Origin: Acidaminococcus timonensis
GTDB taxonomy: Bacteria; Bacillota; Negativicutes; Acidaminococcales; Acidaminococcaceae
Assembly: GCF_900106585.1 (NCBI RefSeq)
Contig: NZ_FNWH01000006.1
Location: forward strand, 744,001-808,000
Direction of reading: 5' to 3'
Length of the DNA stretch: 64,000 nucleotides
Shown piece after piece: positions 1-64,000 of the stretch. The notes below the pieces were generated by a model. The model searched no databases and had not been told where the DNA came from. It saw nothing but the letters and a program-made list of their open reading frames with translations. The number at the start of each line of letters is the position of its first letter. Within the stretch, counting starts at the first letter, position 1. Made by a program: the position numbers and the translations under genes.

Positions 1-1
1 C

Positions 2-622
2 GCCGACAAAAAGGTGGACTACTTCAAACTGCCGCCGGAAGAAAACCCGGCCCTGGGCTTCCGGGCCATTCGGATCTGTCTGAAACGGCCGGAGATCTTC
101 TATACCCAGCTGCGGGCCATCCTGCGGGCTTCGGCCTACGGCCAGGTGTCGGTCATGTTCCCCATGATCATCAGCGTGGAGGAAGTGCGAGCCGCCAAAG
201 AGCTTCTGGAAGCCGCCAAGGTGAAACTGCGGGCAGAAGGCATCCCCTTTGACGAAACGCTGGAAGTGGGCGTTATGATTGAAACCCCGGCGGCGGCCCT
301 GATCAGCGATGATCTGGCCCAGGAAGTGGATTTCTTCAGCATCGGTACCAACGACCTGGTACAGTACACCCTGGCCGTGGATCGGCAGAACGCCGAACTG
401 GAAGACCTGGCCAGTGCCGGCCATAAGGCCGTGCTGCGCCTGATCCAGAATACCGTCAAAAACGGTCACGCCGGTGGCTGCTGGGTGGGTATCTGCGGAG
501 AAGCGGCCGCGGATCCCAAGCTGATCCCCTATTTCATCGCCATGGGTGTGGACGAGCTGAGCATGAGCCCCGGCAAGATCCTGGGAGCCCGGAAACTGAT
601 CAGTACCACCCATGCCCTGTGA
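2..622 (+). CDS. ptsI: PTS enzyme I (phosphoenolpyruvate-protein phosphotransferase), C-terminal part
   Basis: The gene is cut by the window edge, so only about 206 C-terminal residues are visible; the frame is open to base 2. This is the PEP-binding TIM-barrel half of enzyme I, which transfers phosphate from PEP to a histidine in its own N-terminal half and then to HPr in the cytoplasm. Visible signatures are the barrel motif GTNDLVQYTLAVDR and the catalytic-cysteine motif GICGEAAAD near the C-terminus, both as in the family. The stop lies 16 bases before the next start, with the next gene's ribosome site in between, so the two are probably co-transcribed. Identification is firm. HPr and the N-terminal half must lie upstream of the window. 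Confidence 0.95.
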   Translation, partial: ADKKVDYFKLPPEENPALGFRAIRICLKRPEIFYTQLRAILRASAYGQVSVMFPMIISVEEVRAAKELLEAAKVKLRAEGIPFDETLEVGVMIETPAAALISDDLAQEVDFFSIGTNDLVQYTLAVDRQNAELEDLASAGHKAVLRLIQNTVKNGHAGGCWVGICGEAAADPKLIPYFIAMGVDELSMSPGKILGARKLISTTHAL

Positions 623-638
623 GAAAGGGAAGGGACAT

Positions 639-1361
639 ATGATCGATCTGGATTTGAAACAGGCCGCGGACAAAGCCATTGCCCTGCAGCCTCAGAAGCG
701 GGTGCTGCCCCTTCTGTATCAGGACCAGGCGCTGTTCATCAAGCGGAAAATCTCCAACCACCGGAACGCCTTTGCCAAAAACAGTGTGGAGGCGGCGTTC
801 TGGTGCGAGGTGTATAAAATCAGTACGGTGAACCAGTATTTTCCCCTGGCACCGGAAATCGTGCTGCTGCAGGATGAGTATTTCGTCATGAAGGCGGTGG
901 GCAAGACCCTGCAGGGCGTGGCCAAGGAAGCACCCTGGGCGGACTGCCGGGTCAAGGCCTTTGCCCGGACGGGAGAAGCCCTGGCCCGGCTCCATCAGAT
1001 GGGGCTGCACCACGGGCGCCCGGCTCTGCGGGACATTGCCTACGACAAGGAGGAAGACAGGATCACCTTCCTGGACTGGGAAAACGAGAAACGGTTCGTT
1101 ACGGCTGATCCCCGGGCCATTGACCTGATCCTGTTCGTCCACAGCTGCTTCCGGGAGCGGTGGAAGGACCGGACGCTTTTGGACGCGGCCATGGGAGCCT
1201 ACTGCAACAGTCCCATTGGACGGGAGATGGTGCGCCAGGCCCAGAAACTGATCCGGGAGCACGGGACGGCCTTTGCCTTTTGCGAAAAGCTGCGGCGGTT
1301 CGGCTGGCGGGATGTGAACAGCCTGGACGATGCACGACGGTATATTATGGAAAGGGAATGA
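639..1361 (+). CDS. Protein-kinase-like (Bud32/LPS-kinase-like) protein
   Basis: A 240-residue cytoplasmic protein. The start at 639 is chosen because AAGGGAAGGG lies directly upstream; an in-frame ATG at 612 lacks such a site and overlaps ptsI. The middle of the protein carries LHQMGLHHGRPALRD followed about 12 residues later by ITFLDWENE. This resembles the catalytic loop and metal-binding Asp of the small kinase-fold families (Bud32, KdkA, InaA-like), with HGRP in place of the usual HGD and Asp displaced to RD. The target is unknown. It sits between ptsI and trmK, with its stop 4 bases before trmK. A kinase fold is likely; enzymatic activity and substrate are unproven. Confidence 0.6.
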   Translation: MIDLDLKQAADKAIALQPQKRVLPLLYQDQALFIKRKISNHRNAFAKNSVEAAFWCEVYKISTVNQYFPLAPEIVLLQDEYFVMKAVGKTLQGVAKEAPWADCRVKAFARTGEALARLHQMGLHHGRPALRDIAYDKEEDRITFLDWENEKRFVTADPRAIDLILFVHSCFRERWKDRTLLDAAMGAYCNSPIGREMVRQAQKLIREHGTAFAFCEKLRRFGWRDVNSLDDARRYIMERE

Positions 1362-1365
1362 AACC

Positions 1366-2064
1366 ATGAATTTCGGACCTCGATTGGAAGCGGTTGCGGC
1401 TCTGGTGCCACCCTGCCACAGGCTGGTGGATGTGGGGACCGACCACGCTTACCTGCCGGTGCTACTGCTGCAGCAGGGCAGGATCCAAAGCGCCATTGCC
1501 GGGGATGTGGTGCCGGGGCCCTGTGATGCTGCCCGGCATACGGTCCGGTCTTTCCACCTGGAAGACCGGATTTCTGTACGTCAGGGAAGCGGCCTGACCG
1601 TGGTCCGGCCCGGCGAGGTGGAAGCGGCCGTCATGGCCGGCATGGGGGCTGAGACCATGCTGCAGATCCTGAGAGAATCTCCGGAAATCTGGCAGCATCC
1701 CGGCTTCCGTCACCTGATCCTGCAGCCCATGAGCGACAGCGAACGACTGCGCCACTGGGCGGAGGACGCCGGCTGGGCCATCTGCAGGGAAGACCTGGTG
1801 GAAGAGGGGGGGCGGCTGTACGAGCTGCTGCACCTGACCCCTTCCCCGGGCTGGAAATACCCCGGAGGCTGCTGGGAAGTGGGGGATGATCTGGTGCGCC
1901 GGAACCATCCCCTGCTGCCCGCCCTGCTGGCGGAACGGTGTGCCAAATACCGCCATCTGCTGGAACAGATGGACAAAAGTCCCCGGGCCAGGGCCAGCGA
2001 ACGATATGCAACCTACCGTACCATTCTGGAACAACTGGAGGCATTGGAGAATGGAAGAAAATAA
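1366..2064 (+). CDS. trmK: tRNA (adenine22-N1)-methyltransferase TrmK
   Basis: A 232-residue SAM-dependent methyltransferase of the TrmK (YqfN) family, which methylates N1 of A22 in the D-loop of some bacterial tRNAs. The SAM motif LVDVGTDHAYLPVLLL is near residue 25, and AAVMAGMGAETM and LILQPMSDSERLR follow in family order. The start at 1366 is preferred to upstream in-frame codons because AAAGGGAATG lies before it and the family begins with a similar short lead-in to the SAM motif. The 3' end overlaps the nif3-like gene by 14 bases, the classic trmK-nif3 pairing of Firmicutes, which supports translational coupling. Confidence 0.92.
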   Translation: MNFGPRLEAVAALVPPCHRLVDVGTDHAYLPVLLLQQGRIQSAIAGDVVPGPCDAARHTVRSFHLEDRISVRQGSGLTVVRPGEVEAAVMAGMGAETMLQILRESPEIWQHPGFRHLILQPMSDSERLRHWAEDAGWAICREDLVEEGGRLYELLHLTPSPGWKYPGGCWEVGDDLVRRNHPLLPALLAERCAKYRHLLEQMDKSPRARASERYATYRTILEQLEALENGRK

Positions 2065-2872
2065 GGAAAAAGAACTGAAAGAAACCACCGTTACAGACAT
2101 CTGCGTTTTCATGAACGAGATTGCTCCGGTGGAATATGCGGAAAGCTGGGACAACCCGGGCCTTCTGCTGGGCCATCTGGGCCAGCACGTGCACAAGATC
2201 ATGGTGGCCCTGGACCTTTCTGTGGAAGTGGCAGAACAGGCCATCCAGCAGGAATGTGACATCATCATCACCCACCATCCCTACTATTTCAATCTGCCCA
2301 AGACCCTGGCGGTCACCGACACCAAGATGGAAGTGCTGTACGAACTGATCAAGCACGACATCGCCCTGTATGCGGCCCACACCAACCTGGATGCGGCCAA
2401 AGGCGGCGTCAACGACGTCCTGGCTGCCCGGCTGGGCCTGGAAGACGTGACGGAGATTCCCCGGAAGGACTGCCCGGAACAGGGCCTGGCCCGGATCGGG
2501 GTGCTGGATGCGCCCATGGACCTGAAAGATTTTGCGGAAAAAGTGAAGGAAGATCTGGGGGCTGACCATCTGACCTATGCCGGCGGCGAAGAACCGGTGT
2601 ACAAAGTGGCCGTGGTCGGTGGCAGCGGTGCGGACTTCATGGAAGATGCCCTGGCTGCCGGGGCCGATACCCTGGTGACCGGCGATCTGAAGTACCATGT
2701 GGCCCAGAAGGCCCTGGACCTGGGGCTGAACGTGGTGGACGGCACCCATCAGCTGACGGAATCCCCGGTGGTGAACAAGCTGGCAGCGGTGCTGGACGCC
2801 TGGTGCGAAGAATCCGGCCGTCATTTCGAAGTGGTACGCGCCGAAGAGGCCCGGATCCTGCAAACGGTGTAA
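2051..2872 (+). CDS. Nif3-like dinuclear metal centre protein
   Basis: A 273-residue Nif3/YqfO-family protein. These proteins bind two metal ions and are often labelled GTP cyclohydrolase I type 2 without proof in this lineage. Metal ligands can be seen in HHPYYF, in the AAHTNLDAA segment, and in the late GDLKYH and DGTHQLTE motifs. The length is that of the short form, without the YqfO-specific inserted PII-like domain. The start at 2051 is inside the trmK 3' end and gives a reading consistent with the family (a short acidic leader, then VTDICVFMNEIAP). It is part of the plus-strand operon that continues into the exoribonuclease gene 15 bases downstream. Confidence 0.9.
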   Translation: MEENKEKELKETTVTDICVFMNEIAPVEYAESWDNPGLLLGHLGQHVHKIMVALDLSVEVAEQAIQQECDIIITHHPYYFNLPKTLAVTDTKMEVLYELIKHDIALYAAHTNLDAAKGGVNDVLAARLGLEDVTEIPRKDCPEQGLARIGVLDAPMDLKDFAEKVKEDLGADHLTYAGGEEPVYKVAVVGGSGADFMEDALAAGADTLVTGDLKYHVAQKALDLGLNVVDGTHQLTESPVVNKLAAVLDAWCEESGRHFEVVRAEEARILQTV

Positions 2873-2887
2873 GGGAGCGATTGGACA

Positions 2888-3811
2888 ATGATCAAGGATC
2901 TGCAGTTGGGGAATGCCATGGAACAGCCCTGTCTGGTGCGGCTCCAAAAGGTGGGCACGTCCTCCAATGGCAAGCCGTATGCCAAAGGCCTGCTGGAAGA
3001 CAACAGCGGGTGCATTCCCTTCATCTGTTTCGAAGCCGGTCCCATCGGCCGGCTGCGGGCCATGGAACAGCCTTCTCCCTACCTGATCGGGGGCAAGGTG
3101 GACCTGAACAAGTATTCCAGCACCATGGCCTACCAGGTGATCGTACACCAGGTGCAGACCGTACCGGAAGGGACGGACCTCTCCTGTCTGCTGCCCAGTG
3201 GCCACATCGACCTGGAAAAATACCAGGAGGAATTCCACACTTTTGTGGGGCGCATCCACGATGAAGCCCTGCGGAAACTGGTGGAAGCCATGTTTGCCGG
3301 GGAAACCTGGAAGCGGTTCATCCGGAACCCGGCGGGTATGCGGCTGCACCACGCCTATGTGGGCGGTCTGCTGCACCACACGGTGTGCGTGACCCGTCTG
3401 GCGGTGGCCATGTGCGGCGCCATCGGGAACGTGGACCAGGATCTGGTGATCGCCGGGGCCCTGCTCCACGATATCGGCAAACTGCGGGAGATTTCCGCTG
3501 ACCTGGGCTTTCCCTATACCACGGAAGGCCGCCTGATGGGGCACATCTCTATCGGAGCCATGGCCGTGGACCGGATGGCCCGGCGCATCCCGGAACTGCC
3601 GGCAGCCAAACGGGAACAGCTGCTCCACATCATCCTGAGCCATCATGGGGACCAGGAGAAGGGTTCTCCGGTGGTGTGCGCCACCCGGGAAGCTTTCATC
3701 GTCCATTATGCCGACGAAGTGGATTCCATCATGAATCAGTTTCACGAAAAAGAACGGCCTGAAAGCTGGGAATACGATAAAATGTTACAGCGGTATCTGT
3801 GGAAGGTTTGA
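2888..3811 (+). CDS. YhaM-like 3'-5' exoribonuclease (OB fold plus HD domain)
   Basis: A 307-residue protein. An N-terminal OB-fold-like region covers about residues 10-90. A C-terminal HD phosphohydrolase domain shows HHAYVGGLLHH near residue 153 and LLHDIGK near residue 192. This arrangement is that of YhaM, a 3'-5' exonuclease of RNA and single-stranded DNA in Firmicutes. The start at 2888 follows GGGAGCGATTGGACA, a moderate ribosome site. It is the last gene of the ptsI-kinase-trmK-nif3 run. Its stop codon (3809-3811) falls inside the -35 hexamer of the RNase P RNA promoter, so the transcription units abut very tightly. Confidence 0.88.
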   Translation: MIKDLQLGNAMEQPCLVRLQKVGTSSNGKPYAKGLLEDNSGCIPFICFEAGPIGRLRAMEQPSPYLIGGKVDLNKYSSTMAYQVIVHQVQTVPEGTDLSCLLPSGHIDLEKYQEEFHTFVGRIHDEALRKLVEAMFAGETWKRFIRNPAGMRLHHAYVGGLLHHTVCVTRLAVAMCGAIGNVDQDLVIAGALLHDIGKLREISADLGFPYTTEGRLMGHISIGAMAVDRMARRIPELPAAKREQLLHIILSHHGDQEKGSPVVCATREAFIVHYADEVDSIMNQFHEKERPESWEYDKMLQRYLWKV

Positions 3812-3837
3812 CGAACCAGGCCCTCCTATGGTATCAT
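3808..3837 (+). promoter_or_regulatory. Predicted sigma-70 promoter of the RNase P RNA
   Basis: TTGACG (3808-3813) and TATCAT (3832-3837) are 18 bases apart, and TGG precedes the -10 box as an extended -10. It reads into the RNase P RNA 9 bases later. The -35 box includes the stop codon of the preceding exoribonuclease gene. Confidence 0.65.
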
Positions 3838-3845
3838 TCAATATC

Positions 3846-4184
3846 GTGAGTGCGGAAAGATAATCGCGGCAGCCTCTGGCTGATGAGGAAAGTCCGAGCT
3901 CCGCAGGGCAGGATGCTGGATAACGTCCAGTGGGGGCGACCCTAAGGAAAGTGCCACAGAAAACAAACCGCCGGCTTTGCCGGTAAGGATGAAACGGTGC
4001 GGTAAGAGCGCACCAGCGGCCAAGTGATTGGTCGGCTTGGTAAACCCCATCCGGAGCAAGACCAAATAGGGAAGGGATGAAGCGGCCCGCTGATCCTTCC
4101 GGGTAGCGTCGCTTGAGCCTGTCGGCAACGGCAGGACTAGATAAATGATTATCACTAACAGAACTCGGCTTACCGGGCACTCAC
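3846..4184 (+). ncRNA. rnpB: RNase P RNA, type A
   Basis: This is the catalytic RNA that matures tRNA 5' ends. The two ends pair perfectly as helix P1: GTGAGTGC (3846-3853) with GCACTCAC (4177-4184). Internal conserved elements are present: GAGGAAAGTCCGAGCTCC near the 5' side, GGGCAGGATGCTGGATAACG, the ACAGAAA motif of the CR-II region at 3956-3962, and near the 3' end AGATAAATGATTATC followed by ACAGAACTCGGCTTACCG. The bulged-loop arrangement is that of the ancestral type A, not the Bacillus type B. Length is about 339 nt, slightly below E. coli. A promoter lies just upstream and thioredoxin follows. Confidence 0.95.
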
Positions 4185-4232
4185 AACTTTGTTCATAACA
4201 CCTTGCGTTTTTGCGTAGAGGAGGAGATACAG

Positions 4233-4550
4233 ATGGATATGATTCAGATCGGTGATGCAGCCGGCTTTGAAAAGCTGGTACAAAACAGCGAAAAACCGGT
4301 GCTGGTGGATTTCTGGGCAACCTGGTGCGGTCCCTGCCGCATGGTGGCTCCGGTCATCGAAGATCTGGCCGGGGAACATACAGAAGTGCAGTTCGCCAAA
4401 CTGGATGTGGACCAGGTTCCGGACATCGCCCTGCGGTTCAATGTGGCAGCCATCCCTACGGTGGTGCTGTTCAAGGCCGGCAAGGAAGTGCAGCGGTTCG
4501 TGGGTGTGCAGCCCAGAAGCGTGTACGAACAGGCACTCAAGGCATTGTAA
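4233..4550 (+). CDS. trxA: Thioredoxin
   Basis: A 105-residue cytoplasmic thioredoxin with the active site WATWCGPCRMV at about residues 27-37, the conserved VDFWA strand before it and the cis-proline loop AAIPTVVLF after it. It reduces disulfides using electrons from thioredoxin reductase. The start at 4233 follows GAGGAGGAGA at a good spacing; an in-frame ATG 30 bases upstream would add residues absent from the family. The gene sits 48 bases after the RNase P RNA and 21 bases before a glycosyltransferase gene, with which it may be co-transcribed. Length and motifs are wholly typical. Confidence 0.95.
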   Translation: MDMIQIGDAAGFEKLVQNSEKPVLVDFWATWCGPCRMVAPVIEDLAGEHTEVQFAKLDVDQVPDIALRFNVAAIPTVVLFKAGKEVQRFVGVQPRSVYEQALKAL

Positions 4551-4571
4551 TTTCTGAGAGGAAGACGTTGC

Positions 4572-5513
4572 ATGAAGAAGGTTTCTTTTGTAGTGCCCGT
4601 CTTCAATGAAGAGGAGAATATCCACGAGTTCTACAGGCGCCTTACGAAAGTAATGGCGCCTTTGCCGTATGATTACGAAATCCTGTTCATTGATGATGGT
4701 TCCAAAGACCATACGTCCCAGCTGGTGAGGGAACTGGCGCAGCAGGATCCCCATGTCCAGGGATACGTGTTTGCCCGGAACTTCGGGCATCAGCTGGCCC
4801 TGACCTGCGGGCTGGATCAGAGCAACGGGGATGCGGTGATCTCCATGGATGGGGATCTGCAGCACCCGCCGGAGATGATTCCCCAGCTGCTGGAAAAGTG
4901 GGAACAGGGGTACGAAATCGTCCAGACGGTACGCAAGGCCACCGAGGACGCCACCTGGTTCAAGAACATAACCTCCCGCTTATATTACAAGCTCATCAAC
5001 TCCATGAGCGAAGTGCGCATCACCCCTGGGGGCAGCGATTTCCGGCTGATGGACCGAAAGGCCGTGGATGCCCTGAACCGATTCCGGGAACGTGCCCGGT
5101 TCATCCGGGGCATGGTGAACAACCTGGGGTTCCGGACCACTACCCTGGAATTCGTGGCGCCGCCCCGGTTTGCCGGCCATTCCAAGTTCAGCCTGAAGAA
5201 GATGCTGCGGTTCGCCCTGGATGGTATCACGGCCTTTTCCCGGGTGCCCCTGCGGCTGGCCCTGTATGTGGGATGCGTGGCAGGGCTGTGCAGCCTTCTG
5301 CTCCTGCTTCATGTCATTTATGTGAAATATGTGGAGCAGGATGCCGTACCGGGCTGGACCACCCTGGCCTGCGCGGAATTCTTTCTGGGCGGTGTGGAGC
5401 TGATCGGCATTGGGATTGTGGGTGAATACGTGGGTCGGATCTTTGACGAAGTGAAGCAGAGACCTTTGTATATCATTCGTGAACATATCGTGAAAACTGC
5501 TGACAAGCAATAG
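4572..5513 (+). CDS. GT2 glycosyltransferase, GtrB/DPM1-like membrane enzyme
   Basis: A 313-residue family 2 glycosyltransferase. The nucleotide-sugar site shows FVVPVFNEEENI at the N-terminus, FIDDGSKD near residue 38 and the metal-binding SMDGDLQHPP near residue 94. Two hydrophobic segments follow at about residues 230-255 and 267-292. This is the architecture of bactoprenol-phosphate glucosyl or mannosyl transferases (GtrB, YkcC), which charge undecaprenyl phosphate at the inner membrane for surface glycan modification. The start is supported by GAGAGGAAGACGTTGC upstream. No flippase or surface transferase partner is adjacent, so the sugar and its destination cannot be named. Confidence 0.85.
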   Translation: MKKVSFVVPVFNEEENIHEFYRRLTKVMAPLPYDYEILFIDDGSKDHTSQLVRELAQQDPHVQGYVFARNFGHQLALTCGLDQSNGDAVISMDGDLQHPPEMIPQLLEKWEQGYEIVQTVRKATEDATWFKNITSRLYYKLINSMSEVRITPGGSDFRLMDRKAVDALNRFRERARFIRGMVNNLGFRTTTLEFVAPPRFAGHSKFSLKKMLRFALDGITAFSRVPLRLALYVGCVAGLCSLLLLLHVIYVKYVEQDAVPGWTTLACAEFFLGGVELIGIGIVGEYVGRIFDEVKQRPLYIIREHIVKTADKQ

Positions 5514-5539
5514 ACATCGAATAAGGGAATTGTTATAAT
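5511..5539 (+). promoter_or_regulatory. Predicted promoter of the c-di-AMP riboswitch transcript
   Basis: TAGACA (5511-5516) and TATAAT (5534-5539) are 17 bases apart, and TG at 5531 makes an extended -10. The -35 overlaps the stop of the glycosyltransferase gene. Transcription would start just before the riboswitch. Confidence 0.6.
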
Positions 5540-5544
5540 AAAAA

Positions 5545-5676
5545 CCGGCAAAACTAAATTTAAAAAGCCGAATCACAGCAATGTGAACGGGGGAACCAAA
5601 GTGGGGTTAATTTCTTCGGAATAGGGCATCTCGACCCGCACCCGGCAGCTAACTTCGTAGGCGTAATCGAGAGGAT
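5545..5676 (+). promoter_or_regulatory. Cyclic di-AMP riboswitch (ydaO/yuaA class)
   Basis: The leader of the NlpC/P60 gene carries the conserved blocks of the ydaO class in order: GGGGGAACCAAA (5589-5600), GGGGTTAAT soon after, then TAGGGCATCTCGACCC, CCGGCAGCTAACTTCG and GTAGGCGTAATCGAGAGGA, ending just before the coding region. The class binds c-di-AMP and usually switches off cell-wall hydrolases and osmolyte or potassium transporters; the neighbour here fits. The last helix strand (around 5666-5675) contains the purine run GAGAGGA that could serve as a ribosome site, so control of translation as well as transcription is possible. Exact ends are approximate. Confidence 0.88.
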
Positions 5677-6408
5677 GTGTTCATTATATTTAGGAGGATG
5701 ATGCTGGGCGTAGTACTGGCGGCGGCCACCACGGCGGCTACAGTAGTACCGATGCAGAACGTATTTGCCAGTTTCAAGCAAGGCCAGTCAGGGCCGGAAG
5801 TGGCAGCCATCCAGGAACAGCTGTTGATGGAAGGCTACGATATCGGGATCCCTGATGGGGTATATGGGGCCCGGACCGTGTCTGCGGTAAAGAAATATCA
5901 GGCCAGCATGGGCCTGAAAGCAGACGGGATCATCGGGGACTTTACCTATAAGAAATTAATGGGCAAAAATATGCCCACCCGTCGGCAGCTGCACGACAAC
6001 CGGGGAAGCTATGGCGGTTACGGCTATGGCAACTATGGCAGCGGTATGGCAAACCAGCTGATCAGCGTCGCCTATGATTATGTAGGCGTGCCTTATGTAT
6101 TCGGCGGAACCACTCCCTGGGGGTTCGATTGTTCCGGGTATACCCAGTACGTGTTTGCCCAGATGGGAATCGACATCCCGCGGACGGCAGATGCTCAATA
6201 TTATGCCTACCCGAAAGTTTCGTCTGACGACCTGCAGCCGGGGGATCTGGTGTTCTTTGAAACCTACGAACCAGGTCCGTCCCATTGCGGCATCTACATC
6301 GGCAACGGCCAGATGCTGCAGGCAGGGAGCAGCACCGGCGTCACCGTATCCAACGTGTTCGGCGGATACTGGGGTGCAAGATATATCGGAGCGGCAAGAG
6401 TCCTGTAA
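5677..6408 (+). CDS. Secreted peptidoglycan hydrolase, PG-binding plus NlpC/P60
   Basis: A 243-residue exported endopeptidase that cuts peptide stems of peptidoglycan. A signal peptide comes first (FRRMMLGVVLAAATTAATVV, cleavage probably after VFA), then a peptidoglycan_binding_1 domain (about residues 33-92, FKQGQSGPEVAAIQEQL), a glycine/tyrosine-rich linker, and an NlpC/P60 domain (about 128-243) with catalytic Cys in FDCSGYTQY and His in PSHCGIYIG. The start is uncertain. GTG 5677 gives the basic n-region a signal peptide needs. ATG 5698 and ATG 5701 lie 0 and 3 bases after AGGAGG and would lack positive charges. A c-di-AMP riboswitch precedes it, linking wall hydrolysis to that signal. 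Confidence 0.9.
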   Translation: MFIIFRRMMLGVVLAAATTAATVVPMQNVFASFKQGQSGPEVAAIQEQLLMEGYDIGIPDGVYGARTVSAVKKYQASMGLKADGIIGDFTYKKLMGKNMPTRRQLHDNRGSYGGYGYGNYGSGMANQLISVAYDYVGVPYVFGGTTPWGFDCSGYTQYVFAQMGIDIPRTADAQYYAYPKVSSDDLQPGDLVFFETYEPGPSHCGIYIGNGQMLQAGSSTGVTVSNVFGGYWGARYIGAARVL

Positions 6409-6420
6409 GGACAAAGGAAA

Positions 6421-6456
6421 TACGCCAGCAGAACATATTCTGCCGGCGTATTTTTT
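6421..6456 (+). terminator. Rho-independent terminator after the NlpC/P60 gene
   Basis: TACGCCAGCAGAA and TTCTGCCGGCGTA form a near-perfect stem with a short loop, followed by TTTTTT. Confidence 0.9.
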
Positions 6457-6469
6457 GTGCCAGCGTGTA

Positions 6470-6526
6470 GAACCCACCACCATTGCGCCAGGGCGCAACG
6501 GTCCCCCGCCCTTGAAAAGGGCGGAT
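6470..6526 (-). repeat. REP-like dispersed repeat, copy 1 (inverted)
   Basis: Read on the minus strand it runs from ATCCGCCCTT through AAGGGCGGGGGACC, a variable self-complementary core (GTTGCGCC/GGCGCAAT), to GGTGGTGGGTTC. It matches copies at 6635-6685 and 25046-25096 in both outer blocks, with a different core. Confidence 0.85.
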
Positions 6527-6634
6527 ACCCCTATTGTCGCCGGGTGGCGTTGCCCGGGGATCGGATCTTTTTGAACCAGATGCCGGCAGCAAGCCCAAAC
6601 TCCCATCAGAAACCTGGCACCCCGATCCACGAGT

Positions 6635-6685
6635 ATCCGCCCTTCATAAGGGCGGGGGACCATGCGAATGCATGGTGGTGGGTTC
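6635..6685 (+). repeat. REP-like dispersed repeat, copy 2
   Basis: ATCCGCCCTTCATAAGGGCG, then GGGGACC, a self-complementary core (ATGCGAATGCAT) and GGTGGTGGGTTC. It has the same outer blocks as copies at 6470-6526 and 25046-25096. Confidence 0.85.
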
Positions 6686-6704
6686 AACGACGGACACTCC
6701 CTCC

Positions 6705-6734
6705 TTGTCACCCTGCTGCCCTCCATGGTATACT
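6705..6734 (+). promoter_or_regulatory. Predicted promoter of the TlpA-like/CcdA pair
   Basis: TTGTCA (6705-6710) and TATACT (6729-6734) are 18 bases apart, with TGG before the -10. It lies 34 bases upstream of the lipoprotein start. Confidence 0.6.
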
Positions 6735-6767
6735 GTAACTAAAATAATTTCACTTACGGAGGTCATT

Positions 6768-7298
6768 ATGAAACACAAACTCTTCATCCCTGTTCTCCTG
6801 ACTGCTTTCACCCTTCTGCTGGCCGGGTGCGGAGAAAAATCCTCCGGGGCCCAGGGCAGCGGAGCCGCTGCACCCATGGCGTCTTCCTCGCAGCAGGCTG
6901 TGGCCCCGGGGTTTGCGCTGGACGATCTTTCCGGTACCGAGCATAGGGTAAAGCCCGGTGACGGCAGGATCTATGTGATCAATTTCTGGGCCACCTGGTG
7001 CCCGCCCTGCCGGGCCGAATTCCCGGAAATGGACCAATTTGCCAAAGCCCATAAGGACAGGGTGGCTTTCTATGCCCTGAACGTACAGGAAAGCGGTGAC
7101 AAGGTCCAGGGCTTCCTGCAGGACAATGGCTACACCCTGCCGGTGCTTCTGGACAAGGATGGCCGGGCGGCCCGTCTGTACAGCGTACGGGCCATCCCCA
7201 CCACCGTGATCCTGGACGAAAAAGGCCATGTGCTGCTGCGGCAGGAGGGGATGGCTACTGCCAGGCAGCTGGAAGAGGCCCTGAAAGGGAGGCTGTAA
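6768..7298 (+). CDS. TlpA/ResA-like thioredoxin lipoprotein
   Basis: A 176-residue envelope thiol-disulfide protein. It has a lipoprotein signal peptide ending in the lipobox LLLAGC (Cys near residue 20), a serine/alanine-rich tether, then a thioredoxin-fold domain with WATWCPPCRAEFPEMD near residues 74-90 and the cis-proline segment RAIPTTVILDE. The CPPC active site and the fold order are those of TlpA/ResA reductases, which keep cytochrome or other envelope cysteines reduced. The start at 6768 follows ACGGAGGTCATT. The stop overlaps the start of ccdA by one base, so the membrane electron supplier is translationally coupled to it. Its client proteins are not visible. Confidence 0.9.
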   Translation: MKHKLFIPVLLTAFTLLLAGCGEKSSGAQGSGAAAPMASSSQQAVAPGFALDDLSGTEHRVKPGDGRIYVINFWATWCPPCRAEFPEMDQFAKAHKDRVAFYALNVQESGDKVQGFLQDNGYTLPVLLDKDGRAARLYSVRAIPTTVILDEKGHVLLRQEGMATARQLEEALKGRL

Positions 7299-7990
7299 TG
7301 GGCTCCCTGACTTTGGGCGCCGCTTTTGCCGGTGGGCTGCTGTCCTTTGCGTCCCCCTGCGTGCTGCCTCTTCTGCCCACGTTCCTGCTGCTGCTGGCTG
7401 GTTCCAGCCCATCTCGGCCGGGAAAAGGGCGGGGGACCCTGCTGGTGAATACCCTGGCCTTTCTGGCCGGGTTCACGGTGGTGTTTTTGGCCATGGGCGC
7501 CACGGCAACGGCTCTGGGCCGGCTGGTGCTGGCGTACTGGAGCGTGCTGGAAAAAGTGGCCGGGGTGGTGCTGATTTTGCTGGGCTTGTTCCTGTCCGGT
7601 CTGTGGACACCGCTTTTTTTGCTCCGGGACCGGCGGCCTTTCCTGCAGAAAAAGCGGCAGGGAACCCTGGGTTCCTTCCTGCTGGGGGCCAGTTTCACCC
7701 TGGGCTGGACGCCCTGCACCGGGCCCATCCTGACCACGATCTTACTGGCCGCCGGCAGCCAGAAAACGGTGGAGCAGGGGGTGGTGCTGCTGCTGGCCTA
7801 TGCCCTGGGGTTCGCTTTGCCGTTCTTCCTGGCGGCTCTGTTCTGGCAGCGTCTCAGTCCTGCCCTGCACAAGGGGTACTCGTGGCTCCCCCGGATCCAG
7901 AAAGCCGCAGGGGCGTTCCTGCTGCTGTTCGGAATTTTGATGGTCAGCGGACAGACAATGAGACTGATGGGAATGCTGAATGGTTTATAG
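7298..7990 (+). CDS. ccdA: CcdA-family membrane thiol-reductant transporter
   Basis: A 230-residue polytopic membrane protein of the CcdA/DsbD-beta family, with about six hydrophobic segments. It carries reducing equivalents from cytoplasmic thioredoxin across the membrane to envelope thioredoxin-like proteins. The two redox cysteines are in FASPCVLPLLP near the N-terminus and GWTPCTGP near residue 143, each in the expected membrane position. It starts inside the stop codon of the TlpA-like lipoprotein gene and is its likely electron donor. A terminator follows at 8010. Identification of the family is firm; whether it serves cytochrome c maturation or general reduction is not decided here. 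Confidence 0.92.
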   Translation: MGSLTLGAAFAGGLLSFASPCVLPLLPTFLLLLAGSSPSRPGKGRGTLLVNTLAFLAGFTVVFLAMGATATALGRLVLAYWSVLEKVAGVVLILLGLFLSGLWTPLFLLRDRRPFLQKKRQGTLGSFLLGASFTLGWTPCTGPILTTILLAAGSQKTVEQGVVLLLAYALGFALPFFLAALFWQRLSPALHKGYSWLPRIQKAAGAFLLLFGILMVSGQTMRLMGMLNGL

Positions 7991-8009
7991 GGATCATACG
8001 CCAGGGAGA

Positions 8010-8037
8010 AAATCCGCCCTTTCGAGGGTGGATTTTT
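8010..8037 (+). terminator. Rho-independent terminator after ccdA
   Basis: AATCCGCCCT, loop TTCG, AGGGTGGATT, then TTTT. The stem is 10 bp with one G-U pair. Confidence 0.9.
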
Positions 8038-8103
8038 TGTGCTGCGCATTTTCACCTCTGCCAATGGAGCGCTGTTGCACTATCCCTTCTTCTCTACTTA
8101 TGG

Positions 8104-8109
8104 TATAAT
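8104..8109 (+). promoter_or_regulatory. Predicted extended -10 promoter of the Asp23 operon
   Basis: TATAAT preceded by TGG forms an extended -10. No well-spaced -35 is visible (TTGCAC at 8075 is 23 bases away). It precedes the Asp23 gene by about 45 bases. Confidence 0.45.
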
Positions 8110-8153
8110 AATATGATTCAAAGTGTATAAACTTTCGTTTGAGGAGAAAGCCT

Positions 8154-8747
8154 ATGAACGACGATGAAGAACTGAAACAGACGCAGCCGGAAGGAGAAAT
8201 CCCCGCCCCGGACGATGATATGGGCGCCATCAAGGTGGCTGACGAGGTACTGAGCATCGTGGCCGGCCTTGCTGCTTCCGAGGTGCCCGGTGTCTACGGC
8301 ATGAGCGGTGGCATCCGGGAAGGGCTTACGGACATGCTGGGCAAGCAGAACTTTTCCAAGGGCATCAAGGTCTATACGGAAGGACACACGGTGCGTGTGG
8401 AGGTCCACGTGATCATCACCTACGGGTTCAACATCCCCGACGTGGCCATCAAGCTCCAGGAAAAGGTGAAGGAAGCGGTGGAATCCATGACGGGGTACGA
8501 AGTGACCGGCGTGGACATCCACGTGGAAGGGGTCAAGAAAAAGAAGGAAAAGAGCCAGATCGACCGGGACAACACCGATGAGCTGGTGAAAAAATGGGAA
8601 GAAGAGCCGGAGGAACCTGCAAAACTGGCCGGTATCCTGCCGGAACCAGAAAATGCCCCTGCAGGGGAAGGGGACCGGGAAGAGGCGCTGGCTGAGCCAC
8701 AGCCGGCGGAAACCACTGAGGAAGAGACTTCGGGGGGAGAGAAATGA
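8154..8747 (+). CDS. Asp23/Gls24 family envelope protein
   Basis: A 197-residue Asp23-family protein. The core domain (about residues 25-130) contains IKVADEVLSIVAGLAASEV, the EVPGVYGMSGG block and EVHVIITYGFNIPDVA, all typical. A long acidic tail, rich in Glu and Pro, follows and is unlike most Gram-positive members. In Firmicutes Asp23 is a cytoplasmic, membrane-anchored protein linked to envelope stress. The start at 8154 follows GAGGAGAAAGCCT. The stop overlaps the AmaP-like gene by 4 bases, and AmaP is the known membrane anchor of Asp23, so the pair should act together. The role of the acidic tail is unknown. Confidence 0.9.
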   Translation: MNDDEELKQTQPEGEIPAPDDDMGAIKVADEVLSIVAGLAASEVPGVYGMSGGIREGLTDMLGKQNFSKGIKVYTEGHTVRVEVHVIITYGFNIPDVAIKLQEKVKEAVESMTGYEVTGVDIHVEGVKKKKEKSQIDRDNTDELVKKWEEEPEEPAKLAGILPEPENAPAGEGDREEALAEPQPAETTEEETSGGEK

Positions 8748-9265
8748 GCATTTTCGACCGGATCATTTTGACGCTGTATACCATCATCATGGGAGTGGTA
8801 GCGGTGCTGACCATCATTGTCAGCGTGAACGCCATCCCTCTCAACGACCTGGTGGCTTTTGCCACCCGGGTGCCGGGCCGCTGGGAATATACGGTTTCCG
8901 GCGCCGTGGTGCTGCTGGTAAGCTGCCGGCTGCTGTTTGCCAGCTGGAGCCGGGGCGGCAGCAATGACCTGACCTTCGATAACGAACGGGAAGGGAAGAT
9001 CCATGTGAGCCAGAGAGCCATGGAAGACTATATCTCCGGCTTTACCAACGATGTCTACGGGGTCTTCGGTTCCAAGACCCGGGTGAAGCTGCTGAAGGAT
9101 AACCAGCTCAGTGTGCGGATCAACGCCTCCATCGAGCCGGGGATCAACATCCCGGACACCACCGATGAGGTGAAACGGACGGTGAAAAAGAACATCAGGA
9201 ACGTGGTCGGCGTGGACGTGGCTGATGTGGCCGTCTATTTCAAGCACATCAAAGCCAAGGAATAG
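8744..9265 (+). CDS. amaP: Alkaline shock response membrane anchor protein AmaP
   Basis: A 173-residue protein with two N-terminal transmembrane segments (about residues 7-27 and 48-67) and a cytoplasmic C-terminal domain that resembles Asp23 itself (IHVSQRAMEDYISGF through RVKLLKDNQLSVRINASI). This is the AmaP layout. AmaP tethers Asp23 to the cytoplasmic membrane in Staphylococcus. It starts 4 bases inside the upstream Asp23 gene and is followed 15 bases later by a small membrane protein of the family that usually accompanies it. The three genes plus nusB form one dense run. Confidence 0.88.
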   Translation: MSIFDRIILTLYTIIMGVVAVLTIIVSVNAIPLNDLVAFATRVPGRWEYTVSGAVVLLVSCRLLFASWSRGGSNDLTFDNEREGKIHVSQRAMEDYISGFTNDVYGVFGSKTRVKLLKDNQLSVRINASIEPGINIPDTTDEVKRTVKKNIRNVVGVDVADVAVYFKHIKAKE

Positions 9266-9280
9266 CTGGAGGAATGGACC

Positions 9281-9505
9281 ATGTGGCAGGAAATATTGCG
9301 TAAATTGTTTATGACCAGTCGGTGGCGCATCATTGGAGCGACCGTGGGCCTGGTGGTGGGGATCCTGTTCCTTCTTCTGGGTTTTTTCCGAACGGTGTTC
9401 CTGCTGCTGTGCATCGGCATCGGGTTCTATATCGGCTATAAAATGGATGCAGGGGAAGATCTGGTGGATCTGCTGGACAACCTGCTGCCTCCGTACCATA
9501 AATAA
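9281..9505 (+). CDS. DUF2273 small membrane protein
   Basis: A 74-residue protein with two adjacent hydrophobic helices (about residues 17-35 and 36-51) ending in the conserved GYKMDAGEDLVDLLDNLLP stretch. This matches the DUF2273 family found beside Asp23 and AmaP genes in Firmicutes. The start at 9281 follows CTGGAGGAATGGACC. No function is established; the constant company of Asp23/AmaP suggests a part in the same envelope assembly. It is 15 bases upstream of nusB. Confidence 0.85.
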   Translation: MWQEILRKLFMTSRWRIIGATVGLVVGILFLLLGFFRTVFLLLCIGIGFYIGYKMDAGEDLVDLLDNLLPPYHK

Positions 9506-9520
9506 AGGAGTACAAATCGT

Positions 9521-9940
9521 ATGAGTAGAAGAGAAGCACGTACCATTGCCTTGAGAAGCCTGTTTGCCCTGGATTTCAACGGAGACCAGTCTGTGGAAGA
9601 TACGGTGCAGTTCATGGCGGCGGAAGATGACATCCACGATGCCAACGAAAATGATCTGGCCTATGCCCTGACCCTGGTACAGGGGGTGCGGGACCATCTG
9701 GCCGACCTGGACGGAGAACTGGACACCCTGAATCCGGACTGGAAGCTGGAACGGATGAATGGCATCGACCGGAATCTGCTGCGCATGGCCGATTTTGAAA
9801 TCTATTACAATGCGGAAAAGGTCCCTGCCCCTGTGGCCATCAACGAGGCGGTGGAACTGGCCAAAGTGTATGGGGGAGACGAATCTCCGGCCTTTGTGAA
9901 CGGCCTGCTGGGGAGCCTGGTGAAGAAGCATGCCCAATAA
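9521..9940 (+). CDS. nusB: Transcription antitermination factor NusB
   Basis: A 139-residue all-helical NusB. The N-terminal SRREARTIALRSLFALDFN and the C-terminal NEAVELAKVYGGDESPAFVNGLLG match the family closely. With NusE (S10) it binds boxA RNA during rRNA transcription. The start at 9521 follows AAAGGAGTACAAATCGT. The stop lies inside the next gene, which begins 11 bases earlier at 9930, so the two are translationally coupled. The position between the Asp23 module and xseA is common in this bacterial group. Confidence 0.95.
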   Translation: MSRREARTIALRSLFALDFNGDQSVEDTVQFMAAEDDIHDANENDLAYALTLVQGVRDHLADLDGELDTLNPDWKLERMNGIDRNLLRMADFEIYYNAEKVPAPVAINEAVELAKVYGGDESPAFVNGLLGSLVKKHAQ

Positions 9941-10889
9941 AGAAGTGGTACTGGGGCTGGATACCAGCTGCTATACCACCTCTGTGGCCCTGATGGACCT
10001 GACCGGGTCTCTGGTGGCCGATGTGCGGCGCCTGCTGACGGTGAAACCCGGCCATCGGGGCCTGGCCCAGTCAGAAATGGTGTTCCAGCACACCCGGAAT
10101 TTGCCGGACCTGGTGGAACAGCTGGATCTGACCGGGCTTACGGTGCGGGCCATCGGCGTCAGCGCCAAACCCCGGCCCCGGGAGGATTCCTATATGCCGG
10201 CCTTTCTGACGGGGCTGGGTCTGGCCCGGAGCCTGGGAAAAGTGCTGGGCATCCCGGTCCACCACTTCACCCACCAGCACAACCACATGTATGCGGGCCT
10301 GTGGTCCGTGGGCAAAGAGGCGCCCGACCGGTTCCTGCTGGTACACATTTCCGGCGGGACCACGGATTTCCTTTTGTGTGAAAAACAGGCGGACGGGCAC
10401 TTTACCCTTTCGCCCCAGGGCACCAGCATCGACCTCCATGCCGGCCAGTTCATCGACCGGGTGGGGGTGGCCCTGGGTCTTTCCTTTCCCTGTGGTCCCC
10501 ATCTGGAAAAACTGGCACAGCAGGCGGCAGAGCCCTATCCCCTGAAGGTCTGGACGCAGGAAGCCCAGCTCTCCTTATCGGGCCCCTGCAGTCAGGCGCT
10601 GCGGGCAGTGGAGAAGGGTGCGGATCCGGCCAGCCTGGCGCTGGGAGTGGAACGGGCCATCAGCCGGGGGCTTTCCCGGACTCTTTTTTATGTGTGCCAG
10701 CAGGAAAATCTCCACCAGGTGCTTCTGGCAGGAGGTGTCAGTGCCAACGGCGAGCTGCGGCGCCAGATCGGGGACTATCTGCAGAAACGGCAGATCGAAC
10801 TGTGGGCCCCGGACCCGAAGTACAGCGTGGACGGTGCCGTGGGCAATGCCTGGGCGGCCGTGCTGGAAGAAAGGCAGGCGGGGGTATGA
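9930..10889 (+). CDS. Divergent TsaD/Kae1-like protein (second copy type)
   Basis: A 319-residue ASKHA-fold protein of the Kae1/TsaD superfamily. The phosphate motif VVLGLDTSCYTTSVAL is at the N-terminus, then HISGGTTDFLL near residue 139 and the C-terminal LAGGVSANGELRRQI. In true TsaD the metal site is HLEGH-like; here the equivalent region reads HFTHQHNHMYAG. Another marked difference is the low overall similarity, so it is probably a paralogue and not the t6A enzyme itself. Such paralogues between nusB and xseA are widespread in Firmicutes but without a known role. It overlaps nusB by 11 bases and xseA by 4. Confidence 0.75.
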   Translation: MPNKEVVLGLDTSCYTTSVALMDLTGSLVADVRRLLTVKPGHRGLAQSEMVFQHTRNLPDLVEQLDLTGLTVRAIGVSAKPRPREDSYMPAFLTGLGLARSLGKVLGIPVHHFTHQHNHMYAGLWSVGKEAPDRFLLVHISGGTTDFLLCEKQADGHFTLSPQGTSIDLHAGQFIDRVGVALGLSFPCGPHLEKLAQQAAEPYPLKVWTQEAQLSLSGPCSQALRAVEKGADPASLALGVERAISRGLSRTLFYVCQQENLHQVLLAGGVSANGELRRQIGDYLQKRQIELWAPDPKYSVDGAVGNAWAAVLEERQAGV

Positions 10890-12100
10890 CCACCATTGCA
10901 GGAAAAGTCTATACGGTATCGGAAGTGAACCGGATCCTGAAGGGACTGATCCGGCAGGAGCCGGAATTCAGCAACCTGCAGATCCAGGGCGAAGTATCCA
11001 ACTTTCGCCAGTATCCTTCCGGCCATTGTTATTTTGCGCTGAAGGATGGCAAGACGCTGCTGAAATGCGTCATGTTCGCCGGCAGTGCCCGGTGGCTGAA
11101 GCAGCTGCCGAAAAACGGGGACCAGGTGCTGGGCCTGGGCCGCATTGACCTGTACGAGCGGGACGGTGCCATCCAGTTCTATGTGGATATGCTGATGCCC
11201 CTGGGAGCCGGCAACCTGATGGTGGCCTACGAGCAGCTGAAGCAGAAACTCAGTGCGGAAGGGCTGTTCGATGAAAGCCGCAAGAAGCCGATCCCGGCCT
11301 ATCCCAAAACGGTGGGCATCGTGACCAGTCCGGCCGGGGCGGCTGTGCGGGACATCATCAACGTGTCCGGCCGCCGGGATCCCTCGGTGAAGCTGCTGCT
11401 GTACCCGGTGAAGGTGCAGGGCACGGAGGCGCCCCCGGAGATCATCCACGGTATCCAGTTCTTTAACCGCCACAAGCTGGCCGACGTGCTGATTGTGGGC
11501 CGGGGCGGCGGTTCCATGGAAGACCTGTGGGCCTTCAACGACGAGGGTGTGGTGCGGGCCATTGCCGCCTCGGACATCCCGGTGATCTCGGCCGTGGGCC
11601 ACGAAATCGACTTTACCCTCAGTGACTTTGCCGCCGATCTGCGGGCACCCACCCCTTCAGCAGCTGCGGAACTGGCCGTGCCGGAACGCAGCGGCGACCG
11701 GGAGCTCCTCTCCAAGCTGGTGCGCCGGCTGGAGCGGGCCATGGACGTGAAATTGTCCAGCAGCGAGACGGCCCTGGAGCGACTTACAGAGGAATGGGTG
11801 CTGACCCATCCGGAGCGGCTGTGGGAATCGGCCAGCCAGGCCCTGGATACCCTGGACCGGCGGCTGGAACTGGCCGCCCGTGACAAGCTGACGAAGAAGG
11901 ATCAGAAACTGCAGCTCCTTGCCACGAAGCTTACGGCCCTGGACCCCTACGCAGTGCTGCGACGGGGCTATACCATAACAGAAAACCACCGGGGACAGGT
12001 GGTGCGCAATGCCGCCCAGCTGCAGCCCGGCGATACCCTGGTGACCCGGTTCACCGAGGGGACGGCTGTCTCCACGGTGGCTGCGGTGAAGGAAGGATAA
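10886..12100 (+). CDS. xseA: Exodeoxyribonuclease VII large subunit
   Basis: A 404-residue XseA. The N-terminal OB-fold domain (about 1-100; YTVSEVNRILKGLI, QGEVSNFRQYPSGHCYFALKD) is followed by the catalytic domain with VGIVTSPAGAAVRDI, VGRGGGSMEDLWAFND and SAVGHEIDFTLSDFAADLR. A long coiled-coil stretch then leads to the C-terminal LRRGYTITENHRG. With XseB it degrades single-stranded DNA to oligonucleotides. The start at 10886 overlaps the TsaD-like gene stop by 4 bases; AGGCGGGGGT lies just before. XseB follows after 4 bases. Confidence 0.96.
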   Translation: MTTIAGKVYTVSEVNRILKGLIRQEPEFSNLQIQGEVSNFRQYPSGHCYFALKDGKTLLKCVMFAGSARWLKQLPKNGDQVLGLGRIDLYERDGAIQFYVDMLMPLGAGNLMVAYEQLKQKLSAEGLFDESRKKPIPAYPKTVGIVTSPAGAAVRDIINVSGRRDPSVKLLLYPVKVQGTEAPPEIIHGIQFFNRHKLADVLIVGRGGGSMEDLWAFNDEGVVRAIAASDIPVISAVGHEIDFTLSDFAADLRAPTPSAAAELAVPERSGDRELLSKLVRRLERAMDVKLSSSETALERLTEEWVLTHPERLWESASQALDTLDRRLELAARDKLTKKDQKLQLLATKLTALDPYAVLRRGYTITENHRGQVVRNAAQLQPGDTLVTRFTEGTAVSTVAAVKEG

Positions 12101-12104
12101 AACA

Positions 12105-12353
12105 ATGCCCAGAAAGAAAGCAGAAACGGTTTCCTTTGAAGATGGCCTGAAACGGCTGGAAACCATTGTGGAACAACTGGAAAGCGGGGACCTGCCCCTG
12201 GACCAGACGGTGGCCCTCTACAAGGAAGGCATGGAGCTGAGCAAAAACTGTGCCGCCCAGCTGAAGAAGGTCCAGCAGGATGTAAAAAAAATCGTAGAGA
12301 CCAGCCAGGATGAATTTAAGCTGGCGCTCTTCCCGAAGGAGAACGAACAATGA
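12105..12353 (+). CDS. xseB: Exodeoxyribonuclease VII small subunit
   Basis: An 82-residue helical XseB. The conserved SFEDGLKRLETIVEQLESG and LPLDQTVALYKEGMEL blocks are present and the length is typical. Several copies bind the XseA coiled coil to make the active nuclease. The start at 12105 follows AAGGATAAAACA. The gene overlaps the polyprenyl synthase gene by 4 bases, so xseA, xseB and ispA form one coupled unit. Confidence 0.95.
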   Translation: MPRKKAETVSFEDGLKRLETIVEQLESGDLPLDQTVALYKEGMELSKNCAAQLKKVQQDVKKIVETSQDEFKLALFPKENEQ

Positions 12354-13231
12354 ACTTGGAACTGAGAAGCTATTTGCGGAACCGCGGGGCTCTGGTCAAC
12401 GGATATTTGCGGGTGCGCCTGGGCGTGGGCAGCATTTCCCCGGTGGATGAAGCCATGATGTACTCTGTGGCAGCAGGGGGCAAACGGCTGCGGCCGATCC
12501 TGCTCATGGCGGCGGCCGATGCGGTGGGCGCCAACGGCACGGATTTCGTTTCCGTGGCGGCCGGCCTGGAAATGATCCACACCTATTCCCTGATCCACGA
12601 TGACCTGCCTTCCATGGACAACGACGATTACCGCCGGGGCCGTCTGACCAATCACAAGGTATTCGGCGATGCCATGGCGCTTCTGGCTGGGGATGGCCTT
12701 TTGACCCAGGCCTTTGAAGTGATGCTGGAACAGCGGGGTGTGGACCCGAAAGTACTGCTGCAGGTGGTGCAGCTGGTTGCCAAATGCGCCGGCCCCACCG
12801 GTATGGTGGGCGGCCAGGCCCTGGACATCACCAGCGAGGACAAACCTCTGACCCTGGAACAGATGAAGCAGCTCCACGAAGCGAAGACCGGTGCCATGTT
12901 TGTAGCAGCCGTCCGGGGCGGAGCCATGCTGGGCGGTGCCGATGCCGATACCCTGCGGATCATGACGAAATTCGCGGGTCTCTTCGGCCTGGCCTTCCAG
13001 ATCACCGACGACATCCTGGATGTGGAAGGGGATGCCAAGGTCATGGGCAAACCGGCCCACAGCGACGAAAAGCTTCACAAATCCACCTATGTTTCCCTGT
13101 TCGGGCTGGAAAAAGCCAAAGAAATGGCGGCCGATACCCTGAAACAGGCCGAGGAAACCCTGGCCCCTCTGGGTGAGAAGGCCCAGCCTCTGGTAGAGAT
13201 CACACGCTATCTGTACAACCGGAAAAAATAA
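12350..13231 (+). CDS. ispA: Farnesyl diphosphate synthase (polyprenyl synthetase family)
   Basis: A 293-residue trans-isoprenyl diphosphate synthase. The first aspartate-rich motif is DDLPSMDND near residue 83 and the second is DDILD near residue 222; KRLRP near residue 44 binds the pyrophosphate. It condenses IPP with DMAPP and GPP to give farnesyl diphosphate for undecaprenyl and quinone synthesis. The residue just before the first Asp-rich motif is histidine (SLIHDDLP), as in bacterial IspA. It lies directly upstream of dxs, the first enzyme of the MEP pathway, so both ends of short-chain isoprenoid synthesis are in one operon. Confidence 0.94.
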   Translation: MNLELRSYLRNRGALVNGYLRVRLGVGSISPVDEAMMYSVAAGGKRLRPILLMAAADAVGANGTDFVSVAAGLEMIHTYSLIHDDLPSMDNDDYRRGRLTNHKVFGDAMALLAGDGLLTQAFEVMLEQRGVDPKVLLQVVQLVAKCAGPTGMVGGQALDITSEDKPLTLEQMKQLHEAKTGAMFVAAVRGGAMLGGADADTLRIMTKFAGLFGLAFQITDDILDVEGDAKVMGKPAHSDEKLHKSTYVSLFGLEKAKEMAADTLKQAEETLAPLGEKAQPLVEITRYLYNRKK

Positions 13232-13253
13232 GAAACAGGGGGGACGGAGCCTT

Positions 13254-15131
13254 ATGAGAATCTTACCAACCATACACGCACCGTCGGATCTGAAAAAGAT
13301 ACCCAATGGGGAACTGCCGGAACTGTGCCAGGAGATCCGGGACGAGATCCTGGAGGTTACCAGCAGAAACGGGGGCCATCTGGCACCCAACCTGGGAGTG
13401 GTGGAGCTTACCGTAGCCCTCCATAAGGTATTCTCCATGCCCCGGGACAAGATCGTGTGGGATGTGGGGCATCAGTCCTACGTCCACAAGCTGCTCACCG
13501 GGCGTCTGGAACAGTTTCCTACCCTGCGGCAGTACGGGGGCCTGTGCGGGTTCCCCAAACGGAGTGAAAGCCCCTACGACTGCTTCGGCACCGGGCACTC
13601 CAGCACCTCCATTTCGGCGGCCCTGGGCATTGCCTGTGCCCGGGACCTGGCCGGGGAGGACTACAATGTAATCGCCGTAATCGGGGATGGGGCTCTGACC
13701 GGCGGGGAGGCCATGGAAGGCCTGAACAACGCCGGGGACCTGCACAAGAAGCTGATCGTGGTCCTGAATGACAACGAAATGTCCATTTCCAAAAACGTAG
13801 GAGCCCTGTCCAGCTATCTGACGGAGCTGCGCACCGATCCCAAGTATTCCCGGGTGAAATCCGATGTGGAGACTTTCCTGAAAGGACTTCCTTCCATCGG
13901 GACCAGCGTGGCCCGTACGGTGGAACGGCTGAAGAACAGCTTTAAGTATTTCTTTGTGCCGGGCATGCTGTTCGAGGATTTCGGATTCAAATACCTGGGG
14001 CCTGTGGACGGTCATGATCTGCCCGCCCTGATCGAGACCTTCGAAAAGGCAAAGACCCTGAACGAGCCAGTGTTCATCCACGTGCTCACCACCAAGGGCA
14101 AGGGCTACAGGCCGGCAGAACAGCGGCCCAACGCCTTCCACGGTACGGGGCCCTTTGACATCCCAACCGGAAGGAAGCTGACCAGGCCGGATGCCCCGCC
14201 CAGCTACACCAAAGTGTTCAGCGACGCCCTGGTGGACCTGGCGGAGAAGGACCGGAAGGTAGTGGCCATTACGGCAGCCATGCCGGAAGGTACCGGGCTG
14301 GATGTGTTCGGTAAATTCTACCCGGACCGGTTCTTCGATGTGGGCATTGCCGAACAGCATGCGGTGACCATGGGCGCCGGGCTGGCGGCCAATGGCTACC
14401 ATCCGGTGGTGGCCCTGTATTCCACCTTCGCCCAGCGGGCCTTCGACCAGCTGCTCCACGATGTGTGCATGCAGGAACTGCCTTTTACCCTGTGCCTGGA
14501 CCGGGCGGGGCTGGTGGGAGACGACGGTATGACCCATCACGGGGTATACGATCTGTCGTACCTGCGGCTGATGCCCAAACTGGTGATGATGGTCCCCAGG
14601 GACGAGAACGAGCTGCGGCACATGCTGAAGACCTCTTTGGAATATCCGGGGCCCAGCAGTCTGCGGTACCCCAGAGGGTCCGGCCTGGGCGTGCCTCTGG
14701 ACAAGGAGATCCATGCCCTGCCCATCGGAAAGAGCGAACGGCTGCAACGTGGTACGGATGTGGACCTGTGGGCGGTGGGCACCATGGTGGATACGGCCCG
14801 GAAGGCGGCCCGGCTGCTGGAACGGCAGGGAATCTCCGCCGGAGTGGTGGACGCCCGGTTCGTGAAACCTCTGGATGAAGAAGCCCTGGTGGCTGCCGGC
14901 CAAAAGGTGAAATGCATTGTGACCCTGGAGGAAAACGCTCTGATCGGAGGCTTTGGGGAAGGGGTGCTGGAAGCCCTGAACCGTCATGGAGCCCTGCGGC
15001 ACTGCCGGGTGCTGAACCTGGGCATCCCGGACAGATTCGTGCTCCACGGCAAGCGGGAACGGCTGCTGGAGGATTTGAAGCTGGATCCGGAAGGCGTGGC
15101 AGAAACGGTCAAAAAGGAATTGGATCAATGA
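13254..15131 (+). CDS. dxs: 1-deoxy-D-xylulose-5-phosphate synthase
   Basis: A 625-residue thiamine diphosphate enzyme that joins pyruvate and glyceraldehyde-3-phosphate as the first step of the MEP isoprenoid pathway. The TPP/Mg site is AVIGDGALTGGEAMEGLNNA near residue 140, with WDVGHQSYVHK and GTGHSSTSIS before it. The pyrimidine domain has DVGIAEQHAVTMGAGLA near residue 362 and DRAGLVGDDGMTHHG near 417. The transketolase C-terminal domain closes the protein. Start and length agree with the family. The last 4 bases overlap the tlyA-type methyltransferase gene. Confidence 0.97.
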   Translation: MRILPTIHAPSDLKKIPNGELPELCQEIRDEILEVTSRNGGHLAPNLGVVELTVALHKVFSMPRDKIVWDVGHQSYVHKLLTGRLEQFPTLRQYGGLCGFPKRSESPYDCFGTGHSSTSISAALGIACARDLAGEDYNVIAVIGDGALTGGEAMEGLNNAGDLHKKLIVVLNDNEMSISKNVGALSSYLTELRTDPKYSRVKSDVETFLKGLPSIGTSVARTVERLKNSFKYFFVPGMLFEDFGFKYLGPVDGHDLPALIETFEKAKTLNEPVFIHVLTTKGKGYRPAEQRPNAFHGTGPFDIPTGRKLTRPDAPPSYTKVFSDALVDLAEKDRKVVAITAAMPEGTGLDVFGKFYPDRFFDVGIAEQHAVTMGAGLAANGYHPVVALYSTFAQRAFDQLLHDVCMQELPFTLCLDRAGLVGDDGMTHHGVYDLSYLRLMPKLVMMVPRDENELRHMLKTSLEYPGPSSLRYPRGSGLGVPLDKEIHALPIGKSERLQRGTDVDLWAVGTMVDTARKAARLLERQGISAGVVDARFVKPLDEEALVAAGQKVKCIVTLEENALIGGFGEGVLEALNRHGALRHCRVLNLGIPDRFVLHGKRERLLEDLKLDPEGVAETVKKELDQ

Positions 15132-15931
15132 AAAAAGAACGTTTGGATGTATTTTTAACAGAACAGGGATTATTTGAATCCCGCAGCAAGGCCCAGGCCG
15201 TGATCATGGCAGGAGAGGTGCTGGTGAATGACCAGAAGATCGACAAACCCGGCACTATGGTGAAACCGGATGCCAAAATCACCCTGCTGGGCAAGAAAAT
15301 GCCCTTTGTGAGCCGGGGTGGCTATAAGCTGGATAAATCCCTGAAGGTGTTCCCCATCAGCCTGGAAGGCAAGGTGGTGGCCGACCTGGGAGCCTCCACC
15401 GGCGGCTTCACCGACTGTGCCCTGCAGCACGGAGCTGTGAAGGTATATGCCGTGGACGTGGGCTACGGCCAGCTGGCCTGGAAACTGCGCCAGGATCCCC
15501 GGGTGGTGAACATGGAACGGACCAACGTCCGCTTTCTGGAAGCCGATTCCCTGGGGGAGCTGGTGGATGCCATCACCATCGACGTGGCGTTCATCTCTCT
15601 GGACAAGGTGCTGCCCAGCGCCTATAAGATCCTGAAGCCGGACGGCTTTGTCATTGCCCTGATCAAGCCCCAGTTCGAGGCGGGACGGGAAAAAGTGGGC
15701 AAGAAGGGCGTGGTCCGGGATCCGGCCGTGCATCTGGAAGTCATCGAAAACGTGGTGAATATGGCCCGGGAGCTGGGCTTTGTGCCCCTGGGACTGGACT
15801 TTTCACCCATCCGGGGACCGGAAGGCAATATCGAATATCTGTTCTATATGGGGAAACAGGGGGAGGATGCCATCACGCCGGAAACCATCCAGGCAGTGGT
15901 CAGAGCCTCCCACGAGACCCTGGAGAAATAA
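15128..15931 (+). CDS. TlyA-family rRNA 2'-O-methyltransferase
   Basis: A 267-residue protein with an N-terminal S4 RNA-binding domain (about 1-60; RLDVFLTEQGLFESRSKAQ) and an FtsJ-like methyltransferase domain (PFVSRGGYKLDKSLKVF, VVADLGASTGGFTDCALQ, VYAVDVGYGQLAWKLR). TlyA methylates the 2'-O of cytidines in 16S and/or 23S rRNA; in several bacteria its loss gives capreomycin resistance. The family is also called hemolysin A, though that activity is doubtful. It overlaps dxs by 4 bases and precedes nadK by 15. Which rRNA it targets is not visible from sequence. Confidence 0.92.
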   Translation: MKKERLDVFLTEQGLFESRSKAQAVIMAGEVLVNDQKIDKPGTMVKPDAKITLLGKKMPFVSRGGYKLDKSLKVFPISLEGKVVADLGASTGGFTDCALQHGAVKVYAVDVGYGQLAWKLRQDPRVVNMERTNVRFLEADSLGELVDAITIDVAFISLDKVLPSAYKILKPDGFVIALIKPQFEAGREKVGKKGVVRDPAVHLEVIENVVNMARELGFVPLGLDFSPIRGPEGNIEYLFYMGKQGEDAITPETIQAVVRASHETLEK

Positions 15932-15946
15932 AGAGGGGGAATAACT

Positions 15947-16825
15947 ATGGAAAAGCGGCTGCGGATCGGGATCTTTCCCAATCTGCCCAAGGAAAAGGTA
16001 CGGGCCATCCTGCCCAAAGTGGTGGAATTCTGCCGACAGCAGGAAATTCCCATTGCCTTTCCCCGGGAGATTGCAGGGACCTACGGGGTCATGGGCTATG
16101 ACCAGGAGGATCCGGCCAGTCTCAGCCAGCTTTCCCTGGCCCTGACCCTGGGCGGCGACGGTACCATCCTGCGGGCTGCCCGGTATGTGACTCCTCTGAA
16201 CATCCCCCTTTTGGGGGTGAACATGGGCAAGCTGGGCTTTCTGACCGAAGTGGGGGCCCCGGACCTGTACATGGCCCTGCTGAAAATGAAGCAGGGAGAC
16301 TACACCCTGGAAAAACGGAACATGCTCCAGCTCACGGTATGGCGAGGCGAAAAGATGACCTGCAAGGCCCACGCTCTGAACGATATGGTGCTGGAAAGCG
16401 CCGACCGCTCCCGGCTGACCCGGCTGAGCCTGAAAATCGCCGGCGAACCCACGGCCAACGCCCCCAGTGACGGGCTGATCATCTCCACGGCCACAGGTTC
16501 CACGGCCTATTCCCTGTCCGCCGGCGGGCCGGTGGTCCATCCCAGCCTGAAGGTAAGCCTGATCACCCCCATCTGTCCCCACGCACTCCATGCGCGCCCT
16601 CTGGTGATTCCCATGGAGCATCCCATTGAAATCACGCCCCGGCCGCCCTACGAGACCATCCTGATTTCTGCGGACGGGATGACCGTAAGCCATCTGGACT
16701 GGGACCAGCGGGCTCTCATCGAAAAAAGTCCCAGTGACGCCCATTTCGTCCGCATCACCCCTCTTTCCTATTACGCCACCTGGCAGGAACGGATGCTGAA
16801 AAACGAGGGGCAGACCATTTTATAG
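15947..16825 (+). CDS. nadK: NAD kinase
   Basis: A 292-residue ATP-NAD kinase that makes NADP. The nucleotide motif [14 protein letters not shown] is near residue 64, followed by [13 protein letters not shown], the NDMVLESA loop with the conserved Asn-Asp, and the [19 protein letters not shown] block near residue 182 that belongs to the NAD site. The start at 15947 follows AAGAGGGGGAATAACT. The tlyA-nadK-argR-recN order is conserved widely in Firmicutes. Length is standard. Confidence 0.96.
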
Positions 16826-16839
16826 GAGGTACCCAGAGC

Positions 16840-17295
16840 ATGAAATTATCCAGACAGGAAGCCATCAAGAACATCATCAAGAACCAGGCCATCGAGACCC
16901 AGAGCGATCTGGCGGAAGCGCTGAAGAAGGCCGGTTTCAACGTGACCCAGGCCACCGTATCCCGGGACATCAAGGAAATGATGCTGATCAAGATCCCCGG
17001 AGAAGATGGCCGGTACAAATATTCCTTCCCCTCGGAAAACAGCAAGATCCTGACGGCAGAACGGCTGGAAGACACCCTGCGGAGCTACACCCTGACCATC
17101 AGCTCTGCCGAGAACCTGATTGTGCTCCACACCCTGCCCGGTACGGCCCAGGCCGTGGCCTATGCCCTGGACCACCTGAACTGGAAGGAACTGCTGGGCA
17201 CCGTCGGGGGCGACGACACGGTGCTGCTCATCGTGGACAGCAAGGAAAACGTGGATGTGGTCAAACGCCGTCTGGTCGCCAGGAAGGCCCGGTAA
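16840..17295 (+). CDS. argR: Arginine repressor ArgR
   Basis: A 151-residue transcription factor. The N-terminal winged helix (about 1-70) includes LAEALKKAGFNVTQATVSRD, and the C-terminal hexamerisation/arginine-binding domain contains LHTLPGTAQAVAYALDHL and GTVGGDDTVLLIVD. It senses arginine and controls arginine synthesis and catabolism operons. The start at 16840 follows ATAGGAGGTACCCAGAGC. It lies just before recN, the usual Firmicute arrangement. No clear ARG box pair is seen right upstream, so autoregulation is not shown. Confidence 0.95.
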   Translation: MKLSRQEAIKNIIKNQAIETQSDLAEALKKAGFNVTQATVSRDIKEMMLIKIPGEDGRYKYSFPSENSKILTAERLEDTLRSYTLTISSAENLIVLHTLPGTAQAVAYALDHLNWKELLGTVGGDDTVLLIVDSKENVDVVKRRLVARKAR

Positions 17296-17299
17296 TCCC

Positions 17300-19018
17300 A
17301 TGCTGACCAGTCTGGAAGTACATAATTTTGCCCTGATCGATCATCTGCGGGTGGATTTCACCCCCGGCTTCAATGTATTCACCGGCGAGACCGGGGCCGG
17401 GAAAAGCATCCTGATCGACGCCTTCAGCATTGTGCTGGGCAGCCGGGCCAGTGTGGATTATCTGCGGCAGGGGGCGGATGCCTACTGGATCCAGGCGGTA
17501 TTCGACATCGAAGGGCTGGTGGCGGTCCACGACATCCTGCGGGAACTGGATCTGGACCTGGGGGATGATACCCTGTTCCTGCGCCGGAAGGTAACCGCCT
17601 CCGGCAAGAGCCAGGCCTATGTGAATGAACGACAGGTGCCGGTGTACGTACTGGCCCGGCTGGCTGCCCAGCTGGTGGATATCCACGGGCAGCACGAGAA
17701 CCAGACCCTGCTGGCCCCCGGTGCGGCCCTTTCGGTGCTGGACAGCTACGACGCCAGCCTGCCGCCCCTTCTGGAACGGTACCAGGAAAAATTCGTGGCC
17801 TACGACAAGGCCCGGGAAACGGTGAAAAAGTGGCTCCTGAAGGACGCCCACCAGACCGAGGACCTGAAACGGTTGGAAGAGGAGATCCAGGAAATCGACG
17901 ATGCCCACATCCAGCCCGGAGAGGACGAAGCCCTGCGGGAAACGGTGCGGAAGCTGAGCAACCAGGAGAAGATCCTCCAGGCGGTAGGGGAAGCCCATCA
18001 CCTGCTGGAGGGCGGGGATGACACCATGCCCAGCGCCCTGGACGCCATCAACAACGCCCAGGCCACCCTGTCAGGGGTGGTGTCCTATGCGCCGGAACTG
18101 CAGCCCATCGCCGAGGAACTGTCCTCTGCCTGGGAATCCCTGGAGGATGTGCGCCAGAGCCTGGGGGACATCCTGTCCGCCGACCACGATGACCGGGAGA
18201 CCCTGGAAGCGGCCCAGGAGCGGCTGGACCAGCTGTACCGGCTGAAGCAGAAGTACGGCGGCAGCCTGGAGGAAGTCCTGGCCTATCGAGAGAAGGCCCA
18301 GAACGAATACGAAGGACTGCTGAGCCTGGAATCCACCCTGGCCCGGCTGCGCAGACAGGAAGCCCTGCTGAAGGCGGAAATGCAGACCGAAGCCGACACC
18401 CTGACCCGGGCCCGGAAGAAGGCGGCCACCCAGCTGGTCAAGGACCTGCTGCCCCACATCCGGGATCTGGCCATGCCCGAAGGCCGGGTGGATCTGCAGT
18501 TCACCCGGCTGCCGGAATGCCACGGCAAAGGACAGGACCAGGTGGTGTTCCTGTTTTCAGCCAATGCAGGGATGGACCTGAAACCCCTGGGCCGGATTGC
18601 TTCCGGCGGGGAATTGTCCCGGTTCGCCCTGGCCCTGAAAACGGTGCTGCTGGAAAAATTCGGAGTGCCCACCATGATCTTCGACGAGATCGATACCGGG
18701 GTGGGGGGCGTCACCGCCCAGAAAATGGCCGAAAAAATGGCCCTGATCGCCCACCGGCGGCAGGTGCTGTGCATCACCCACCTGGCCCAGATTGCCTGCT
18801 TCGCCGACCGCCAGCTGTATATCAGCAAGAGCACGGAGCAGGGCAGCACCACCAGCCAGGTGCAGGTCCTGGATACCCAGGGACGCATCCAGGAAATCAT
18901 GCGCATGACCGGGGGCACCAATGCCTCCCGGTCGGCCCGGGCCAATGCCAAAGAGCTGCTGGCCATGGCCGCGCAGTACAAGAAGAAGGAGTTTGGTAAC
19001 CATGAAAACCATGCATGA
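17300..19018 (+). CDS. recN: DNA repair protein RecN
   Basis: A 572-residue SMC-like ATPase in double-strand break repair. The N-terminal head has LTSLEVHNFALIDHLRVDF and Walker A GETGAGKSILIDAFS near residue 30. A long central coiled coil runs from about 155 to 390, and the C-terminal head has the signature SGGELSRFALALK and Walker B TMIFDEIDTGVGG. The start at 17300, 4 bases after the argR stop, is the family start; an upstream in-frame codon inside argR would add unrelated residues. The 3' end overlaps the NUDIX gene by 17 bases. Confidence 0.96.
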   Translation: MLTSLEVHNFALIDHLRVDFTPGFNVFTGETGAGKSILIDAFSIVLGSRASVDYLRQGADAYWIQAVFDIEGLVAVHDILRELDLDLGDDTLFLRRKVTASGKSQAYVNERQVPVYVLARLAAQLVDIHGQHENQTLLAPGAALSVLDSYDASLPPLLERYQEKFVAYDKARETVKKWLLKDAHQTEDLKRLEEEIQEIDDAHIQPGEDEALRETVRKLSNQEKILQAVGEAHHLLEGGDDTMPSALDAINNAQATLSGVVSYAPELQPIAEELSSAWESLEDVRQSLGDILSADHDDRETLEAAQERLDQLYRLKQKYGGSLEEVLAYREKAQNEYEGLLSLESTLARLRRQEALLKAEMQTEADTLTRARKKAATQLVKDLLPHIRDLAMPEGRVDLQFTRLPECHGKGQDQVVFLFSANAGMDLKPLGRIASGGELSRFALALKTVLLEKFGVPTMIFDEIDTGVGGVTAQKMAEKMALIAHRRQVLCITHLAQIACFADRQLYISKSTEQGSTTSQVQVLDTQGRIQEIMRMTGGTNASRSARANAKELLAMAAQYKKKEFGNHENHA

Positions 19019-19556
19019 GGATCGTTTGGACGAAACAGAGCTTTCCAGTGAGGAAGCCTTCAGCGGCAAACTGCTGCACCTGTTCGTGGACAAGGTGCGG
19101 CTGCCCAACGGGGACGGTGCTACCCGGGAGTACATCAAACACCCGGGTGCTGTGGGCATCCTGCCGGTGACGGAAGACGGGAGCATGGTGTTCGTGAAGC
19201 AGTACCGGTACCCTGTCCATTCGGTGATCTACGAGATCCCGGCAGGCAAACTGGAAAAAGGGGAGGAATTCCTGCCCAGTGCCAAACGGGAGCTGTCCGA
19301 AGAGACCGGTCTCACCGCCGACAGCTGGACCAAACTTACCTCCATCTGCACCACGCCGGGCTTTACTGATGAAACCATCCATCTGTTCCTTGCCAAAGGA
19401 CTCCACCAGGGCCGGCAGCATCCGGATCCGGACGAGTTCCTGGATGTTGTAACCCTGCCCGAAGAAAAAGTGAGACAAATGGTCTTGACAGAAGACATCT
19501 TTGATGCAAAAACCCTTGCAGCGCTTCTTCTGTACTTCCTGAAAAAAGAATCCTGA
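19002..19556 (+). CDS. NUDIX hydrolase, ADP-ribose pyrophosphatase type
   Basis: A 184-residue NUDIX protein. The box GKLEKGEEFLPSAKRELSEE plus TGL fits the consensus GX5EX7REUXEEXGU around residues 82-104. The preceding GSMVFVKQYRYPVHSVIYEIPAG is typical of ADP-ribose pyrophosphatases, which hydrolyse ADP-ribose to AMP and ribose-5-phosphate. The start at 19002 is preferred because AAGAAGGAGTTTGGTAACC precedes it. It is the last gene of the xseA-to-recN operon. Exact substrate specificity cannot be read from the sequence. Confidence 0.88.
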   Translation: MKTMHEDRLDETELSSEEAFSGKLLHLFVDKVRLPNGDGATREYIKHPGAVGILPVTEDGSMVFVKQYRYPVHSVIYEIPAGKLEKGEEFLPSAKRELSEETGLTADSWTKLTSICTTPGFTDETIHLFLAKGLHQGRQHPDPDEFLDVVTLPEEKVRQMVLTEDIFDAKTLAALLLYFLKKES

Positions 19557-19616
19557 TAAAAAGTTCGTAATTCTTTTGTAAAATTAAAAATTAATGTAAC
19601 CTTTTCCCAGAATATA

Positions 19617-19625
19617 TGTTATAAT
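19617..19625 (+). promoter_or_regulatory. Predicted extended -10 promoter of spoVS
   Basis: TGTTATAAT (19617-19625) is an extended -10 in an AT-rich stretch. The position 17 bases upstream (TAACCT-like) is a poor -35. It lies about 108 bases before the spoVS start. Confidence 0.45.
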
Positions 19626-19732
19626 ATCCATAAATTGATTTTGGGAAACGTTAAGCGCCTCCGAGTCAAGATTGGGACAGGAGGGAATGAACGTTTTCCT
19701 GAAATCCCACAAAAAGATGAGGGGGAACAATC

Positions 19733-19993
19733 ATGGATGTACTAAAAGTTTCGACAAAATCCAATCCGAATTCTGTAGCAGGTGCGTTAGCAGGAGTATT
19801 GAGAGAAAACGGCAAAGCTGAGATCCAGGCCATTGGAGCCGGCGCTCTGAACCAGGCCGTGAAAGCCGTTGCCATTGCCCGTGGGTTCGTGGCACCCCAT
19901 GGTATGGATCTGGTCTGTGTCCCCGCATTCATCGATATCAACATCGACGGCGAAGAACGTACGGCCATCAAACTGCTGGTGGAACCGCGCTGA
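19733..19993 (+). CDS. spoVS: Stage V sporulation protein S family (SpoVS)
   Basis: An 86-residue SpoVS, an Alba-like small nucleic-acid-binding fold. Conserved blocks are all present: MDVLKVSTKSNPNSVAGALA, AIGAGALNQAVKAVAIARGF and VCVPAFIDINIDGEERTAIK. In Bacillus it affects septation and late sporulation, but it is also kept in many organisms that do not sporulate. The start at 19733 follows GATGAGGGGGAACAATC. It stands alone between a promoter and a strong terminator. No other sporulation gene is in the window, so a general, unknown role is more likely here. Confidence 0.95.
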   Translation: MDVLKVSTKSNPNSVAGALAGVLRENGKAEIQAIGAGALNQAVKAVAIARGFVAPHGMDLVCVPAFIDINIDGEERTAIKLLVEPR

Positions 19994-20000
19994 GTATGAA

Positions 20001-20031
20001 AAAACCGCTGCACAAGCTGCAGCGGTTTTTT
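20001..20031 (+). terminator. Rho-independent terminator of spoVS
   Basis: AAAACCGCTGCA, loop CAAGC, TGCAGCGGTTTT, then TT. The stem is a 12-bp perfect match. Confidence 0.92.
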
Positions 20032-20060
20032 GTCACTCGTCACTGGTCTGCAGTCTCTAG
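20032..20060 (-). repeat. Degenerate copy of the TAGTGAC composite repeat, inverted
   Basis: GTCACTCGTCACTGG and CAGTCTCTAG read on the minus strand as CTAGAGACTG...CCAGTGACGAGTGAC. This resembles the repeat at 20147-20177 in reverse orientation. It directly abuts the spoVS terminator. Confidence 0.55.
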
Positions 20061-20111
20061 CTGGAGGATAAAATTTGCAGGCAAATTTTTTGAATAGATA
20101 ACACAAAAGTA

Positions 20112-20141
20112 AAAGGACCCGTCCGTCAGGGCGGGTCCTTT
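20112..20141. terminator. Bidirectional terminator between spoVS and the ABC importer operon
   Basis: AAAGGACCCG (20112-20121) pairs with CGGGTCCTTT (20132-20141), with an A run before and T run after, so it can act in both directions. It lies at the 3' end of the minus-strand transporter operon. Confidence 0.88.
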
Positions 20142-20146
20142 CCTAT

Positions 20147-20177
20147 GGCTAGTGGCTAGTGACTAGAGACTAGTGAC
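20147..20177 (+). repeat. TAGTGAC composite repeat, copy next to a terminator
   Basis: GGCTAGTGGCTAGTGACTAG then AGACTAGTGAC. Nearly the same string occurs at 43107-43137, and a degenerate one at 59331-59362. Each lies within a few bases of a terminator-like hairpin. Confidence 0.75.
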
Positions 20178-20186
20178 TTTTTCAAT

Positions 20187-21161
20187 TTATTTCACAAACA
20201 GCGCGTCCACGTCGACCTTCTTTTCCATCATGCCGGAGGCAACCAGGAAATCCTGGGTCTTCTTCAGGGATTCGATGGCTTCCGGTGTGATTTTCATACT
20301 GAAGTCATACAGCGGATACATGTCTTTGACCGCTTCCGGTTTCAGCTCGGTGGCCTTGGCGGTCATTTCCAGGGCCTTGTCCGGGTTCTTCTGCATGAAG
20401 TCCAGGGTTTCTTTCTGGACGGCCAGGAAGGTGTCCACCAGATCCTTGTATTCCTTGTAGAACTTGCCGCTGACAGCGGTCACCGTCAGGCCGGAAACCA
20501 GTCCTTCGCCGGTGGTCACCACATGCATGCCCTTCTTTTCGGCGTTGTAGGCCAGAGGGCCGGCCAGCAGGGCACAGTCAGCAGAACCGTTTTCCATGGC
20601 GGAAGCGGCGGCAGGCAGCCCCATGGAAACGAATTTCACGTCCTTCATGGTCAGGCCGGCCTTCTGCAGGTAGGCGGCCAGCAGTTCGTGGAGGATGGTG
20701 CCCTTGGGTCCGGCAATGGTCTTGCCCTTCAGGTCAGCGGCACTTTGGATGCTGCCGTCTTTGGAGAACAGTTTGAACGCTTTGGGAGCCTGGGAATACA
20801 GGCTGATGATCTTGATGTCGTTCCCGTTGGCCGCAGACAACAGCACAGAAGAACCGCCCACGCAGTTCAGGAACTGGATGTCGCCGCTGGCCAGGGCCGC
20901 CGTCTGATCGGCACCGGAAGTGATGGTGCTGTAGCCGGCGGTAACGCCTTTTTCCTTGAACTTCTTTTCAAAGCTCTGGTTGGCTTTTTCCACAATGGAA
21001 GGCACGTTCAGAGGCGCCTGCACATAGGTGATGCTCACCTTGTCCATTTTGGGGGCAGCGGCCTTCTGGGCCGTCTTATCGCTGCCGCAGCCGGCCACCA
21101 GGGTGCCCAGGGTCAGAGCCCCCACCGCCAGCCATGCCATCCACTTTTTTTTCATCATCAT
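20187..21161 (-). CDS. ABC importer substrate-binding lipoprotein (SsuA/TauA/NMT1-like)
   Basis: A 324-residue extracytoplasmic solute-binding protein. It has a signal peptide with lipobox LVAGC (Cys near residue 25) and then a type II binding fold of the NMT1/SsuA group, with ADLKGKTIAGPKGTILHELL and GSADCALLAGPLAYNAEKKG in family positions. Relatives bind sulfonates, taurine, nitrate or thiamine precursors; the ligand here is unknown. The start at 21161 follows AGAAAGGATCTGACAGA on the minus strand. It is the last gene of a permease-ATPase-binding protein operon and ends before a bidirectional terminator. Confidence 0.88.
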   Translation of the reverse strand: MMMKKKWMAWLAVGALTLGTLVAGCGSDKTAQKAAAPKMDKVSITYVQAPLNVPSIVEKANQSFEKKFKEKGVTAGYSTITSGADQTAALASGDIQFLNCVGGSSVLLSAANGNDIKIISLYSQAPKAFKLFSKDGSIQSAADLKGKTIAGPKGTILHELLAAYLQKAGLTMKDVKFVSMGLPAAASAMENGSADCALLAGPLAYNAEKKGMHVVTTGEGLVSGLTVTAVSGKFYKEYKDLVDTFLAVQKETLDFMQKNPDKALEMTAKATELKPEAVKDMYPLYDFSMKITPEAIESLKKTQDFLVASGMMEKKVDVDALFVK

Positions 21162-21194
21162 TCTGTCAGATCCTTTCTTTCTGGTTGGAGATTT

Positions 21195-21887
21195 TTATGC
21201 CAAAGCAGCCAGCAGGCTGCGTTTCGCCTTGATCAGTTCCGGAGAGAGCAGGTCACGGGGACCTGGCGGCAGGTGCATCTCCCGGGCAAAACGGCCCTGC
21301 CGGAGGATCAGCAGCCGATCCCCCAGGGTCAGGGCTTCGTCCACATTGTGGGTCACCAGCACGATGCCCCTTTTGAGTTGCTGCTGCATGGTCCGCAGTT
21401 CCTGCTGCAACTGGGCCCGGGTAAAGTAATCCAGGGCTGCAAAGGGTTCATCCATGAGGATCAGCTGGCTGTGCATGGCCAGAGTCCGGGCCAGGGAAGC
21501 CCGCTGCTGCATGCCTCCGGAAAGCTGGTGGGGATACTGGTCCGCCGCATCGGTCAGCTGCACCAGCTGGAGCCAGTGGTCGACCTCTCCGGGATCCGCC
21601 CTCCGGGGCAGGCCCAGGGCGATGTTCTGCCGGCAGGTAAGCCAGGGGAACAGCCGGGCCTCCTGGAACATCATACCCAGCTTCAGCCCTGCAGGACGCT
21701 TCAGGGTGCCGGAAGAAGGTTCCTCCAGCCCTGCCAGCAGACGGAGGAAGGTGGTCTTTCCGCACCCGGATTTGCCCAGGATCACCGTACATTCCCCGGT
21801 ATCCAGGGTCAGGTCCAGGTCGTGGAGGACGGTGCGGGAGCCATAGACTTTGCTGATATGCTGTAAGGTGATTTCAGTTCCGCTCAT
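21195..21887 (-). CDS. ABC importer ATPase (SsuB/TauB-like)
   Basis: A 230-residue ABC ATPase. Walker A is LGKSGCGKTTFLRLLAG near residue 37, the Q-loop is MMFQEARLFPWLT, the signature is LSGGMQQRASLARTL and Walker B is LILMDEPFAALDYFT, with the switch histidine in VLVTHNVDEAL. Sequence type is that of nitrate/sulfonate/taurine importers. It overlaps the permease gene by 14 bases and is followed after 33 bases by the binding-protein gene, so one importer is encoded completely. Confidence 0.92.
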   Translation of the reverse strand: MSGTEITLQHISKVYGSRTVLHDLDLTLDTGECTVILGKSGCGKTTFLRLLAGLEEPSSGTLKRPAGLKLGMMFQEARLFPWLTCRQNIALGLPRRADPGEVDHWLQLVQLTDAADQYPHQLSGGMQQRASLARTLAMHSQLILMDEPFAALDYFTRAQLQQELRTMQQQLKRGIVLVTHNVDEALTLGDRLLILRQGRFAREMHLPPGPRDLLSPELIKAKRSLLAALA

Positions 21888-22629
21888 ACCGCAGCAGCCT
21901 CCTCTCCACCAGGGCGAACACCCCGTCCAGCCCCAGCCCCAGGGCTCCGATGGCCAGAATCCCGATGATCACCTTGTCGCTGCGGCTCATGGCCTGAGCG
22001 TCCAGGATCAGATACCCCAGCCCGCTGTCGGCGGCGATCATTTCTGCGCCGATGATGGCCCGCAGGCTGTAGCCCATGCCCACCCGCAGTCCGGTGAGGA
22101 TGCCGGGGAGGGCCGCCGGAAGCCGGATCTTCCAAAGAGTCTGCCAGGGCGTGAACCCCAGCATCCGGCCCACTTCCAGCAGCTTCCGGTCGCACCGGCG
22201 GAATCCGTCGTCCATGTTCAGATACATGGGAAAAAACGAAGCCAGCACAATGATGATGGTCTTGGGCAGCTCCCCGATGCCGAACCACAGGATCAGGAGA
22301 GGAATCAGACTCAGGGGCGGTACGTGACGGAACACCTCCAGAAGGCCGCTGTAACAGTGCCGCAACCGGGGAAACAGCAGGTTCAGGCTGCTCAGGATGC
22401 AGCTGGCTGCAAACGCCCAGCCAAAGCCCCACAGGATGCGCCGCAGGCTGATGGCGATGTGTCTGGCCAGTTCCCCGTTGTGCACCATATGGATGGTGGT
22501 CTCCCACACCCGCTGGGGGGAGGGTAGGATGTAGCTGCTCCACAGGCCCTGGTCCGTGGCCTCCTTCCAAAGCAGCAACACCACCACAAAGGGAAGCAGG
22601 ACCTGCAGTTTACTTCTCAGGGAGCCCAT
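21874..22629 (-). CDS. ABC importer permease (SsuC/TauC-like)
   Basis: About 251 residues with roughly six membrane segments and the permease EAA-like loop containing GRMLGFTPWQTLWKIRLPAALPGILTGLR. This is the BPD_transp_1 domain of sulfonate/nitrate-type importers. The start is uncertain: ATG 22629 has AAAGGTGGATGG at good spacing, while in-frame ATGs at 22638 and 22650 lie further inside the preceding gene. In any case it overlaps the TM1266-like gene (ending at 22610), which suggests coupling with that regulator. Ligand unknown. Confidence 0.88.
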   Translation of the reverse strand: MGSLRSKLQVLLPFVVVLLLWKEATDQGLWSSYILPSPQRVWETTIHMVHNGELARHIAISLRRILWGFGWAFAASCILSSLNLLFPRLRHCYSGLLEVFRHVPPLSLIPLLILWFGIGELPKTIIIVLASFFPMYLNMDDGFRRCDRKLLEVGRMLGFTPWQTLWKIRLPAALPGILTGLRVGMGYSLRAIIGAEMIAADSGLGYLILDAQAMSRSDKVIIGILAIGALGLGLDGVFALVERRLLRYERN

Positions 22630-22888
22630 GATCCCCATCCACCTTTGCATAGGACGTCTTGGCCGTAACACCCTTCAGTTTGCCGATGCGTCCGGACAGG
22701 TTGCTGATGATGTCCTGGGGAGCGTCCAGCACCACGCTGATGATGTGGATGTTCCGGGCATGGTAGGGAATGCCCATCCGGCCGATCACATAGGGACCGA
22801 AATCATGCAAAATGGCGTTCAGCGCTTCCACCGCATCCGGGTCCTCCACAATAATGCCCAAAAGCGCCACACGGGTTTGTTCGTTCAT
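22610..22888 (-). CDS. TM1266-like small ACT/NikR-fold regulator
   Basis: A 92-residue protein resembling the TM1266 family (called iron-only hydrogenase system regulator): RVALLGIIVEDPDAVEALN at the N-terminus, GIPYHARNIHIISVVLDAP in the middle and LSGRIGKLKGVTAKTSYAK at the end. The fold is like the ACT-type C-terminal domain of NikR, without a DNA-binding part. The start at 22888 follows GGAGGATTTTCAT. It would normally sit near hydrogenase genes; here it lies between tctA and an ABC permease whose gene it overlaps. What it senses is unknown. Confidence 0.75.
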   Translation of the reverse strand: MNEQTRVALLGIIVEDPDAVEALNAILHDFGPYVIGRMGIPYHARNIHIISVVLDAPQDIISNLSGRIGKLKGVTAKTSYAKVDGDHGLPEK

Positions 22889-22907
22889 ATGAAAATCCTC
22901 CGAAACA

Positions 22908-22972
22908 AAATAGGGCTGCCGCATATGCGACAGCCCCTGATCATTTCCCTTGCGCATCTTCCATCGCAAGGG
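22908..22972 (-). terminator. Two consecutive hairpins between tctA and the TM1266-like gene
   Basis: On the minus strand, CCCTTGCG pairs with CGCAAGGG (22947-22972) and then GGGGCTGTCGCATATGCGGC-AGCCC forms a second stem (22911-22936) followed by TATTTTG. The second looks like a weak terminator or attenuator that separates the tct genes from the ABC operon. Confidence 0.6.
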
Positions 22973-22991
22973 GCCTTTTGATGTGAGATGA

Positions 22992-24551
22992 CTACTCTTT
23001 CTTCTCCTTTTCGGCTTCCCGGATCTCTTTGTCTTCTGCTTCCAGTACCGCTTCATCGGCTTTCTTTTCCTTCTTGAAGAGCTTCATCACAAAGGGGGAG
23101 AGCAGACTCAGCAGGCACAGGGCCAGCAGGATCTTGCAGATGTTGGTGGAGAGCAGGATGCTTGTATCGCCGCCTGACAGACTCAGGCTGCGGCGCAATC
23201 CTTTTTCGCCCAGAGGCCCCAGGATCAGGGCCAGCACCACCGCTGCCGTATTCATGTTGCATTTGCGCATCAGATAGCCGATGATGCCGAAGACGAACAT
23301 GACCTTCACATCAAAGGCACTGTTGTTGATGGCAAAGGAACCCACCACGCACAGCACAAAGATGCTGGGGATCAGGATGGCATCGGACACCCGGGCAATC
23401 TTGGCAAACAGCCGGCAGCCCAACAGGCCGATGGCCAGCATGAAGAACTGGATCACCACGAAACCGCCAAAGAAAGTATACGTCATGGGAGCATACTTTG
23501 TAAAGAGTTCCGGTCCGGGCTGCAGCCCATGGATGATCAGCCCGCCCATCAGGACGGCCGTCACGCTTTCCCCAGGAATGCCCAGGGTCAGGGTGGGGAT
23601 CAGAGAACCGCCGGTCACGGCGTTGTTGGCTGCTTCCGACCCGGCGATCCCTTCAATGGAACCTTTCCCGAATTCCTCCGGATGTTTGGAGAACCGCTTG
23701 GCTTCGTTATAGCCCAGGAAGCAGGCGATGGAGGCACCGGCTCCGGGCAGGATGCCGATGATGTTGCCGATGATCCAGCTGCGGATCACGGTAGGGGTGA
23801 TCTGCTTCATTTCCTGCAGGCTCAGCATGATCCTGTCCTTGAAGTTGGCGGCTTTGGCCCGTTTCACAATGGCCTTTTCCGCCAGGATGAAGGCCTGGCT
23901 CATGGAGAACAGCCCGATCAGAGCGCAGGTGATGTTGATGCCGTTATACAGGGAATCCTGGCCGAACATGAACCGTTCCACCCCCTGCATGGGGTCCATG
24001 CCGATGGTGGAAAGTACCAGCCCGAAGGCTCCGCTCATCAGTCCCAGGATCATGGAATCGGTGTTGATGCCGGCGATAATGGTCAGGCCGAACAGGCTCA
24101 GCCAGAAGTATTCCGGGCTGCCGAATTCCATGGCCAGCCGGGCCAGGGCCGGGGCGAAGAAATACAGGGAAATGCAGCTCAGCAGACCGCCCCAGAAGGA
24201 GGCGATGCAGGCTGTGGCCAGCGCTTTCCCGGCCTTGCCCTTCAGGGTCATGGCGTAGCCGTCGATGGCCGTGGCCGCCGAAGCCGGTGTGCCCGGCGTG
24301 TGGATCAGGATGGCCGAAATGGAGCCCCCGAAAATGGCTCCGCAATAGATGCCACCCAGCATGATCAAACCGGCCGAAGGTTCCATCCCAAAGGTCAGGG
24401 GCAGCAGCAATGCCACGCCCATGGCCGCCGACAGACCCGGCATGCAGCCGATGATGATCCCCATGGTCACACTGGCGATCATGATGACGATATTCATGGG
24501 CGTGAGTGCGTTCAGGAACCCCATGGCCATCAATGCATATTGATTTTCCAT
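22992..24551 (-). CDS. tctA: Tripartite tricarboxylate transporter, large permease TctA
   Basis: A 519-residue, strongly hydrophobic permease of about 11-12 membrane segments. The N-terminal GCMPGLSAAMGVALLLPLTF and the conserved GAIFGGSISAILIHTPGTPA block near residue 73 are hallmark TctA motifs, and LPGAGASIACFLGY and LTLGIPGESVTAVLMGGL follow. TctABC systems take up citrate or related carboxylates with an ion gradient and a periplasmic binding protein. The charged C-terminal tail is cytoplasmic. It lies 19 bases after tctB on the minus strand. The substrate is not deducible. Confidence 0.95.
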   Translation of the reverse strand: MENQYALMAMGFLNALTPMNIVIMIASVTMGIIIGCMPGLSAAMGVALLLPLTFGMEPSAGLIMLGGIYCGAIFGGSISAILIHTPGTPASAATAIDGYAMTLKGKAGKALATACIASFWGGLLSCISLYFFAPALARLAMEFGSPEYFWLSLFGLTIIAGINTDSMILGLMSGAFGLVLSTIGMDPMQGVERFMFGQDSLYNGINITCALIGLFSMSQAFILAEKAIVKRAKAANFKDRIMLSLQEMKQITPTVIRSWIIGNIIGILPGAGASIACFLGYNEAKRFSKHPEEFGKGSIEGIAGSEAANNAVTGGSLIPTLTLGIPGESVTAVLMGGLIIHGLQPGPELFTKYAPMTYTFFGGFVVIQFFMLAIGLLGCRLFAKIARVSDAILIPSIFVLCVVGSFAINNSAFDVKVMFVFGIIGYLMRKCNMNTAAVVLALILGPLGEKGLRRSLSLSGGDTSILLSTNICKILLALCLLSLLSPFVMKLFKKEKKADEAVLEAEDKEIREAEKEKKE

Positions 24552-24570
24552 TTGTCCATTCCTCCGCTTC

Positions 24571-25029
24571 TCACAGGATTTCTTCCAGCAGCAGCCCGTC
24601 CGGCAGCGGCACGGCCAGGAACTCGCTGAACACTACATAGATCAGGACCATCAGTACCGCAACGGTGATGGCCATATACTTTCCGGCAATGTGGAAATAG
24701 TGCATCATGCCAACCAGATAGATGATGGCAGAAAGATAGAAACCAACCAGGTACATGAGCACAAAGAAGCTGATACAGCCGAAGAAAAAGGTAAAGAACT
24801 GCCTGGACAGGAAGCCCTTCCAGACTTCTGGCAGGTCGTTGACCACTTTATAGTGGCCATGGCCGCTTACGCCCATCTTGACCAGCTGCATCAGGGTCAG
24901 CACGGTCAGAAGGCCGATGACGAATTTGGGGTAGCTCTGTGCCGCCGGAGGCAATTGCAGTGTTTCGTAAAAGAAGAAGGCACAGAACCCCAGCATAAAG
25001 ATCACTACACTAAGTTCCGATTTTTTCAT
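24571..25029 (-). CDS. tctB: Tripartite tricarboxylate transporter, small permease TctB
   Basis: A 152-residue protein with four hydrophobic segments (about 7-25, 37-53, 75-100 and 115-135), the TctB pattern. TctB is the poorly conserved small membrane subunit that pairs with TctA. The position between tctC and tctA supports the call more than sequence identity does. Between its start and tctC lies one copy of the dispersed palindromic repeat (25046-25096), so the transcript of the three genes carries this hairpin. Confidence 0.88.
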   Translation of the reverse strand: MKKSELSVVIFMLGFCAFFFYETLQLPPAAQSYPKFVIGLLTVLTLMQLVKMGVSGHGHYKVVNDLPEVWKGFLSRQFFTFFFGCISFFVLMYLVGFYLSAIIYLVGMMHYFHIAGKYMAITVAVLMVLIYVVFSEFLAVPLPDGLLLEEIL

Positions 25030-25045
25030 TTGATTTCACCTTTCT

Positions 25046-25096
25046 ATCCGCCCATTGCAAGGGCGGGGGACCAGCCGTATGGCTGGTGGTGGGTTC
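25046..25096 (+). repeat. REP-like dispersed repeat, copy 3, inside the tct operon
   Basis: ATCCGCCCATTGCAAGGGCG, GGGGACC, a core AGCCGTATGGCT, then GGTGGTGGGTTC. The same outer blocks as the copies at 6470-6526 and 6635-6685, in the tctB-tctC intergenic space. Confidence 0.85.
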
Positions 25097-25147
25097 TTAT
25101 ACAAAGGCCGGAAGCCGCCCTCCGGCAGCTCCCGGCCTGCCAGTCAG

Positions 25148-26143
25148 TCACGCATTGGTGTACAGCTTGCTGACCACGTCTTTGCAGAAGGTCATCTGTT
25201 CCTGGATCAGTTTGCCCAGTTCCTTGCTGTCCATGTAATGGAGTTCCAGTCCGGCGTTCTTGTGATCCCGGATGGTCTGTTCATCGGTCATGGTCATCTT
25301 GAAGGCGTCTTCGTAGAATTTGATGATGTTTTCCGGAGTGCCCTTCGGTGCCACCAGAGCACGGGCAGAACCATACCATTTGTTATAGTAGCCCAGTTCA
25401 CCCAGGGTGGGGACATCCTTGTAGGCATCCAGCCGTTTTTCACTGAACACACCCAGCAGTTTCAGGGCAGGGTTGTTGCCGCGGATCAGAGGTTCCACAT
25501 CGCCAAGTTTGGCGCAGGAGAAATCCACTTCGCCCTGACGCAGGGCCAGCAGCTGGTCAGCCGTACCGCCGTAGGGCACCGCATTGTATTGGAATTTGGC
25601 CGTGGTGGAAAGCAGTTGGGCCGCCGTATGGTTGGAAGCCTGCACGCCGTTGGTGGAAGCCTTCAGTTCGCCGGGATGGGCCTTGGCGTATTCCACCAGT
25701 TCCTTCAGGCTGTTGAACTTGCTGTCCTTCCGGACCACTACCACACCGGTTTCCTTCAGGTGGTTGCAGATGGGGACGATGCTCTTGTCATCAAAGGGAG
25801 CATTCTTGGCCAGGGCCAGGGTGGTGTAGGTGGGAAGATTGATGAAACCGATGGTATAGCCGTCCGGTTTGGCCTTGGCCAGTTCCGTCCAGCCGATTTT
25901 GCCATCCGCACCCGGTTTGTTTTCGATGACCAGGGTCTTGCCCACGAACTTCTCCGCGTCCTTGCACAGCACCCGGGCCCCGGTATCCGTACCGGACCCG
26001 GCCTTGTACGCAACGATCACCTTGATGTCCTTCTTGGGTTTCCATTCTCCCTGGTTCTTCTGGGCCGTCTTTCCTCCGCAGGCAGCCACCGCTACCGTCA
26101 GCGCACAGAGGGCAGAAGCCGCCAGCCATTTCTTCAGTTTCAT
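25148..26143 (-). CDS. tctC: Tripartite tricarboxylate transporter, substrate-binding lipoprotein TctC
   Basis: A 331-residue binding protein. The signal peptide ends in the lipobox VAVAAC near residue 22, followed by the Bug/TctC fold: PKKDIKVIVAYKAGSGTDTG at the N-terminus, GADGKIGWTELAKAKPDGYT, and the KGTPENIIKFYEDAFK segment near residue 262. TctC captures the carboxylate in the periplasm and delivers it to TctAB. It is the first gene of the minus-strand operon. The start at 26143 follows AAAGGAGGAACTTGTT. The ligand is unknown. Confidence 0.92.
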   Translation of the reverse strand: MKLKKWLAASALCALTVAVAACGGKTAQKNQGEWKPKKDIKVIVAYKAGSGTDTGARVLCKDAEKFVGKTLVIENKPGADGKIGWTELAKAKPDGYTIGFINLPTYTTLALAKNAPFDDKSIVPICNHLKETGVVVVRKDSKFNSLKELVEYAKAHPGELKASTNGVQASNHTAAQLLSTTAKFQYNAVPYGGTADQLLALRQGEVDFSCAKLGDVEPLIRGNNPALKLLGVFSEKRLDAYKDVPTLGELGYYNKWYGSARALVAPKGTPENIIKFYEDAFKMTMTDEQTIRDHKNAGLELHYMDSKELGKLIQEQMTFCKDVVSKLYTNA

Positions 26144-26200
26144 AACAAGTTCCTCCTTTGTAAAGTATGTGTAAAAAAAGTGTAAAAACTTTGCAATCTT

Positions 26201-26206
26201 ATTGTA
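26201..26206 (-). promoter_or_regulatory. Predicted extended -10 promoter of tctCBA
   Basis: On the minus strand TGC-TACAAT is an extended -10 about 57 bases before the tctC start. No good -35 is seen. Two near copies of GTGTAAAAA lie at 26169-26188 in the untranslated leader. Confidence 0.4.
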
Positions 26207-26332
26207 GCATATTTCCGAACATTCGCCTACAGATAATTTAGAGTACTGTGACAGAACAGTAAAGTCACGGCCGGAATTCCTTTTCCAGATCCTCCGGCCA
26301 TTTCCAGTTATTGTTTTATAAATTAATAATTA

Positions 26333-26362
26333 TTGTTAAAATCCTTCAAAATATGGTATACT
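26333..26362 (+). promoter_or_regulatory. Predicted promoter of gldA
   Basis: TTGTTA (26333-26338) and TATACT (26357-26362) are 18 bases apart with TGG before the -10. A small hairpin, ACCCGTCAGGAAGACGGGT (26379-26397), lies in the leader between promoter and ribosome site. Confidence 0.6.
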
Positions 26363-26418
26363 GATATCAAATAAGAGAACCCGTCAGGAAGACGGGTGGA
26401 TCCAAGGAGGAGATACGT

Positions 26419-27498
26419 ATGGCAAGACTTCGTTTGATGCGTGCACCGTTAAAGTATGTACAGGGCAAAGGGGCCCTGCTGGAATTCTACAATTACTTCA
26501 AGGATCTGGGCAAAAACTGGCTGTTCATCTGCAGCCGCAGCGGCAACCGTACCTGTCACGATCCCCTGGAAAAGGGCTTTGGCGATTCTGATACCCACCG
26601 CCATTATGAGGTGTTCGGCGGCATCTCCAGCGTAGGAGAAATCGAGAAGTTCCGGAAAATGGTCCGGGAGGAATCCATCGACGTGGTAGTGGGCGTGGGG
26701 GGCGGTTCCGCCATCGACACGGCCAAGGCCACGGCCTACTATGAAGGCAAGCGGGTGGTGATCATCCCCACGGTGGTGGCTACCGATGCTCCCTGTACCG
26801 GCCTGTCCGTGATCTACAATGATGACGGTTCCTTCAACACCTATCTGTTCTATCCCAACAACCCGGACGGAGTGCTGGTGGACAGTGACATCATCGCCCA
26901 TGCTCCGGTGAAATTCCTGGTGGCCGGTATGGGGGACGCCCTGGGGACTTATTTTGAAGCCCGGGCCTGCTACCGCACCGACGCTCCCAGCCTGGAAAAC
27001 GGCGGCATTACCCGCAGCGCCATGGCCCTGTGCGAACTGTGCTATGAGACCCTGCGCAACTACGGTGCCCAGGCCAAAATGGCCGTGGAAAAACAGGTGG
27101 TCACCCCGGCCCTGGATGCCATCATCGAGGCCAATGTGTACCTGTCCGGAGTGGGCGCCGACAACGGCGGCCTGGCCTGCGCCCATTCCTTCTATAACGG
27201 CATCACTTCCCTGGGTGGCCACAGTGCGCCCCATGGCAACTGCGTAGCCTTCGGCACCCTGGTGCAGCTGGTGCTGGAAGGGGTGGAAGAGGACGAATTC
27301 CGGGATGTGCAGGGCTTCTGCAAAGAAGTGGGTCTGCCCACCACCCTGGCCGAACTGGGGATCACCACCGATGAGCAGATCCGCCAGATCGCCAAAGCCG
27401 CCTGCGTACCCGGCGAAAGCATCCACAACATGGTGGCCGACGTGACGGAAGACCAGTTGTACGCCGCCATTGTGCAGGCCGACGCGCTGGGGAAATAA
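26419..27498 (+). CDS. gldA: Glycerol dehydrogenase (iron/zinc-type alcohol dehydrogenase)
   Basis: A 359-residue NAD-dependent dehydrogenase that interconverts glycerol and dihydroxyacetone. The nucleotide site VVVGVGGGSAIDTAKATAYY is near residue 95, with IIPTVVATDAPCTGLSVIY after it. Metal ligands are the Asp in GMGDALGTYFEA and the two His in CAHSFYNG and GHSAPHGNCVAFG. Length and order match GldA. The start at 26419 follows CAAGGAGGAGATACGT. It is a single-gene unit with its own promoter and a terminator downstream. Confidence 0.94.
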   Translation: MARLRLMRAPLKYVQGKGALLEFYNYFKDLGKNWLFICSRSGNRTCHDPLEKGFGDSDTHRHYEVFGGISSVGEIEKFRKMVREESIDVVVGVGGGSAIDTAKATAYYEGKRVVIIPTVVATDAPCTGLSVIYNDDGSFNTYLFYPNNPDGVLVDSDIIAHAPVKFLVAGMGDALGTYFEARACYRTDAPSLENGGITRSAMALCELCYETLRNYGAQAKMAVEKQVVTPALDAIIEANVYLSGVGADNGGLACAHSFYNGITSLGGHSAPHGNCVAFGTLVQLVLEGVEEDEFRDVQGFCKEVGLPTTLAELGITTDEQIRQIAKAACVPGESIHNMVADVTEDQLYAAIVQADALGK

Positions 27499-27507
27499 GA
27501 AAAGTAT

Positions 27508-27536
27508 TTGTCCTTTCCCCTTCCAGGGGGACACAA
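27508..27536. repeat. Degenerate member of the TTGTCCTT...GGACACAA palindrome family
   Basis: TTGTCCTTTCCCC followed by AGGGGGACACAA is an imperfect palindrome. It resembles the elements at 42487-42521, 45309-45335 and 59857-59881. Confidence 0.5.
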
Positions 27537-27545
27537 TATATATTG

Positions 27546-27574
27546 AACCCGTCCCTTTGGGGATGGGTTCTTTT
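27546..27574 (+). terminator. Terminator of gldA
   Basis: GAACCCGTCCC, loop TTTG, GGGATGGGTTC, then TTTT. The stem is 11 bp with one G-T wobble. Confidence 0.85.
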
Positions 27575-27581
27575 GATTTTA

Positions 27582-27590
27582 TGTTATAAT
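27582..27590 (+). promoter_or_regulatory. Predicted extended -10 promoter of the MATE gene
   Basis: TGTTATAAT (27582-27590) is an extended -10. No -35 at the right distance, as the gldA terminator lies there. Confidence 0.4.
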
Positions 27591-27655
27591 GAGTATCATA
27601 ACTCTTGAGTCCGCCTGCCCCGGCGGACAGAATGGTGGGATGCGCTACGGCTGAA

Positions 27656-29005
27656 ATGACAAAAGAACAACAAAAATACAAAAAAATGCTGGAAAGGCCG
27701 GTGAAGCCCCTGATCGCTTCCCTGGCCCTGCCTTCCATCGTGAGCATGTTGTGTACCAGTTTTTACAACATGGCCGACACCTATTTCGTCAGCAAACTGG
27801 ACACCGCTTCTACAGCGGCGGTGGGGGTGGCCTTTTCCACCATGGCGATCCTCCATGCCATCGCCTTTTTCTTCGGCATGGGGTCCGGCAACAGTATGAG
27901 CCGTCTCCTGGGGGCCAAAAGGCGTCCGGAGGCAGAAGTGATGGCCTCCACGGCCTTTTTCTATGCCTTTGTCTGCGGGATCCTCATCGCGTTTCTGGGC
28001 AATCTGTTTGCGCCCCAGCTGGCCGTGCTCATCGGTTCCACGCCCACCATCCTGCCCTATGCCATCCAATATATGGGCATCGTCCTCATGGGGGCCCCCT
28101 GGATGATAACCAGCCTGGTCATGAACAACCACCTGCGTTTCCAGGGCAGTGCCGCTTTCGGCATGGTAGGCATCACCATCGGAGGCTTCCTGAATATGTT
28201 TCTGGATCCGCTGTTCATTTTTCAATTCCACATGGGCGTGGCCGGGGCAGCTCTGGCCACCATCCTGAGCCAGGGAGTCAGCTTCTGTATCCTGTTTGCC
28301 ATGACGAGGCGGGGAGGGAACATCCCCATCCGGCTGGGGAACATCCATCCCTCCCGGGCCATCTGGAAGGAAATCGTGGCCGGCGGGGCGCCTTCCCTGG
28401 TACGGCAGGGCACCCAGAGCCTTTCCACCATCTTCCTGAACGTGTCCGCCGGGGCTTTCGGCGATGCAGCCATTGCGGCCATGAGCATCGTCACCCGGCT
28501 CAGCTTCTTTGCAGCTTCGGTGATCATCGGCTTCGGCCAGGGGTTCCAGCCCGTATGCGGGTTCAGCTACGGGGCTCGGAAATTTGGCCGGCTGCGGGAA
28601 GGGTTCTGGTTCGCCGTCAAGGCGGGGACGGTGTTTTCCCTGCTGGCTGCCCTGGTGGCCATTTCCTTCGCCACCCCCATCCTGGAACAGTTCCGGGATG
28701 ATCCTCTGGTCATCGCCATCGGCACCCGGACCCTGCGCTGCCAGGCCTATACCTTCGTGCTGGTGCCTCTCACCATTTTGACCAACATGTGCCTGCAGAC
28801 CACCCGCCGCACAGCCGGTGCCATGGTAGTGGCCGCCGGACGGAGCGGGCTGTTCCTGGTGCCGGCCCTTCTGGTACTGCCGGCGCTCTGGGGGCTGGAC
28901 GGCCTGGTATGGTGCCAGAGCGTATCCGATGTCTGCGCCTTCACACTGGCTGCCCTGCTGATCCGGAAGTTTCTCCGGACCATCCCGGCAAAGGACCAGG
29001 GGTAA
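27656..29005 (+). CDS. MATE family multidrug/Na+ antiporter
   Basis: A polytopic protein of about 449 residues and 12 hydrophobic segments. Conserved MATE features are PLIASLALPSIVSMLCTSFYNMADTYFVSKL near the N-terminus, GMGSGNSMSRLLGA, and in the second half VIIGFGQGFQPVCGFSYGAR. MATE proteins export cationic drugs or metabolites using Na+ or H+. The start is uncertain: ATG 27656 gives the family-like MTKEQQKYKKML, but an in-frame ATG at 27632 has GGCGGA upstream and would add 8 residues. It stands alone after gldA. The substrate is unknown. Confidence 0.9.
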   Translation: MTKEQQKYKKMLERPVKPLIASLALPSIVSMLCTSFYNMADTYFVSKLDTASTAAVGVAFSTMAILHAIAFFFGMGSGNSMSRLLGAKRRPEAEVMASTAFFYAFVCGILIAFLGNLFAPQLAVLIGSTPTILPYAIQYMGIVLMGAPWMITSLVMNNHLRFQGSAAFGMVGITIGGFLNMFLDPLFIFQFHMGVAGAALATILSQGVSFCILFAMTRRGGNIPIRLGNIHPSRAIWKEIVAGGAPSLVRQGTQSLSTIFLNVSAGAFGDAAIAAMSIVTRLSFFAASVIIGFGQGFQPVCGFSYGARKFGRLREGFWFAVKAGTVFSLLAALVAISFATPILEQFRDDPLVIAIGTRTLRCQAYTFVLVPLTILTNMCLQTTRRTAGAMVVAAGRSGLFLVPALLVLPALWGLDGLVWCQSVSDVCAFTLAALLIRKFLRTIPAKDQG

Positions 29006-29149
29006 GGTTTTCCCGGTTGGCTTTCTGTGCATACAGTTGTATAATTATTGCTATAATGTGTTTTCTTGAAAAATCCATCCAGCAGGAACTGCTGCACGAT
29101 ATTCCTCATTGGGCGCCGTCCTGTCTGCACAATCAAAGGAGGAAGTGAC

Positions 29150-30301
29150 ATGAGAAAATCCAATTGCCTGGCAATGATCCTGGCCGGTGGCAAGGGCAGT
29201 CGCCTGGGCGTATTGACCAAGGACCTGGCCAAGCCGGGCCTGCTGTTCGGCGGTAAATACCGCATCATTGATTTTCCGTTAAGCAATTGCCGGAATTCCG
29301 GTATCTCCACCGTAGGCATCCTGACCCAGTACCAGCCCCTGGAACTGAACTGGTACATCGGCAACGGCAGTTCCTGGAACCTGGATTCGGACGTGGGCGG
29401 CACCTTCGTACTGCCTCCCTACCAGAGTGACGGGGGCAGCAACTGGTACCGGGGCACCGCGGACGCCATTTACCAGAACCTGAATTTCGTGGATATGGTG
29501 GGGGACGATTATGTCCTGATCCTGTCCGGGGACCACATCTATTCCATGGACTATGCCAAAATGCTGAATTTCCACAAAAAGCACGGGGCCCAGGTAACCA
29601 TCGGCACCATCCGGGTACCCTGGAACGAAGCCAGCCGCTTCGGCATCATGGTGGCCGACGGCCAGATGAAGATCACCAAATTCCAGGAGAAGCCGGCCAA
29701 ACCGGAAAGCAACCTGGCTTCCATGGGCATTTACATCTTCAACCGGAGCATCCTGGAACAATACCTGAAGGCCGATGCCGCCGACGAACACAGCGACCAC
29801 GATTTCGGCAAGAACGTGATCCCCGCCATGCTCCACGATCAGCTGGCCCTGTATGCGTACCCGTTCGAAGGGTACTGGAAGGACGTGGGCACCATCGACA
29901 GCCTGTGGCAGGCCAATATGGACCTGCTGGCCGACGAACCGCCCATGGACCTGCGCAACAAAGACTGGCGCATCTATTCCGGCAACCTGAATTTCCCGCC
30001 TCATTTCATCGGTCCCAAGGGGTCCGCCAAGAGCTCTCTCATTGCGGAAGGGTCCGAAGTGCTGGGCACCGTGACCAACTCCGTCATCTTCTATGACGTG
30101 GTCATCCAGGAGGGGGCCCGGGTGACCAACTCCGTAATCATGCCCGGTACCGTGGTGGAAAAGAATGCCGTGGTGGAGAAAGCCATCCTGGGCGAACACT
30201 GCGTGGTGGAAGCCGGAGCCACTTTCCGCAACAGCGACGGCAGCGTGGCCGTACTGGGCCGTGGCGGACGATGCAGCAAAGCAGCCAAGGAGGGGAAATA
30301 A
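29150..30301 (+). CDS. glgC: Glucose-1-phosphate adenylyltransferase, catalytic GlgC
   Basis: A 383-residue ADP-glucose pyrophosphorylase, the committed step of glycogen synthesis. The nucleotide motif [18 protein letters not shown] is at the N-terminus with [20 protein letters not shown] after it. [11 protein letters not shown], the sugar-phosphate region [11 protein letters not shown] and a C-terminal left-handed beta-helix follow. The start at 29150 follows AAAGGAGGAAGTGAC. It is the first gene of a seven-gene plus-strand operon, 2 bases before glgD. In Firmicutes GlgC and GlgD form a heterotetramer with GlgC as catalyst. Confidence 0.96.
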
Positions 30302-30303
30302 CC

Positions 30304-31410
30304 ATGACCAGAGAAATGATCGGACTCATCAATATGCGCAATGCCCTGCCTCTGAAGGAAATCAACGAAAGCCGGCCGGTGACCAGCATCCCCATCGGGG
30401 GCAAATACCGGCTCATCGACTTCACCCTGAGCAACATGGTGAATTCCGGCATCACCACTGTGGGGCTGCTGCTGCCCCACCAGTCCCGTTCCATCCTGGA
30501 CCATATCCGTTCCGGCAAGGAATGGGGCCTGGCCCACAAAGGCGACGGCCTGTTCTACCTGCCCGAGGAAAACGGCAAGGAAAGCGAAGGGGACATCGAT
30601 ACCTATTATAAGAACCTGCTGTTCGTGAAACGGGGCAAGAGCAAATACCTGCTCCTCAGTTCCGGCAACATGGTGATCAACATCGATTACGAGGAAGCCC
30701 TCCATTTCCACCGGAAACACAATGCGGACGTGACCCTGATCTACCAGAAGGTCCCGGCTGATTGTCCGGAGGAAGGCTATACCCTGACCTTCAGCGACAA
30801 GGACCGGGTCCTGGAACTGAACAAACCGGCCACCCTTTCCGAAGGGGACAACAAGTTCCTGGGCTGCATCCTGATCGATTGTGAAATATTCCAGGATTCC
30901 ATTGAAAAATCCTATGCAGAAGGCTATCATCATTTCATCGGAGACGTACTGGCCACAAGCCTGAAGCGGCTGCGGGTGTTCGGGTATGAGTTCAAGGGCT
31001 ATGCCAAAAGGGTGGGCAGCGTGGAAAGCTATTTCCAGGTGAACATGGACCTGCTGGATCCCAGGACCTGGCGGGAACTGCTGAACCCCAATCCCCAGCA
31101 CCGGATCTACACCAAGATCAACGATGAGGCCCCGGCCAAATACATGGAAGAAGCCAAAGCCTCCAACTGTCTGATCGCTAACGGCTGCATCATCGAAGGC
31201 ACGGTGGAGAATTCCATTTTCTTCCGCCGGGTAAAGGTGGGCAGGAACGCCGTGGTGAAAAACAGCATCATCATGCAGTATACGGAAATCGGTGATGATG
31301 CCCGTCTGGACCATGTGATCTGCGACAAGAACACGGTGATCCAGCCGGAAGCGGCTCTTTCGGGCACGGACGAACAGCCCCTGTGCATCGGCAAGAAGGC
31401 CGTACTGTAA
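30304..31410 (+). CDS. glgD: Glucose-1-phosphate adenylyltransferase subunit GlgD
   Basis: A 368-residue regulatory subunit of ADP-glucose pyrophosphorylase. It keeps the fold but lacks the GlgC catalytic signature: the N-terminus reads ALPLKEINESRPVTSIPIGG where GlgC has the GGKGSRL loop. GGKYRLIDFTLSNMVNSGI and the C-terminal beta-helix (NGCIIEGTVENSIFFRRVKV) are present. GlgD raises the activity of GlgC in low-GC Gram-positives. The start at 30304 follows AAGGAGGGGAAATAACC. It is placed between glgC and glgP in the operon. Confidence 0.95.
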   Translation: MTREMIGLINMRNALPLKEINESRPVTSIPIGGKYRLIDFTLSNMVNSGITTVGLLLPHQSRSILDHIRSGKEWGLAHKGDGLFYLPEENGKESEGDIDTYYKNLLFVKRGKSKYLLLSSGNMVINIDYEEALHFHRKHNADVTLIYQKVPADCPEEGYTLTFSDKDRVLELNKPATLSEGDNKFLGCILIDCEIFQDSIEKSYAEGYHHFIGDVLATSLKRLRVFGYEFKGYAKRVGSVESYFQVNMDLLDPRTWRELLNPNPQHRIYTKINDEAPAKYMEEAKASNCLIANGCIIEGTVENSIFFRRVKVGRNAVVKNSIIMQYTEIGDDARLDHVICDKNTVIQPEAALSGTDEQPLCIGKKAVL

Positions 31411-31434
31411 GAAAGGAACGAGTAGGACAGGCCT

Positions 31435-33870
31435 ATGAAAAAGTGGCAGGATAAAGAGGAATTCAAGGCGCTATTTACCGAAAAGGCCCATATCCTGTGG
31501 GAAAAAGAGATCCAGGACATGAACCGGAATGAAGTGTACCAGACCCTGGCCTTCATGATCCGGGACCTGATCAGCGATGACTGGGTGGCCACCAACCGCC
31601 GGTATGACCAGGAAAAAGCCAAACAGGTGTACTATTTTTCCATTGAATTCCTGATCGGACGGCTGCTGGACTCCAACCTGATCGGGCTGGATATGGAGGC
31701 GCTGTGCCGGGAAGGGCTGGCTGACCTGGGCTGGGACCTGGACCAGGTGATCCCTGCAGAACGGGACCCGGGACTGGGTAACGGCGGCCTGGGACGGCTG
31801 GCAGCCGGCTTCATCGATTCTCTGGCCGCACTGCAGCTGCCCGGCCACGGCAACAGCATCCGCTACCAGTACGGCCTGTTCAAACAGAAGATCATCGACG
31901 AACAGCAGGTGGAGCTGCCTGACAACTGGCTGGTGGACGGCTACCCCTGGGAAGTGAAGAAGGTGGACAAGGCCGTGTACGTGCGGTTCGGAGGAAATGC
32001 CTATATGCGTCCGGACGGCCACGGCGGCCTGGAATGTGTCCATGAAAAATATGACACCGTACGGGCCGTGCCCTACGACGTGCCCATCATCGGCTACCAC
32101 AACGACACGGTGAACACCCTGCGGCTGTGGCGGGCCGAATATTCCCGGGAGGAAGTGTACCGGGAACTGACCATCGGCGACCGGCACCGGGCCTTCCGCT
32201 ACAAGGACAATGTGCAGCAGATCTCCCGGTTTTTATACCCGGATGACAGCACGGAGGAAGGCCGCCGGCTGCGGCTCATGCAGGAATACTTCTTCGTGAG
32301 CGCTGGCATCCAGAGCATTGTCCGCCATTACAAGAAAAAATATAAAAAGAGCCTGTACGATTTCCATAAATACGTGGCCATCCACATCAACGATACCCAT
32401 CCGGCCCTGGCCATCCCCGAGCTCATGCGCATCCTCATGGATGACGAGGGGCTGAGCTGGGATGCGGCCTGGGAAGTGACCACGAAGACCATGGCCTACA
32501 CGAACCACACCATTTTGCCGGAAGCCATGGAAAAATGGGATATCCCCTTGTTCAAGAGCCTGCTGCCCCGGATCTACCTGATCATCGACGAGATCAACCG
32601 CCGGTGGCTGGAAGAGGTGCGGGAAGTATTCCCCGGCGACGAGGAAAAGGCCAGGGGCGTGGCCGTGCTGTGGGGCGGACAGGTCCACATGGCCCATCTG
32701 GCCGTGCTGGGCAGCCACAGCGTGAACGGGGTGGCGGAAATCCATTCCCAGATCCTGAAGGATTCCACCCTGCACCCGTTCTACACCTGTTTCCCCCAGC
32801 GGTTCTCCAACAAGACCAACGGCATCACCCATCGTCGCTGGCTGATCCAGTCCAACCCCCAGCTGTCCGCCCTGCTGGATGACTGCATCGGGGACGGCTG
32901 GCGGCAGGACCCGTCCAGGCTCATCGAATTCGAGCCCTACGCCACGGATCCTGAAGTCCAGGAGCGCCTGGGCCGCATCAAGCGGGCCCGGAAGGAAGTA
33001 TTGGCCCGGTACATCGAAAAGACCACCGGCACTACCGTGGACCTGGATTCCATCTTCGATGCCCAGGTAAAGCGCATCCATCTGTACAAGCGCCAGACCC
33101 TGAACATCCTCCACGTGCTGTACCAGTACCTGCAGCTGCGGGACCACCCGGAAAAGACCATCATCCCCCATACCTACCTGTTCGCCGGCAAGGCGGCAGC
33201 CAGCTACGGGGAAGCCAAGGAGACCATCCGGCTCATCAATGTGGTAGCCAACCTGGTGAACAGCGACCCCCGGGTGAGCAAGCTCATGAAAGTGGTGTTC
33301 CTGGAGAACTATGACGTGTCCCTGGCCCAGCTGATCATGCCGGCCACGGATGTGAGCGAGCAGATCTCCACTGCCGGCAAGGAAGCCTCCGGTACGGGCA
33401 ACATGAAGTTCATGATGAACGGGGCCATCACCCTGGGCACCCTGGACGGGGCCAACGTGGAGATCCACCGGGAGGTGGGGGACGACAACTGTGTGATCTT
33501 CGGCCTGCGAGCCGAGGAAGTGATGGCTTACTACCACAACGGCAACTATTCCTCCTGGTCCATGTACACCGGCGACCCGGACATCCACCGTCTGATGGAC
33601 GACCTGGTGAACCTGAAGCTGGGAGGCGAGCATTTCGGCATGCTGTACGATTCCTTCCTGGACCGGAACGACGAATACTTTGTGCTGAAGGATTTCAAGC
33701 CCTACTGTGCTGCCCAGGAAGAGATCGAACAGCGGTATAAGGACCAGAAGGGCTGGCGGAAGAGCAGTGCCATCAACATTGCTCATTCCGGCTATTTCTC
33801 CACCGACCGGACCATCCGCCAGTACGCGGAGGACATCTGGCACATCAAACCGGTGGGACCGAAAAAATAA
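31435..33870 (+). CDS. glgP: Glycogen/maltodextrin phosphorylase
   Basis: An 811-residue GT35 phosphorylase that releases glucose-1-phosphate from glycogen. The PLP site region EASGTGNMKFMMNGAITLGT is near residue 650, with LDGANVEIHREVGDDN directly after. The N-terminal half has RDPGLGNGGLGRLAAGFIDS and HINDTHPALAIPELMRIL, and QISTAGKEASGTGN is also typical. Length is standard. The start at 31435 follows AAAGGAACGAGTAGGACAGG. It allows the operon both to make and to break glycogen, together with glgC/D/A/B. Confidence 0.96.
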   Translation: MKKWQDKEEFKALFTEKAHILWEKEIQDMNRNEVYQTLAFMIRDLISDDWVATNRRYDQEKAKQVYYFSIEFLIGRLLDSNLIGLDMEALCREGLADLGWDLDQVIPAERDPGLGNGGLGRLAAGFIDSLAALQLPGHGNSIRYQYGLFKQKIIDEQQVELPDNWLVDGYPWEVKKVDKAVYVRFGGNAYMRPDGHGGLECVHEKYDTVRAVPYDVPIIGYHNDTVNTLRLWRAEYSREEVYRELTIGDRHRAFRYKDNVQQISRFLYPDDSTEEGRRLRLMQEYFFVSAGIQSIVRHYKKKYKKSLYDFHKYVAIHINDTHPALAIPELMRILMDDEGLSWDAAWEVTTKTMAYTNHTILPEAMEKWDIPLFKSLLPRIYLIIDEINRRWLEEVREVFPGDEEKARGVAVLWGGQVHMAHLAVLGSHSVNGVAEIHSQILKDSTLHPFYTCFPQRFSNKTNGITHRRWLIQSNPQLSALLDDCIGDGWRQDPSRLIEFEPYATDPEVQERLGRIKRARKEVLARYIEKTTGTTVDLDSIFDAQVKRIHLYKRQTLNILHVLYQYLQLRDHPEKTIIPHTYLFAGKAAASYGEAKETIRLINVVANLVNSDPRVSKLMKVVFLENYDVSLAQLIMPATDVSEQISTAGKEASGTGNMKFMMNGAITLGTLDGANVEIHREVGDDNCVIFGLRAEEVMAYYHNGNYSSWSMYTGDPDIHRLMDDLVNLKLGGEHFGMLYDSFLDRNDEYFVLKDFKPYCAAQEEIEQRYKDQKGWRKSSAINIAHSGYFSTDRTIRQYAEDIWHIKPVGPKK

Positions 33871-33896
33871 CGATTGGAAACAGGGAGGCATGGACC

Positions 33897-35867
33897 ATGA
33901 AGCGCAGCGCCATCGATGAATACAGTACGTTCCTGTACCATCAGGGAACGAATTATGAAAGCTATCGCCTGTTCGGGGCCCATTTCACCGTGTACAAACG
34001 GAAACCCTGTGTGCGCTTTGCCTTATGGGCACCTCATGCGCAGAAAGTCAGTGTAGTGGGGGATTTCAACAGCTGGGATCCGGCCGCAAGTCCCATGGAA
34101 AAAAGTCCCCTGGGAAACGGGGTATGGGTGGCCTACATCCCGGGCCTCAAGGAAGGGGATCTGTACAAATACGCCATCACCACGGCCAGCGGGGAGGAGA
34201 TCCTGAAAAGCGATCCCTACGCCTTCTGGTCGGAGGTGCGGCCCAACACGGCCAGCCGGCTGACGAAGCTCACGTACCGGTGGCACGACCAGAAATGGCA
34301 GAAACAGCGGCCCCAGTACGATTCCTACCATAACCCCATGCTCACCTACGAAGTCCATCTGGGCTCCTGGCGCCGGGGCGAGGAAGGGCGGCTCCTGACC
34401 TACCGGGAAATCGCTCCCCGGCTGGTGGAATATGTCAAGGAGATGCACTATACCCACATCGAGCTGATGCCCCTGTGCGAGTATCCCTTCGACGGCTCCT
34501 GGGGTTACCAGGCCACCGGGTATTTTTCCGCCACCAGCCGCTACGGCAAACCGGAAGATTTCATGTACCTGGTGGACCAGTGCCACAAAAACGGTATCGG
34601 CGTGATCCTGGACTGGGTACCCGGCCACTACTGCCGGGATGCCCACGGGCTGCGGCTCTTCGACGGGGAACCCTGCTACGAATCAGGCAACCCCAGCCTG
34701 GCCGAGAACAAAGAGTGGGACACCATGAACTTCGACTACGGCCGCACGGAGGTGCAGTCGTTCCTGATCTCCAGCGCCCTGTTCTGGCTGAAGGAATTCC
34801 ACCTGGACGGGCTGCGGATCGACGCCGTGGCCAACATGCTGTACCTGGATTACGGCAAAAAGCCCGGGGAATGGACCCCCAACAGGAACGGCGGCCATGA
34901 GAACCTGGAAGCCGTGGCCTTTTTGCAGAAGCTGAACACCGCCGTGTTCGAAGAAGTACCCCAGGCGCTCATGATTGCCGAAGAATCCACGGCCTGGCCC
35001 ATGGTGACCCGTCCGGTGAAGGACGGCGGCCTGGGCTTCAACTACAAATGGAACATGGGCTGGATGAACGACATGCTGGAATACATGAGCATGGATCCCC
35101 TGTTCCGGAAAGACCACCAGAATCTGATTACCTTCTCGTTGTGCTACGCCTTCTCGGAGAACTTCATCCTGCCCCTTTCCCATGACGAAATGGTCCATGG
35201 GAAGAAATCCCTGCTGGACAAGATGCCGGGGGACTACTGGCAGAAGTTCGCCGGCCTGCGGGCTTTCTACGGCTACTGGATGACCCACCCGGGCAAGAAG
35301 CTCCTGTTCATGGGGGCCGATTTCGGCCAGTTCATCGAATGGAAGTATGACGACAGCCTGGACTGGCACCTGCTGGACTATCCCATGCATGCGGCCATGC
35401 ACAAATATCTGCAGACCCTGAACGGATACTACGGAGCCCACCGGGAACTGTGGGAGGAAGACTACGACTGGAAGGGCTTCCAGTGGATCAGCTGTGACGA
35501 CTGCGATAACAGCGTCATTGCCTTCTGCCGGCTGGCCGGAGACGAAAAAGCCATGACCCTGGTGGTGTGCAACTTCACCCCTGTGGTCCGTCATCACTAC
35601 CGGATCGGAGCCCCCCGGCCCGGTGTATATCAGGAAGTATTGAACAGCGACGCCACGGAGTTCGGAGGTTCAGGCATCCTGAATGCGGGGGATCTCACCA
35701 CCGAAGCGATCCCCATGCACGGACGTTCCCAATCCCTGGAACTGACCCTGCCGCCGCTGGGTACCATTTATTTGCAACTGGTAAAGGAAGGTGATTCCCA
35801 TGAGAACCCTGAAGACAAAAAAGACCCGCGTTCGGCGGAAGCTGGTGAAGCGGGAAGTGGCCATTGA
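33897..35867 (+). CDS. glgB: 1,4-alpha-glucan branching enzyme
   Basis: A 656-residue GH13 branching enzyme. An N-terminal CBM48 domain (about 25-120; VRFALWAPHAQKVSVVGDFN) is followed by the catalytic barrel with MPLCEYPFDGSWGYQATGYF, the nucleophile Asp in GLRIDAVANMLY, the acid Glu in LMIAEESTAWP and the third Asp in LPLSHDEMVHGK. Beyond the usual C-terminal beta domain the protein runs on for about 25 charged residues. This tail is encoded in the 68 bases that overlap the 5' end of glgA in another frame. The start at 33897 follows CAGGGAGGCATGGACC. Confidence 0.95.
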   Translation: MKRSAIDEYSTFLYHQGTNYESYRLFGAHFTVYKRKPCVRFALWAPHAQKVSVVGDFNSWDPAASPMEKSPLGNGVWVAYIPGLKEGDLYKYAITTASGEEILKSDPYAFWSEVRPNTASRLTKLTYRWHDQKWQKQRPQYDSYHNPMLTYEVHLGSWRRGEEGRLLTYREIAPRLVEYVKEMHYTHIELMPLCEYPFDGSWGYQATGYFSATSRYGKPEDFMYLVDQCHKNGIGVILDWVPGHYCRDAHGLRLFDGEPCYESGNPSLAENKEWDTMNFDYGRTEVQSFLISSALFWLKEFHLDGLRIDAVANMLYLDYGKKPGEWTPNRNGGHENLEAVAFLQKLNTAVFEEVPQALMIAEESTAWPMVTRPVKDGGLGFNYKWNMGWMNDMLEYMSMDPLFRKDHQNLITFSLCYAFSENFILPLSHDEMVHGKKSLLDKMPGDYWQKFAGLRAFYGYWMTHPGKKLLFMGADFGQFIEWKYDDSLDWHLLDYPMHAAMHKYLQTLNGYYGAHRELWEEDYDWKGFQWISCDDCDNSVIAFCRLAGDEKAMTLVVCNFTPVVRHHYRIGAPRPGVYQEVLNSDATEFGGSGILNAGDLTTEAIPMHGRSQSLELTLPPLGTIYLQLVKEGDSHENPEDKKDPRSAEAGEAGSGH

Positions 35868-37389
35868 GACCAAGGAAGGACTGATCCCCGAAGGGGAGAA
35901 AGTGGAAGCTCCTGAGACGGGAGCCAAAGCCGCAGAAGCCCCGAAAAAGGCACCGCTGAAGGTCCTGTTCGTGGCTTCCGAAGCCGTGCCCTTCATCAAG
36001 ACCGGCGGCCTGGCCGACGTAATGGGAGCCCTGCCCCGTTCTCTGGCGGCCAAAGGCCTGGACGTACGGCTGGTCATCCCCAAATACAGCCGGATCGGCC
36101 AGGAATGGAAGAACAAGATGCAGGAAGTGGTGCGGGGACAGGTGAACCTGGCCTGGCGCCAGCAGTACTATGGCGTGGAAGAAGTGCAGCTGGACGGGGT
36201 GACCTGTTACTTCATCGACAACGAATACTATTTCAAGCGGGACAAGCTGTACGGCTATGGTGATGACGCCGAACGGTTCGCCTATTTCTGCCGGGCCGTA
36301 TTGACCATGCTGCCCAAAGTGGGCTTCCATCCCGATGTGCTCCACTGCAACGACTGGCACACGGGCCTGATGGGGGTGTACCTGAAGGAAGACTTCCAGC
36401 ATGATCCCTGGTACCAGGGCATCAAAGTGGTATACACCATCCACAACCTGAAATACCAGGGCATTTATGACCGGAGCATCATGAGCGACATCATCGGCCT
36501 GCCCCAGGAACTGTTCGACAACGGCAACCTGGAATGCAACGGCTGCGTGAACTATATGAAGTCCGGTCTGGTCTATGCGGACCAGATCACCACCGTGAGC
36601 CCCACCTATGCCAAAGAGATCACCTATCCCTACTTCGGAGAAGGGCTGGACGGGTACATCCGGGATCACCAGGACAAGGTGACGGGCATCATCAACGGCC
36701 TGGACACCCGGGCCTATGACCCGGCCACAGACCCCTTCCTGAAGGCACGGTACACCGTGGAGAACGTGCGGGCGGCCAAGCGGGTGGACAAGGATGCCCT
36801 GCGGCAGCAGCTGGGCCTGCGGATCAAACGGGGCGTCCCCATGCTGGCCATGGTGACCCGGCTGACCGAAAGCAAGGGCCTGGATCTGGTGACCCGGATC
36901 ATGGACGAACTGCTGGAGGAAGATGTACAGCTGGTAGTGGTGGGCACCGGCGACAAAGAATACGAGGACTATTTCCGGGGCCTGGCCCAGCGCCATCCCA
37001 CCAAATGCTCGGCCCATCTGTGCTTCAATGAAGCCCTGGCCCACCAGGTGTATGCAGCGGCGGACATATTCCTCATGCCCTCCCGGTACGAGCCCTGTGG
37101 CCTGAGCCAGCTGATTGCCCTGCGCTACGGCACCATCCCGGTGGTCCGGGAAACCGGCGGCCTGAAAGACACGGTACAGCCCTACGACAAATACACGAAG
37201 CAGGGCAACGGGTTCACCTTTGCCGATTACAACGCCCATGAACTGCTGTTCACCACCAAGCGGGCCATGGGCTGCTACGAAGATGCGGCCCAGTGGGACT
37301 CTTTGATCCACAATGCCATGACCAGCGACTTCGGCTGGGACCGTTCGGCAGAGGCGTACCTGGCGCTGTATCAGAAAGTGACGGAGTGA
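35800..37389 (+). CDS. glgA: Glycogen synthase with basic N-terminal extension
   Basis: A 529-residue GT5 ADP-glucose:glycogen glucosyltransferase. The usual N-terminus LKVLFVASEAVPFIKTGGLA begins only near residue 53. It is preceded by a Lys/Arg-rich then Ala/Glu-rich extension (MRTLKTKKTRVRRKLVKREV...). Downstream, HCNDWHTGLMGVYL, YTIHNLKYQG, TRLTESKGLDLV and FLMPSRYEPCGLSQLIALRYG are all as in the family. The start at 35800 follows AAAGGAAGGTGATTCCC; an alternative GTG lies at 35791. The extension is coded by the region shared with the glgB tail. It could be a real basic tail or a late start. Confidence 0.92.
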   Translation: MRTLKTKKTRVRRKLVKREVAIETKEGLIPEGEKVEAPETGAKAAEAPKKAPLKVLFVASEAVPFIKTGGLADVMGALPRSLAAKGLDVRLVIPKYSRIGQEWKNKMQEVVRGQVNLAWRQQYYGVEEVQLDGVTCYFIDNEYYFKRDKLYGYGDDAERFAYFCRAVLTMLPKVGFHPDVLHCNDWHTGLMGVYLKEDFQHDPWYQGIKVVYTIHNLKYQGIYDRSIMSDIIGLPQELFDNGNLECNGCVNYMKSGLVYADQITTVSPTYAKEITYPYFGEGLDGYIRDHQDKVTGIINGLDTRAYDPATDPFLKARYTVENVRAAKRVDKDALRQQLGLRIKRGVPMLAMVTRLTESKGLDLVTRIMDELLEEDVQLVVVGTGDKEYEDYFRGLAQRHPTKCSAHLCFNEALAHQVYAAADIFLMPSRYEPCGLSQLIALRYGTIPVVRETGGLKDTVQPYDKYTKQGNGFTFADYNAHELLFTTKRAMGCYEDAAQWDSLIHNAMTSDFGWDRSAEAYLALYQKVTE

Positions 37390-37432
37390 CCTCCCGCCGG
37401 ACACAATCCATCGTATGTAAAAGGAGAACCCT

Positions 37433-40400
37433 ATGACGGTACAGGTTTGGCATGATTCCCACAATCCCTATGACAGGTTTCCTTTCGGAGCTGCCCCTGC
37501 GGGCAGCTCTGTTTTCCTGCGTCTGGAAACCGACGGTCAGGACCTGGAGGGCCTGACCGTGACCCTGCGGGTGTGGCAGAACGGGGCAGGGGAGACCATA
37601 ACCCCCATGGTCCGGGAAGGCAATACCTTTACAGGGGTCCTGGCTTTGCCCCGGACCGGCTGCCTGCTCTGGTACTACTTCATCCTGGAGCAGCAGGGCC
37701 GGCGCTGGTACTACGGCAACAACGCCGGTCAGCTGGGAGGCCGGGGCCAGCAGTGGGCAAAGGAGCCTGCCAGCTACCAGATCACGGTCTTTGAAAAAGA
37801 GATCCACACCCCGGACTGGTTCAAAGAGGCCATTGTCTACCAGATTTTTCCCGACCGGTTCCGCCGGGGCCGCAACACCACTGCCACCCTGACCGGAAAG
37901 ACCGGCGCCGTGCTCCACAGCGACTGGAATGACAGACCGGCCTACTGGAAGGATCCGGCCACCGGGGACATTCTGTACTACGACTTCTTCGGGGGCAACC
38001 TGGCCGGCATCCGGGAAAAGTTCGACTACCTGAAGAGCCTGGGGGTGACGGCCCTGTACCTGAACCCGGTATTCGAGGCCGTGAGCAACCACCGGTACGA
38101 CACCGGCGATTATCATAAGATCGACCCGTTCCTGGGCACCAACGAGGAATTCACCCGGTTCTGCAAAGCCGCCGGAGAGGCCGGCCTGCAGGTGATCCTG
38201 GACGGGGTATTCAGCCATACCGGGGCCGACAGCCGGTACTTCAACAAATTCGGCCACTACCCGGAAACGGGGGCATACCAGTCCCCACAGTCCCCCTACT
38301 ATTCCTGGTACCGGTTCAGCCACTACCCGGACGACTACGAAGCCTGGTGGGGGGTGAAGGATCTGCCCAATGTGGATGAGATGAACCCCAGCTACCTGAA
38401 TTTCATCATCCGGGAGCCCCACAGCGTATTGAAGGAATGGCTGAAAATGGGCATCAGCGGCTGGCGGCTGGATGTGATCGACGAACTGCCGGAACCCTTC
38501 CTGCAGCTGTTCTACCGCACCCTGAAAAAGGAAAACCCCGACGCCGTGCTCATCGGGGAAGTGTGGGAAGATGCCTCCAACAAGGTCAGCTACGGGCAGC
38601 AGCGCCAGTACCTGTGCGGCCGGGACATGGACAGTGCCATGAACTACGCCCAGCGGGCCCTGCAGCTGGATTACGTACTGGGAAAGCAACCGGCGGAAGC
38701 CATGGCGATGGGGCTGCAGAAGCTTTGGGAGAACTATCCCCTGGAGCACACCTATGCCATGCTGAACCTGATCGGGAGCCATGACGTGGAGCGGGTGCTG
38801 ACCCTGCTCACCGACGGAGGCGCCGCCGGCAGCCGGGACGCAGCAGAGGCCGGCAAGGCCCGTCTGCACCTGCTGCTCACCTGGCAGTTCACCCAGCCCG
38901 GGGCTCCCTGCATCTACTATGGGGACGAAGTGGGCGTCACCGGCCGAAAGGACCCGGACAACCGGCGCACCTATCCCTGGGGCCGGGAGGACCGGGAAAT
39001 CCTGGGCTGGGTGCGGAAGCTGGCTGAACTGCGGCAAAGCCACGCTGCCCTGCGCACCGGCCGTTTCCTGCCGGTATATGCCAGCGGGGATGGGTTTGCC
39101 TTTGTGCGCAGCATCGAAGGGGGTCGGGATGTGTTCGGCCACAAAGCAGAGGACGGGGCCTTTCTGGTGGCCCTGAACCGGAACGGCACCCAGTCTGCCA
39201 CACTGACTATTCATTCCGACGGCCTTCTGGCCGGAACATGGCACTGTGTAGCCGGAGAACTGGAGGCGCCCCTCCGGAATTCCGATGGAGACATGACTCT
39301 GACCCTGCCGCCCCTGGGTGCCGCCGTGCTGCAAAAGGCAGAACCGACTTGCAAACAGGCCGGTGTGCTGCTCCACATTACCTCTCTGCCCTCCAATGAA
39401 GGGAATGGGGTGCTGGGGAAGGAAGCCTTTGCCTTCCTGGATTTCCTGCACCGGGCCGGCCAGAAAGTGTGGCAGATCCTGCCTCTGACCCCGCCTCTTG
39501 TGGGGGATTCACCTTACCTGGCGGATTCTGCCTTTGCGGGCAACCCGGACCTGATTTCCCTGGAAGACCTCCACGACCGGGGCTGGCTGTCCGACGCCCT
39601 GTGGCAATCCTTCCGGCAGAAGATCGCCGGAAAGACCGACTGGCATACCATCCGCCGGGCCAAAAATAAAATCCTGTGGCAGCTGAGCCACGATCCCCAT
39701 AACAACATGGACTGGGCTCCCTTTGCCGGCTTCTGCCAGGAAAACAGAGACTGGCTGGAGGATTATGCCCTGTTCAAAGCCATCGGGGCCTTCTTCGGAG
39801 GCCGTCCCTGGACCCAGTGGCCTGAGGACGTGCGGACCCACCAGCCCCATGCCCTCAGCTGGTACAAACGGGAACTGCGGGGCACCGTGGATCACATCAA
39901 ATTTCTCCAGTACCTGTTCCAGGTCCAGTGGCAGGCCCTCCACGAATCTGCCCGGAAAAAGGGCATCACCCTCCTGGGGGATCTGCCCATCTATGTGGCC
40001 CACAACAGTGCGGACTGTTGGGCCCACCAGGAGCTGTTCGACCTGCTGCCCAGCGGCCTGCCCCGGGAAGTGGCCGGGGTGCCGCCCGATTACTTCAGCA
40101 AGGATGGCCAGTTGTGGGGGAACCCGTTGTACAACTGGCAGGCCATGGCAGAAGACGGCTACGGCTGGTGGCAGGCCCGGCTGGAACGGATGAAGACCCT
40201 GGTGGATGCCCTGCGCATCGACCATTTCCGGGCCTTTGCCGCCTACTGGGCCGTTCCTGGCAGTGCCAAAACGGCCAAAGAAGGCACTTGGCGCCCCGGT
40301 CCCGGAGAAGCCCTGTTCCGGGCTGTACGAACCGGTCTGGGAGATTTCCCCCTGGTGGCGGAAGACCTGGGCAGCCTGAGCCCGGACGTGTTCCAGCTGC

Positions 40401-40831
40401 GGGACAGCTTGGATCTGCCCGGCATGAAGATCCTCCAGTTCCACTTGAAGGAACGGAGCGACGTCCACCTGACCTTCGATACCCCGGCCCGGTGCCTGGC
40501 CTATACAGGCACCCATGACAACAATACCCTGTGGGGCTGGTTCACGGAAGAGCTTCCCTCCTGGCAACAGAGACAGCTGCTCCAGGAACTGGGGCTGCCT
40601 GGGGATGCCTCCCCGGAAACCATCGTGTGGGCCCTGCTGGCCCTGCTTTACAGCCGCCGGGCGGAAACGGTGATCACCCCGGTGCAGGATCTTCTGGCCC
40701 TGGGCAGTCAGGCCCGGATGAATGTACCCGGCGTAGCCACCGGCAACTGGCGCTGGCAGCTGCAGGAAGGCCAGCTGACCCCGGCGCTGGCAGAAAAACT
40801 GGCCGCCCTGGCCAAAACCTTCGGGAGGTAA
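37433..40831 (+). CDS. GH13 neopullulanase-like / GH77 4-alpha-glucanotransferase fusion
   Basis: An 1132-residue two-enzyme polypeptide. Residues about 1-125 resemble a CBM34-type domain. A GH13 barrel follows (about 130-560): EAIVYQIFPDRF, ILDGVFSHTG, nucleophile Asp in GWRLDVIDELP, acid Glu in LIGEVWEDASN and the third Asp in NLIGSHDVERV, then a short beta domain. From about residue 640 a complete MalQ (GH77) starts with AGVLLHITSLPSNEGNGVLG, with Asp in DALRIDHFRAF, Glu in VAEDLGSLSPDV and Asp in YTGTHDNNTLWGW. It could debranch or trim and then reshuffle glycogen chains in the cytoplasm. There is no signal peptide. It lies in the glycogen operon. Confidence 0.92.
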   Translation: MTVQVWHDSHNPYDRFPFGAAPAGSSVFLRLETDGQDLEGLTVTLRVWQNGAGETITPMVREGNTFTGVLALPRTGCLLWYYFILEQQGRRWYYGNNAGQLGGRGQQWAKEPASYQITVFEKEIHTPDWFKEAIVYQIFPDRFRRGRNTTATLTGKTGAVLHSDWNDRPAYWKDPATGDILYYDFFGGNLAGIREKFDYLKSLGVTALYLNPVFEAVSNHRYDTGDYHKIDPFLGTNEEFTRFCKAAGEAGLQVILDGVFSHTGADSRYFNKFGHYPETGAYQSPQSPYYSWYRFSHYPDDYEAWWGVKDLPNVDEMNPSYLNFIIREPHSVLKEWLKMGISGWRLDVIDELPEPFLQLFYRTLKKENPDAVLIGEVWEDASNKVSYGQQRQYLCGRDMDSAMNYAQRALQLDYVLGKQPAEAMAMGLQKLWENYPLEHTYAMLNLIGSHDVERVLTLLTDGGAAGSRDAAEAGKARLHLLLTWQFTQPGAPCIYYGDEVGVTGRKDPDNRRTYPWGREDREILGWVRKLAELRQSHAALRTGRFLPVYASGDGFAFVRSIEGGRDVFGHKAEDGAFLVALNRNGTQSATLTIHSDGLLAGTWHCVAGELEAPLRNSDGDMTLTLPPLGAAVLQKAEPTCKQAGVLLHITSLPSNEGNGVLGKEAFAFLDFLHRAGQKVWQILPLTPPLVGDSPYLADSAFAGNPDLISLEDLHDRGWLSDALWQSFRQKIAGKTDWHTIRRAKNKILWQLSHDPHNNMDWAPFAGFCQENRDWLEDYALFKAIGAFFGGRPWTQWPEDVRTHQPHALSWYKRELRGTVDHIKFLQYLFQVQWQALHESARKKGITLLGDLPIYVAHNSADCWAHQELFDLLPSGLPREVAGVPPDYFSKDGQLWGNPLYNWQAMAEDGYGWWQARLERMKTLVDALRIDHFRAFAAYWAVPGSAKTAKEGTWRPGPGEALFRAVRTGLGDFPLVAEDLGSLSPDVFQLRDSLDLPGMKILQFHLKERSDVHLTFDTPARCLAYTGTHDNNTLWGWFTEELPSWQQRQLLQELGLPGDASPETIVWALLALLYSRRAETVITPVQDLLALGSQARMNVPGVATGNWRWQLQEGQLTPALAEKLAALAKTFGR

Positions 40832-40834
40832 CGT

Positions 40835-42484
40835 ATGTATATCACCCAAATGCGGATCCAAAATTACCGCAACTTCAAAGACCTTTCCATGACCTTCCAT
40901 CCCCTGGCCAACTATCTGGTGGGGGAAAACGACATCGGAAAAAGCAGCTTCCTGCGCCTGGTCTCCTTTGTGACCCGAGCCCGGAACGTGGAGGAAATCG
41001 AATACGACGATCCCCGTCAGCCCATCCGCATCGACCTGGAGGTCCAGTTGCTGGAAGGAAAAAAGGAACACTTTGCCGATACCCCGGATGATCATCGGCA
41101 GACCATCCGGGTGCGGCTGGAAATGCAGGTGTCGGACATCGTACCCCGGCTGTACGACCTGGACACCGGAGAAACGCTGCCTCTGGAGACCATCCGGCGG
41201 CTGCGCTACGTAAGCTACTCGGCCCTGAGCCAGGAGGATGCCCAGGTGCGTCCCCAGGTGTACCGGGCCCTGGAACGGTGGCTGGCCCAGTGGGAAGCCA
41301 GTCACTGCGGACCCATTCCCCGAGAGGAGCGGCAGTACATCCAGCACGAAGTGAACGTGGGCAATTTCGATTCCTCCTATTATGAATGCATCTTCTACCT
41401 GTCCCGGATCCTGTGCCGCAGCAACCGGCACCGGGCCGACAATTTGAAGTTCATTTCCCTGGCGGCCCTGCGGGTGATCACCCAGATCTACCAGATGGCC
41501 CACAGCCTGGCGGTGCCCTTGGAGCACAACATCATCGTGGACAAAGACGGCCGGCAGTACCTGCCCCTGATCATCTCCATCGACGAACCGGAGATCCACC
41601 TCCATCCCTATATGCAACGGTCCATTCTGGAATACTACCAGCAGCTGCTGCGCAACGAGGATGCCCAGTTCTGCGCGCTCCTGAAGGACCTGTTCGGGCT
41701 GGACGGCCTGCGGGGCCAGCTGTTCGTGGTGACCCATTCCACCGACTCCCTGATCGACGACTACCGGAACATCGTCCGCCTGTACCGGAACCCCAGGGGA
41801 CAGGTCCGGGCTGCCTGCGGCTCCAGCTTCCACGTGAAACGGGAGATCGAAAAGCACCTGATCATGCACTTTCCCGAAGTGAAGGAGGCCCTGTACGCCC
41901 GCAGCGTGATCCTGGTGGAAGGGGAGACGGAGTTCGGCTGCTTCCAGCTGTTCGGCCAGAAGGTGGGAGTCCCCTTCGATTACTACGGCATCTGCCTGAT
42001 CAACGCCCGGGGCGAAAGTTCCATCGCCAAGATCAAGAAGCTGCTGGAATATTTCCAGCTTCCGGTGGTGGCGCTCTATGACGCGGATGTAAAGGAAGCC
42101 CACGCCAAAGAAAAGGGCGTATTCTTCACCCAGGGCATCTGCTTCGAGCAGGACCTGGCCCAGACCATGCTCCAGAAGGGCAAGCGGCAGGCACTGGACA
42201 GGATCATTGACAGTGCCTGCGGCTCCACCGGACGGACCAGCGCCGACATGATCAAACGGGCCTGCCACAAGCTGCAGCTGGATCCCCGGGATTTTCCCCC
42301 CGGCCCCCTGAACAAGGCCAAAACCCATAACGGTGCCCCTCTGTGGGTCCCGTATTTCGCCTGGCTCTACAGCAACAAGGGGGTGATCCTGGGCCGGCTG
42401 ATCGGACAGAGCCTGGAGCGCCGGGAAGTACCGGCGGCTTTCGCCCGGGTGATCAAAGAAGCAGGACGGCTGGCGACGGTGTAG
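40835..42484 (+). CDS. OLD-family ATPase/TOPRIM nuclease-like protein
   Basis: A 549-residue SMC-like ATPase with a TOPRIM domain. Walker A is VGENDIGKSSFLRL near residue 31, and Walker B is LIISIDEPEIHLHPYMQ near 248, with the switch VVTHSTDSLIDDY. The TOPRIM part has VILVEGETEFGCF near residue 363 and ALYDADVKEAHA near 414. OLD-family proteins are DNA nucleases, some acting in phage defence alone or with partners. It begins only 4 bases after the GH13-GH77 gene and is the last gene before the operon terminator. Its link with glycogen genes is unexplained. No UvrD-like partner (GajB) is adjacent. Confidence 0.85.
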   Translation: MYITQMRIQNYRNFKDLSMTFHPLANYLVGENDIGKSSFLRLVSFVTRARNVEEIEYDDPRQPIRIDLEVQLLEGKKEHFADTPDDHRQTIRVRLEMQVSDIVPRLYDLDTGETLPLETIRRLRYVSYSALSQEDAQVRPQVYRALERWLAQWEASHCGPIPREERQYIQHEVNVGNFDSSYYECIFYLSRILCRSNRHRADNLKFISLAALRVITQIYQMAHSLAVPLEHNIIVDKDGRQYLPLIISIDEPEIHLHPYMQRSILEYYQQLLRNEDAQFCALLKDLFGLDGLRGQLFVVTHSTDSLIDDYRNIVRLYRNPRGQVRAACGSSFHVKREIEKHLIMHFPEVKEALYARSVILVEGETEFGCFQLFGQKVGVPFDYYGICLINARGESSIAKIKKLLEYFQLPVVALYDADVKEAHAKEKGVFFTQGICFEQDLAQTMLQKGKRQALDRIIDSACGSTGRTSADMIKRACHKLQLDPRDFPPGPLNKAKTHNGAPLWVPYFAWLYSNKGVILGRLIGQSLERREVPAAFARVIKEAGRLATV

Positions 42485-42486
42485 GG

Positions 42487-42521
42487 TTTTGTGTCCTTCC
42501 CTGAAAGGGAAGGACACAAAA
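42487..42521. terminator. Terminator of the glycogen operon, perfect palindrome
   Basis: TTTTGTGTCCTTCCCT (42487-42502), loop GAA, AGGGAAGGACACAAAA (42506-42521). The 16-bp stem has A/T runs at both ends, so it may act in both directions. It belongs to a palindrome family seen at 45309 and 59857. Confidence 0.88.
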
Positions 42522-42531
42522 GTCCCTGTCA

Positions 42532-42560
42532 TTTACAATTTCCTGGGATTCATGTACAAT
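42532..42560 (+). promoter_or_regulatory. Predicted promoter of slyD
   Basis: TTTACA (42532-42537) and TACAAT (42555-42560), spacing 17. It lies 50 bases upstream of the slyD start. Confidence 0.6.
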
Positions 42561-42609
42561 AGATATCATCTGAATTTTTTCGGAAAAACTACATGATGGG
42601 AGCAAGCTC

Positions 42610-43038
42610 ATGAGCAACGAAAACAAAAAAGTGAAAGTCCATTACGAAGGCACCCTGAATGACGGAACCAAATTCGACTCCTCCTACGATCGGGGAGAGC
42701 CCCTGGAATTCGTGGTGGGCGCCGGTATGATGATCAAAGGCTTCGATGACGCTGTCCGGGACATGAAAGTGGGCGAAGTGAAGAACATCCACCTGATGCC
42801 TGAAGAAGCCTACGGCATGCCCAACCCCCAGAACATCCTGACCATGGAAATCGCCAAGATGCCCGGTTCTGAAAATCTGGAAGTGGGCCAGCGGGTGGGC
42901 CTGGGAACCCCTGACGGCCACCAGATCCCGGTGCGGGTCACGGAAAAGACCGGCACCACCATCACTTTCGATGCCAACCACGAAATGGCCGGCAAGGAAC
43001 TGAATTTCAAGATCGAACTGGTCTCCGTAGAAGGCTGA
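42610..43038 (+). CDS. slyD: FKBP-type peptidyl-prolyl isomerase, SlyD type
   Basis: A 142-residue cytoplasmic prolyl isomerase and chaperone. The FKBP half has VKVHYEGTLNDGTKFDSSYD at the N-terminus, the IF (insert-in-flap) chaperone domain lies between about residues 70 and 120 (EEAYGMPNPQNILTMEIAKM), and the fold closes with DANHEMAGKELNFKIELV. The His-rich metal-binding tail of E. coli SlyD is absent. The start at 42610 follows ATGGGAGCAAGCTC. It has its own promoter after the glycogen operon. Confidence 0.92.
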   Translation: MSNENKKVKVHYEGTLNDGTKFDSSYDRGEPLEFVVGAGMMIKGFDDAVRDMKVGEVKNIHLMPEEAYGMPNPQNILTMEIAKMPGSENLEVGQRVGLGTPDGHQIPVRVTEKTGTTITFDANHEMAGKELNFKIELVSVEG

Positions 43039-43106
43039 AGACAATAAGAATTCGTCCGTAGCCTCCCGGAAGGAACCAGTTCCGCCAGCATCAGCTGGCT
43101 TCCTTT

Positions 43107-43137
43107 GGCTAGTGACTAGAGACTAGTGACTAGTGAC
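43107..43137 (+). repeat. TAGTGAC composite repeat, copy beside a terminator hairpin
   Basis: GGCTAGTGACTAGAGACTAG then TGACTAGTGAC, almost identical to 20147-20177. The hairpin at 43138-43161 follows without a gap. Confidence 0.8.
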
Positions 43138-43161
43138 GGGGGTGTGAGCCATCACACCCCC
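43138..43161 (+). terminator. Terminator-like hairpin after slyD
   Basis: GGGGGTGTGA, loop GCCA, TCACACCCCC. A T-poor tail (TATCTTATT) follows, so it is a modest terminator. Confidence 0.7.
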
Positions 43162-43191
43162 TATCTTATTGAGTAATAGAAGGCGTTACAT

Positions 43192-44079
43192 ATGCAAAAA
43201 TCCTGGCAAAGCCCATTGCTTTGCACATTGGTCATCGTCATCTGGGGCAGCCTGTACATCTCCGGCCGCCTGGTGCTGCAGCAGATCCCGGCCCTTCTGG
43301 TGCTGTTCATCCGCTATGCGCTCTCTTCCGTCATCCTGCTGGGCGTGGGATACCGTACCCTCCACGGTCACATTGCCATCGCCCGGAAAGACTGGGGCGA
43401 GCTGCTTTTTGTCGGGGTGGTGGGATACTACCTTTCCAATGCCGCCCTGTTCCTGGGCATCCAGTATTCCAGCGCCTCTTTCGCCTCCCTGATCAATTCC
43501 CTGACCCCGGTGGTGATTTCCGGCCTGGCCATCGCCCTTCTGGGAGAAAAGGTCGCAAAGTTCCAGGGGCTGTCCCTGCTGGTGGCCGTGCTGGGGGCCG
43601 GGATCATCATCGGCAAACCCACCGCAGGGGTGACCCCCCTGGGCATGGGCATCTGCGTCTTTGCCCTGTTCTCCTGGGCCTACGCCACCATCCACCTGAA
43701 GAAACTCACGGCCATCTATGATCCGCTGCTGGTAACGGGCTACGGCATGGCCATTGCCGCCCTACTGTCCCTGCCCACGGCCTGGGCTTTCGTCCGGCTC
43801 ACTGGGGACCCGGTGCTCTTTACGGACAGCCTGTGGGCACCCCTTTTGTACACCTGTCTGGTGTGCACGGCTTTTGCACACCTCTTATGGAACGAGCTGC
43901 TGCAGAAGCTGCCTGCCACCTACTGTGCGTCGTTCTACCCGCTCCAGCCCCTCACGTCCATGATCTTGGGCGTACTGCTCCTGGGAGAGGAAATGACCCC
44001 CAGTCTCCTGATCGGCGCTGCCTGCATCGTGGCCGCCATGGTGCTGAACTCCCTGGCCGCAAAAAAAGCAACTGCCTGA
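43192..44079 (+). CDS. EamA/DMT family exporter
   Basis: A 295-residue membrane protein with ten hydrophobic segments in two EamA repeats. The first repeat holds ILVIWGSLYISGRLVLQQIP-like sequence, and the second begins near residue 150 with GMGICVFALFSWAYATIHLKK. Relatives export amino acids, cysteine metabolites or purines; this substrate is unknown. The start at 43192 follows TAGAAGGCGTTACAT, a modest ribosome site. It precedes an unknown gene by 13 bases and a flavoprotein gene, suggesting a three-gene unit. Confidence 0.85.
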   Translation: MQKSWQSPLLCTLVIVIWGSLYISGRLVLQQIPALLVLFIRYALSSVILLGVGYRTLHGHIAIARKDWGELLFVGVVGYYLSNAALFLGIQYSSASFASLINSLTPVVISGLAIALLGEKVAKFQGLSLLVAVLGAGIIIGKPTAGVTPLGMGICVFALFSWAYATIHLKKLTAIYDPLLVTGYGMAIAALLSLPTAWAFVRLTGDPVLFTDSLWAPLLYTCLVCTAFAHLLWNELLQKLPATYCASFYPLQPLTSMILGVLLLGEEMTPSLLIGAACIVAAMVLNSLAAKKATA

Positions 44080-44092
44080 AAGGAATGAAACC

Positions 44093-44596
44093 ATGAATCC
44101 CTTATACTTCCTGGAACACCAGTTCCTGCCATCCATCGTCTATCCCGGCCCGGAAGGGCCCCAGATCAGCCCCTTTCTTTTGGGGAACGCCTTTGGATCC
44201 TTCTGTACCAGTGTCCTGAAAGACCTGGCAGAAGCAGGGGAGGGAGAGACCCTCACCTGCACCGAAAAGGATTTCACCGCCGAAGGGCTGGAAATCCGCA
44301 ATGAACATACCGGGGCCCCCCAGTGCTACGTACTCCGCATGCACTTTCCCTTCCAGGAAAGCTGGGCACAGGATACCCTGTGCCCGAGAGCCTATCTGGT
44401 CCACGGTCTCCAGGGAGAAGATCCCCGGTACTATACCGTGGAATATGATGCCGGCGCCATGGGCTACCGGCTGTACAGCTGGGATGGAGAGGGAAACCAC
44501 ATCTCCTGCGGCAGCGTGGAAAATGACGAAAGCCAGGAATTGACCCGGATCCTGAAACTGGAAAAAGCCCGGATGCAGGACACGCATTTGAATTGA
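44093..44596 (+). CDS. Hypothetical protein of unknown family
   Basis: I do not recognise this 167-residue protein. It has no signal peptide or membrane segment and is acidic with many aromatics. Its first half has YFLEHQFLPSIVYPG and FGSFCTSVLKDLAEA, and its second half MHFPFQESWAQDTLCPRAYL and YTVEYDAGAMGYRLYSWDG, which looks like a beta-rich fold. The start at 44093 follows AAAGGAATGAAACC. It lies 13 bases after the DMT exporter and 15 before the flavoprotein, so it is probably expressed with both. Codon use is like the core genes. Confidence 0.6.
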   Translation: MNPLYFLEHQFLPSIVYPGPEGPQISPFLLGNAFGSFCTSVLKDLAEAGEGETLTCTEKDFTAEGLEIRNEHTGAPQCYVLRMHFPFQESWAQDTLCPRAYLVHGLQGEDPRYYTVEYDAGAMGYRLYSWDGEGNHISCGSVENDESQELTRILKLEKARMQDTHLN

Positions 44597-44611
44597 AAGG
44601 AAATCTTCACC

Positions 44612-45265
44612 ATGAAAATCATTGCCCTTAACGGAAGCCCCCGCAGGAACGGAAATACGGCCACCCTGCTGCACAAAGCCCTGGAAGGAGCCGCAGCCGC
44701 CGGTGCCGAAACGGAATGCATCGATCTGTACACCCTGAACTATAAGGGGTGCATCAGCTGCTTTTCCTGCAAGCGGAAAGACAAAGAACACGGCCACTGT
44801 GCCATCAAGGACGATCTGACCCCGATATTGGAAAAAGTCAGGGAGGCCGACGCTGTTATTTTTGGTTCGCCCATTTACTTCATGAACCTGACTTCCGGCC
44901 TGCAGGCATTCCTGGAGCGGTTCTTCTTTCCCCTGACCATCTACAGCCGGGAAATCCCCACCGTGCTGGGGAAGAAAATGCCCTCTGCCTTTATCTATAC
45001 CATGAATGCCACGGAACAGCAGGGGGAGGAATACCATTTGAAAAACAGCCTGCTGTTCTACGAAATGGCGGCTTCTACGCTCCTGGGCATGATGCCCCGC
45101 CGACTTTTTGCCTACAATACGGTGCAGTTCAACGATTACAGCAAGTACGAGTCCTCCATGTTCAACGAAGCCGAGAAAAAAGCCTACCGGCAGGAGCATT
45201 GGCCCAAAGATCTGCAACAGGCATATGAGCTGGGACAGGCACTAATCAAAGAAGCAAAAGGCTGA
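44612..45265 (+). CDS. NADPH-dependent FMN reductase / iron-sulfur flavoprotein-like
   Basis: A 217-residue flavodoxin-fold protein. The FMN phosphate loop is LNGSPRRNGNTATLL near residue 5, and VIFGSPIYFMNLTSGLQAFLERFF near residue 86 is the second FMN-contact block. Between them lies YKGCISCFSCKRKDKEHGHC, with CxxCxxC-type cysteines like those that hold the Fe-S cluster in the Isf family; whether a cluster is bound is not certain. It reduces flavin or quinone-like substrates in the cytoplasm. The start at 44612 follows GAAAGGAAATCTTCACC. A strong hairpin follows and closes the core part of the window. Confidence 0.85.
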   Translation: MKIIALNGSPRRNGNTATLLHKALEGAAAAGAETECIDLYTLNYKGCISCFSCKRKDKEHGHCAIKDDLTPILEKVREADAVIFGSPIYFMNLTSGLQAFLERFFFPLTIYSREIPTVLGKKMPSAFIYTMNATEQQGEEYHLKNSLLFYEMAASTLLGMMPRRLFAYNTVQFNDYSKYESSMFNEAEKKAYRQEHWPKDLQQAYELGQALIKEAKG

Positions 45266-45279
45266 CAGCCTGAAAAAAA

Positions 45280-45307
45280 GGGGTGTGAAAAAATTTTTTC
45301 ACACCCC
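45280..45307. terminator. Bidirectional terminator after the flavoprotein gene
   Basis: GGGGTGTGAAAAAA and TTTTTTCACACCCC form a 14-bp palindrome with no loop spacer. The core GTGTGA/TCACAC is shared with hairpins at 43138 and 59364. Confidence 0.85.
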
Positions 45308-45308
45308 A

Positions 45309-45335
45309 GTTGTTTTTCCTGAAGGGGAACACAAA
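45309..45335. repeat. TTGT...AACACAA palindrome family copy
   Basis: GTTGTTTTTCCT GAA GGGGAACACAAAA resembles the glycogen terminator arms and the element at 59857-59881. It lies at the start of the accessory region. Confidence 0.6.
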
Positions 45336-45507
45336 ACCCTCCCCATCAAAAACATCCCTATGATATATTGTTTTGTCCTTGCGTTCTCTCATCATGCCTA
45401 AAGAGTATCATAGGTTATTAAAACCAAGTATTTGTAATCATATACCCCTTCCCTTATAATGATTGCATCAAGTAAAACAACTGGGCATGCAGCGATGAGC
45501 TGCAACG

Positions 45508-45990
45508 ATGCAACAATTGGCCGAGATGCGCGATGAGGAGGCAAAGACAGGCAAGTCCATTCCCGGCTCGCATGAGCTCGCCGTCGACAAGGATGGCAAG
45601 GTGATCTCGACGAAGACCATGTTCCCCGACAAGCTGCCGGCGGATGCATCGGATGTCGTGAAGGGCTTCTACGATTATTACGTCAGCCGCGCTTACCATC
45701 CGCGCGCCATCAACTCCAACACGCTGGCCTGGGATTCGACGACGCCGTACGGCTTCTTCAACTTCTCGCTGATGGATCACATTAAGGAACTCAGCCCGCG
45801 CCCGCTGCTGCTTATCACAGGGGACAAGGCGCATTCCAAGTACTTCTCGGATGCGGTCTATGCAGCGGCAGATGGTCCGAAGGAGGAGATTGTCGTTCCG
45901 GGTGCTACGCATACGGATCTTTACGACCAGATGGACAAGATTCCCTTCGACCGCCTCGTCGCGTTTTTCAACAAGTACCTCGGTGAATGA
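45508..45990 (+). pseudogene. Alpha/beta hydrolase, C-terminal fragment
   Basis: This 160-residue frame matches only the C-terminal part of a dienelactone-hydrolase-like or YcjY-like alpha/beta hydrolase. The lid and late strands are present, with ELSPRPLLLITGDKAHSKYF near residue 93 (acid residue region) and the catalytic His in VPGATHTDLYDQMDKIP near residue 133. The nucleophile Ser and the oxyanion loop are missing, a stop (45496-45498) lies just upstream, and there is no ribosome site. Codon use is rich in GCG/CGC and unlike the genes before it, so the fragment probably came with an imported block. Confidence 0.75.
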
Positions 45991-46025
45991 TTGCTGGAAA
46001 GACGTACCTGGGAGGAGGATGTTTG

Positions 46026-46487
46026 ATGAGCAGATTGTTCTTTTGCTGTTGTGCTCTGATTGCACTTCTCGTGCTGGGATGTGCCGGCCCCGGAGTGACA
46101 GCCACATCCTTGTCCGGGAAGGAGGCAGAGATGCACGAGACAGGAACGGCATCCCTGCTGGCGGGCAGCAAAGCGTATACTCTGAAGTGGGATGACACGG
46201 AAGCTGCTGCCGAGCTGCGGCAGCAGTTGCCGCTGGCCAAGACGTTTACAGAACTCCATGGCAACGAGAAATACTACAAACTGCCGCAGCACCTGACAGC
46301 GGCGGACGAAGATGTCCGCGAGATCCATAAGGGAGATGTCATGCTGTTTGACGGCCAGTATGTCGTGGTGTTCTATCAGGATTTTCAGACGACCTACCGC
46401 TACACGCGCCTGGGTCGCGTCGAAGCAGCCAATGATCTGGACGCTGCTCTGGGGGCAGATGATGTATTCCTGACCTTGCAACCATGA
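46026..46487 (+). CDS. Cyclophilin-like-fold lipoprotein
   Basis: A 153-residue predicted lipoprotein. The signal peptide SRLFFCCCALIALLVLGC ends in a lipobox with Cys near residue 19. The rest looks like the cyclophilin-like domain: ADEDVREIHKGDVMLFDGQY, VVVFYQDFQTTYRYTRLGRV and the C-terminal LGADDVFLTLQ are close to that family. Such proteins are often near flavodoxins and hydrolases; the substrate is unknown. The start at 46026 follows GGGAGGAGGATGTTTG. It lies between a hydrolase fragment and an MFS exporter in the imported block. Confidence 0.75.
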   Translation: MSRLFFCCCALIALLVLGCAGPGVTATSLSGKEAEMHETGTASLLAGSKAYTLKWDDTEAAAELRQQLPLAKTFTELHGNEKYYKLPQHLTAADEDVREIHKGDVMLFDGQYVVVFYQDFQTTYRYTRLGRVEAANDLDAALGADDVFLTLQP

Positions 46488-46527
46488 GATGGGGAGAGCG
46501 GTCTGGTGGCGGAAAGGATAAGATGAT

Positions 46528-47709
46528 ATGAAACGACAGCAGCTATTGCTCTTGATCCTGGCATTTGGTGTGTTCAGCATCCTCAATACGGAGATGGGCA
46601 TCATCGGCATCTTGCCGATGGCGGCGGAGATGTACCAGGTGGATATCGTACAGGCGGGGATGCTCGTCAGTCTGTTCGCACTTGGCGTGGCCATCGCAGG
46701 GCCAACGATGCCGCTGCTGTTCTCGCGCTTCAATCGCAAGCACGTGATGCTGCTTGTTCTGGGTGTGTTCACTCTCTGCAATGCATTGGCCGTCGTTGCG
46801 AGCGACTTCCAGCTCCTTTTAGTCCTGCGCGTCGTGCCGGCCTTTTTCCACCCGGTCTACTGTGCACTCGCCTTCAGCGTGGCCGCCGCTTCGGTGGCTC
46901 CAGAGGATGCGCCGCGGGCTGTGGCGCGCATCAACATGGGCGTCGCGGCCGGCATGGTTGTCGGCGTGCCAATCAGCAATGTCCTGGCAGCGACGTTTGA
47001 CTTCTCAGTGGCAATGGCCTTCTTTGCAAGCGTGACGGGCCTCATGTTTCTGCTGACAATGGCCTTTGTGCCGGACTTGCCGGTGACGCAGCCAATGCGC
47101 TACGGCGCGCAGCTTTCCGTTCTGAAGCGTCCGCCGGTCTGGCTGGCCATCGTGGCGGTTATTTGCCTCAATGGCTCCATCTTCGGCGTCTACAACTACC
47201 TCGCTGATTATTTGCAGAAGATCGCGGCACTGCCGGGAGAGCTTATCGCAGCGCTGCTCTTCGTCTATGGTCTCTTGAACATCTTCGGAAGCTATCTGGG
47301 GGGCAATCTCCTCGCCAGGTGTCCCAGCACGACCGTACGCCTTTTCCCGCTGTGTACCATCGCGCTCTACTGCCTGCTCTTTGCGGGCGGTGGGAAGTTG
47401 CTGCCTCTTCTTGCGGCACTGATTGGGGCCTGGGGCATCCTCGGTGGCATCAATGCGAACATCAATCAGTACCTGCTGGCCTGCGTGGCATCGGATGCGC
47501 CGGATTTCAGCAACGGCCTGTTCCTGACAGCGGCCAATCTCGGCTGCATGGCGGGAACCATGATCAGCGGCTTTTTCATACACAGCCTCGGACTGCCCTA
47601 CGTCGTCTGCGGTGGCCTGCTGCTGGCGGCCGCTGCCCTGCTGCTCACAAAGTTTGTACACTGCCGGGCAGATGAGCAACAGGCGACGGATTGTATTATC
47701 GGCTCGTAA
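46528..47709 (+). CDS. MFS transporter, DHA1/AraJ-like
   Basis: A 393-residue, 12-segment major facilitator. The N-terminus FSILNTEMGIIGILPMAAEM and the loop-2 region LFSRFNRKHVMLLVLGVFTL, with ALAFSVAAASVAPEDAPRAV after it, match the arabinose-efflux/AraJ group of exporters. Relatives export drugs, sugars or nucleosides. The start at 46528 follows GGAAAGGATAAGATGAT. Codon use again differs from the core (many GCG and CGC), and the gene is flanked by fragments, supporting acquisition. The substrate is unknown. Confidence 0.88.
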   Translation: MKRQQLLLLILAFGVFSILNTEMGIIGILPMAAEMYQVDIVQAGMLVSLFALGVAIAGPTMPLLFSRFNRKHVMLLVLGVFTLCNALAVVASDFQLLLVLRVVPAFFHPVYCALAFSVAAASVAPEDAPRAVARINMGVAAGMVVGVPISNVLAATFDFSVAMAFFASVTGLMFLLTMAFVPDLPVTQPMRYGAQLSVLKRPPVWLAIVAVICLNGSIFGVYNYLADYLQKIAALPGELIAALLFVYGLLNIFGSYLGGNLLARCPSTTVRLFPLCTIALYCLLFAGGGKLLPLLAALIGAWGILGGINANINQYLLACVASDAPDFSNGLFLTAANLGCMAGTMISGFFIHSLGLPYVVCGGLLLAAAALLLTKFVHCRADEQQATDCIIGS

Positions 47710-47897
47710 CAAGTGGCTTTATGGCAGATTACTGTTCGTTTTTGATGCTTCGGCGATGTGCTTCCGGAGCTCTTGGCGGAAGACATTGCTGGATTTTGAA
47801 AGCAGGCGGTATTTCTTCCGAGTTCATCTTCCGTCTGATTGACGAGCGCGATGTGCCCAGTTCCATCAAAGATTCCCTTTTCGTCCGTATGCAATAA

Positions 47898-47934
47898 AAG
47901 TACCTGCTTCTATTTTAGGGAGCAGGTACTTTAA
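47898..47934 (+). terminator. Terminator in the gap before the ABM-domain gene
   Basis: AAAGTACCTGCTTC and GGGAGCAGGTACTTT form a stem with an AT-rich loop, symmetric enough to work on either strand. It follows about 190 bases after the MFS gene with no supported gene. Confidence 0.75.
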
Positions 47935-47986
47935 TGTATGATGCAAGCTAAAATATAAGCATTTCACATTTCTTGGAGGTATATTT

Positions 47987-48673
47987 ATGGCAAATTCCTT
48001 TTGCTCAGCCCATTCTATCCGTACCCCGGAGGGGAATATGCCCATGGTGCATTGGGCAGTGGTGGAATCTACGCCGGGAGGTATGACAGCTATGGGACGC
48101 ATTGCCCAGGAAACGGTTGGACCGCAGTCGGCCCGCGAAGCAGGCACGTATGCGCTGTATGGTGGTGTCGATGCCCAGAATCCAGATGTGATGAGGCTTC
48201 TGGAAATCTATGAAAGCTATGAAGCTTATCGCATACACAGCACCAGTGAAGCTTTTCAGGCATATCGGGCAGCCAGACTGCCTGTTTTGAAAAATTTGCG
48301 GATATTGGAAGCGAATGGCATCGCCTTGGAGCAAAAAGACAAGGGCGTGGGCAAGGTGGTTTACATGCACCGCTATGAAGTCATCCCGGAAAAGCTGGCC
48401 AAGTATCAGAAGCTGACAACCCAGGAGGCTCGCAGGGCTGTAAACGAAGATGACGGTGTTCTGGGGATGTTCGTTACTGCAGAACACGACGCACCAAACG
48501 TCATCCATACCATGGAAATCTATCGTGACAGAGAAGCTTTCGAAAAATATCAGGCTTCCGAAGCATGCCAAACATATATGATGGAGGTCATGCCTATGTT
48601 CAGCATGACTCACATGGTTGAGAATATGCCTGGCAATATCGTGCTTAGTGATAAGGGAATCCATAATAAGTGA
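47987..48673 (+). CDS. Two-domain antibiotic biosynthesis monooxygenase (ABM) protein
   Basis: A 228-residue soluble protein with two ferredoxin-like ABM domains. The first (about 20-110) contains LYGGVDAQNPDVMRLLEIYE and the second (about 122-215) GMFVTAEHDAPNVIHTMEIY, both followed by the EAFxxYxxSEAxQ-type helix. ABM proteins include quinol monooxygenases such as YgiN and heme-degrading enzymes; neither activity is decided here. The start at 47987 follows CTTGGAGGTATATTT. Its lower GC resembles the following esterase gene. Probably co-transcribed with that gene, 15 bases downstream. Confidence 0.75.
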   Translation: MANSFCSAHSIRTPEGNMPMVHWAVVESTPGGMTAMGRIAQETVGPQSAREAGTYALYGGVDAQNPDVMRLLEIYESYEAYRIHSTSEAFQAYRAARLPVLKNLRILEANGIALEQKDKGVGKVVYMHRYEVIPEKLAKYQKLTTQEARRAVNEDDGVLGMFVTAEHDAPNVIHTMEIYRDREAFEKYQASEACQTYMMEVMPMFSMTHMVENMPGNIVLSDKGIHNK

Positions 48674-48688
48674 TTATGAGGGAGCGGT

Positions 48689-49446
48689 ATGAAAAATAAA
48701 ATTATCTATGGCATCACCGTAGGCGTCATTGGGGTCATGCTGGCAGGGGCTCAGACTGCCATGTCTGCAGCAGCTTGGATGCTTCCTGAAACTGGCCTGC
48801 AGATGGAAAGCCAAGCCAAACAGGCTTATGTTGCAAAGGAAATGGGCAAGTTTTTCCATCCTCAACCGGGAGACGCAAAACCTGCTCCTGTGAAATTCGA
48901 GGTGCCGGATGGTTGGATCTACCGTACTTTTACAGTAGATGGCCTGAAGATGGAGCAGGTGCAAAATCCATCTGGCAAGAAGGGCCGGGTTCTGCTGAAA
49001 TTACATGGCGGCGGCTATGTACAGGGACTCCATGACAGACACCGTCAGATGGGGGTAAATCAGGCAGTGCTTACGGAAGCACAGTCGCTTTACATGGTTC
49101 ATTATCGTCTTGCACCAGAGTATCCCTTCCCCGCTGCTTTAGAGGATGCCTTTAAAGCATATGAGTATATCCTGAATCAAGGTGTTGAGCCGGAGAACAT
49201 CAACTTTCCCCATTATATGCCAATCTTACGGGGCTTCCCCCAATGTTGATACAGGCTGGTGGCTATGAACTCCTGCTGGATGACAGTATTGAGCTTATGC
49301 GTAAGGCGGCATCCAATGATGTGGATGTAACCTTGACCGTTTATCCCGGTATGTCTCATGAATTCTCTCTGATGATGCCGGAGCTGGATGACAGCGTGGC
49401 TTCCTTTAGGGAAATTCGGGACTTTGTCAGCAGGCAGATGCGCTAG
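48689..49446 (+). pseudogene. HSL-type esterase broken by an internal deletion
   Basis: The first part (48689-49249) is an exported alpha/beta hydrolase with a signal peptide, the oxyanion motif KLHGGGYVQG and VHYRLAPEYPFPAALEDAFK, as in the hormone-sensitive-lipase group. It then changes frame near 49215. The second part (49243-49446) continues in another frame with LPPMLIQAGGYELLLDDSIE and the catalytic His in YPGMSHEFSL. The stretch that should hold the nucleophile motif (GDSAGG) and the following strands, perhaps 80-100 residues, is missing at the junction. Both halves are otherwise well kept, so the deletion seems recent. The product cannot be active as a hydrolase. Confidence 0.8.
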
Positions 49447-49534
49447 TAACAGATTTTTGACATTTTTATTCCAGGCTCACATGGGAAGATTTTTTAGATA
49501 ATTATTGACAATTTGCTATATTAGGTTAAAAGAC

Positions 49535-49600
49535 AAGAAGGATTCCTTTAGCGTGTGCAATTTACACTTTGCTATACACCAAGGGAGTCCTTCTTTTTAT
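49535..49600 (+). terminator. Attenuator-like hairpin upstream of a small frame
   Basis: AAGAAGGATTCCTTT (49535-49549) pairs with AAGGGAGTCCTTCTT (49581-49595) and TTTTAT follows. The loop is about 31 bases and holds a second short palindromic core. Confidence 0.6.
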
Positions 49601-49624
49601 ATTTTTACGCATGAAAGGATAATT

Positions 49625-49831
49625 ATGTCTTTTGCGATTACCGATTTGCTTTTGAACACGGGGGTGTTCAAAAGCCCTGCTATCGTTCGATTGTATCAAA
49701 TACAGACACCTTTGAGAGCAAAGATGCTTGAAATTGATACAATATTGAGAACGGTGTGCATAGTGGAAAAGTCCATATATAGCGGGGGCTTGGCAAACGT
49801 CGGCAGAATGCCGGCATTTTTTATGCTCTGA
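49625..49831 (+). CDS. Small unknown frame downstream of the attenuator
   Basis: A 68-codon frame beginning at ATG 49625 with GAAAGGATAATT before it, a fair ribosome site. The peptide starts MSFAITDLLLNTGVFKSPAI and shows no domain I recognise. It could be the 5' remnant of a lost gene, as the region is full of debris, or chance. I would not rely on it as a gene. Confidence 0.25.
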   Translation: MSFAITDLLLNTGVFKSPAIVRLYQIQTPLRAKMLEIDTILRTVCIVEKSIYSGGLANVGRMPAFFML

Positions 49832-49970
49832 AATGCTGGTAGAATCAGAAGGTATCGTATAAGTTCTTAGCAACACTGTGGATATGCCATTAACGATAGC
49901 AATGGCATCCTTAATGGCATAGAAAGATAATTTGTCGTGTCACCTGACTAGTTTTCTATTGTTTAGTACT

Positions 49971-49990
49971 TAGTGTAAAATAGTTCTCGG
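49971..49990 (+). repeat. ISLre2 left inverted repeat
   Basis: TAGTGTAAAATAGTTCTCGG, matching the right end in inverse orientation. Confidence 0.75.
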
Positions 49991-50068
49991 TAAGACTTGT
50001 CAAAAAGAAAGAAGACCCTGATAATACTGAGAGGTCACCACACCAATCTCATCAAACCGAGGTCTTCT

Positions 50069-51305
50069 ATGGAAATTATTGTAACAGAAATCATCAAAAC
50101 AATAAAGGATTCCGATACAGTTATTGAACGGGATATGAAATTATTGACCCTGTTTTTCGAATTATTCCGAACGGCCCTAGGGATAGCATTAGAACAGCTC
50201 GACCGGGAATTAGCAACGGAATATAAAAAGCAGGGATATATCGTAGAGCGCCAGGATGGACGGACAGTGCAATGCTTGTGCGGTACCATATCGTTTGTCC
50301 GCTGGCGGATGAAAAAGCCGGGAAAGAAAGGCATCTATCCACTGGATAAGCAGCTACGATTGAAACCCTACCAACGGTTTTCCGCTTTGCTGATGAAGAA
50401 AGTGGCAGAAACGGCTACCAGCTGTGTCTATCGGAAAACAGCCGATATCGTAAACCGATTTACTCTGACGAACCTGAGTCATCAAACGGTGAAGCATATT
50501 GTGATGCAATCGGGGACGTTGTGTCAGGAATGGCAGGACATTCAGCGGTAGGAAACTTCCGTAGAAGAAACGGAAGCCCCGGTTGTGTACATCGAAGGAG
50601 ACGGGCTGGTCTTGCGGGGACAGCATAAGAAGCAGTTGGAAATACACCGGAGACAGGTGTATGAAAGACGGGAAAAAGAAGGGAAACGGACCCGGCTGAT
50701 TCATGCGTATCACATGGCTTCTACGGAATATGAAAAGACATGGGAACGAGCAGGGTGGTACATGCGTCGGCAGTATGGATTAAGCCATACGATAGTGATC
50801 AGCAACGGGGATGGCGGAATGGGATATGGCTATGAGGCCTTTCAGGAACTGGCAGCAGGGTGCAAGTGGCATGAGCACCAGCGGGATGTATATCATGTAC
50901 ACCGCAAGGTGAAAGAACGGCTGCATTTTGCTGCACCGGAGGTACAGGAAGGAATCCGGCAGAGTATCTGGAACCATGATAAAACGAGTCTGGCGCTCTG
51001 GCTGGATACAGCTGAATCGGAGGCAGAAGGAACCGATGAATTACAAGACGTGGAACGGTTACGAAAGTATTTAACGCGAAACTGGACGTATATAGAGCCA
51101 CTGAATCAGCGGCAGATGCCGGAGAAAATCCATCTGATACAGCCCGGAGCATGTGAGGCGGGCCATCGTATATACAGCTATCGCATGAAACATCAGGGAC
51201 GGTGCTGGAGCCAGGAAGGGGCGGAAGCCATGGTTACAGCTCATCACAGCCATGAAAAACGAAGAATGGGATGCCGTGTATGGCCACAAGCCCATCAGCC
51301 AGTGA
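50069..51305 (+). pseudogene. ISLre2 family transposase, amber stop plus frameshift
   Basis: The frame begins at ATG 50069 (EIIVTEIIKTIKDSDTVIER) and runs with good family similarity, including LCGTISFVRWRMKKPGKKGI and the later VIEGDGLVLRGQHKKQLEIH-like and HTIVISNGDGGMGYGYEAFQ blocks. A TAG at 50549-50551 interrupts it in frame; the same frame continues at once with GAAACTTCCGTAGAAGAA. Near 51235 one base is gained or lost, after which the expected ending (LITAMKNEEWDAVYGHKPIS) is found in the shifted frame, to a TGA at 51303. So the copy is not functional unless the stop is suppressed and the frame corrected. Confidence 0.85.
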
Positions 51306-51733
51306 TTTAAGAACATTATGAGGAAAGTGATGAAACGTGTCCCTGTGCATCCTCACAAGGGCGTGCATCAAGGAAGTATAGGAACGTACAGCCTCAGCAA
51401 GCAGTCCGTTAGGAAAGCTGGTAAAAGGACTGCAAATGGCACATGTTTTGTAAAATTGGGGAAATAAGACCCCGCTTATTACCTAGGTCTAAAGGAAAGA
51501 CCGAAAACTTCTTGACACTAACCAAATTGAACCCGGCCTTGACATGCTACATTGAAATAATTAGAATAAGATATATAATATTAACATAAAGTTGTAAACT
51601 GCTGGTACTAACATATAGTGATGGGTTTACAATCTAAGTGCAATAGCTCCTAGACAACCAAATTAAAATGACACATAGACTTCTTTGCTATAATGGTGTT
51701 TGAAAAGAACTACCTATAACAAAAGGAGAGCCT
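51306..51733. other. ISLre2 3' tail, then unassigned AT-rich DNA before the IS30
   Basis: Up to 51520 this is the non-coding end of the ISLre2 element. From 51521 to 51733 there is AT-rich DNA with no supported gene. TGC-TATAAT (51686-51694) could be an extended -10 promoter for the IS30 transposase. Confidence 0.55.
51501..51520 (+). repeat. ISLre2 right inverted repeat
   Basis: CCGAAAACTTCTTGACACTA, inverse match (16 of 20) to the left end at 49971-49990. Confidence 0.75.
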
Positions 51734-52497
51734 ATGCGCCACTGCACGCTTACATCCAAACCTAAACCTGTATCGTGGAGTACCACTGGTCGCCAGAGGA
51801 GATTGTCGGACGGATCCAGTTGGAGCATGGCTGCCGTCTCCTCAGCGTTCCGACGATCTACCGCGCTATCCACGCAGGACTGCTGAACCCGCCAGGAGCT
51901 TCAGCGAAGTTCGTACTTCGGAAACTACGGCATCACGGGAAACGGCGTCACAAGAAAGGCAGCGAAGAACATCGTGGCAAGTTCGTCATATCGCACCCTA
52001 TCGAAGAGCGTCCTGCCAGTGCAGCGAACCGTTCCGTCCGTGGCCACTGGGAAGCGGATACTGTGGTGGGCAAGCAAGGAAAGGCATGCCTCGTCACACT
52101 GGTGGACCGGAAGAGCCGGTACTTGCTTGGTGGAAAAGCCATGAGACCGCCGCTGCAGTCAACAAGGTGATGTGTGAAGCGCTCTCTGGGCAGCCGCATC
52201 TGTCGGTTACGCCGGACCGACCGAGGAAAGGAATTCTCGAAACATGCTCAGCTCAGAAAGGAGCTGAAGCGTGTGACGTTCTACTTTCCTGCTCCGCACC
52301 ATTTATGGTAGCGCAGGACCAATGAAAACACCAATGGCCTTTTACGGGAGTTCTTCCCGAAGGGCAAAGGCATCACGGATACGCCAGAGGATTACATCCA
52401 ACGGAAGTACCATGAGCTGAACCTGCGCCCGAGGAAGTGCCTTGGCTACAAAACACCATATGAGGTCTATTTCTCAAAAGTGTCTCACTTAGCTTGA
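51734..52497 (+). pseudogene. IS30 family transposase, truncated and frameshifted
   Basis: After a start with AAAGGAGAGCCT upstream (ATG 51734) only a few codons fit before the frame shifts. The best-preserved part (51772-52143) reads VEYHWSPEEIVGRIQLEHG, HRGKFVISHPIEERP and the catalytic-domain block GHWEADTVVGKQGKACLVTL with its Asp (DDE). Frame changes near 52140 and 52320 follow, and the end is in a third frame: LREFFPKGKGITDTPEDYIQ up to TGA 52495-52497. The N-terminal HTH is deleted. The last bases before the stop (TTGACA, 52494-52499) look like a -35 box pointing to the autotransporter. Confidence 0.82.
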
Positions 52498-52542
52498 CAA
52501 TTCGTCGTACATAAAAAAATATAAAAACATGGAGGTATGCAT

Positions 52543-55053
52543 ATGAAGAACGGACGGAATTTGCGACGACTTATCTTGTTCAGTTTGGTTGCTGGTTGTA
52601 CACTGGGAGGATTAGGTAGCGGAGATGTGTATGCTAACGGATATCCCCCTTATGAACAGATTTTGTATATCAACGAAGATAATACGGTAACCCAGAATGA
52701 CAAAAATCCCAGCCTTACAGTAGATACGAGTGGATTGCTCAAGGATGGAAATTTTACGTATAATACAGGCGACAAGCTTTCAAAAGAAAAACGGGGCCTT
52801 ATCATCATGAATTCTAAGAAAGACCTGAATTCATATACTGTTCGTGCCACACTTGGAGCCGATTCGTCTAAGACCATGGCTGATTACGTAAAGAGTGATT
52901 ATCAGACTGTTTTGTTGGAACCGAAATACAATGGTGCTACGATTCGCGATGTGAATCTTCAGGTCGATGGATTGCTAGCCCATAAGTATGGCGGTGGTGT
53001 TGGCGTTTATGGCATTTATAGCTCAGGTGCTATGAGTCTTGATAATCTGACGATAAAGTCGGATTTAACAAATGCCATTAAAGACAACGGTATCGTCAAT
53101 ACCAATGCCTATTTCATCAACAAAGGGACCACTAAAATCGGCAATTTATGTATTGATACCAAACTGGATCCCAATAGCACGACGGGAGCCAGCATTGCAC
53201 ATAACGGCTTATATGCTGACCAGGGGGCCGTCATTAATGTCACGGGGAATACCTATATCAACGATTATATCGCCACGGGAACCCATGAAGGCTATGACAA
53301 TGAGTATGAAATCGATACTAAGGGAAACGTTAATACCATCAGCAAGAACGATGCCGTATCAGCTAAGCACGGTGACGGTTCGACGGTCAATATTAATGCC
53401 AACGAAGATGGAACCATCCTGAATCCGGAGAATACCGTCCAAATTTACGGTAACCTTGATGCAAAAAAAGGAACTATCCGCGTCGGCTTTTCTGGTAAAG
53501 ATTCCTATTGGTATGGTGCCGGTGTCGGCCTGATTAACTATGATGAAGCGACACAAACGTATGGTGATGTCCGCGGTGACAGCTGGCTGCAGGTTACGTT
53601 GGCCGATGGTGCCAAGTGGGTTCCCGACATTATGCTGCGCGGAAAAGATGAACAGGGGCTGGATACACGGAGCAATTATCTGAGTGCCATTACCCTCGAT
53701 AAAGGTGGCATCATTGATACGCATGCCTATAATGTCCATACTGAGGATAAGGATACAGTCAATAATCTGGTCCTGTATAACTTTAAATCCAATGAAGGGA
53801 CTTTCGTCATGGATGCCAGTGGGGCTAAAGTAAATAATGCTTATCGCAACGTGGGTACCGATTTCTTCACCATTAAAGATGGCTCGGGCCTGGTCTATGT
53901 CCAGCCAGCGGATATTTCTGCATTAAAAGGCGTCAGCCCTGATAATCCAGTCCGCTTTGCCGATGCCGCTACGGGCATTACTTTTAAAGCGATTACTAAA
54001 ACTTCGGATATTTCAGATGGGGCCCTGTTTGATTATACGCCGATCATTGATAAGAATATTGTGTCTGAACGGTTTGGGACTAACGGCAATGACTGGTATT
54101 TTGTCGATTATTCTGAAAATCCGACGGATAATATCAAGATTCCTGTAGCCGCTGCCTCTGCCGTACATGGTGATTTGTTATCGCACCGGAACATCGACAC
54201 ATTGAACCAGCGCCTGGGTGAACTGCGGGACTATAGTGACACGGAAGATGGTGTCTGGTTCCGCATGAAATCTGGGGAAACGGAATCGGATAAATATGGT
54301 CATTACAACTATCGTTGGAACTTCTATCAATTAGGGTATGACCGGACTGTGGCCGATAATCAGAATGGCAAATGGCATATCGGCGGAGCTTTCCACAGTA
54401 CGATGGGGGATGTAGACTTCCATCATGGCGATGGTGACATGCGTAGCTACGGTGGCTCCTTGTATGCCGGCTGGGCTGGCAGCAAAGGCCATTATATGGA
54501 TTATGTCTTGTCCTACAGCCATTATAACAACAAATACAATGTTTACCATGATGGCATGAAAGCGGCAGATGCAGACTATTCGGATCATGCCTGGATGGTT
54601 AGTGCCGAATATGGCCGTAAGTTCGACATGGGCGGTAAATGGTTCATCGAGCCGCAATCTCAGCTGGTATATGGCAAATCTGGTGGAAGCGACTATACGT
54701 TATCGAATGGTGTTAAAGTACATGATGATGGAGAAGACAGTCTGATTGGCAGACTGGGGTTCCGCCTGGGCAAATCTTTTGCTACTACAGCAAAAGGACA
54801 GGAACCCAACCAGATTTACTTAAAATTCAATGCTCTCCATGAATTTTCCGGAGATTGGGACATGGCCCTTTGGGGAACCGATGCCTCCTATTATCAGCAT
54901 TGTGATGGCGGAGATACGTGGTATACCTTTGGAATTGGTGGTAAAGTTTCCCTGACGGACAATACTGTTTTTTATGGAGACGTTGAAAAGTCTTTTGGTG
55001 GGGATGTAACAACAAAATGGCAATTCAATGCAGGACTTCGTTTCTTATGGTAA
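52543..55053 (+). CDS. Type V autotransporter with outer-membrane beta-barrel
   Basis: An 836-residue surface protein. A signal peptide (NGRNLRRLILFSLVAGCTLG, cleavage perhaps after VYA) is followed by a beta-helix-like passenger of about 520 residues made of short Asn/Gly/Asp-rich repeats (DNLTIKSDLTNAIKDNG, VINVTGNTYIND). The C-terminal ~280 residues are an autotransporter barrel: VWFRMKSGETESDKYGHYNY begins it, alternating strands follow, and it ends in the aromatic residue typical for BAM targeting (AGLRFLW). The start at 52543 follows GGAGG by 7 bases; ATG 52537 is too close. GC is lower than in the core. This shows that the host has an outer membrane. Confidence 0.93.
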   Translation: MKNGRNLRRLILFSLVAGCTLGGLGSGDVYANGYPPYEQILYINEDNTVTQNDKNPSLTVDTSGLLKDGNFTYNTGDKLSKEKRGLIIMNSKKDLNSYTVRATLGADSSKTMADYVKSDYQTVLLEPKYNGATIRDVNLQVDGLLAHKYGGGVGVYGIYSSGAMSLDNLTIKSDLTNAIKDNGIVNTNAYFINKGTTKIGNLCIDTKLDPNSTTGASIAHNGLYADQGAVINVTGNTYINDYIATGTHEGYDNEYEIDTKGNVNTISKNDAVSAKHGDGSTVNINANEDGTILNPENTVQIYGNLDAKKGTIRVGFSGKDSYWYGAGVGLINYDEATQTYGDVRGDSWLQVTLADGAKWVPDIMLRGKDEQGLDTRSNYLSAITLDKGGIIDTHAYNVHTEDKDTVNNLVLYNFKSNEGTFVMDASGAKVNNAYRNVGTDFFTIKDGSGLVYVQPADISALKGVSPDNPVRFADAATGITFKAITKTSDISDGALFDYTPIIDKNIVSERFGTNGNDWYFVDYSENPTDNIKIPVAAASAVHGDLLSHRNIDTLNQRLGELRDYSDTEDGVWFRMKSGETESDKYGHYNYRWNFYQLGYDRTVADNQNGKWHIGGAFHSTMGDVDFHHGDGDMRSYGGSLYAGWAGSKGHYMDYVLSYSHYNNKYNVYHDGMKAADADYSDHAWMVSAEYGRKFDMGGKWFIEPQSQLVYGKSGGSDYTLSNGVKVHDDGEDSLIGRLGFRLGKSFATTAKGQEPNQIYLKFNALHEFSGDWDMALWGTDASYYQHCDGGDTWYTFGIGGKVSLTDNTVFYGDVEKSFGGDVTTKWQFNAGLRFLW

Positions 55054-55151
55054 AGAAGCAATAAAGAAGAGACTGCCCCATCGCATAGGTGATGTGACCC
55101 TAAAAAGTTAGACCTTAATAACGAGATGGTTTTTACCGTCTCGTTACTTTT

Positions 55152-55997
55152 TTATGCTGCCTGCAAGGAAAGCCGGTATTTAACAGAACTTTTCCAGCCC
55201 AGTTTTTCCTTGATTCTTTGCTCGTTATAGTATTTGATATATCGTTCGATAGCGCCTTTTAATTCTTTGTAGCTGTAGTAGGTTACTCCGTAATATATTT
55301 CCTACTGCAGTAAGCCGAAGAAGTTTTCCATTACAGCGTTATCATGACAGTTGCCTTTTCGAGACATGCTCTGAAAAATTCGTTCGTTTTTTAGTCTTTT
55401 GGTATAGGATTTCATTTGGTATGCCCAGCCCTGATCGGAGTGAAATGTTCTTCGATACGGACAATCAGCAGTAATTTCGATTGCTTCGGCTTGAGCTTCC
55501 AGTATACTGTTAGCCGAAGGATATTTGGCTATTCCATAGCTGATGATTTCATTATTGAATATGTCCAGGAAAGGATCCAGATAAAGCTTGTGCAGGGTCA
55601 TGTGTCCCTGTGAATCTGCTTCGTAGTATTTGAATTCTGAAGTGTCGGTCGTAATCTTCTGGTGGGGGATATTCATCTCAAAACGACGATGTATCCTATT
55701 CGGAGCAACGGTTCCTACCTTACCCTTATAGGAGCTGTATTTACGGCTCCTCCGGGTAAAAGATGTTACCTGAAGGCTCAGTTTCTGCATGATACGTTGA
55801 ACTTTCTTCTTGTTTACGCATATCCCCTGTTTTTTTAGCTCACCGGTCATGCGCCGGTATCCATAATCTTTATGCTGACTGCGGATTTCCTGTATTTTGT
55901 TCCCTACTTCCTGGTCTGGATTCTCGCGGTCAAACCGTTTCTGCCAGTACATATAGGTTGCTTTGGGCATTTGCGTATAGGAGAGAATATCTTTCAA
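55152..55997 (-). pseudogene. IS3 orfB transposase with a premature amber stop
   Basis: The integrase-like orfB. LSYTQMPKATYMYWQKRF starts it, HKDYGYRRMTGELKKQGI and the DDE core follow (ITTDTSEFKYYEADSQGHMT, then HSDQGWAYQMKSY and GNCHDNAVMENFFG with the final Glu). A TAG occurs in frame just after FFGLLQ (55302-55304). The frame continues without loss with EIYYGVTYYSYKELKGAIER and the normal family ending to TAA at 55152-55154. All three catalytic acids are before the stop, but about 50 residues would be lost. Confidence 0.85.
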
Positions 55998-56272
55998 TTT
56001 GAATGCTCCTCGGAGACTGGAGATGATTTTCGCAACTCTCTCATTTTTGCTTCGTCCTCTAAACGCAGTCTCCTCGTTTCTTTTAAAAATGCATTCTCTA
56101 TACGAAGTTTAAGATTTTCATCCTCCAATTCCTGGACATGTTCCACACTGACGTCGACCATCGGTTGATGAACCTGTTTCTCTATTTTTTGGGTTTTTGA
56201 TTGGCTCAAAGTCTTTTTCCTACCTTTTTTATGTGACCGTAACGCATCCAGCCCCGCAATTTTAAATTCATT
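55994..56272 (-). pseudogene. IS3 orfA, 5' truncated
   Basis: Only the last about 93 residues of orfA remain, from VNEFKIAGLDALRSHKKGRK through a leucine-zipper-like helix (VEHVQELEDENLKLRIENAF) to EEHSN. The N-terminal helix-turn-helix is missing. The open frame runs on upstream of VNEF, but that DNA reads as hsdM on the other strand, so the true IS sequence starts at about 56272. It overlaps orfB by 4 bases (TTG start of orfB), as expected for IS3 frameshift expression. Confidence 0.8.
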
Positions 56273-56619
56273 GACCCGGCCTGTGGCACCTTTGGGTTCA
56301 TGATTGCGGCCCACGAATGTGCGGCAGCAGACGGACGATTTCTTCAGCCTGGATCAGGATACGGCCGATTTCGAAGCAGGGGATGCCTTCACCGGCTGCG
56401 AGCTGGTCCATGACACCCACCGGCTGGCTCTGATGAACGCCATGCTCCACGATATGAACGGTACCATCACCCTTGGGGACACCCTGTCCAGCCTGGGCGA
56501 AAGCTTCAAAGACTACGACCTGGTGCTGACGCCCCCTCCCTTCGGGACGAAGAAGGGAGGGGAGCGGGCCACCCGGGAAGACTTGACCTTCCCCACCAGC
56601 AACAAACAGCTGAACTTCT
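56273..56619 (+). pseudogene. Type I restriction-modification HsdM fragment
   Basis: The 115-codon piece starts exactly at the SAM-binding motif DPACGTFGFMIAAHE (56273-56317). A 2-base loss then shifts the frame and it goes on as VRQQTDDFFSLDQDTADFEA to LVLTPPPFGTKKGGERATRE and LTFPTSNKQLNF near 56619. The methylase catalytic motif NPPF is altered to PPPF. Both the N-terminal half and the C-terminal part are absent. So the methyltransferase is dead by truncation, frameshift and motif loss. Confidence 0.85.
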
Positions 56620-56641
56620 ACTCCTACAGTAATTGCAAAAG
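56620..56641 (+). pseudogene. HsdS fragment, left piece before the IS21 insertion
   Basis: Joined to hsdM by a deletion. The last bases ACAGTAATTGCAAAAG, when linked with the sequence after the IS21 and one copy of the duplication removed, restore the frame VIAKENDILLVCKGSGYGK of an HsdS specificity subunit. Confidence 0.65.
56636..56641 (+). repeat. IS21 target-site duplication, left copy
   Basis: CAAAAG, repeated at 59044-59049 on the other side of the element. Confidence 0.75.
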
Positions 56642-56657
56642 TGTGAATGTCAACCAA

Positions 56658-56743
56658 AAAGTGAGCCACTTGCTCACGAATTTTTGAGCCACTCATGCTC
56701 ATGAAAAAGTGAGCCACCTGCTCACGAATTTTTGAGCCACTTA
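56658..56743 (+). repeat. IS21 end repeats (IstA-binding-like)
   Basis: AAAAAGTGAGCCAC, TGCTCACGAATTTTTGAGCC and ACT occur twice in direct order, about 51 bases apart. The other end has GTGGCTCACTTTTT (58982-58995) and ATGGCTCACTTTT (59016-59028), the same blocks inverted. Confidence 0.8.
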
Positions 56744-57496
56744 AGCATTCGTCATCTTCTGTTTGCTGCTGTGCAAACGGTAAGACTGTCCATTCATATT
56801 TAAAACACTGGAGTGGTAGGTGAGCCGGTCGACCAATGCGGCAACCAGCGTCTCGCTGGCAAACATCTCCGTCCATTTGGAAAACTCCAGGTTTGTCGTA
56901 ATCACTGTACTGGCTCTTTCACTCCTTTCGGCAATCACTTTGAACAACATTTCAGATTCTTCCTGGTTGAATCTTGCATAACTTAATTCATCTATGAGCA
57001 GCAGGTCTGCTCCGCTCAAAGTTTTTTCCATCTTGCGCAACTGGTAATCATCATGGGCTTCACATAGCTCAGTTGCCAGCGTTGTGGCATTGCAGAAAAT
57101 GACCTTCCAGCCCAGCAGACAGGCTTTCACTCCAAGGGCTGTCATCAGATGTGTTTTCCCCGTCCCCGGATTACCGATCATCACCAGGTTCTCATGCCTC
57201 TTTATGAAATCGCAGCTTGCCAGCTGCTTCACATATTCAGGCCGAACATGTTCCAGCCTTGTGAGATCAAACTCTTCCAGGGTCTTGAGCATGGGAAAGT
57301 GCGCTCTCTTCAGCCTGCGTTGCTGCTGTTTTTCCTGACGGGATGCATATTCCCGCTTCATCAACCCGAGCACGAATTCTTCCAGGCTTTGTCCGGGGCG
57401 GAATTTTTCCGCTGGTTCACCGACGTCTTTGAAAGTGGGAAGTTTAAGCTGTTTCGCATAGAAACGGAGTGCTTCCTTTACACCTGCGTCCTGCAC
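56741..57496 (-). CDS. istB: IS21 helper ATPase IstB
   Basis: A 251-residue AAA+ ATPase of the DnaC/IstB group. An N-terminal helical part (about 1-90) is followed by Walker A VMIGNPGTGKTHLMTALG near residue 105 and Walker B LLLIDELSYARFN near 166, with the TSNLEFxxW-like sensor TTNLEFSKWTEMF and the arginine-rich end LVDRLTYHSSVLNM. It loads and regulates the IstA transposase. The start is GTG 57496, with GGAGGCACTAT before it, overlapping the istA end by 19 bases (IS21-type coupling). No defect is seen. Confidence 0.93.
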   Translation of the reverse strand: MQDAGVKEALRFYAKQLKLPTFKDVGEPAEKFRPGQSLEEFVLGLMKREYASRQEKQQQRRLKRAHFPMLKTLEEFDLTRLEHVRPEYVKQLASCDFIKRHENLVMIGNPGTGKTHLMTALGVKACLLGWKVIFCNATTLATELCEAHDDYQLRKMEKTLSGADLLLIDELSYARFNQEESEMLFKVIAERSERASTVITTNLEFSKWTEMFASETLVAALVDRLTYHSSVLNMNGQSYRLHSSKQKMTNA

Positions 57497-58920
57497 ATAG
57501 TGCCTCCTTCCTGTAAAAGCTGGTCATACATTGAAAGATCTGTCTGCTGCACTTTTACCGGGTCGGTAAGGATATGCGCTTTCCTGTCGGAAACCATAAA
57601 TTGCTCTTTGTGCTCCCAAAAAGCGTTCTCTCCGTCGGCAGCACATAGCCGCAGAATCTCAACCAGCTGTTCGCTGCTGAATGCATTGGTCTCCAGGAAC
57701 TGTAGCAGGGCAGCACTGAGGTTCTGCCGTACCGGTTTTGCTTCCAGGATGCTGCGCGGCTTGTATTCCAGCAACGGCAGATAATGCGCAAGTTTCAGAA
57801 TCTGCTGGTTTTGCCCATAGTTTCTGGCGTGTTCAGCAATCAGTTCCCCCTTGGCAAAGATCCGAATCTGTTCAGCATAGGCTCGCACCGTGACCTCCTG
57901 TCCCACATATTTCACGGGCACAGAATAATCGTTAGCGACGAATCGGACAACAGAAAAGGGTGTTACTCGGCAGACTGCTGCTCTGCTTGCATCAAAAGGG
58001 CTGCCCGGCAGTGGGCAGAGACGTTTCTGGTCTTCCAGGAGCAGATCCTTTACAGGGTTCTCCCGTCCAGGGATTTTATGCGTATTCGCATACACCTTGC
58101 ATTTATCCAGCAGGAGTCTGTTCAATTCGTCCAGCGCATCTACTCTGGGTACAGGGACAAAGACATTCCGGCGGACCCAGCCTACGAGATTCTCCACCAG
58201 TCCTTTTTCATTTCCACTCCGGACATTGCAGAAAACGGTATGGAAGCAATAATGGGCTGCAAATGCTTCATACTTTTCCTGGGCAATGGCTTCTTTGCCA
58301 CCTTTTTCCTTAACGGCTACCCGGTCATTGTCAAAAATGACCTTAGCAGGGACGCCCCCAAAGAATTCCAGAGCTTTTCTCAATGCTTCAAGTAAAGCTT
58401 CCGTATTCTTCCTGCGGAAACAGACCACGAAAGGAGCACAGCTGTAGCAAAGGCGGGCACAAAAGAAATTGACTTTAGTACGCACTCCTTTGAGGTAAAC
58501 CACAGCTTCACCCCAATCAATCTGCATCGCATCACCTGGAAGGTGAGCCAAAGGGACGAAGGCTTCCTGAAGATTGCCACGTAACAGATGAACGCAGCGC
58601 CGGACTGTGCTTGCACCTCCTGTAAATCCAGTTTCTTCTACCAGGCGGTCATAAATCCGCTTGGCTGTGTGGTGCTGCTTCTTATTGGGTTCTTTCGCAT
58701 CTTCATCCAGACAGCTCTGGATGAATCGAGTCACCTCCTCTGTAATCACTGCAGATGTCCGATGATATTCGCAGCGGATGCCCGGGAGTGCATTTCCTTT
58801 GCAATACTTGGCCACAGTATTACGGGAGATATGCATTTCTCTGGCAATCTGGCGGATAGATTTTCCATCGCGAATGTACATCTGGCGAATTTGACCATAA
58901 TCTTTCATAGTGATGACCAT
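57478..58920 (-). CDS. istA: IS21 transposase IstA
   Basis: A 480-residue transposase. The N-terminal helix-turn-helix is DGKSIRQIAREMHISRNTVA near residue 20, and the integrase core starts with DAMQIDWGEAVVYLKGVRTK near residue 128, then ARKVIFDNDRVAVK-like VPAKVIFDNDRVAVKEKGGK near 194 and NVRSGNEKGLVENLVGWVRR near 233, giving the DDE acids. The start at ATG 58920 is assumed; ATG 58908 is also possible. The gene overlaps istB. Complete and without stops. Confidence 0.92.
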   Translation of the reverse strand: MVITMKDYGQIRQMYIRDGKSIRQIAREMHISRNTVAKYCKGNALPGIRCEYHRTSAVITEEVTRFIQSCLDEDAKEPNKKQHHTAKRIYDRLVEETGFTGGASTVRRCVHLLRGNLQEAFVPLAHLPGDAMQIDWGEAVVYLKGVRTKVNFFCARLCYSCAPFVVCFRRKNTEALLEALRKALEFFGGVPAKVIFDNDRVAVKEKGGKEAIAQEKYEAFAAHYCFHTVFCNVRSGNEKGLVENLVGWVRRNVFVPVPRVDALDELNRLLLDKCKVYANTHKIPGRENPVKDLLLEDQKRLCPLPGSPFDASRAAVCRVTPFSVVRFVANDYSVPVKYVGQEVTVRAYAEQIRIFAKGELIAEHARNYGQNQQILKLAHYLPLLEYKPRSILEAKPVRQNLSAALLQFLETNAFSSEQLVEILRLCAADGENAFWEHKEQFMVSDRKAHILTDPVKVQQTDLSMYDQLLQEGGTMCRTQV

Positions 58921-59043
58921 CCTAACATCAATCCCCTTAGAATCAAATTACTGACTCTAGTATAGGGGAACTTGTTTCAGAGTGGCTCACTTTTTCATGA
59001 GCATTTAGATCTTAAATGGCTCACTTTTATATTAGCATTCACA

Positions 59044-59049
59044 CAAAAG
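59044..59049 (+). repeat. IS21 target-site duplication, right copy
   Basis: CAAAAG, same as 56636-56641. Confidence 0.75.
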
Positions 59050-59341
59050 AAAATGACATATTATTAGTATGTAAAGGATCAGGATATGGAAAGGTCTGTA
59101 TAGCAGATTTTCAAGAGGCACATATTGCAAGGCAAATTATGGCTTTTCGTCCCAATGCTTTCATAAACAATCGTTTCTTGTACTACTATCTACAAAACAT
59201 GTATAAGACTCTCCGTAAGTTGTTTTAAATTTAAACATTACTTTACCACCATTAGATGAACAACAAAAGATTGTGCAATTTTTAGACCGATTTGATAGAC
59301 AGAATGATAAAGTAAATATTTTGACTCAGCCTGACTACTGA
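59044..59341 (+). pseudogene. Type I R-M specificity subunit HsdS, C-terminal remnant
   Basis: The frame after the IS21 reads ENDILLVCKGSGYGKVCIAD and FQEAHIARQIMAFRPNAFIN, the conserved end of an HsdS target-recognition domain. It stops near 59228. The distal coiled-coil start NITLPPLDEQQKIVQFLDRF and DRQNDKVNILTQ lies in a different frame (about 59233-59341), so there is a frameshift around 59225. Upstream, the rest of hsdS is deleted up to hsdM. With no hsdR seen, the R-M system is wholly lost in this window. Confidence 0.82.
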
Positions 59342-59362
59342 CCAGTGACTAAAGACTAGTGA
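59331..59362 (+). repeat. Degenerate TAGTGAC composite repeat
   Basis: CTGACTACTGACCAGTGACT then AAAGACTAGTGA. It is the same repeat as at 20147 and 43107, again ending directly at a hairpin (59364-59394). Confidence 0.65.
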
Positions 59363-59363
59363 T

Positions 59364-59394
59364 GGGGATGTGAAAATCATTTTTTCACATCCCC
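59364..59394. terminator. Hairpin between the hsdS remnant and def
   Basis: GGGGATGTGAAAA (59364-59376) pairs with TTTTCACATCCCC (59382-59394), then ATTTTT. It is best oriented as a plus-strand terminator and also lies just behind the 3' end of def. Confidence 0.8.
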
Positions 59395-59399
59395 ATTTT

Positions 59400-59810
59400 T
59401 CAAATCAAAATCCCCGCCAGATGGTCCACCTCGTGCTGGATGATCTGGGCCGGGAACCCGGTGAATTTCAGCGTCTGCGGCTTGAAATCCATGTCCTGGA
59501 ATTCCACTTCGATTTCCCGGTACCGCGTGGTTTTCCGCTCGCCGGAAAGGGACAGACACCCTTCCGACGTTTCGTAGGGGCCTTTCTGTTTGGTGATCTT
59601 CGGGTTGAACATCACCATGTCCATCAGCCCCAGGTTCACCACAATGATGCATTTGGCCACCCCGATCATATTGGCTGCCATGCCCACACATTCTTCCCGG
59701 TGAGCTTTCAGGGTTTCCAGAAGGTCGATGGCTACTGGTTTATCCAGAGGGGAAGCAGGCAGGGATTTCTGTTGCAGGAAATACTCGTCACGCATGATTT
59801 CACGAATCAT
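59400..59810 (-). CDS. def: Peptide deformylase
   Basis: A 136-residue metalloenzyme that removes the formyl group from nascent proteins. Motif 1 is divergent (GMAANMIGVAKCI near residue 43, where GxGLAAxQ is usual), motif 2 is SEGCLSLSGE with the metal Cys near residue 84, and motif 3 is QIIQHEVDHLAGIL with both His ligands near 125. The length corresponds to the short forms in Firmicutes, so it may be a second deformylase beside a main one. The start at 59810 follows CGGAGGTCTTTCTCT. It lies on the minus strand between the accessory region and a smaller one. Confidence 0.92.
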   Translation of the reverse strand: MIREIMRDEYFLQQKSLPASPLDKPVAIDLLETLKAHREECVGMAANMIGVAKCIIVVNLGLMDMVMFNPKITKQKGPYETSEGCLSLSGERKTTRYREIEVEFQDMDFKPQTLKFTGFPAQIIQHEVDHLAGILI

Positions 59811-60091
59811 AGAGAAAGACCTCCGTTACTGATCAAATTTGCTACCATTGTACCATAGTTGTCCTTCCTAAAGGGGAACACAATCAGAAATATGCTATAA
59901 TATTTATATTCCAGTTTATGAACCGCTGATTCTAGGAGGTATATGAGACGAACACAATGGACAGGACACACACGACGGTTGTCATCGTGCATAACGGTGT
60001 GTTTGAGTACACTATGAATCAGATTGGCTGGTCGTATTATATTCGTAATGGCGGGTACTACTATTGATTGTGAACTAGCGGGGGCAGGGAA
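59811..60091. other. Divergent gap between def and the ACT-domain gene
   Basis: It holds a TTGTCC palindrome copy (59857-59881), a plus-strand -10 box TATAAT (59896-59901) and a ribosome-like AGGAGG (59935-59940). After that are a 24-codon frame (ATG 59944) and a 36-codon frame (59957-60067, starting MDRTHTTVVIVHNG). Neither small frame is well supported. On the minus strand TGG-TACAAT near 59845 could be the def promoter. Confidence 0.5.
59857..59881. repeat. TTGTCCTTCC...GGGGAACACAA palindrome family copy
   Basis: TTGTCCTTCCTAAAGGGGAA then CACAA. It resembles 42487-42521 and 45309-45335, and lies in the def upstream region. Confidence 0.65.
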
Positions 60092-60457
60092 ATGGAACTG
60101 AAGAAAATCGAATACAAGCTGACGGTCTGTAAGGTGGCAGATGCATCCGAGATCGATATGGCCGCTGATTTTTACTTTGTCGGGAAAACGGATGAAGAAG
60201 TGTCGCTGGTGTGCAGGACAGAGAACACACCTGCAAAGACGGTAGAACGGGATGACGGGTGGAGAGGCTTCCGCATTCAAGGCGTCCTTGACTTTTCGCT
60301 CATCGGCATCCTGTCGAAATTGTCCGGGATCCTTGCCAAACATGAGATCGGCATCTTTGCGATATCCACGTACAATACAGACTACATTTTGGTCAAAGAA
60401 GAAAACTTTGCGCGGGCATTGAGCGTCTTGGCTGCGGAAGGCTATCGCGTCGTATGA
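60092..60457 (+). CDS. ACT-domain protein
   Basis: A 121-residue soluble protein resembling small two-lobed ACT proteins (ACT_7-like). The C-terminal half is clearest: RIQGVLDFSLIGILSKLSGI followed by LAKHEIGIFAISTYNTDYIL and KEENFARALSVLAAEGYRV, the alternating beta-alpha pattern of amino-acid-binding ACT domains. No enzymatic domain is attached. The ligand is unknown. The start at 60092 follows GGGGGCAGGGAA. It lies 33 bases before a LysR-like fragment. Codon use is unlike the core genes. Confidence 0.72.
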   Translation: MELKKIEYKLTVCKVADASEIDMAADFYFVGKTDEEVSLVCRTENTPAKTVERDDGWRGFRIQGVLDFSLIGILSKLSGILAKHEIGIFAISTYNTDYILVKEENFARALSVLAAEGYRVV

Positions 60458-60490
60458 TTTCCGGGTGCCAGGGAAGTGGAGGATGAGCGC

Positions 60491-60697
60491 ATGACGATCC
60501 AATCCTTGAGCTATATCGTTGCGGTGGCCGAGGCGGGGTCCATCACGCTGGGCATCCTCTATCTGTGCGGCAGGAATGAAGCGTTCCTGCGGAAGACGAT
60601 GGATGAGATGGAGCTGCGCTTCCAGGAACTGTTCACCGCCGCTCCGCATGCCTTCCTTCGGTATGCTGAAGGGCCGAAGGAGTATAGTTTGGAATGA
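60491..60697 (+). pseudogene. LysR-type regulator 5' fragment joined to other sequence
   Basis: The first 19 codons (MTIQSLSYIVAVAEAGSIT) are the classic start of a LysR DNA-binding domain, just where the recognition helices should begin. The frame then goes into LGILYLCGRNEAFLRKTMDE and ELRFQELFTAAPHAFLRYAE, which is not LysR helix-turn-helix and which I do not recognise. So it appears to be a LysR gene start fused by deletion to the 3' end of another gene. GAGGATGAGCGC lies before the start. It is unlikely to act as a regulator. Confidence 0.6.
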
Positions 60698-60705
60698 GCT
60701 GTTTT

Positions 60706-61299
60706 TTAGGCAAGATAAGTTTTTAACATCCGTTGAACAGCCATTTCCAGCTTCATCTTGCCCTCGCTGAGACACCACTCGAAGATACAGCCCTTTACAA
60801 TCGTGCAGATATCCGCACTCATTTGGTGGATATCTGCATTTTTTTGTATGAAGCCTTCTGCCTGTGCCTTGACAAACTCCTGCTCGCATCTGGCCATGAC
60901 CGTTCCAGCGGCAAACTTCCCGTCTTTTTCTCCCATATAGGTGTGGAGTGCCTGATTGTCCGGCGTGTAAAAACTACGCATAAAAGCTATGCCAAGGTTC
61001 ATGTACTTCCGGATAAGGAGCATATATAATTCTGCTATGCGTCCGGCAATATCGGAGGGTGGAGCCGTAAGCTCGACTGTCTCGAAGGAGAGCCCTCGCA
61101 CAAAGTGCATCATCAGGTCATCCTTATTACGGAAGTGATAATAAAATGTTCCCGTGGCAATATCCGCTTTCTCGCAGACACGCCGCACCGTGATACAGTC
61201 CGCGCCTTGTTCCTCGATGAGGGCTATGGCCGCAGCTATGATTTTTTCCTTATTTTCTTCGGGATTGTCCTTTTTAGGAGGACGACCACATTTTTTCAT
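60706..61299 (-). CDS. TetR/AcrR family repressor
   Basis: A 197-residue regulator. The N-terminal helix-turn-helix runs from about residue 15 (ENKEKIIAAAIALIEEQGAD, ITVRRVCEKADIATGTFYYH, FRNKDDL), then a ligand-binding helical domain of 130 residues. The start at 61299 (MKKCGRPPKKDNPEE) is chosen for its GAAGGTAAGCGAC ribosome site; an upstream extension would cover the promoter. It is divergent from a three-gene redox operon and two palindromic operators lie in between, so it very probably represses both itself and that operon. The inducer is unknown. Confidence 0.92.
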   Translation of the reverse strand: MKKCGRPPKKDNPEENKEKIIAAAIALIEEQGADCITVRRVCEKADIATGTFYYHFRNKDDLMMHFVRGLSFETVELTAPPSDIAGRIAELYMLLIRKYMNLGIAFMRSFYTPDNQALHTYMGEKDGKFAAGTVMARCEQEFVKAQAEGFIQKNADIHQMSADICTIVKGCIFEWCLSEGKMKLEMAVQRMLKTYLA

Positions 61300-61326
61300 G
61301 TCGCTTACCTTCTTCAAAATTATTTT

Positions 61327-61340
61327 TAGAACACGTTCTA
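61327..61340. promoter_or_regulatory. Palindromic operator O1 of the TetR switch
   Basis: TAGAAC-AC-GTTCTA is a perfect inverted repeat with a 2-base centre. It ends 6 bases before the -35 box of the redox operon. It matches O2 at 61383-61396. Confidence 0.8.
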
Positions 61341-61346
61341 TTTTTA

Positions 61347-61375
61347 TTGACATTATATACTGCCCTGTGTATAAT
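61347..61375 (+). promoter_or_regulatory. Consensus sigma-70 promoter of the redox operon
   Basis: TTGACA (61347-61352) and TATAAT (61370-61375) are both perfect consensus with a 17-base spacer. It is the strongest promoter in the window, enclosed between the two operators. Confidence 0.88.
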
Positions 61376-61382
61376 TGCAATA

Positions 61383-61396
61383 TCGAACAAGTTCTA
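61383..61396. promoter_or_regulatory. Palindromic operator O2 of the TetR switch
   Basis: TCGAAC-AA-GTTCTA, one mismatch pair from a perfect inverted repeat. It lies at the expected transcription start, so a bound repressor would block it. Confidence 0.78.
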
Positions 61397-61420
61397 TATA
61401 TTGCTAAGGAGGCACGGAAA

Positions 61421-62116
61421 ATGAAAATCGAATTATGGTCGGACTACGCCTGTCCCTTCTGCTATATCGGTGAGAAGCGGCTGGAAAAGGCCTTGGCGGA
61501 AATTGACGGCGGAGATAAAGTGGAAATCGAATTCAAGAGCTTTGAACTTGACCCTTATGCCAGCCGGGATGTCGTTTCCTCTACGGTAGATCGTTTTGCC
61601 GCGAAGTATCATCTGAGCAAAGAGGAGGCAGCAGAGCGTATTGAAGCCATCTCCCGCATGGGCAGGAGTGAGGGAATCGACTTTCGCTACGTCTCTACAC
61701 GTTACACCAACACCTTTGACTCCCTGCGTCTCACGAAATATGCCCAGGAAAAAGGGAAAACAGGAATTATCACGAAGTTATTTGATGCTTACTTCACCAA
61801 GAATCTGAAACTCAGCGACCATGATGTGCTGACACAAATCGCAGGCGAATGTGGCTTGGACAAGGACGAAGTGACTGCAGTGTTGTCCGGCGACCGATAC
61901 GCCGATGAGGTACGCGCCGATGAGCAGGAAGCAATGGAGCACGGCATTCACGGCGTACCCTATTTCCTTATCAACGGCAAGTACACGGCATCAGGTGCAC
62001 AACCGACGGCCATGCTGAAAAAAGCCATCGAAAAGATACTGGCTGAGGAAACGTCAGCAGCAACATCATTAGATGGCATGGTCTGCGGGGCGGATGGCTG
62101 TCATTTTGCGCAGTAA
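61421..62116 (+). CDS. DsbA/FrnE-like thioredoxin-fold oxidoreductase
   Basis: A 231-residue cytoplasmic DsbA-family protein. The active site is SDYACPFCYIGEKRLEKAL near residues 7-25, a CPFC pair as in FrnE and 2-hydroxychromene-2-carboxylate isomerase-like proteins. A helical insertion follows, then the cis-proline region HGIHGVPYFLINGKYTASGA near residue 172. There is no signal peptide. The last residues carry an extra Cys pair (MVCGADGCHF). The start at 61421 follows AAGGAGGCACGGAAA. It is the first gene of the operon. FrnE relatives take part in oxidative stress defence; the partner here is unknown. Confidence 0.88.
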   Translation: MKIELWSDYACPFCYIGEKRLEKALAEIDGGDKVEIEFKSFELDPYASRDVVSSTVDRFAAKYHLSKEEAAERIEAISRMGRSEGIDFRYVSTRYTNTFDSLRLTKYAQEKGKTGIITKLFDAYFTKNLKLSDHDVLTQIAGECGLDKDEVTAVLSGDRYADEVRADEQEAMEHGIHGVPYFLINGKYTASGAQPTAMLKKAIEKILAEETSAATSLDGMVCGADGCHFAQ

Positions 62117-62130
62117 GGCGGGGGAGCATC

Positions 62131-62772
62131 ATGATTTTATCGTTGCCCGTGACAGGCGTTTTTAACACCAATGCCTACTTTTATGTTGATGATGCCACAG
62201 GACACGGCTTTTTGCTCGACCCCGGCGCAGAAGCAGATACTCTTTTAGCCGTTATTCGACAAAGAGGATTCGTCATCGAAAAAATTCTGCTCACCCATGG
62301 ACATTTCGACCACATGGGTGCCGCAGCGCAAATCCAGGATGCACTGTCCATCCCTATCTGTATGCACGAGAGAGGGCGGGAATATACAGAGAATCCTCGT
62401 TGGAATCTCTCGGAAGGTTGCGGGCTATATATCAAACTGGATGATGTGAGCTATTTGCCGGACGGGAGCAGGATCGCCCTCGAAAGGAATCCTGTATTTT
62501 CTTTGACCATGCACTACGTTCCCGGTCATACTACGGACAGCGTATTCTATTATAGCGCCAGGGACAATGTGGCCTTCGTGGGTGATTCCATTTTCAAGAA
62601 CAGTTTCGGGCTGACACATTTTCCCGGTGGGGATGAGCAAACATTGATGCAGAGTATCACACAGCGTATACTGAAACTGCCGCAGGAAACCGTCTTGCTG
62701 TCCGGACATACGGAACCGACTACGGTGGGGGCAGAACGGGAACGCTCGTGGTATGCGCCATTTTTGAACTGA
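62131..62772 (+). CDS. Metallo-beta-lactamase fold hydrolase (glyoxalase II-like)
   Basis: A 213-residue MBL hydrolase. The metal motif is LTHGHFDHMGAAAQIQDAL near residue 54 (HxHxDH), then HYVPGHTTDSVFYYSARDN near 128 with the third His, FVGDSIFKNSFG near 149 with the bridging Asp, and LLSGHTEPTTVGAER near 190 with the last His. It is close to the hydroxyacylglutathione hydrolase/YcbL type, which cleaves thioesters. The start at 62131 follows GGGGGAGCATC. It lies 14 bases after the DsbA-like gene. Confidence 0.9.
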   Translation: MILSLPVTGVFNTNAYFYVDDATGHGFLLDPGAEADTLLAVIRQRGFVIEKILLTHGHFDHMGAAAQIQDALSIPICMHERGREYTENPRWNLSEGCGLYIKLDDVSYLPDGSRIALERNPVFSLTMHYVPGHTTDSVFYYSARDNVAFVGDSIFKNSFGLTHFPGGDEQTLMQSITQRILKLPQETVLLSGHTEPTTVGAERERSWYAPFLN

Positions 62773-62791
62773 TTTAGGGGAGAAAGACAGA

Positions 62792-63805
62792 GTGGAAGAA
62801 AAATACGAGCTGGCAATGAAACCTATGACCATAGGGAATTTGACATTAAAAAACCGTATCGTTATGCCGCCCATCGCAACCTATCAAAGTACAGAGGACG
62901 GAAAAGTAACGAGCAAAATGCTGGAGTACTACGGAATGCGGGCAACAGGCAGCAATCTCGCCATGATAATCACGGAACACAGCTACATTGATATTTGCGG
63001 CAAGGCGCGAAAGAACCAACTCTCCATCTCCTCCGATGAGGATATTGAGGGATTGAAGCGGCTGGTGGATACCATCCATCAAGGCGGTGCAAAAGCAATA
63101 GCGCAACTGAATCATGCCGGCAGTGCCGCACCCTCTGATGTTACAGGAGAAAGGGCAGTAGCTCCGAGCAGCGTGATCCTCCCCGTCTCGCCGATGATGG
63201 GTGACGGAACTGCACCGGAAGAATTGACCGTATCGCAGATTGCTGAAATTGTGGAGCAATTCGCCTGCGCTGCTAAGAGAGCAAAGGCGGCGGGATATGA
63301 TGGTGTTGAAATCCACTCTGCTCATGCTTATTTGCTGAACCAGTTTTATTCGCCGCTCACCAATCATCGAGAGGATGACTACGGCGGTGACATAGAAAGG
63401 AGGCTGCGGATTCATCGGGAGATCATTCAATCTGTGCGTAGTGCCGTCGGCAAAGAATTTATGCTTTCCCTTCGTTTAGGTGGCTGTGACTACGCTGAAG
63501 GCGGCAACACGATTGAAGACAGTGTATATGCCAGCAAGGCATTGGCCGATGCCGGAGTGGATATGCTTAACATCACCGGAGGAATGTGTCGCTACACACG
63601 GCAAGGGCATAACGAGCCGGGTTATTTTCAGGATATGTCCAGTGCTATAAAAAAAGCTGTCTCCATTCCCGTCATGCTGACGGGGGGAGTTAAGACCTTA
63701 GAAGATGCAGAAACTCTCCTAAAAAATAATGCTGCGGACTTGATTGGGGTTGGCAGAGAGATTTTGAAGAATCCGTACTGGCTAATGGAACAAATGGAAA
63801 AGTGA
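62792..63805 (+). CDS. NADH:flavin oxidoreductase, old yellow enzyme family
   Basis: A 337-residue FMN-dependent TIM barrel of the OYE family, single-domain type (YqjM-like). PMTIGNLTLKNRIVMPPIAT is at the N-terminus, QLNHAGSAA is the active-site strand, DGVEIHSAHAYLLNQFYSPL holds the His pair, and GGDIERRLRIHREIIQSVRS and the phosphate site GGVKTLEDAETLLK and ADLIGVGREIL follow. It reduces electrophilic alkenes with NAD(P)H. The start is GTG 62792, with GGGGAGAAAGACAGA before it; ATG 62819 is an alternative. It is the third gene of the TetR-controlled operon, followed by a hairpin terminator. Confidence 0.9.
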   Translation: MEEKYELAMKPMTIGNLTLKNRIVMPPIATYQSTEDGKVTSKMLEYYGMRATGSNLAMIITEHSYIDICGKARKNQLSISSDEDIEGLKRLVDTIHQGGAKAIAQLNHAGSAAPSDVTGERAVAPSSVILPVSPMMGDGTAPEELTVSQIAEIVEQFACAAKRAKAAGYDGVEIHSAHAYLLNQFYSPLTNHREDDYGGDIERRLRIHREIIQSVRSAVGKEFMLSLRLGGCDYAEGGNTIEDSVYASKALADAGVDMLNITGGMCRYTRQGHNEPGYFQDMSSAIKKAVSIPVMLTGGVKTLEDAETLLKNNAADLIGVGREILKNPYWLMEQMEK

Positions 63806-63847
63806 CAGAACTTGTCCAATTTAGGGGGGAGCAAAATCCCCACCGAG

Positions 63848-63873
63848 GGGGTGCAAATGCACCCCCTTCTCTT
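63848..63873 (+). terminator. Terminator of the redox operon
   Basis: GGGGGTGCA, short loop AA, TGCACCCCC, then TTCTCTTTTCC. It follows the OYE gene by about 43 bases. Confidence 0.8.
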
Positions 63874-63877
63874 TTCC

Positions 63878-63985
63878 TCAAACAAGTACCGCAGGACCAT
63901 CTATCGATGCAACGGAAAGTTCAAGGTGTACAGCAAAGACGATATCCGAGTGACCTTCAAGGACGGGACGGAAATCAGAGCATAA
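63878..63985 (+). pseudogene. Serine recombinase C-terminal relic
   Basis: About 35 codons without a start read SNKYRRTIYRCNGKFKVYSK then DDIRVTFKDGTEIRA and a stop. The first part is like the zinc-ribbon region of large serine recombinases (YRRxIYRCNxKFKG...) and the last part like their C-terminal strand (FKDGTEI). The cysteines and helices that should lie between are deleted. It suggests that a conjugative or phage-like element once ended here. It is a relic only, and the family call rests on short motifs. Confidence 0.5.
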
Positions 63986-64000
63986 AAAGTCAGGGCAGTT

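Follow-up and report, generated by a model that had tools for sequence, protein, structure and literature searches.

The heptanucleotide arrays of Acidaminococcus timonensis are best explained as segments of a clan of non-coding, MITE-like repeats of about 110-350 bp that lie at gene 3' ends and carry terminators of their own; we put the probability of this reading at roughly 55%. The arrays were found in a window of 64,000 nucleotides (contig NZ_FNWH01000006.1, positions 744,001 to 808,000 of the forward strand), where an earlier, sequence-only reading had described TAGTGAC-type strings attached to terminator hairpins. The repeats have a recurrent order of parts and a seven-nucleotide period with a GAC core. 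They lie between genes, adjacent to hairpins, and avoid the gaps between divergent genes. One family is dispersed in many similar copies, and cassettes and plain terminators alternate at the same gene ends. The samples analysed were 440 kb of the organism's own genome (G000, including the window), 360 kb of G007 and 120 kb each of G006 and G003, with a further 100 kb of G002 and 81 kb of G008.

Heptad arrays in the window

All four strings of the sequence-only reading were confirmed in place, and the spacing of 0-6 bases that it gave between string and terminator hairpin also stands. The copy at 20005-20177 is double. It begins just after spoVS (SpoVS by Pfam) with a terminator-like hairpin B at 20005-20025, which together with its T-run occupies 20005-20031 on the forward strand. 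The 6-nt T-run leads directly into an inverted array at 20032-20061, assigned to the reverse strand and reading GTC-N4 on the forward strand. Hairpin A follows at 20071-20088 (AAATTTGC/GCAAATTT, a type that recurs at other loci), then hairpin A' at 20112-20141 (GGACCCG/CGGGTCC type, recognized from sequence and scan), which is the terminator hairpin of the earlier reading. After 5 nt comes a forward-strand array at 20147-20177 that opens with GGC and continues in N4-GAC units. This right side has no hairpin B after it, and the hairpins of the double copy are of other types than those below.

The copy at 43084-43161 consists of a hairpin A of the GCCAGC/GCTGGC type (H2, from sequence and consensus) at 43084-43099, a forward-strand array at 43107-43137, 7 nt away, and, at 0 nt on its other side, a hairpin B of the H3 type at 43138-43161 (GGGGGTGTGA/TCACACCCCC, from sequence and family). 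It has the H2, heptads and H3 of the CTAG family described below, but a different left end. A more diverged forward-strand array at 59333-59363 also lies 0 nt from an H3-type hairpin B, at 59364-59394 (GGGGATGTGA/TCACATCCCC). The GTGTGA/ATGTGA core that had been seen in two hairpins is real, and both belong to the H3 type. With up to three mismatches, an 18-base core matches the window seven times (overlapping matches, at three places) where 0.02 are expected. A 22-base core at the same tolerance gives 66 + 100 overlapping matches (166) in the 2.30-Mb genome, and the reversed pattern gives none.

At the Rfam gathering score, the window matches only RNase P and the c-di-AMP riboswitch and the heptad repeats match nothing; at two sites there are matches below that threshold. 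The RNase P RNA (class A) lies at 3847-4187 and the riboswitch at 5556-5678. An NMT1-like protein encoded next to the repeats has orthologues that are 74-91% identical in named and uncultured Acidaminococcus and in members of the family. Elsewhere in the window, the stretch 56641-59044 has inverted arms (56641-56671 and 59014-59044), tandem 43-nt repeats and two genes, one with Mu-type transposase domains; we take it to be probably an IS21-like element.

The seven-base period and its units

This genome has at least five different seven-base units, of which TAGTGAC is one. The unit differs from locus to locus, and most units align as GAC plus four bases. The core of the sequence-only reading is real, but is only one version among several heptad types. 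In a scan of periods 4 to 22, period 7 was found at 16 places in G000 and 14 in G007; its multiples 14 and 21 aside, the next best period has 4 and 4. G006 gave eight places for period 7 and no more than two for any other. The three places in G003, one of them a run of N, and the two in G002 are numbers too small to interpret, and the 81-kb sample of G008 gave no period-7 place.

The pattern (GAC-N4)x3-GAC, counted with overlaps on both strands, occurs 80 times in G000, 56 in G003, 71 in G006 and 139 in G007, against 5, 1, 5 and 2 for the reversed pattern. The balance is opposite in G001 (8 vs 102), G005 (4 vs 38) and G002 (8 vs 25), because the heptads of these genomes have a CAG core. G022, from another genus, gives 0 vs 23, and G004 and G008 each give 0 vs 1. 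Across the class, 35 of 200 genomes contain a match. A few outside Acidaminococcus have several (for example G126 29, G209 14, G180 7 and G172 7), and most have none. Long loose heptad runs of other kinds, for example CTGATAC/CTGACAC and CCCTTCG/CCCTTAA/CCCTTAG, are seen at L104, L109, L114 and L120 (G022 or G058). Heptads look to be more widespread than Acidaminococcus. The GTDB r220 contigs, a collection that may leave out the own and very near genomes, contain no exact match to a 27-mer spanning linker and heptads. Carriage by phages or viruses was considered and dropped, a 201-bp query having no match among phage sequences and an exact 22-mer none in IMG/VR.

Arrays were collected with a detector for GAY-core heptads. 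At a score of at least 10 it gives 34 arrays in G000, 47 in G007, 14 in G006 and 12 in G003, some of which are false hits in coding regions. At low thresholds, periods 6 and 9 score as often as period 7 or more often. At threshold 12 in G000, the counts are 27 for period 7, 19 for period 6 and 11 for period 9; periods 8, 10 and 11, which were used as controls, give 1, 0 and 1. The signal at periods 6 and 9 presumably comes from codon repeats. Reversed sequence also scores, because reversed arrays keep the GAT period. A score of at least 13 leaves 78 confident arrays from four species, 28 of the CTAG type and 50 others. There are three or four consecutive cores in 66 of the 78, a distribution biased at its lower end by the threshold, and five or six in just three.

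A frame of hairpins

Read on the GAC strand, the parts follow the order hairpin A, linker TTCCWTC, GGC, heptads and hairpin B, which is often 0 nt away. The linker is common to the CTAG arrays (28) and the others (50), and is weaker in the latter (T at -6 in 31/50, C at -5 in 31/50). In a double copy, hairpin B and inverted heptads come first, then hairpin A, the core and hairpin A', and after these TTCCWTC, GGC, heptads and hairpin B'. Half copies, made up of A, heptads and B, are frequent as well.

On their 3' side, 48 of 77 arrays have a hairpin of at least seven pairs no more than 12 nt away (31 of them at 0 nt), and on their 5' side 28 of 77 do. Among points placed at random between genes, the count is 62 of 1037 (Fisher p = 2e-33 for the 3' side and 1.5e-13 for the 5' side, values that overstate independence since similar copies are counted singly). 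In G006 and G003 together, the proportions are still 12/19 and 13/19. A cruder folding measure points in the same direction (51/78 on the 3' side and 38/78 on the 5' side; control 450/1600). Hairpins B within 2 nt of an array (n = 41) have on average 4.27 T among the 8 nt after them, and hairpins A are mixed (2.75). By this pattern of a G+C-rich hairpin and then a T-run, hairpins B are predicted intrinsic terminators.

Close pairs of arrays face outward in 12 of 17 cases. A GTAGGGGC-type palindrome forms the core in 5 of the 11 outward pairs with a gap below 400 bp. The arms of the 11 outward pairs are not significantly alike (mean likeness 0.73 vs 0.69, with 136 of 1000 shuffles as high), and words are shared between arms in 3 of 11 pairs where 1.88 are expected, so the term terminal inverted repeat is not established for them. 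The adjacency of repeat and terminator hairpin claimed by the sequence-only reading holds, but the hairpin is itself part of the repeated unit, and the arrays often come as outward pairs.

The window also contains another dispersed element, some 52 nt long and with two hairpins (parts CCGCCC/GGGCGG and ACCA/TGGT), at 25045-25096, at 6634-6685 and, inverted, at 6500-6528. It has many copies in G000, G003, G006 and G007 and no Rfam match, and stands beside diverged heptads at 587707-587953 and 854024 of G000.

The CTAG family

The type found by the sequence-only reading has the structure GGCGCTGTG..CACAGCGCC (H1), GCCAGC/GCTGGC (H2), TTCCATCGG, heptads and GGGGTGTG..CACACCCC (H3). Alignment gave 35 distinct, closely similar dispersed copies. 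The 22 full copies, which have an exact H1 and both ends, measure 108-143 bp with terminator-like hairpins at their ends. Their left flanks are mostly A-rich and their right flanks mostly T-rich. A flanking direct repeat of at least 3 nt was found at none of the 22, and no target site duplication was found; such duplications are not universal. The left module has 93 matches in G000, 42 in G007 and 0-8 in the seven other genomes of the genus. In the consensus fold, standard pairs fill 678 of 693 paired cells, with 21 changed on one side and 10 on both. H2 itself gains no confirmation from this fold, in which its 3' arm pairs not with the 5' arm of H2 but with the first GGCTAG. The copies are short, multi-copy and intergenic, and a length of 108-143 bp leaves little room for a gene.

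Different cassettes at the same gene end

At four gene ends that were compared between species, cassettes alternate with plain terminators. At 886391 of its own contig, G000 has a CTAG element, as does G007; in G006 a plain palindrome of about 38 bp stands there, and in G003 a double element. The flanks in G000 are 94-99% identical to those of G007 and 91-96% identical to those of G006. The sharp edges coincide with a stop codon and with conserved sequence upstream, and selection is another process that could have made them. At 889307, G007 has 303 bp and G000 a plain terminator of 45 bp; the half copy in G006 looks like an internal deletion of the double in G007. At 595345, G003, G006 and G007 all retain the terminator ATGCTCCC..GGGAGCAT; G000 lacks it and has a CTAG-type cassette. 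From the T-run of this terminator to the next shared stretch there are 2 bp in G006 and 179 bp in G003 (fold -78 kcal/mol), and G007 has remnant heptads. The 179-bp cassette of G003 follows a native terminator that is bare in its relative G006. At the spoVS site, the matching flanks are 157 bp apart in G000 and 8 bp apart in G007, and G007, G006, A. provencensis and an uncultured species have a single short terminator. Single comparisons show differences at three further sites (654549 and 914819 against G007, 736905 against G003), and two elements, at 886391 and 939004, are common to G000 and G007.

Near-identical blocks also contain other large differences. There are 145 bp in G007 with heptad-like words at 885258, and 124 vs 7 bp without an array at 791708. 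The stretch 878336-892960 on contig C6 of G000 has blocks 92-98% identical to G007 amid a background of about 82%, which suggests recent exchange between the species.

These comparisons bear on the possibility that the arrays are ordinary heptanucleotide simple-sequence repeats, the product of slippage in 7-nt steps under weak selection and promoted by the hairpins, with nothing moving. The period is specifically 7, and longer arrays exist, for example one of about 12 units at L151 1233-1320; heptads are moreover the commonest long units in many bacteria, according to PMC4679880, which cites Mrazek 2007. Slippage would not readily account for the similar 108-143-bp copies that surround the array in many places, for the linker and hairpins common to different unit types, or for whole-cassette differences at the same gene end, and arrays of more than four units are few. 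We regard this explanation as unlikely. The MITE-like reading fits best the 35 similar copies, the presence or absence of whole cassettes and the intergenic position beside hairpins. To that extent, the sequence-only suggestion of a small mobile element that travels with terminators, or inserts next to them, is partly supported; movement as such we infer from these patterns.

Position relative to genes

With the first gene caller, 73 of the 78 confident arrays are intergenic. The outcome that the sequence-only reading had named as contrary to it, a majority of copies within genes or distant from terminators, is not seen in the sample. Because this first, codon-based caller placed genes on top of clear arrays, a dicodon model was used in its stead. 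With the dicodon model, arrays are depleted in divergent gaps (2/71 arrays vs 70/367 gaps, p = 2e-4) and enriched in convergent ones (18/71 vs 39/367, p = 0.0017), a bias that depends on the caller, as the codon-based one gave none (convergent 15, tandem 40, divergent 15, with 5 in gene calls). Four more arrays lie inside dicodon gene calls, and three have no gene on one side. Counted by gap, an array is present in 14/39 of the convergent, 47/258 of the tandem and 3/70 of the divergent gaps (p = 0.0007, convergent and tandem vs divergent). In tandem gaps, the array is nearer the stop than the next start in 34 of 51 cases, and GTC-sense arrays have a median distance of 26.5 nt from the stop. 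Synteny breakpoints were rejected as a correlate of the arrays; they occur at 1 of 6 array gaps vs 6 of 42 array-free gaps of at least 60 bp, with 18 array gaps unmappable.

The sequence-only reading had also suggested a protein-binding site at transcript ends, for which the evidence speaks neither way. The location at gene 3' ends is what would be expected of a host regulatory array, in which heptads at the ends of transcripts are bound by a protein or RNA that makes contacts with a period of 7, next to hairpins that are ordinary terminators. The conserved GAC core, the fixed spacing and the usual number of three to four units agree with such a role. However, arrays in tandem gaps have no preferred direction relative to the upstream gene (26 to 25), four of the seven unit positions vary between loci and orthologous gene ends often lack an array. 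A host regulatory array is a decidedly unlikely explanation. An arrangement of stop codons in all frames that backs up the gene's own stop before the terminator is highly improbable and was rejected, since it fits only the CTAG arrays (stops in all six frames in 21 of 28) and is contradicted by the other unit types, where among 50 arrays all three frames are stopped on the GAC strand in 20 and on the opposite strand in none.

How the repeats may spread

If the arrays are parts of MITE-like repeats, an enzyme supplied in trans may copy the cassettes to sites next to terminators or put them where a terminator was. The hairpins would end transcription, and the heptads may serve as a recognition or pairing segment of the element. 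Such repeats would be tolerated at transcript ends and lost elsewhere. As candidates for the mobilizing enzyme, Y1 genes were sought in the genomes of the genus, and none could be tied to the repeats.

REP/BIME-like hairpins moved by a Y1 (IS200/REP-associated) transposase would share the mosaic of hairpins and short motifs, and Y1 genes are present in several genomes of the genus. Yet there are no matches in G006 and one weak partial match in G003, both of which are rich in arrays. The IS200-like copies in G000 are not bounded by heptads, and one of the three abuts a long array. The Y1 transposase was rejected as a partner, its absence from G006 being inconsistent with the distribution of the arrays, and we consider this origin very unlikely. 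The long array is the one of about 12 units at L151, which lies about 6 nt from one of the three near-identical G000 copies; the other two have no array within the 3.5 kb read.

Relation to known repeats and meaning for the genus

The DNA uptake sequences of Neisseria and Pasteurellaceae are short genome-wide repeats in terminators that themselves form the hairpin, whereas the Acidaminococcus heptads adjoin the hairpin and do not form it. The foldback transposons of eukaryotes have inverted ends made of short tandem repeats and are much larger; the Acidaminococcus arms, by contrast, are not significantly alike. The BrickBuilt MITE of Porphyromonas gingivalis is likewise a non-coding, intergenic, multi-copy element holding a tandem repeat, with inverted ends. 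As described in PMC4596501, it has a 23-nt unit, 19 copies in one strain and inverted repeats like those of known IS, whereas no IS link was found for the Acidaminococcus repeats, Y1 genes being what was sought.

Two heptad systems are closer in form. According to PMC4692102, the GGGNATC repeats of Xanthomonas and Nostoc are seven-base, intergenic and genome-wide, prefer four units, are scarce between divergent genes and often lie near stop codons; the Acidaminococcus arrays resemble them in all these respects. The GGGNATC unit is single, G-rich and a proposed former of G-quadruplexes, whereas the Acidaminococcus unit varies and its array is framed by hairpins. G-quadruplexes were rejected here, four GG or CC tracts being present in just 5 of 78 arrays. 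The TAACTGA direct repeats of Beggiatoaceae (169 sets of 2-6 units, whose origin PMC4679880 calls unknown) are also short intergenic heptad arrays distributed patchily across taxa. They have one unit and lie mostly just upstream of start codons, whereas the Acidaminococcus arrays lie at gene 3' ends with hairpins. Both systems have one constant unit per genome, and the Acidaminococcus genome has several.

Intergenic heptad repeats are already known elsewhere. In the open-licence PMC literature, we found no account of these repeats in Acidaminococcus and no description of heptads that combine varying units, a hairpin frame and terminator exchange. If the MITE-like reading holds, the arrays would represent a second heptad system that prefers three to four units, in this case with no G-tracts, and would weigh against G-quadruplexes being the general cause of this unit number.

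A bolder proposal, which we offer tentatively and think less than probable by some way, is that Acidaminococcus and, patchily, other Negativicutes have interchangeable terminators. These would be hairpin cassettes with lineage-specific heptads, of GAC or CAG core according to species group, that a dedicated putative machinery copies into gene 3' ends or swaps there, such that terminators turn over and the neighbouring genes stay. If this holds, terminators in a gut genus would be exchanged as cassettes, besides drifting in sequence, and their turnover could be counted between strains.
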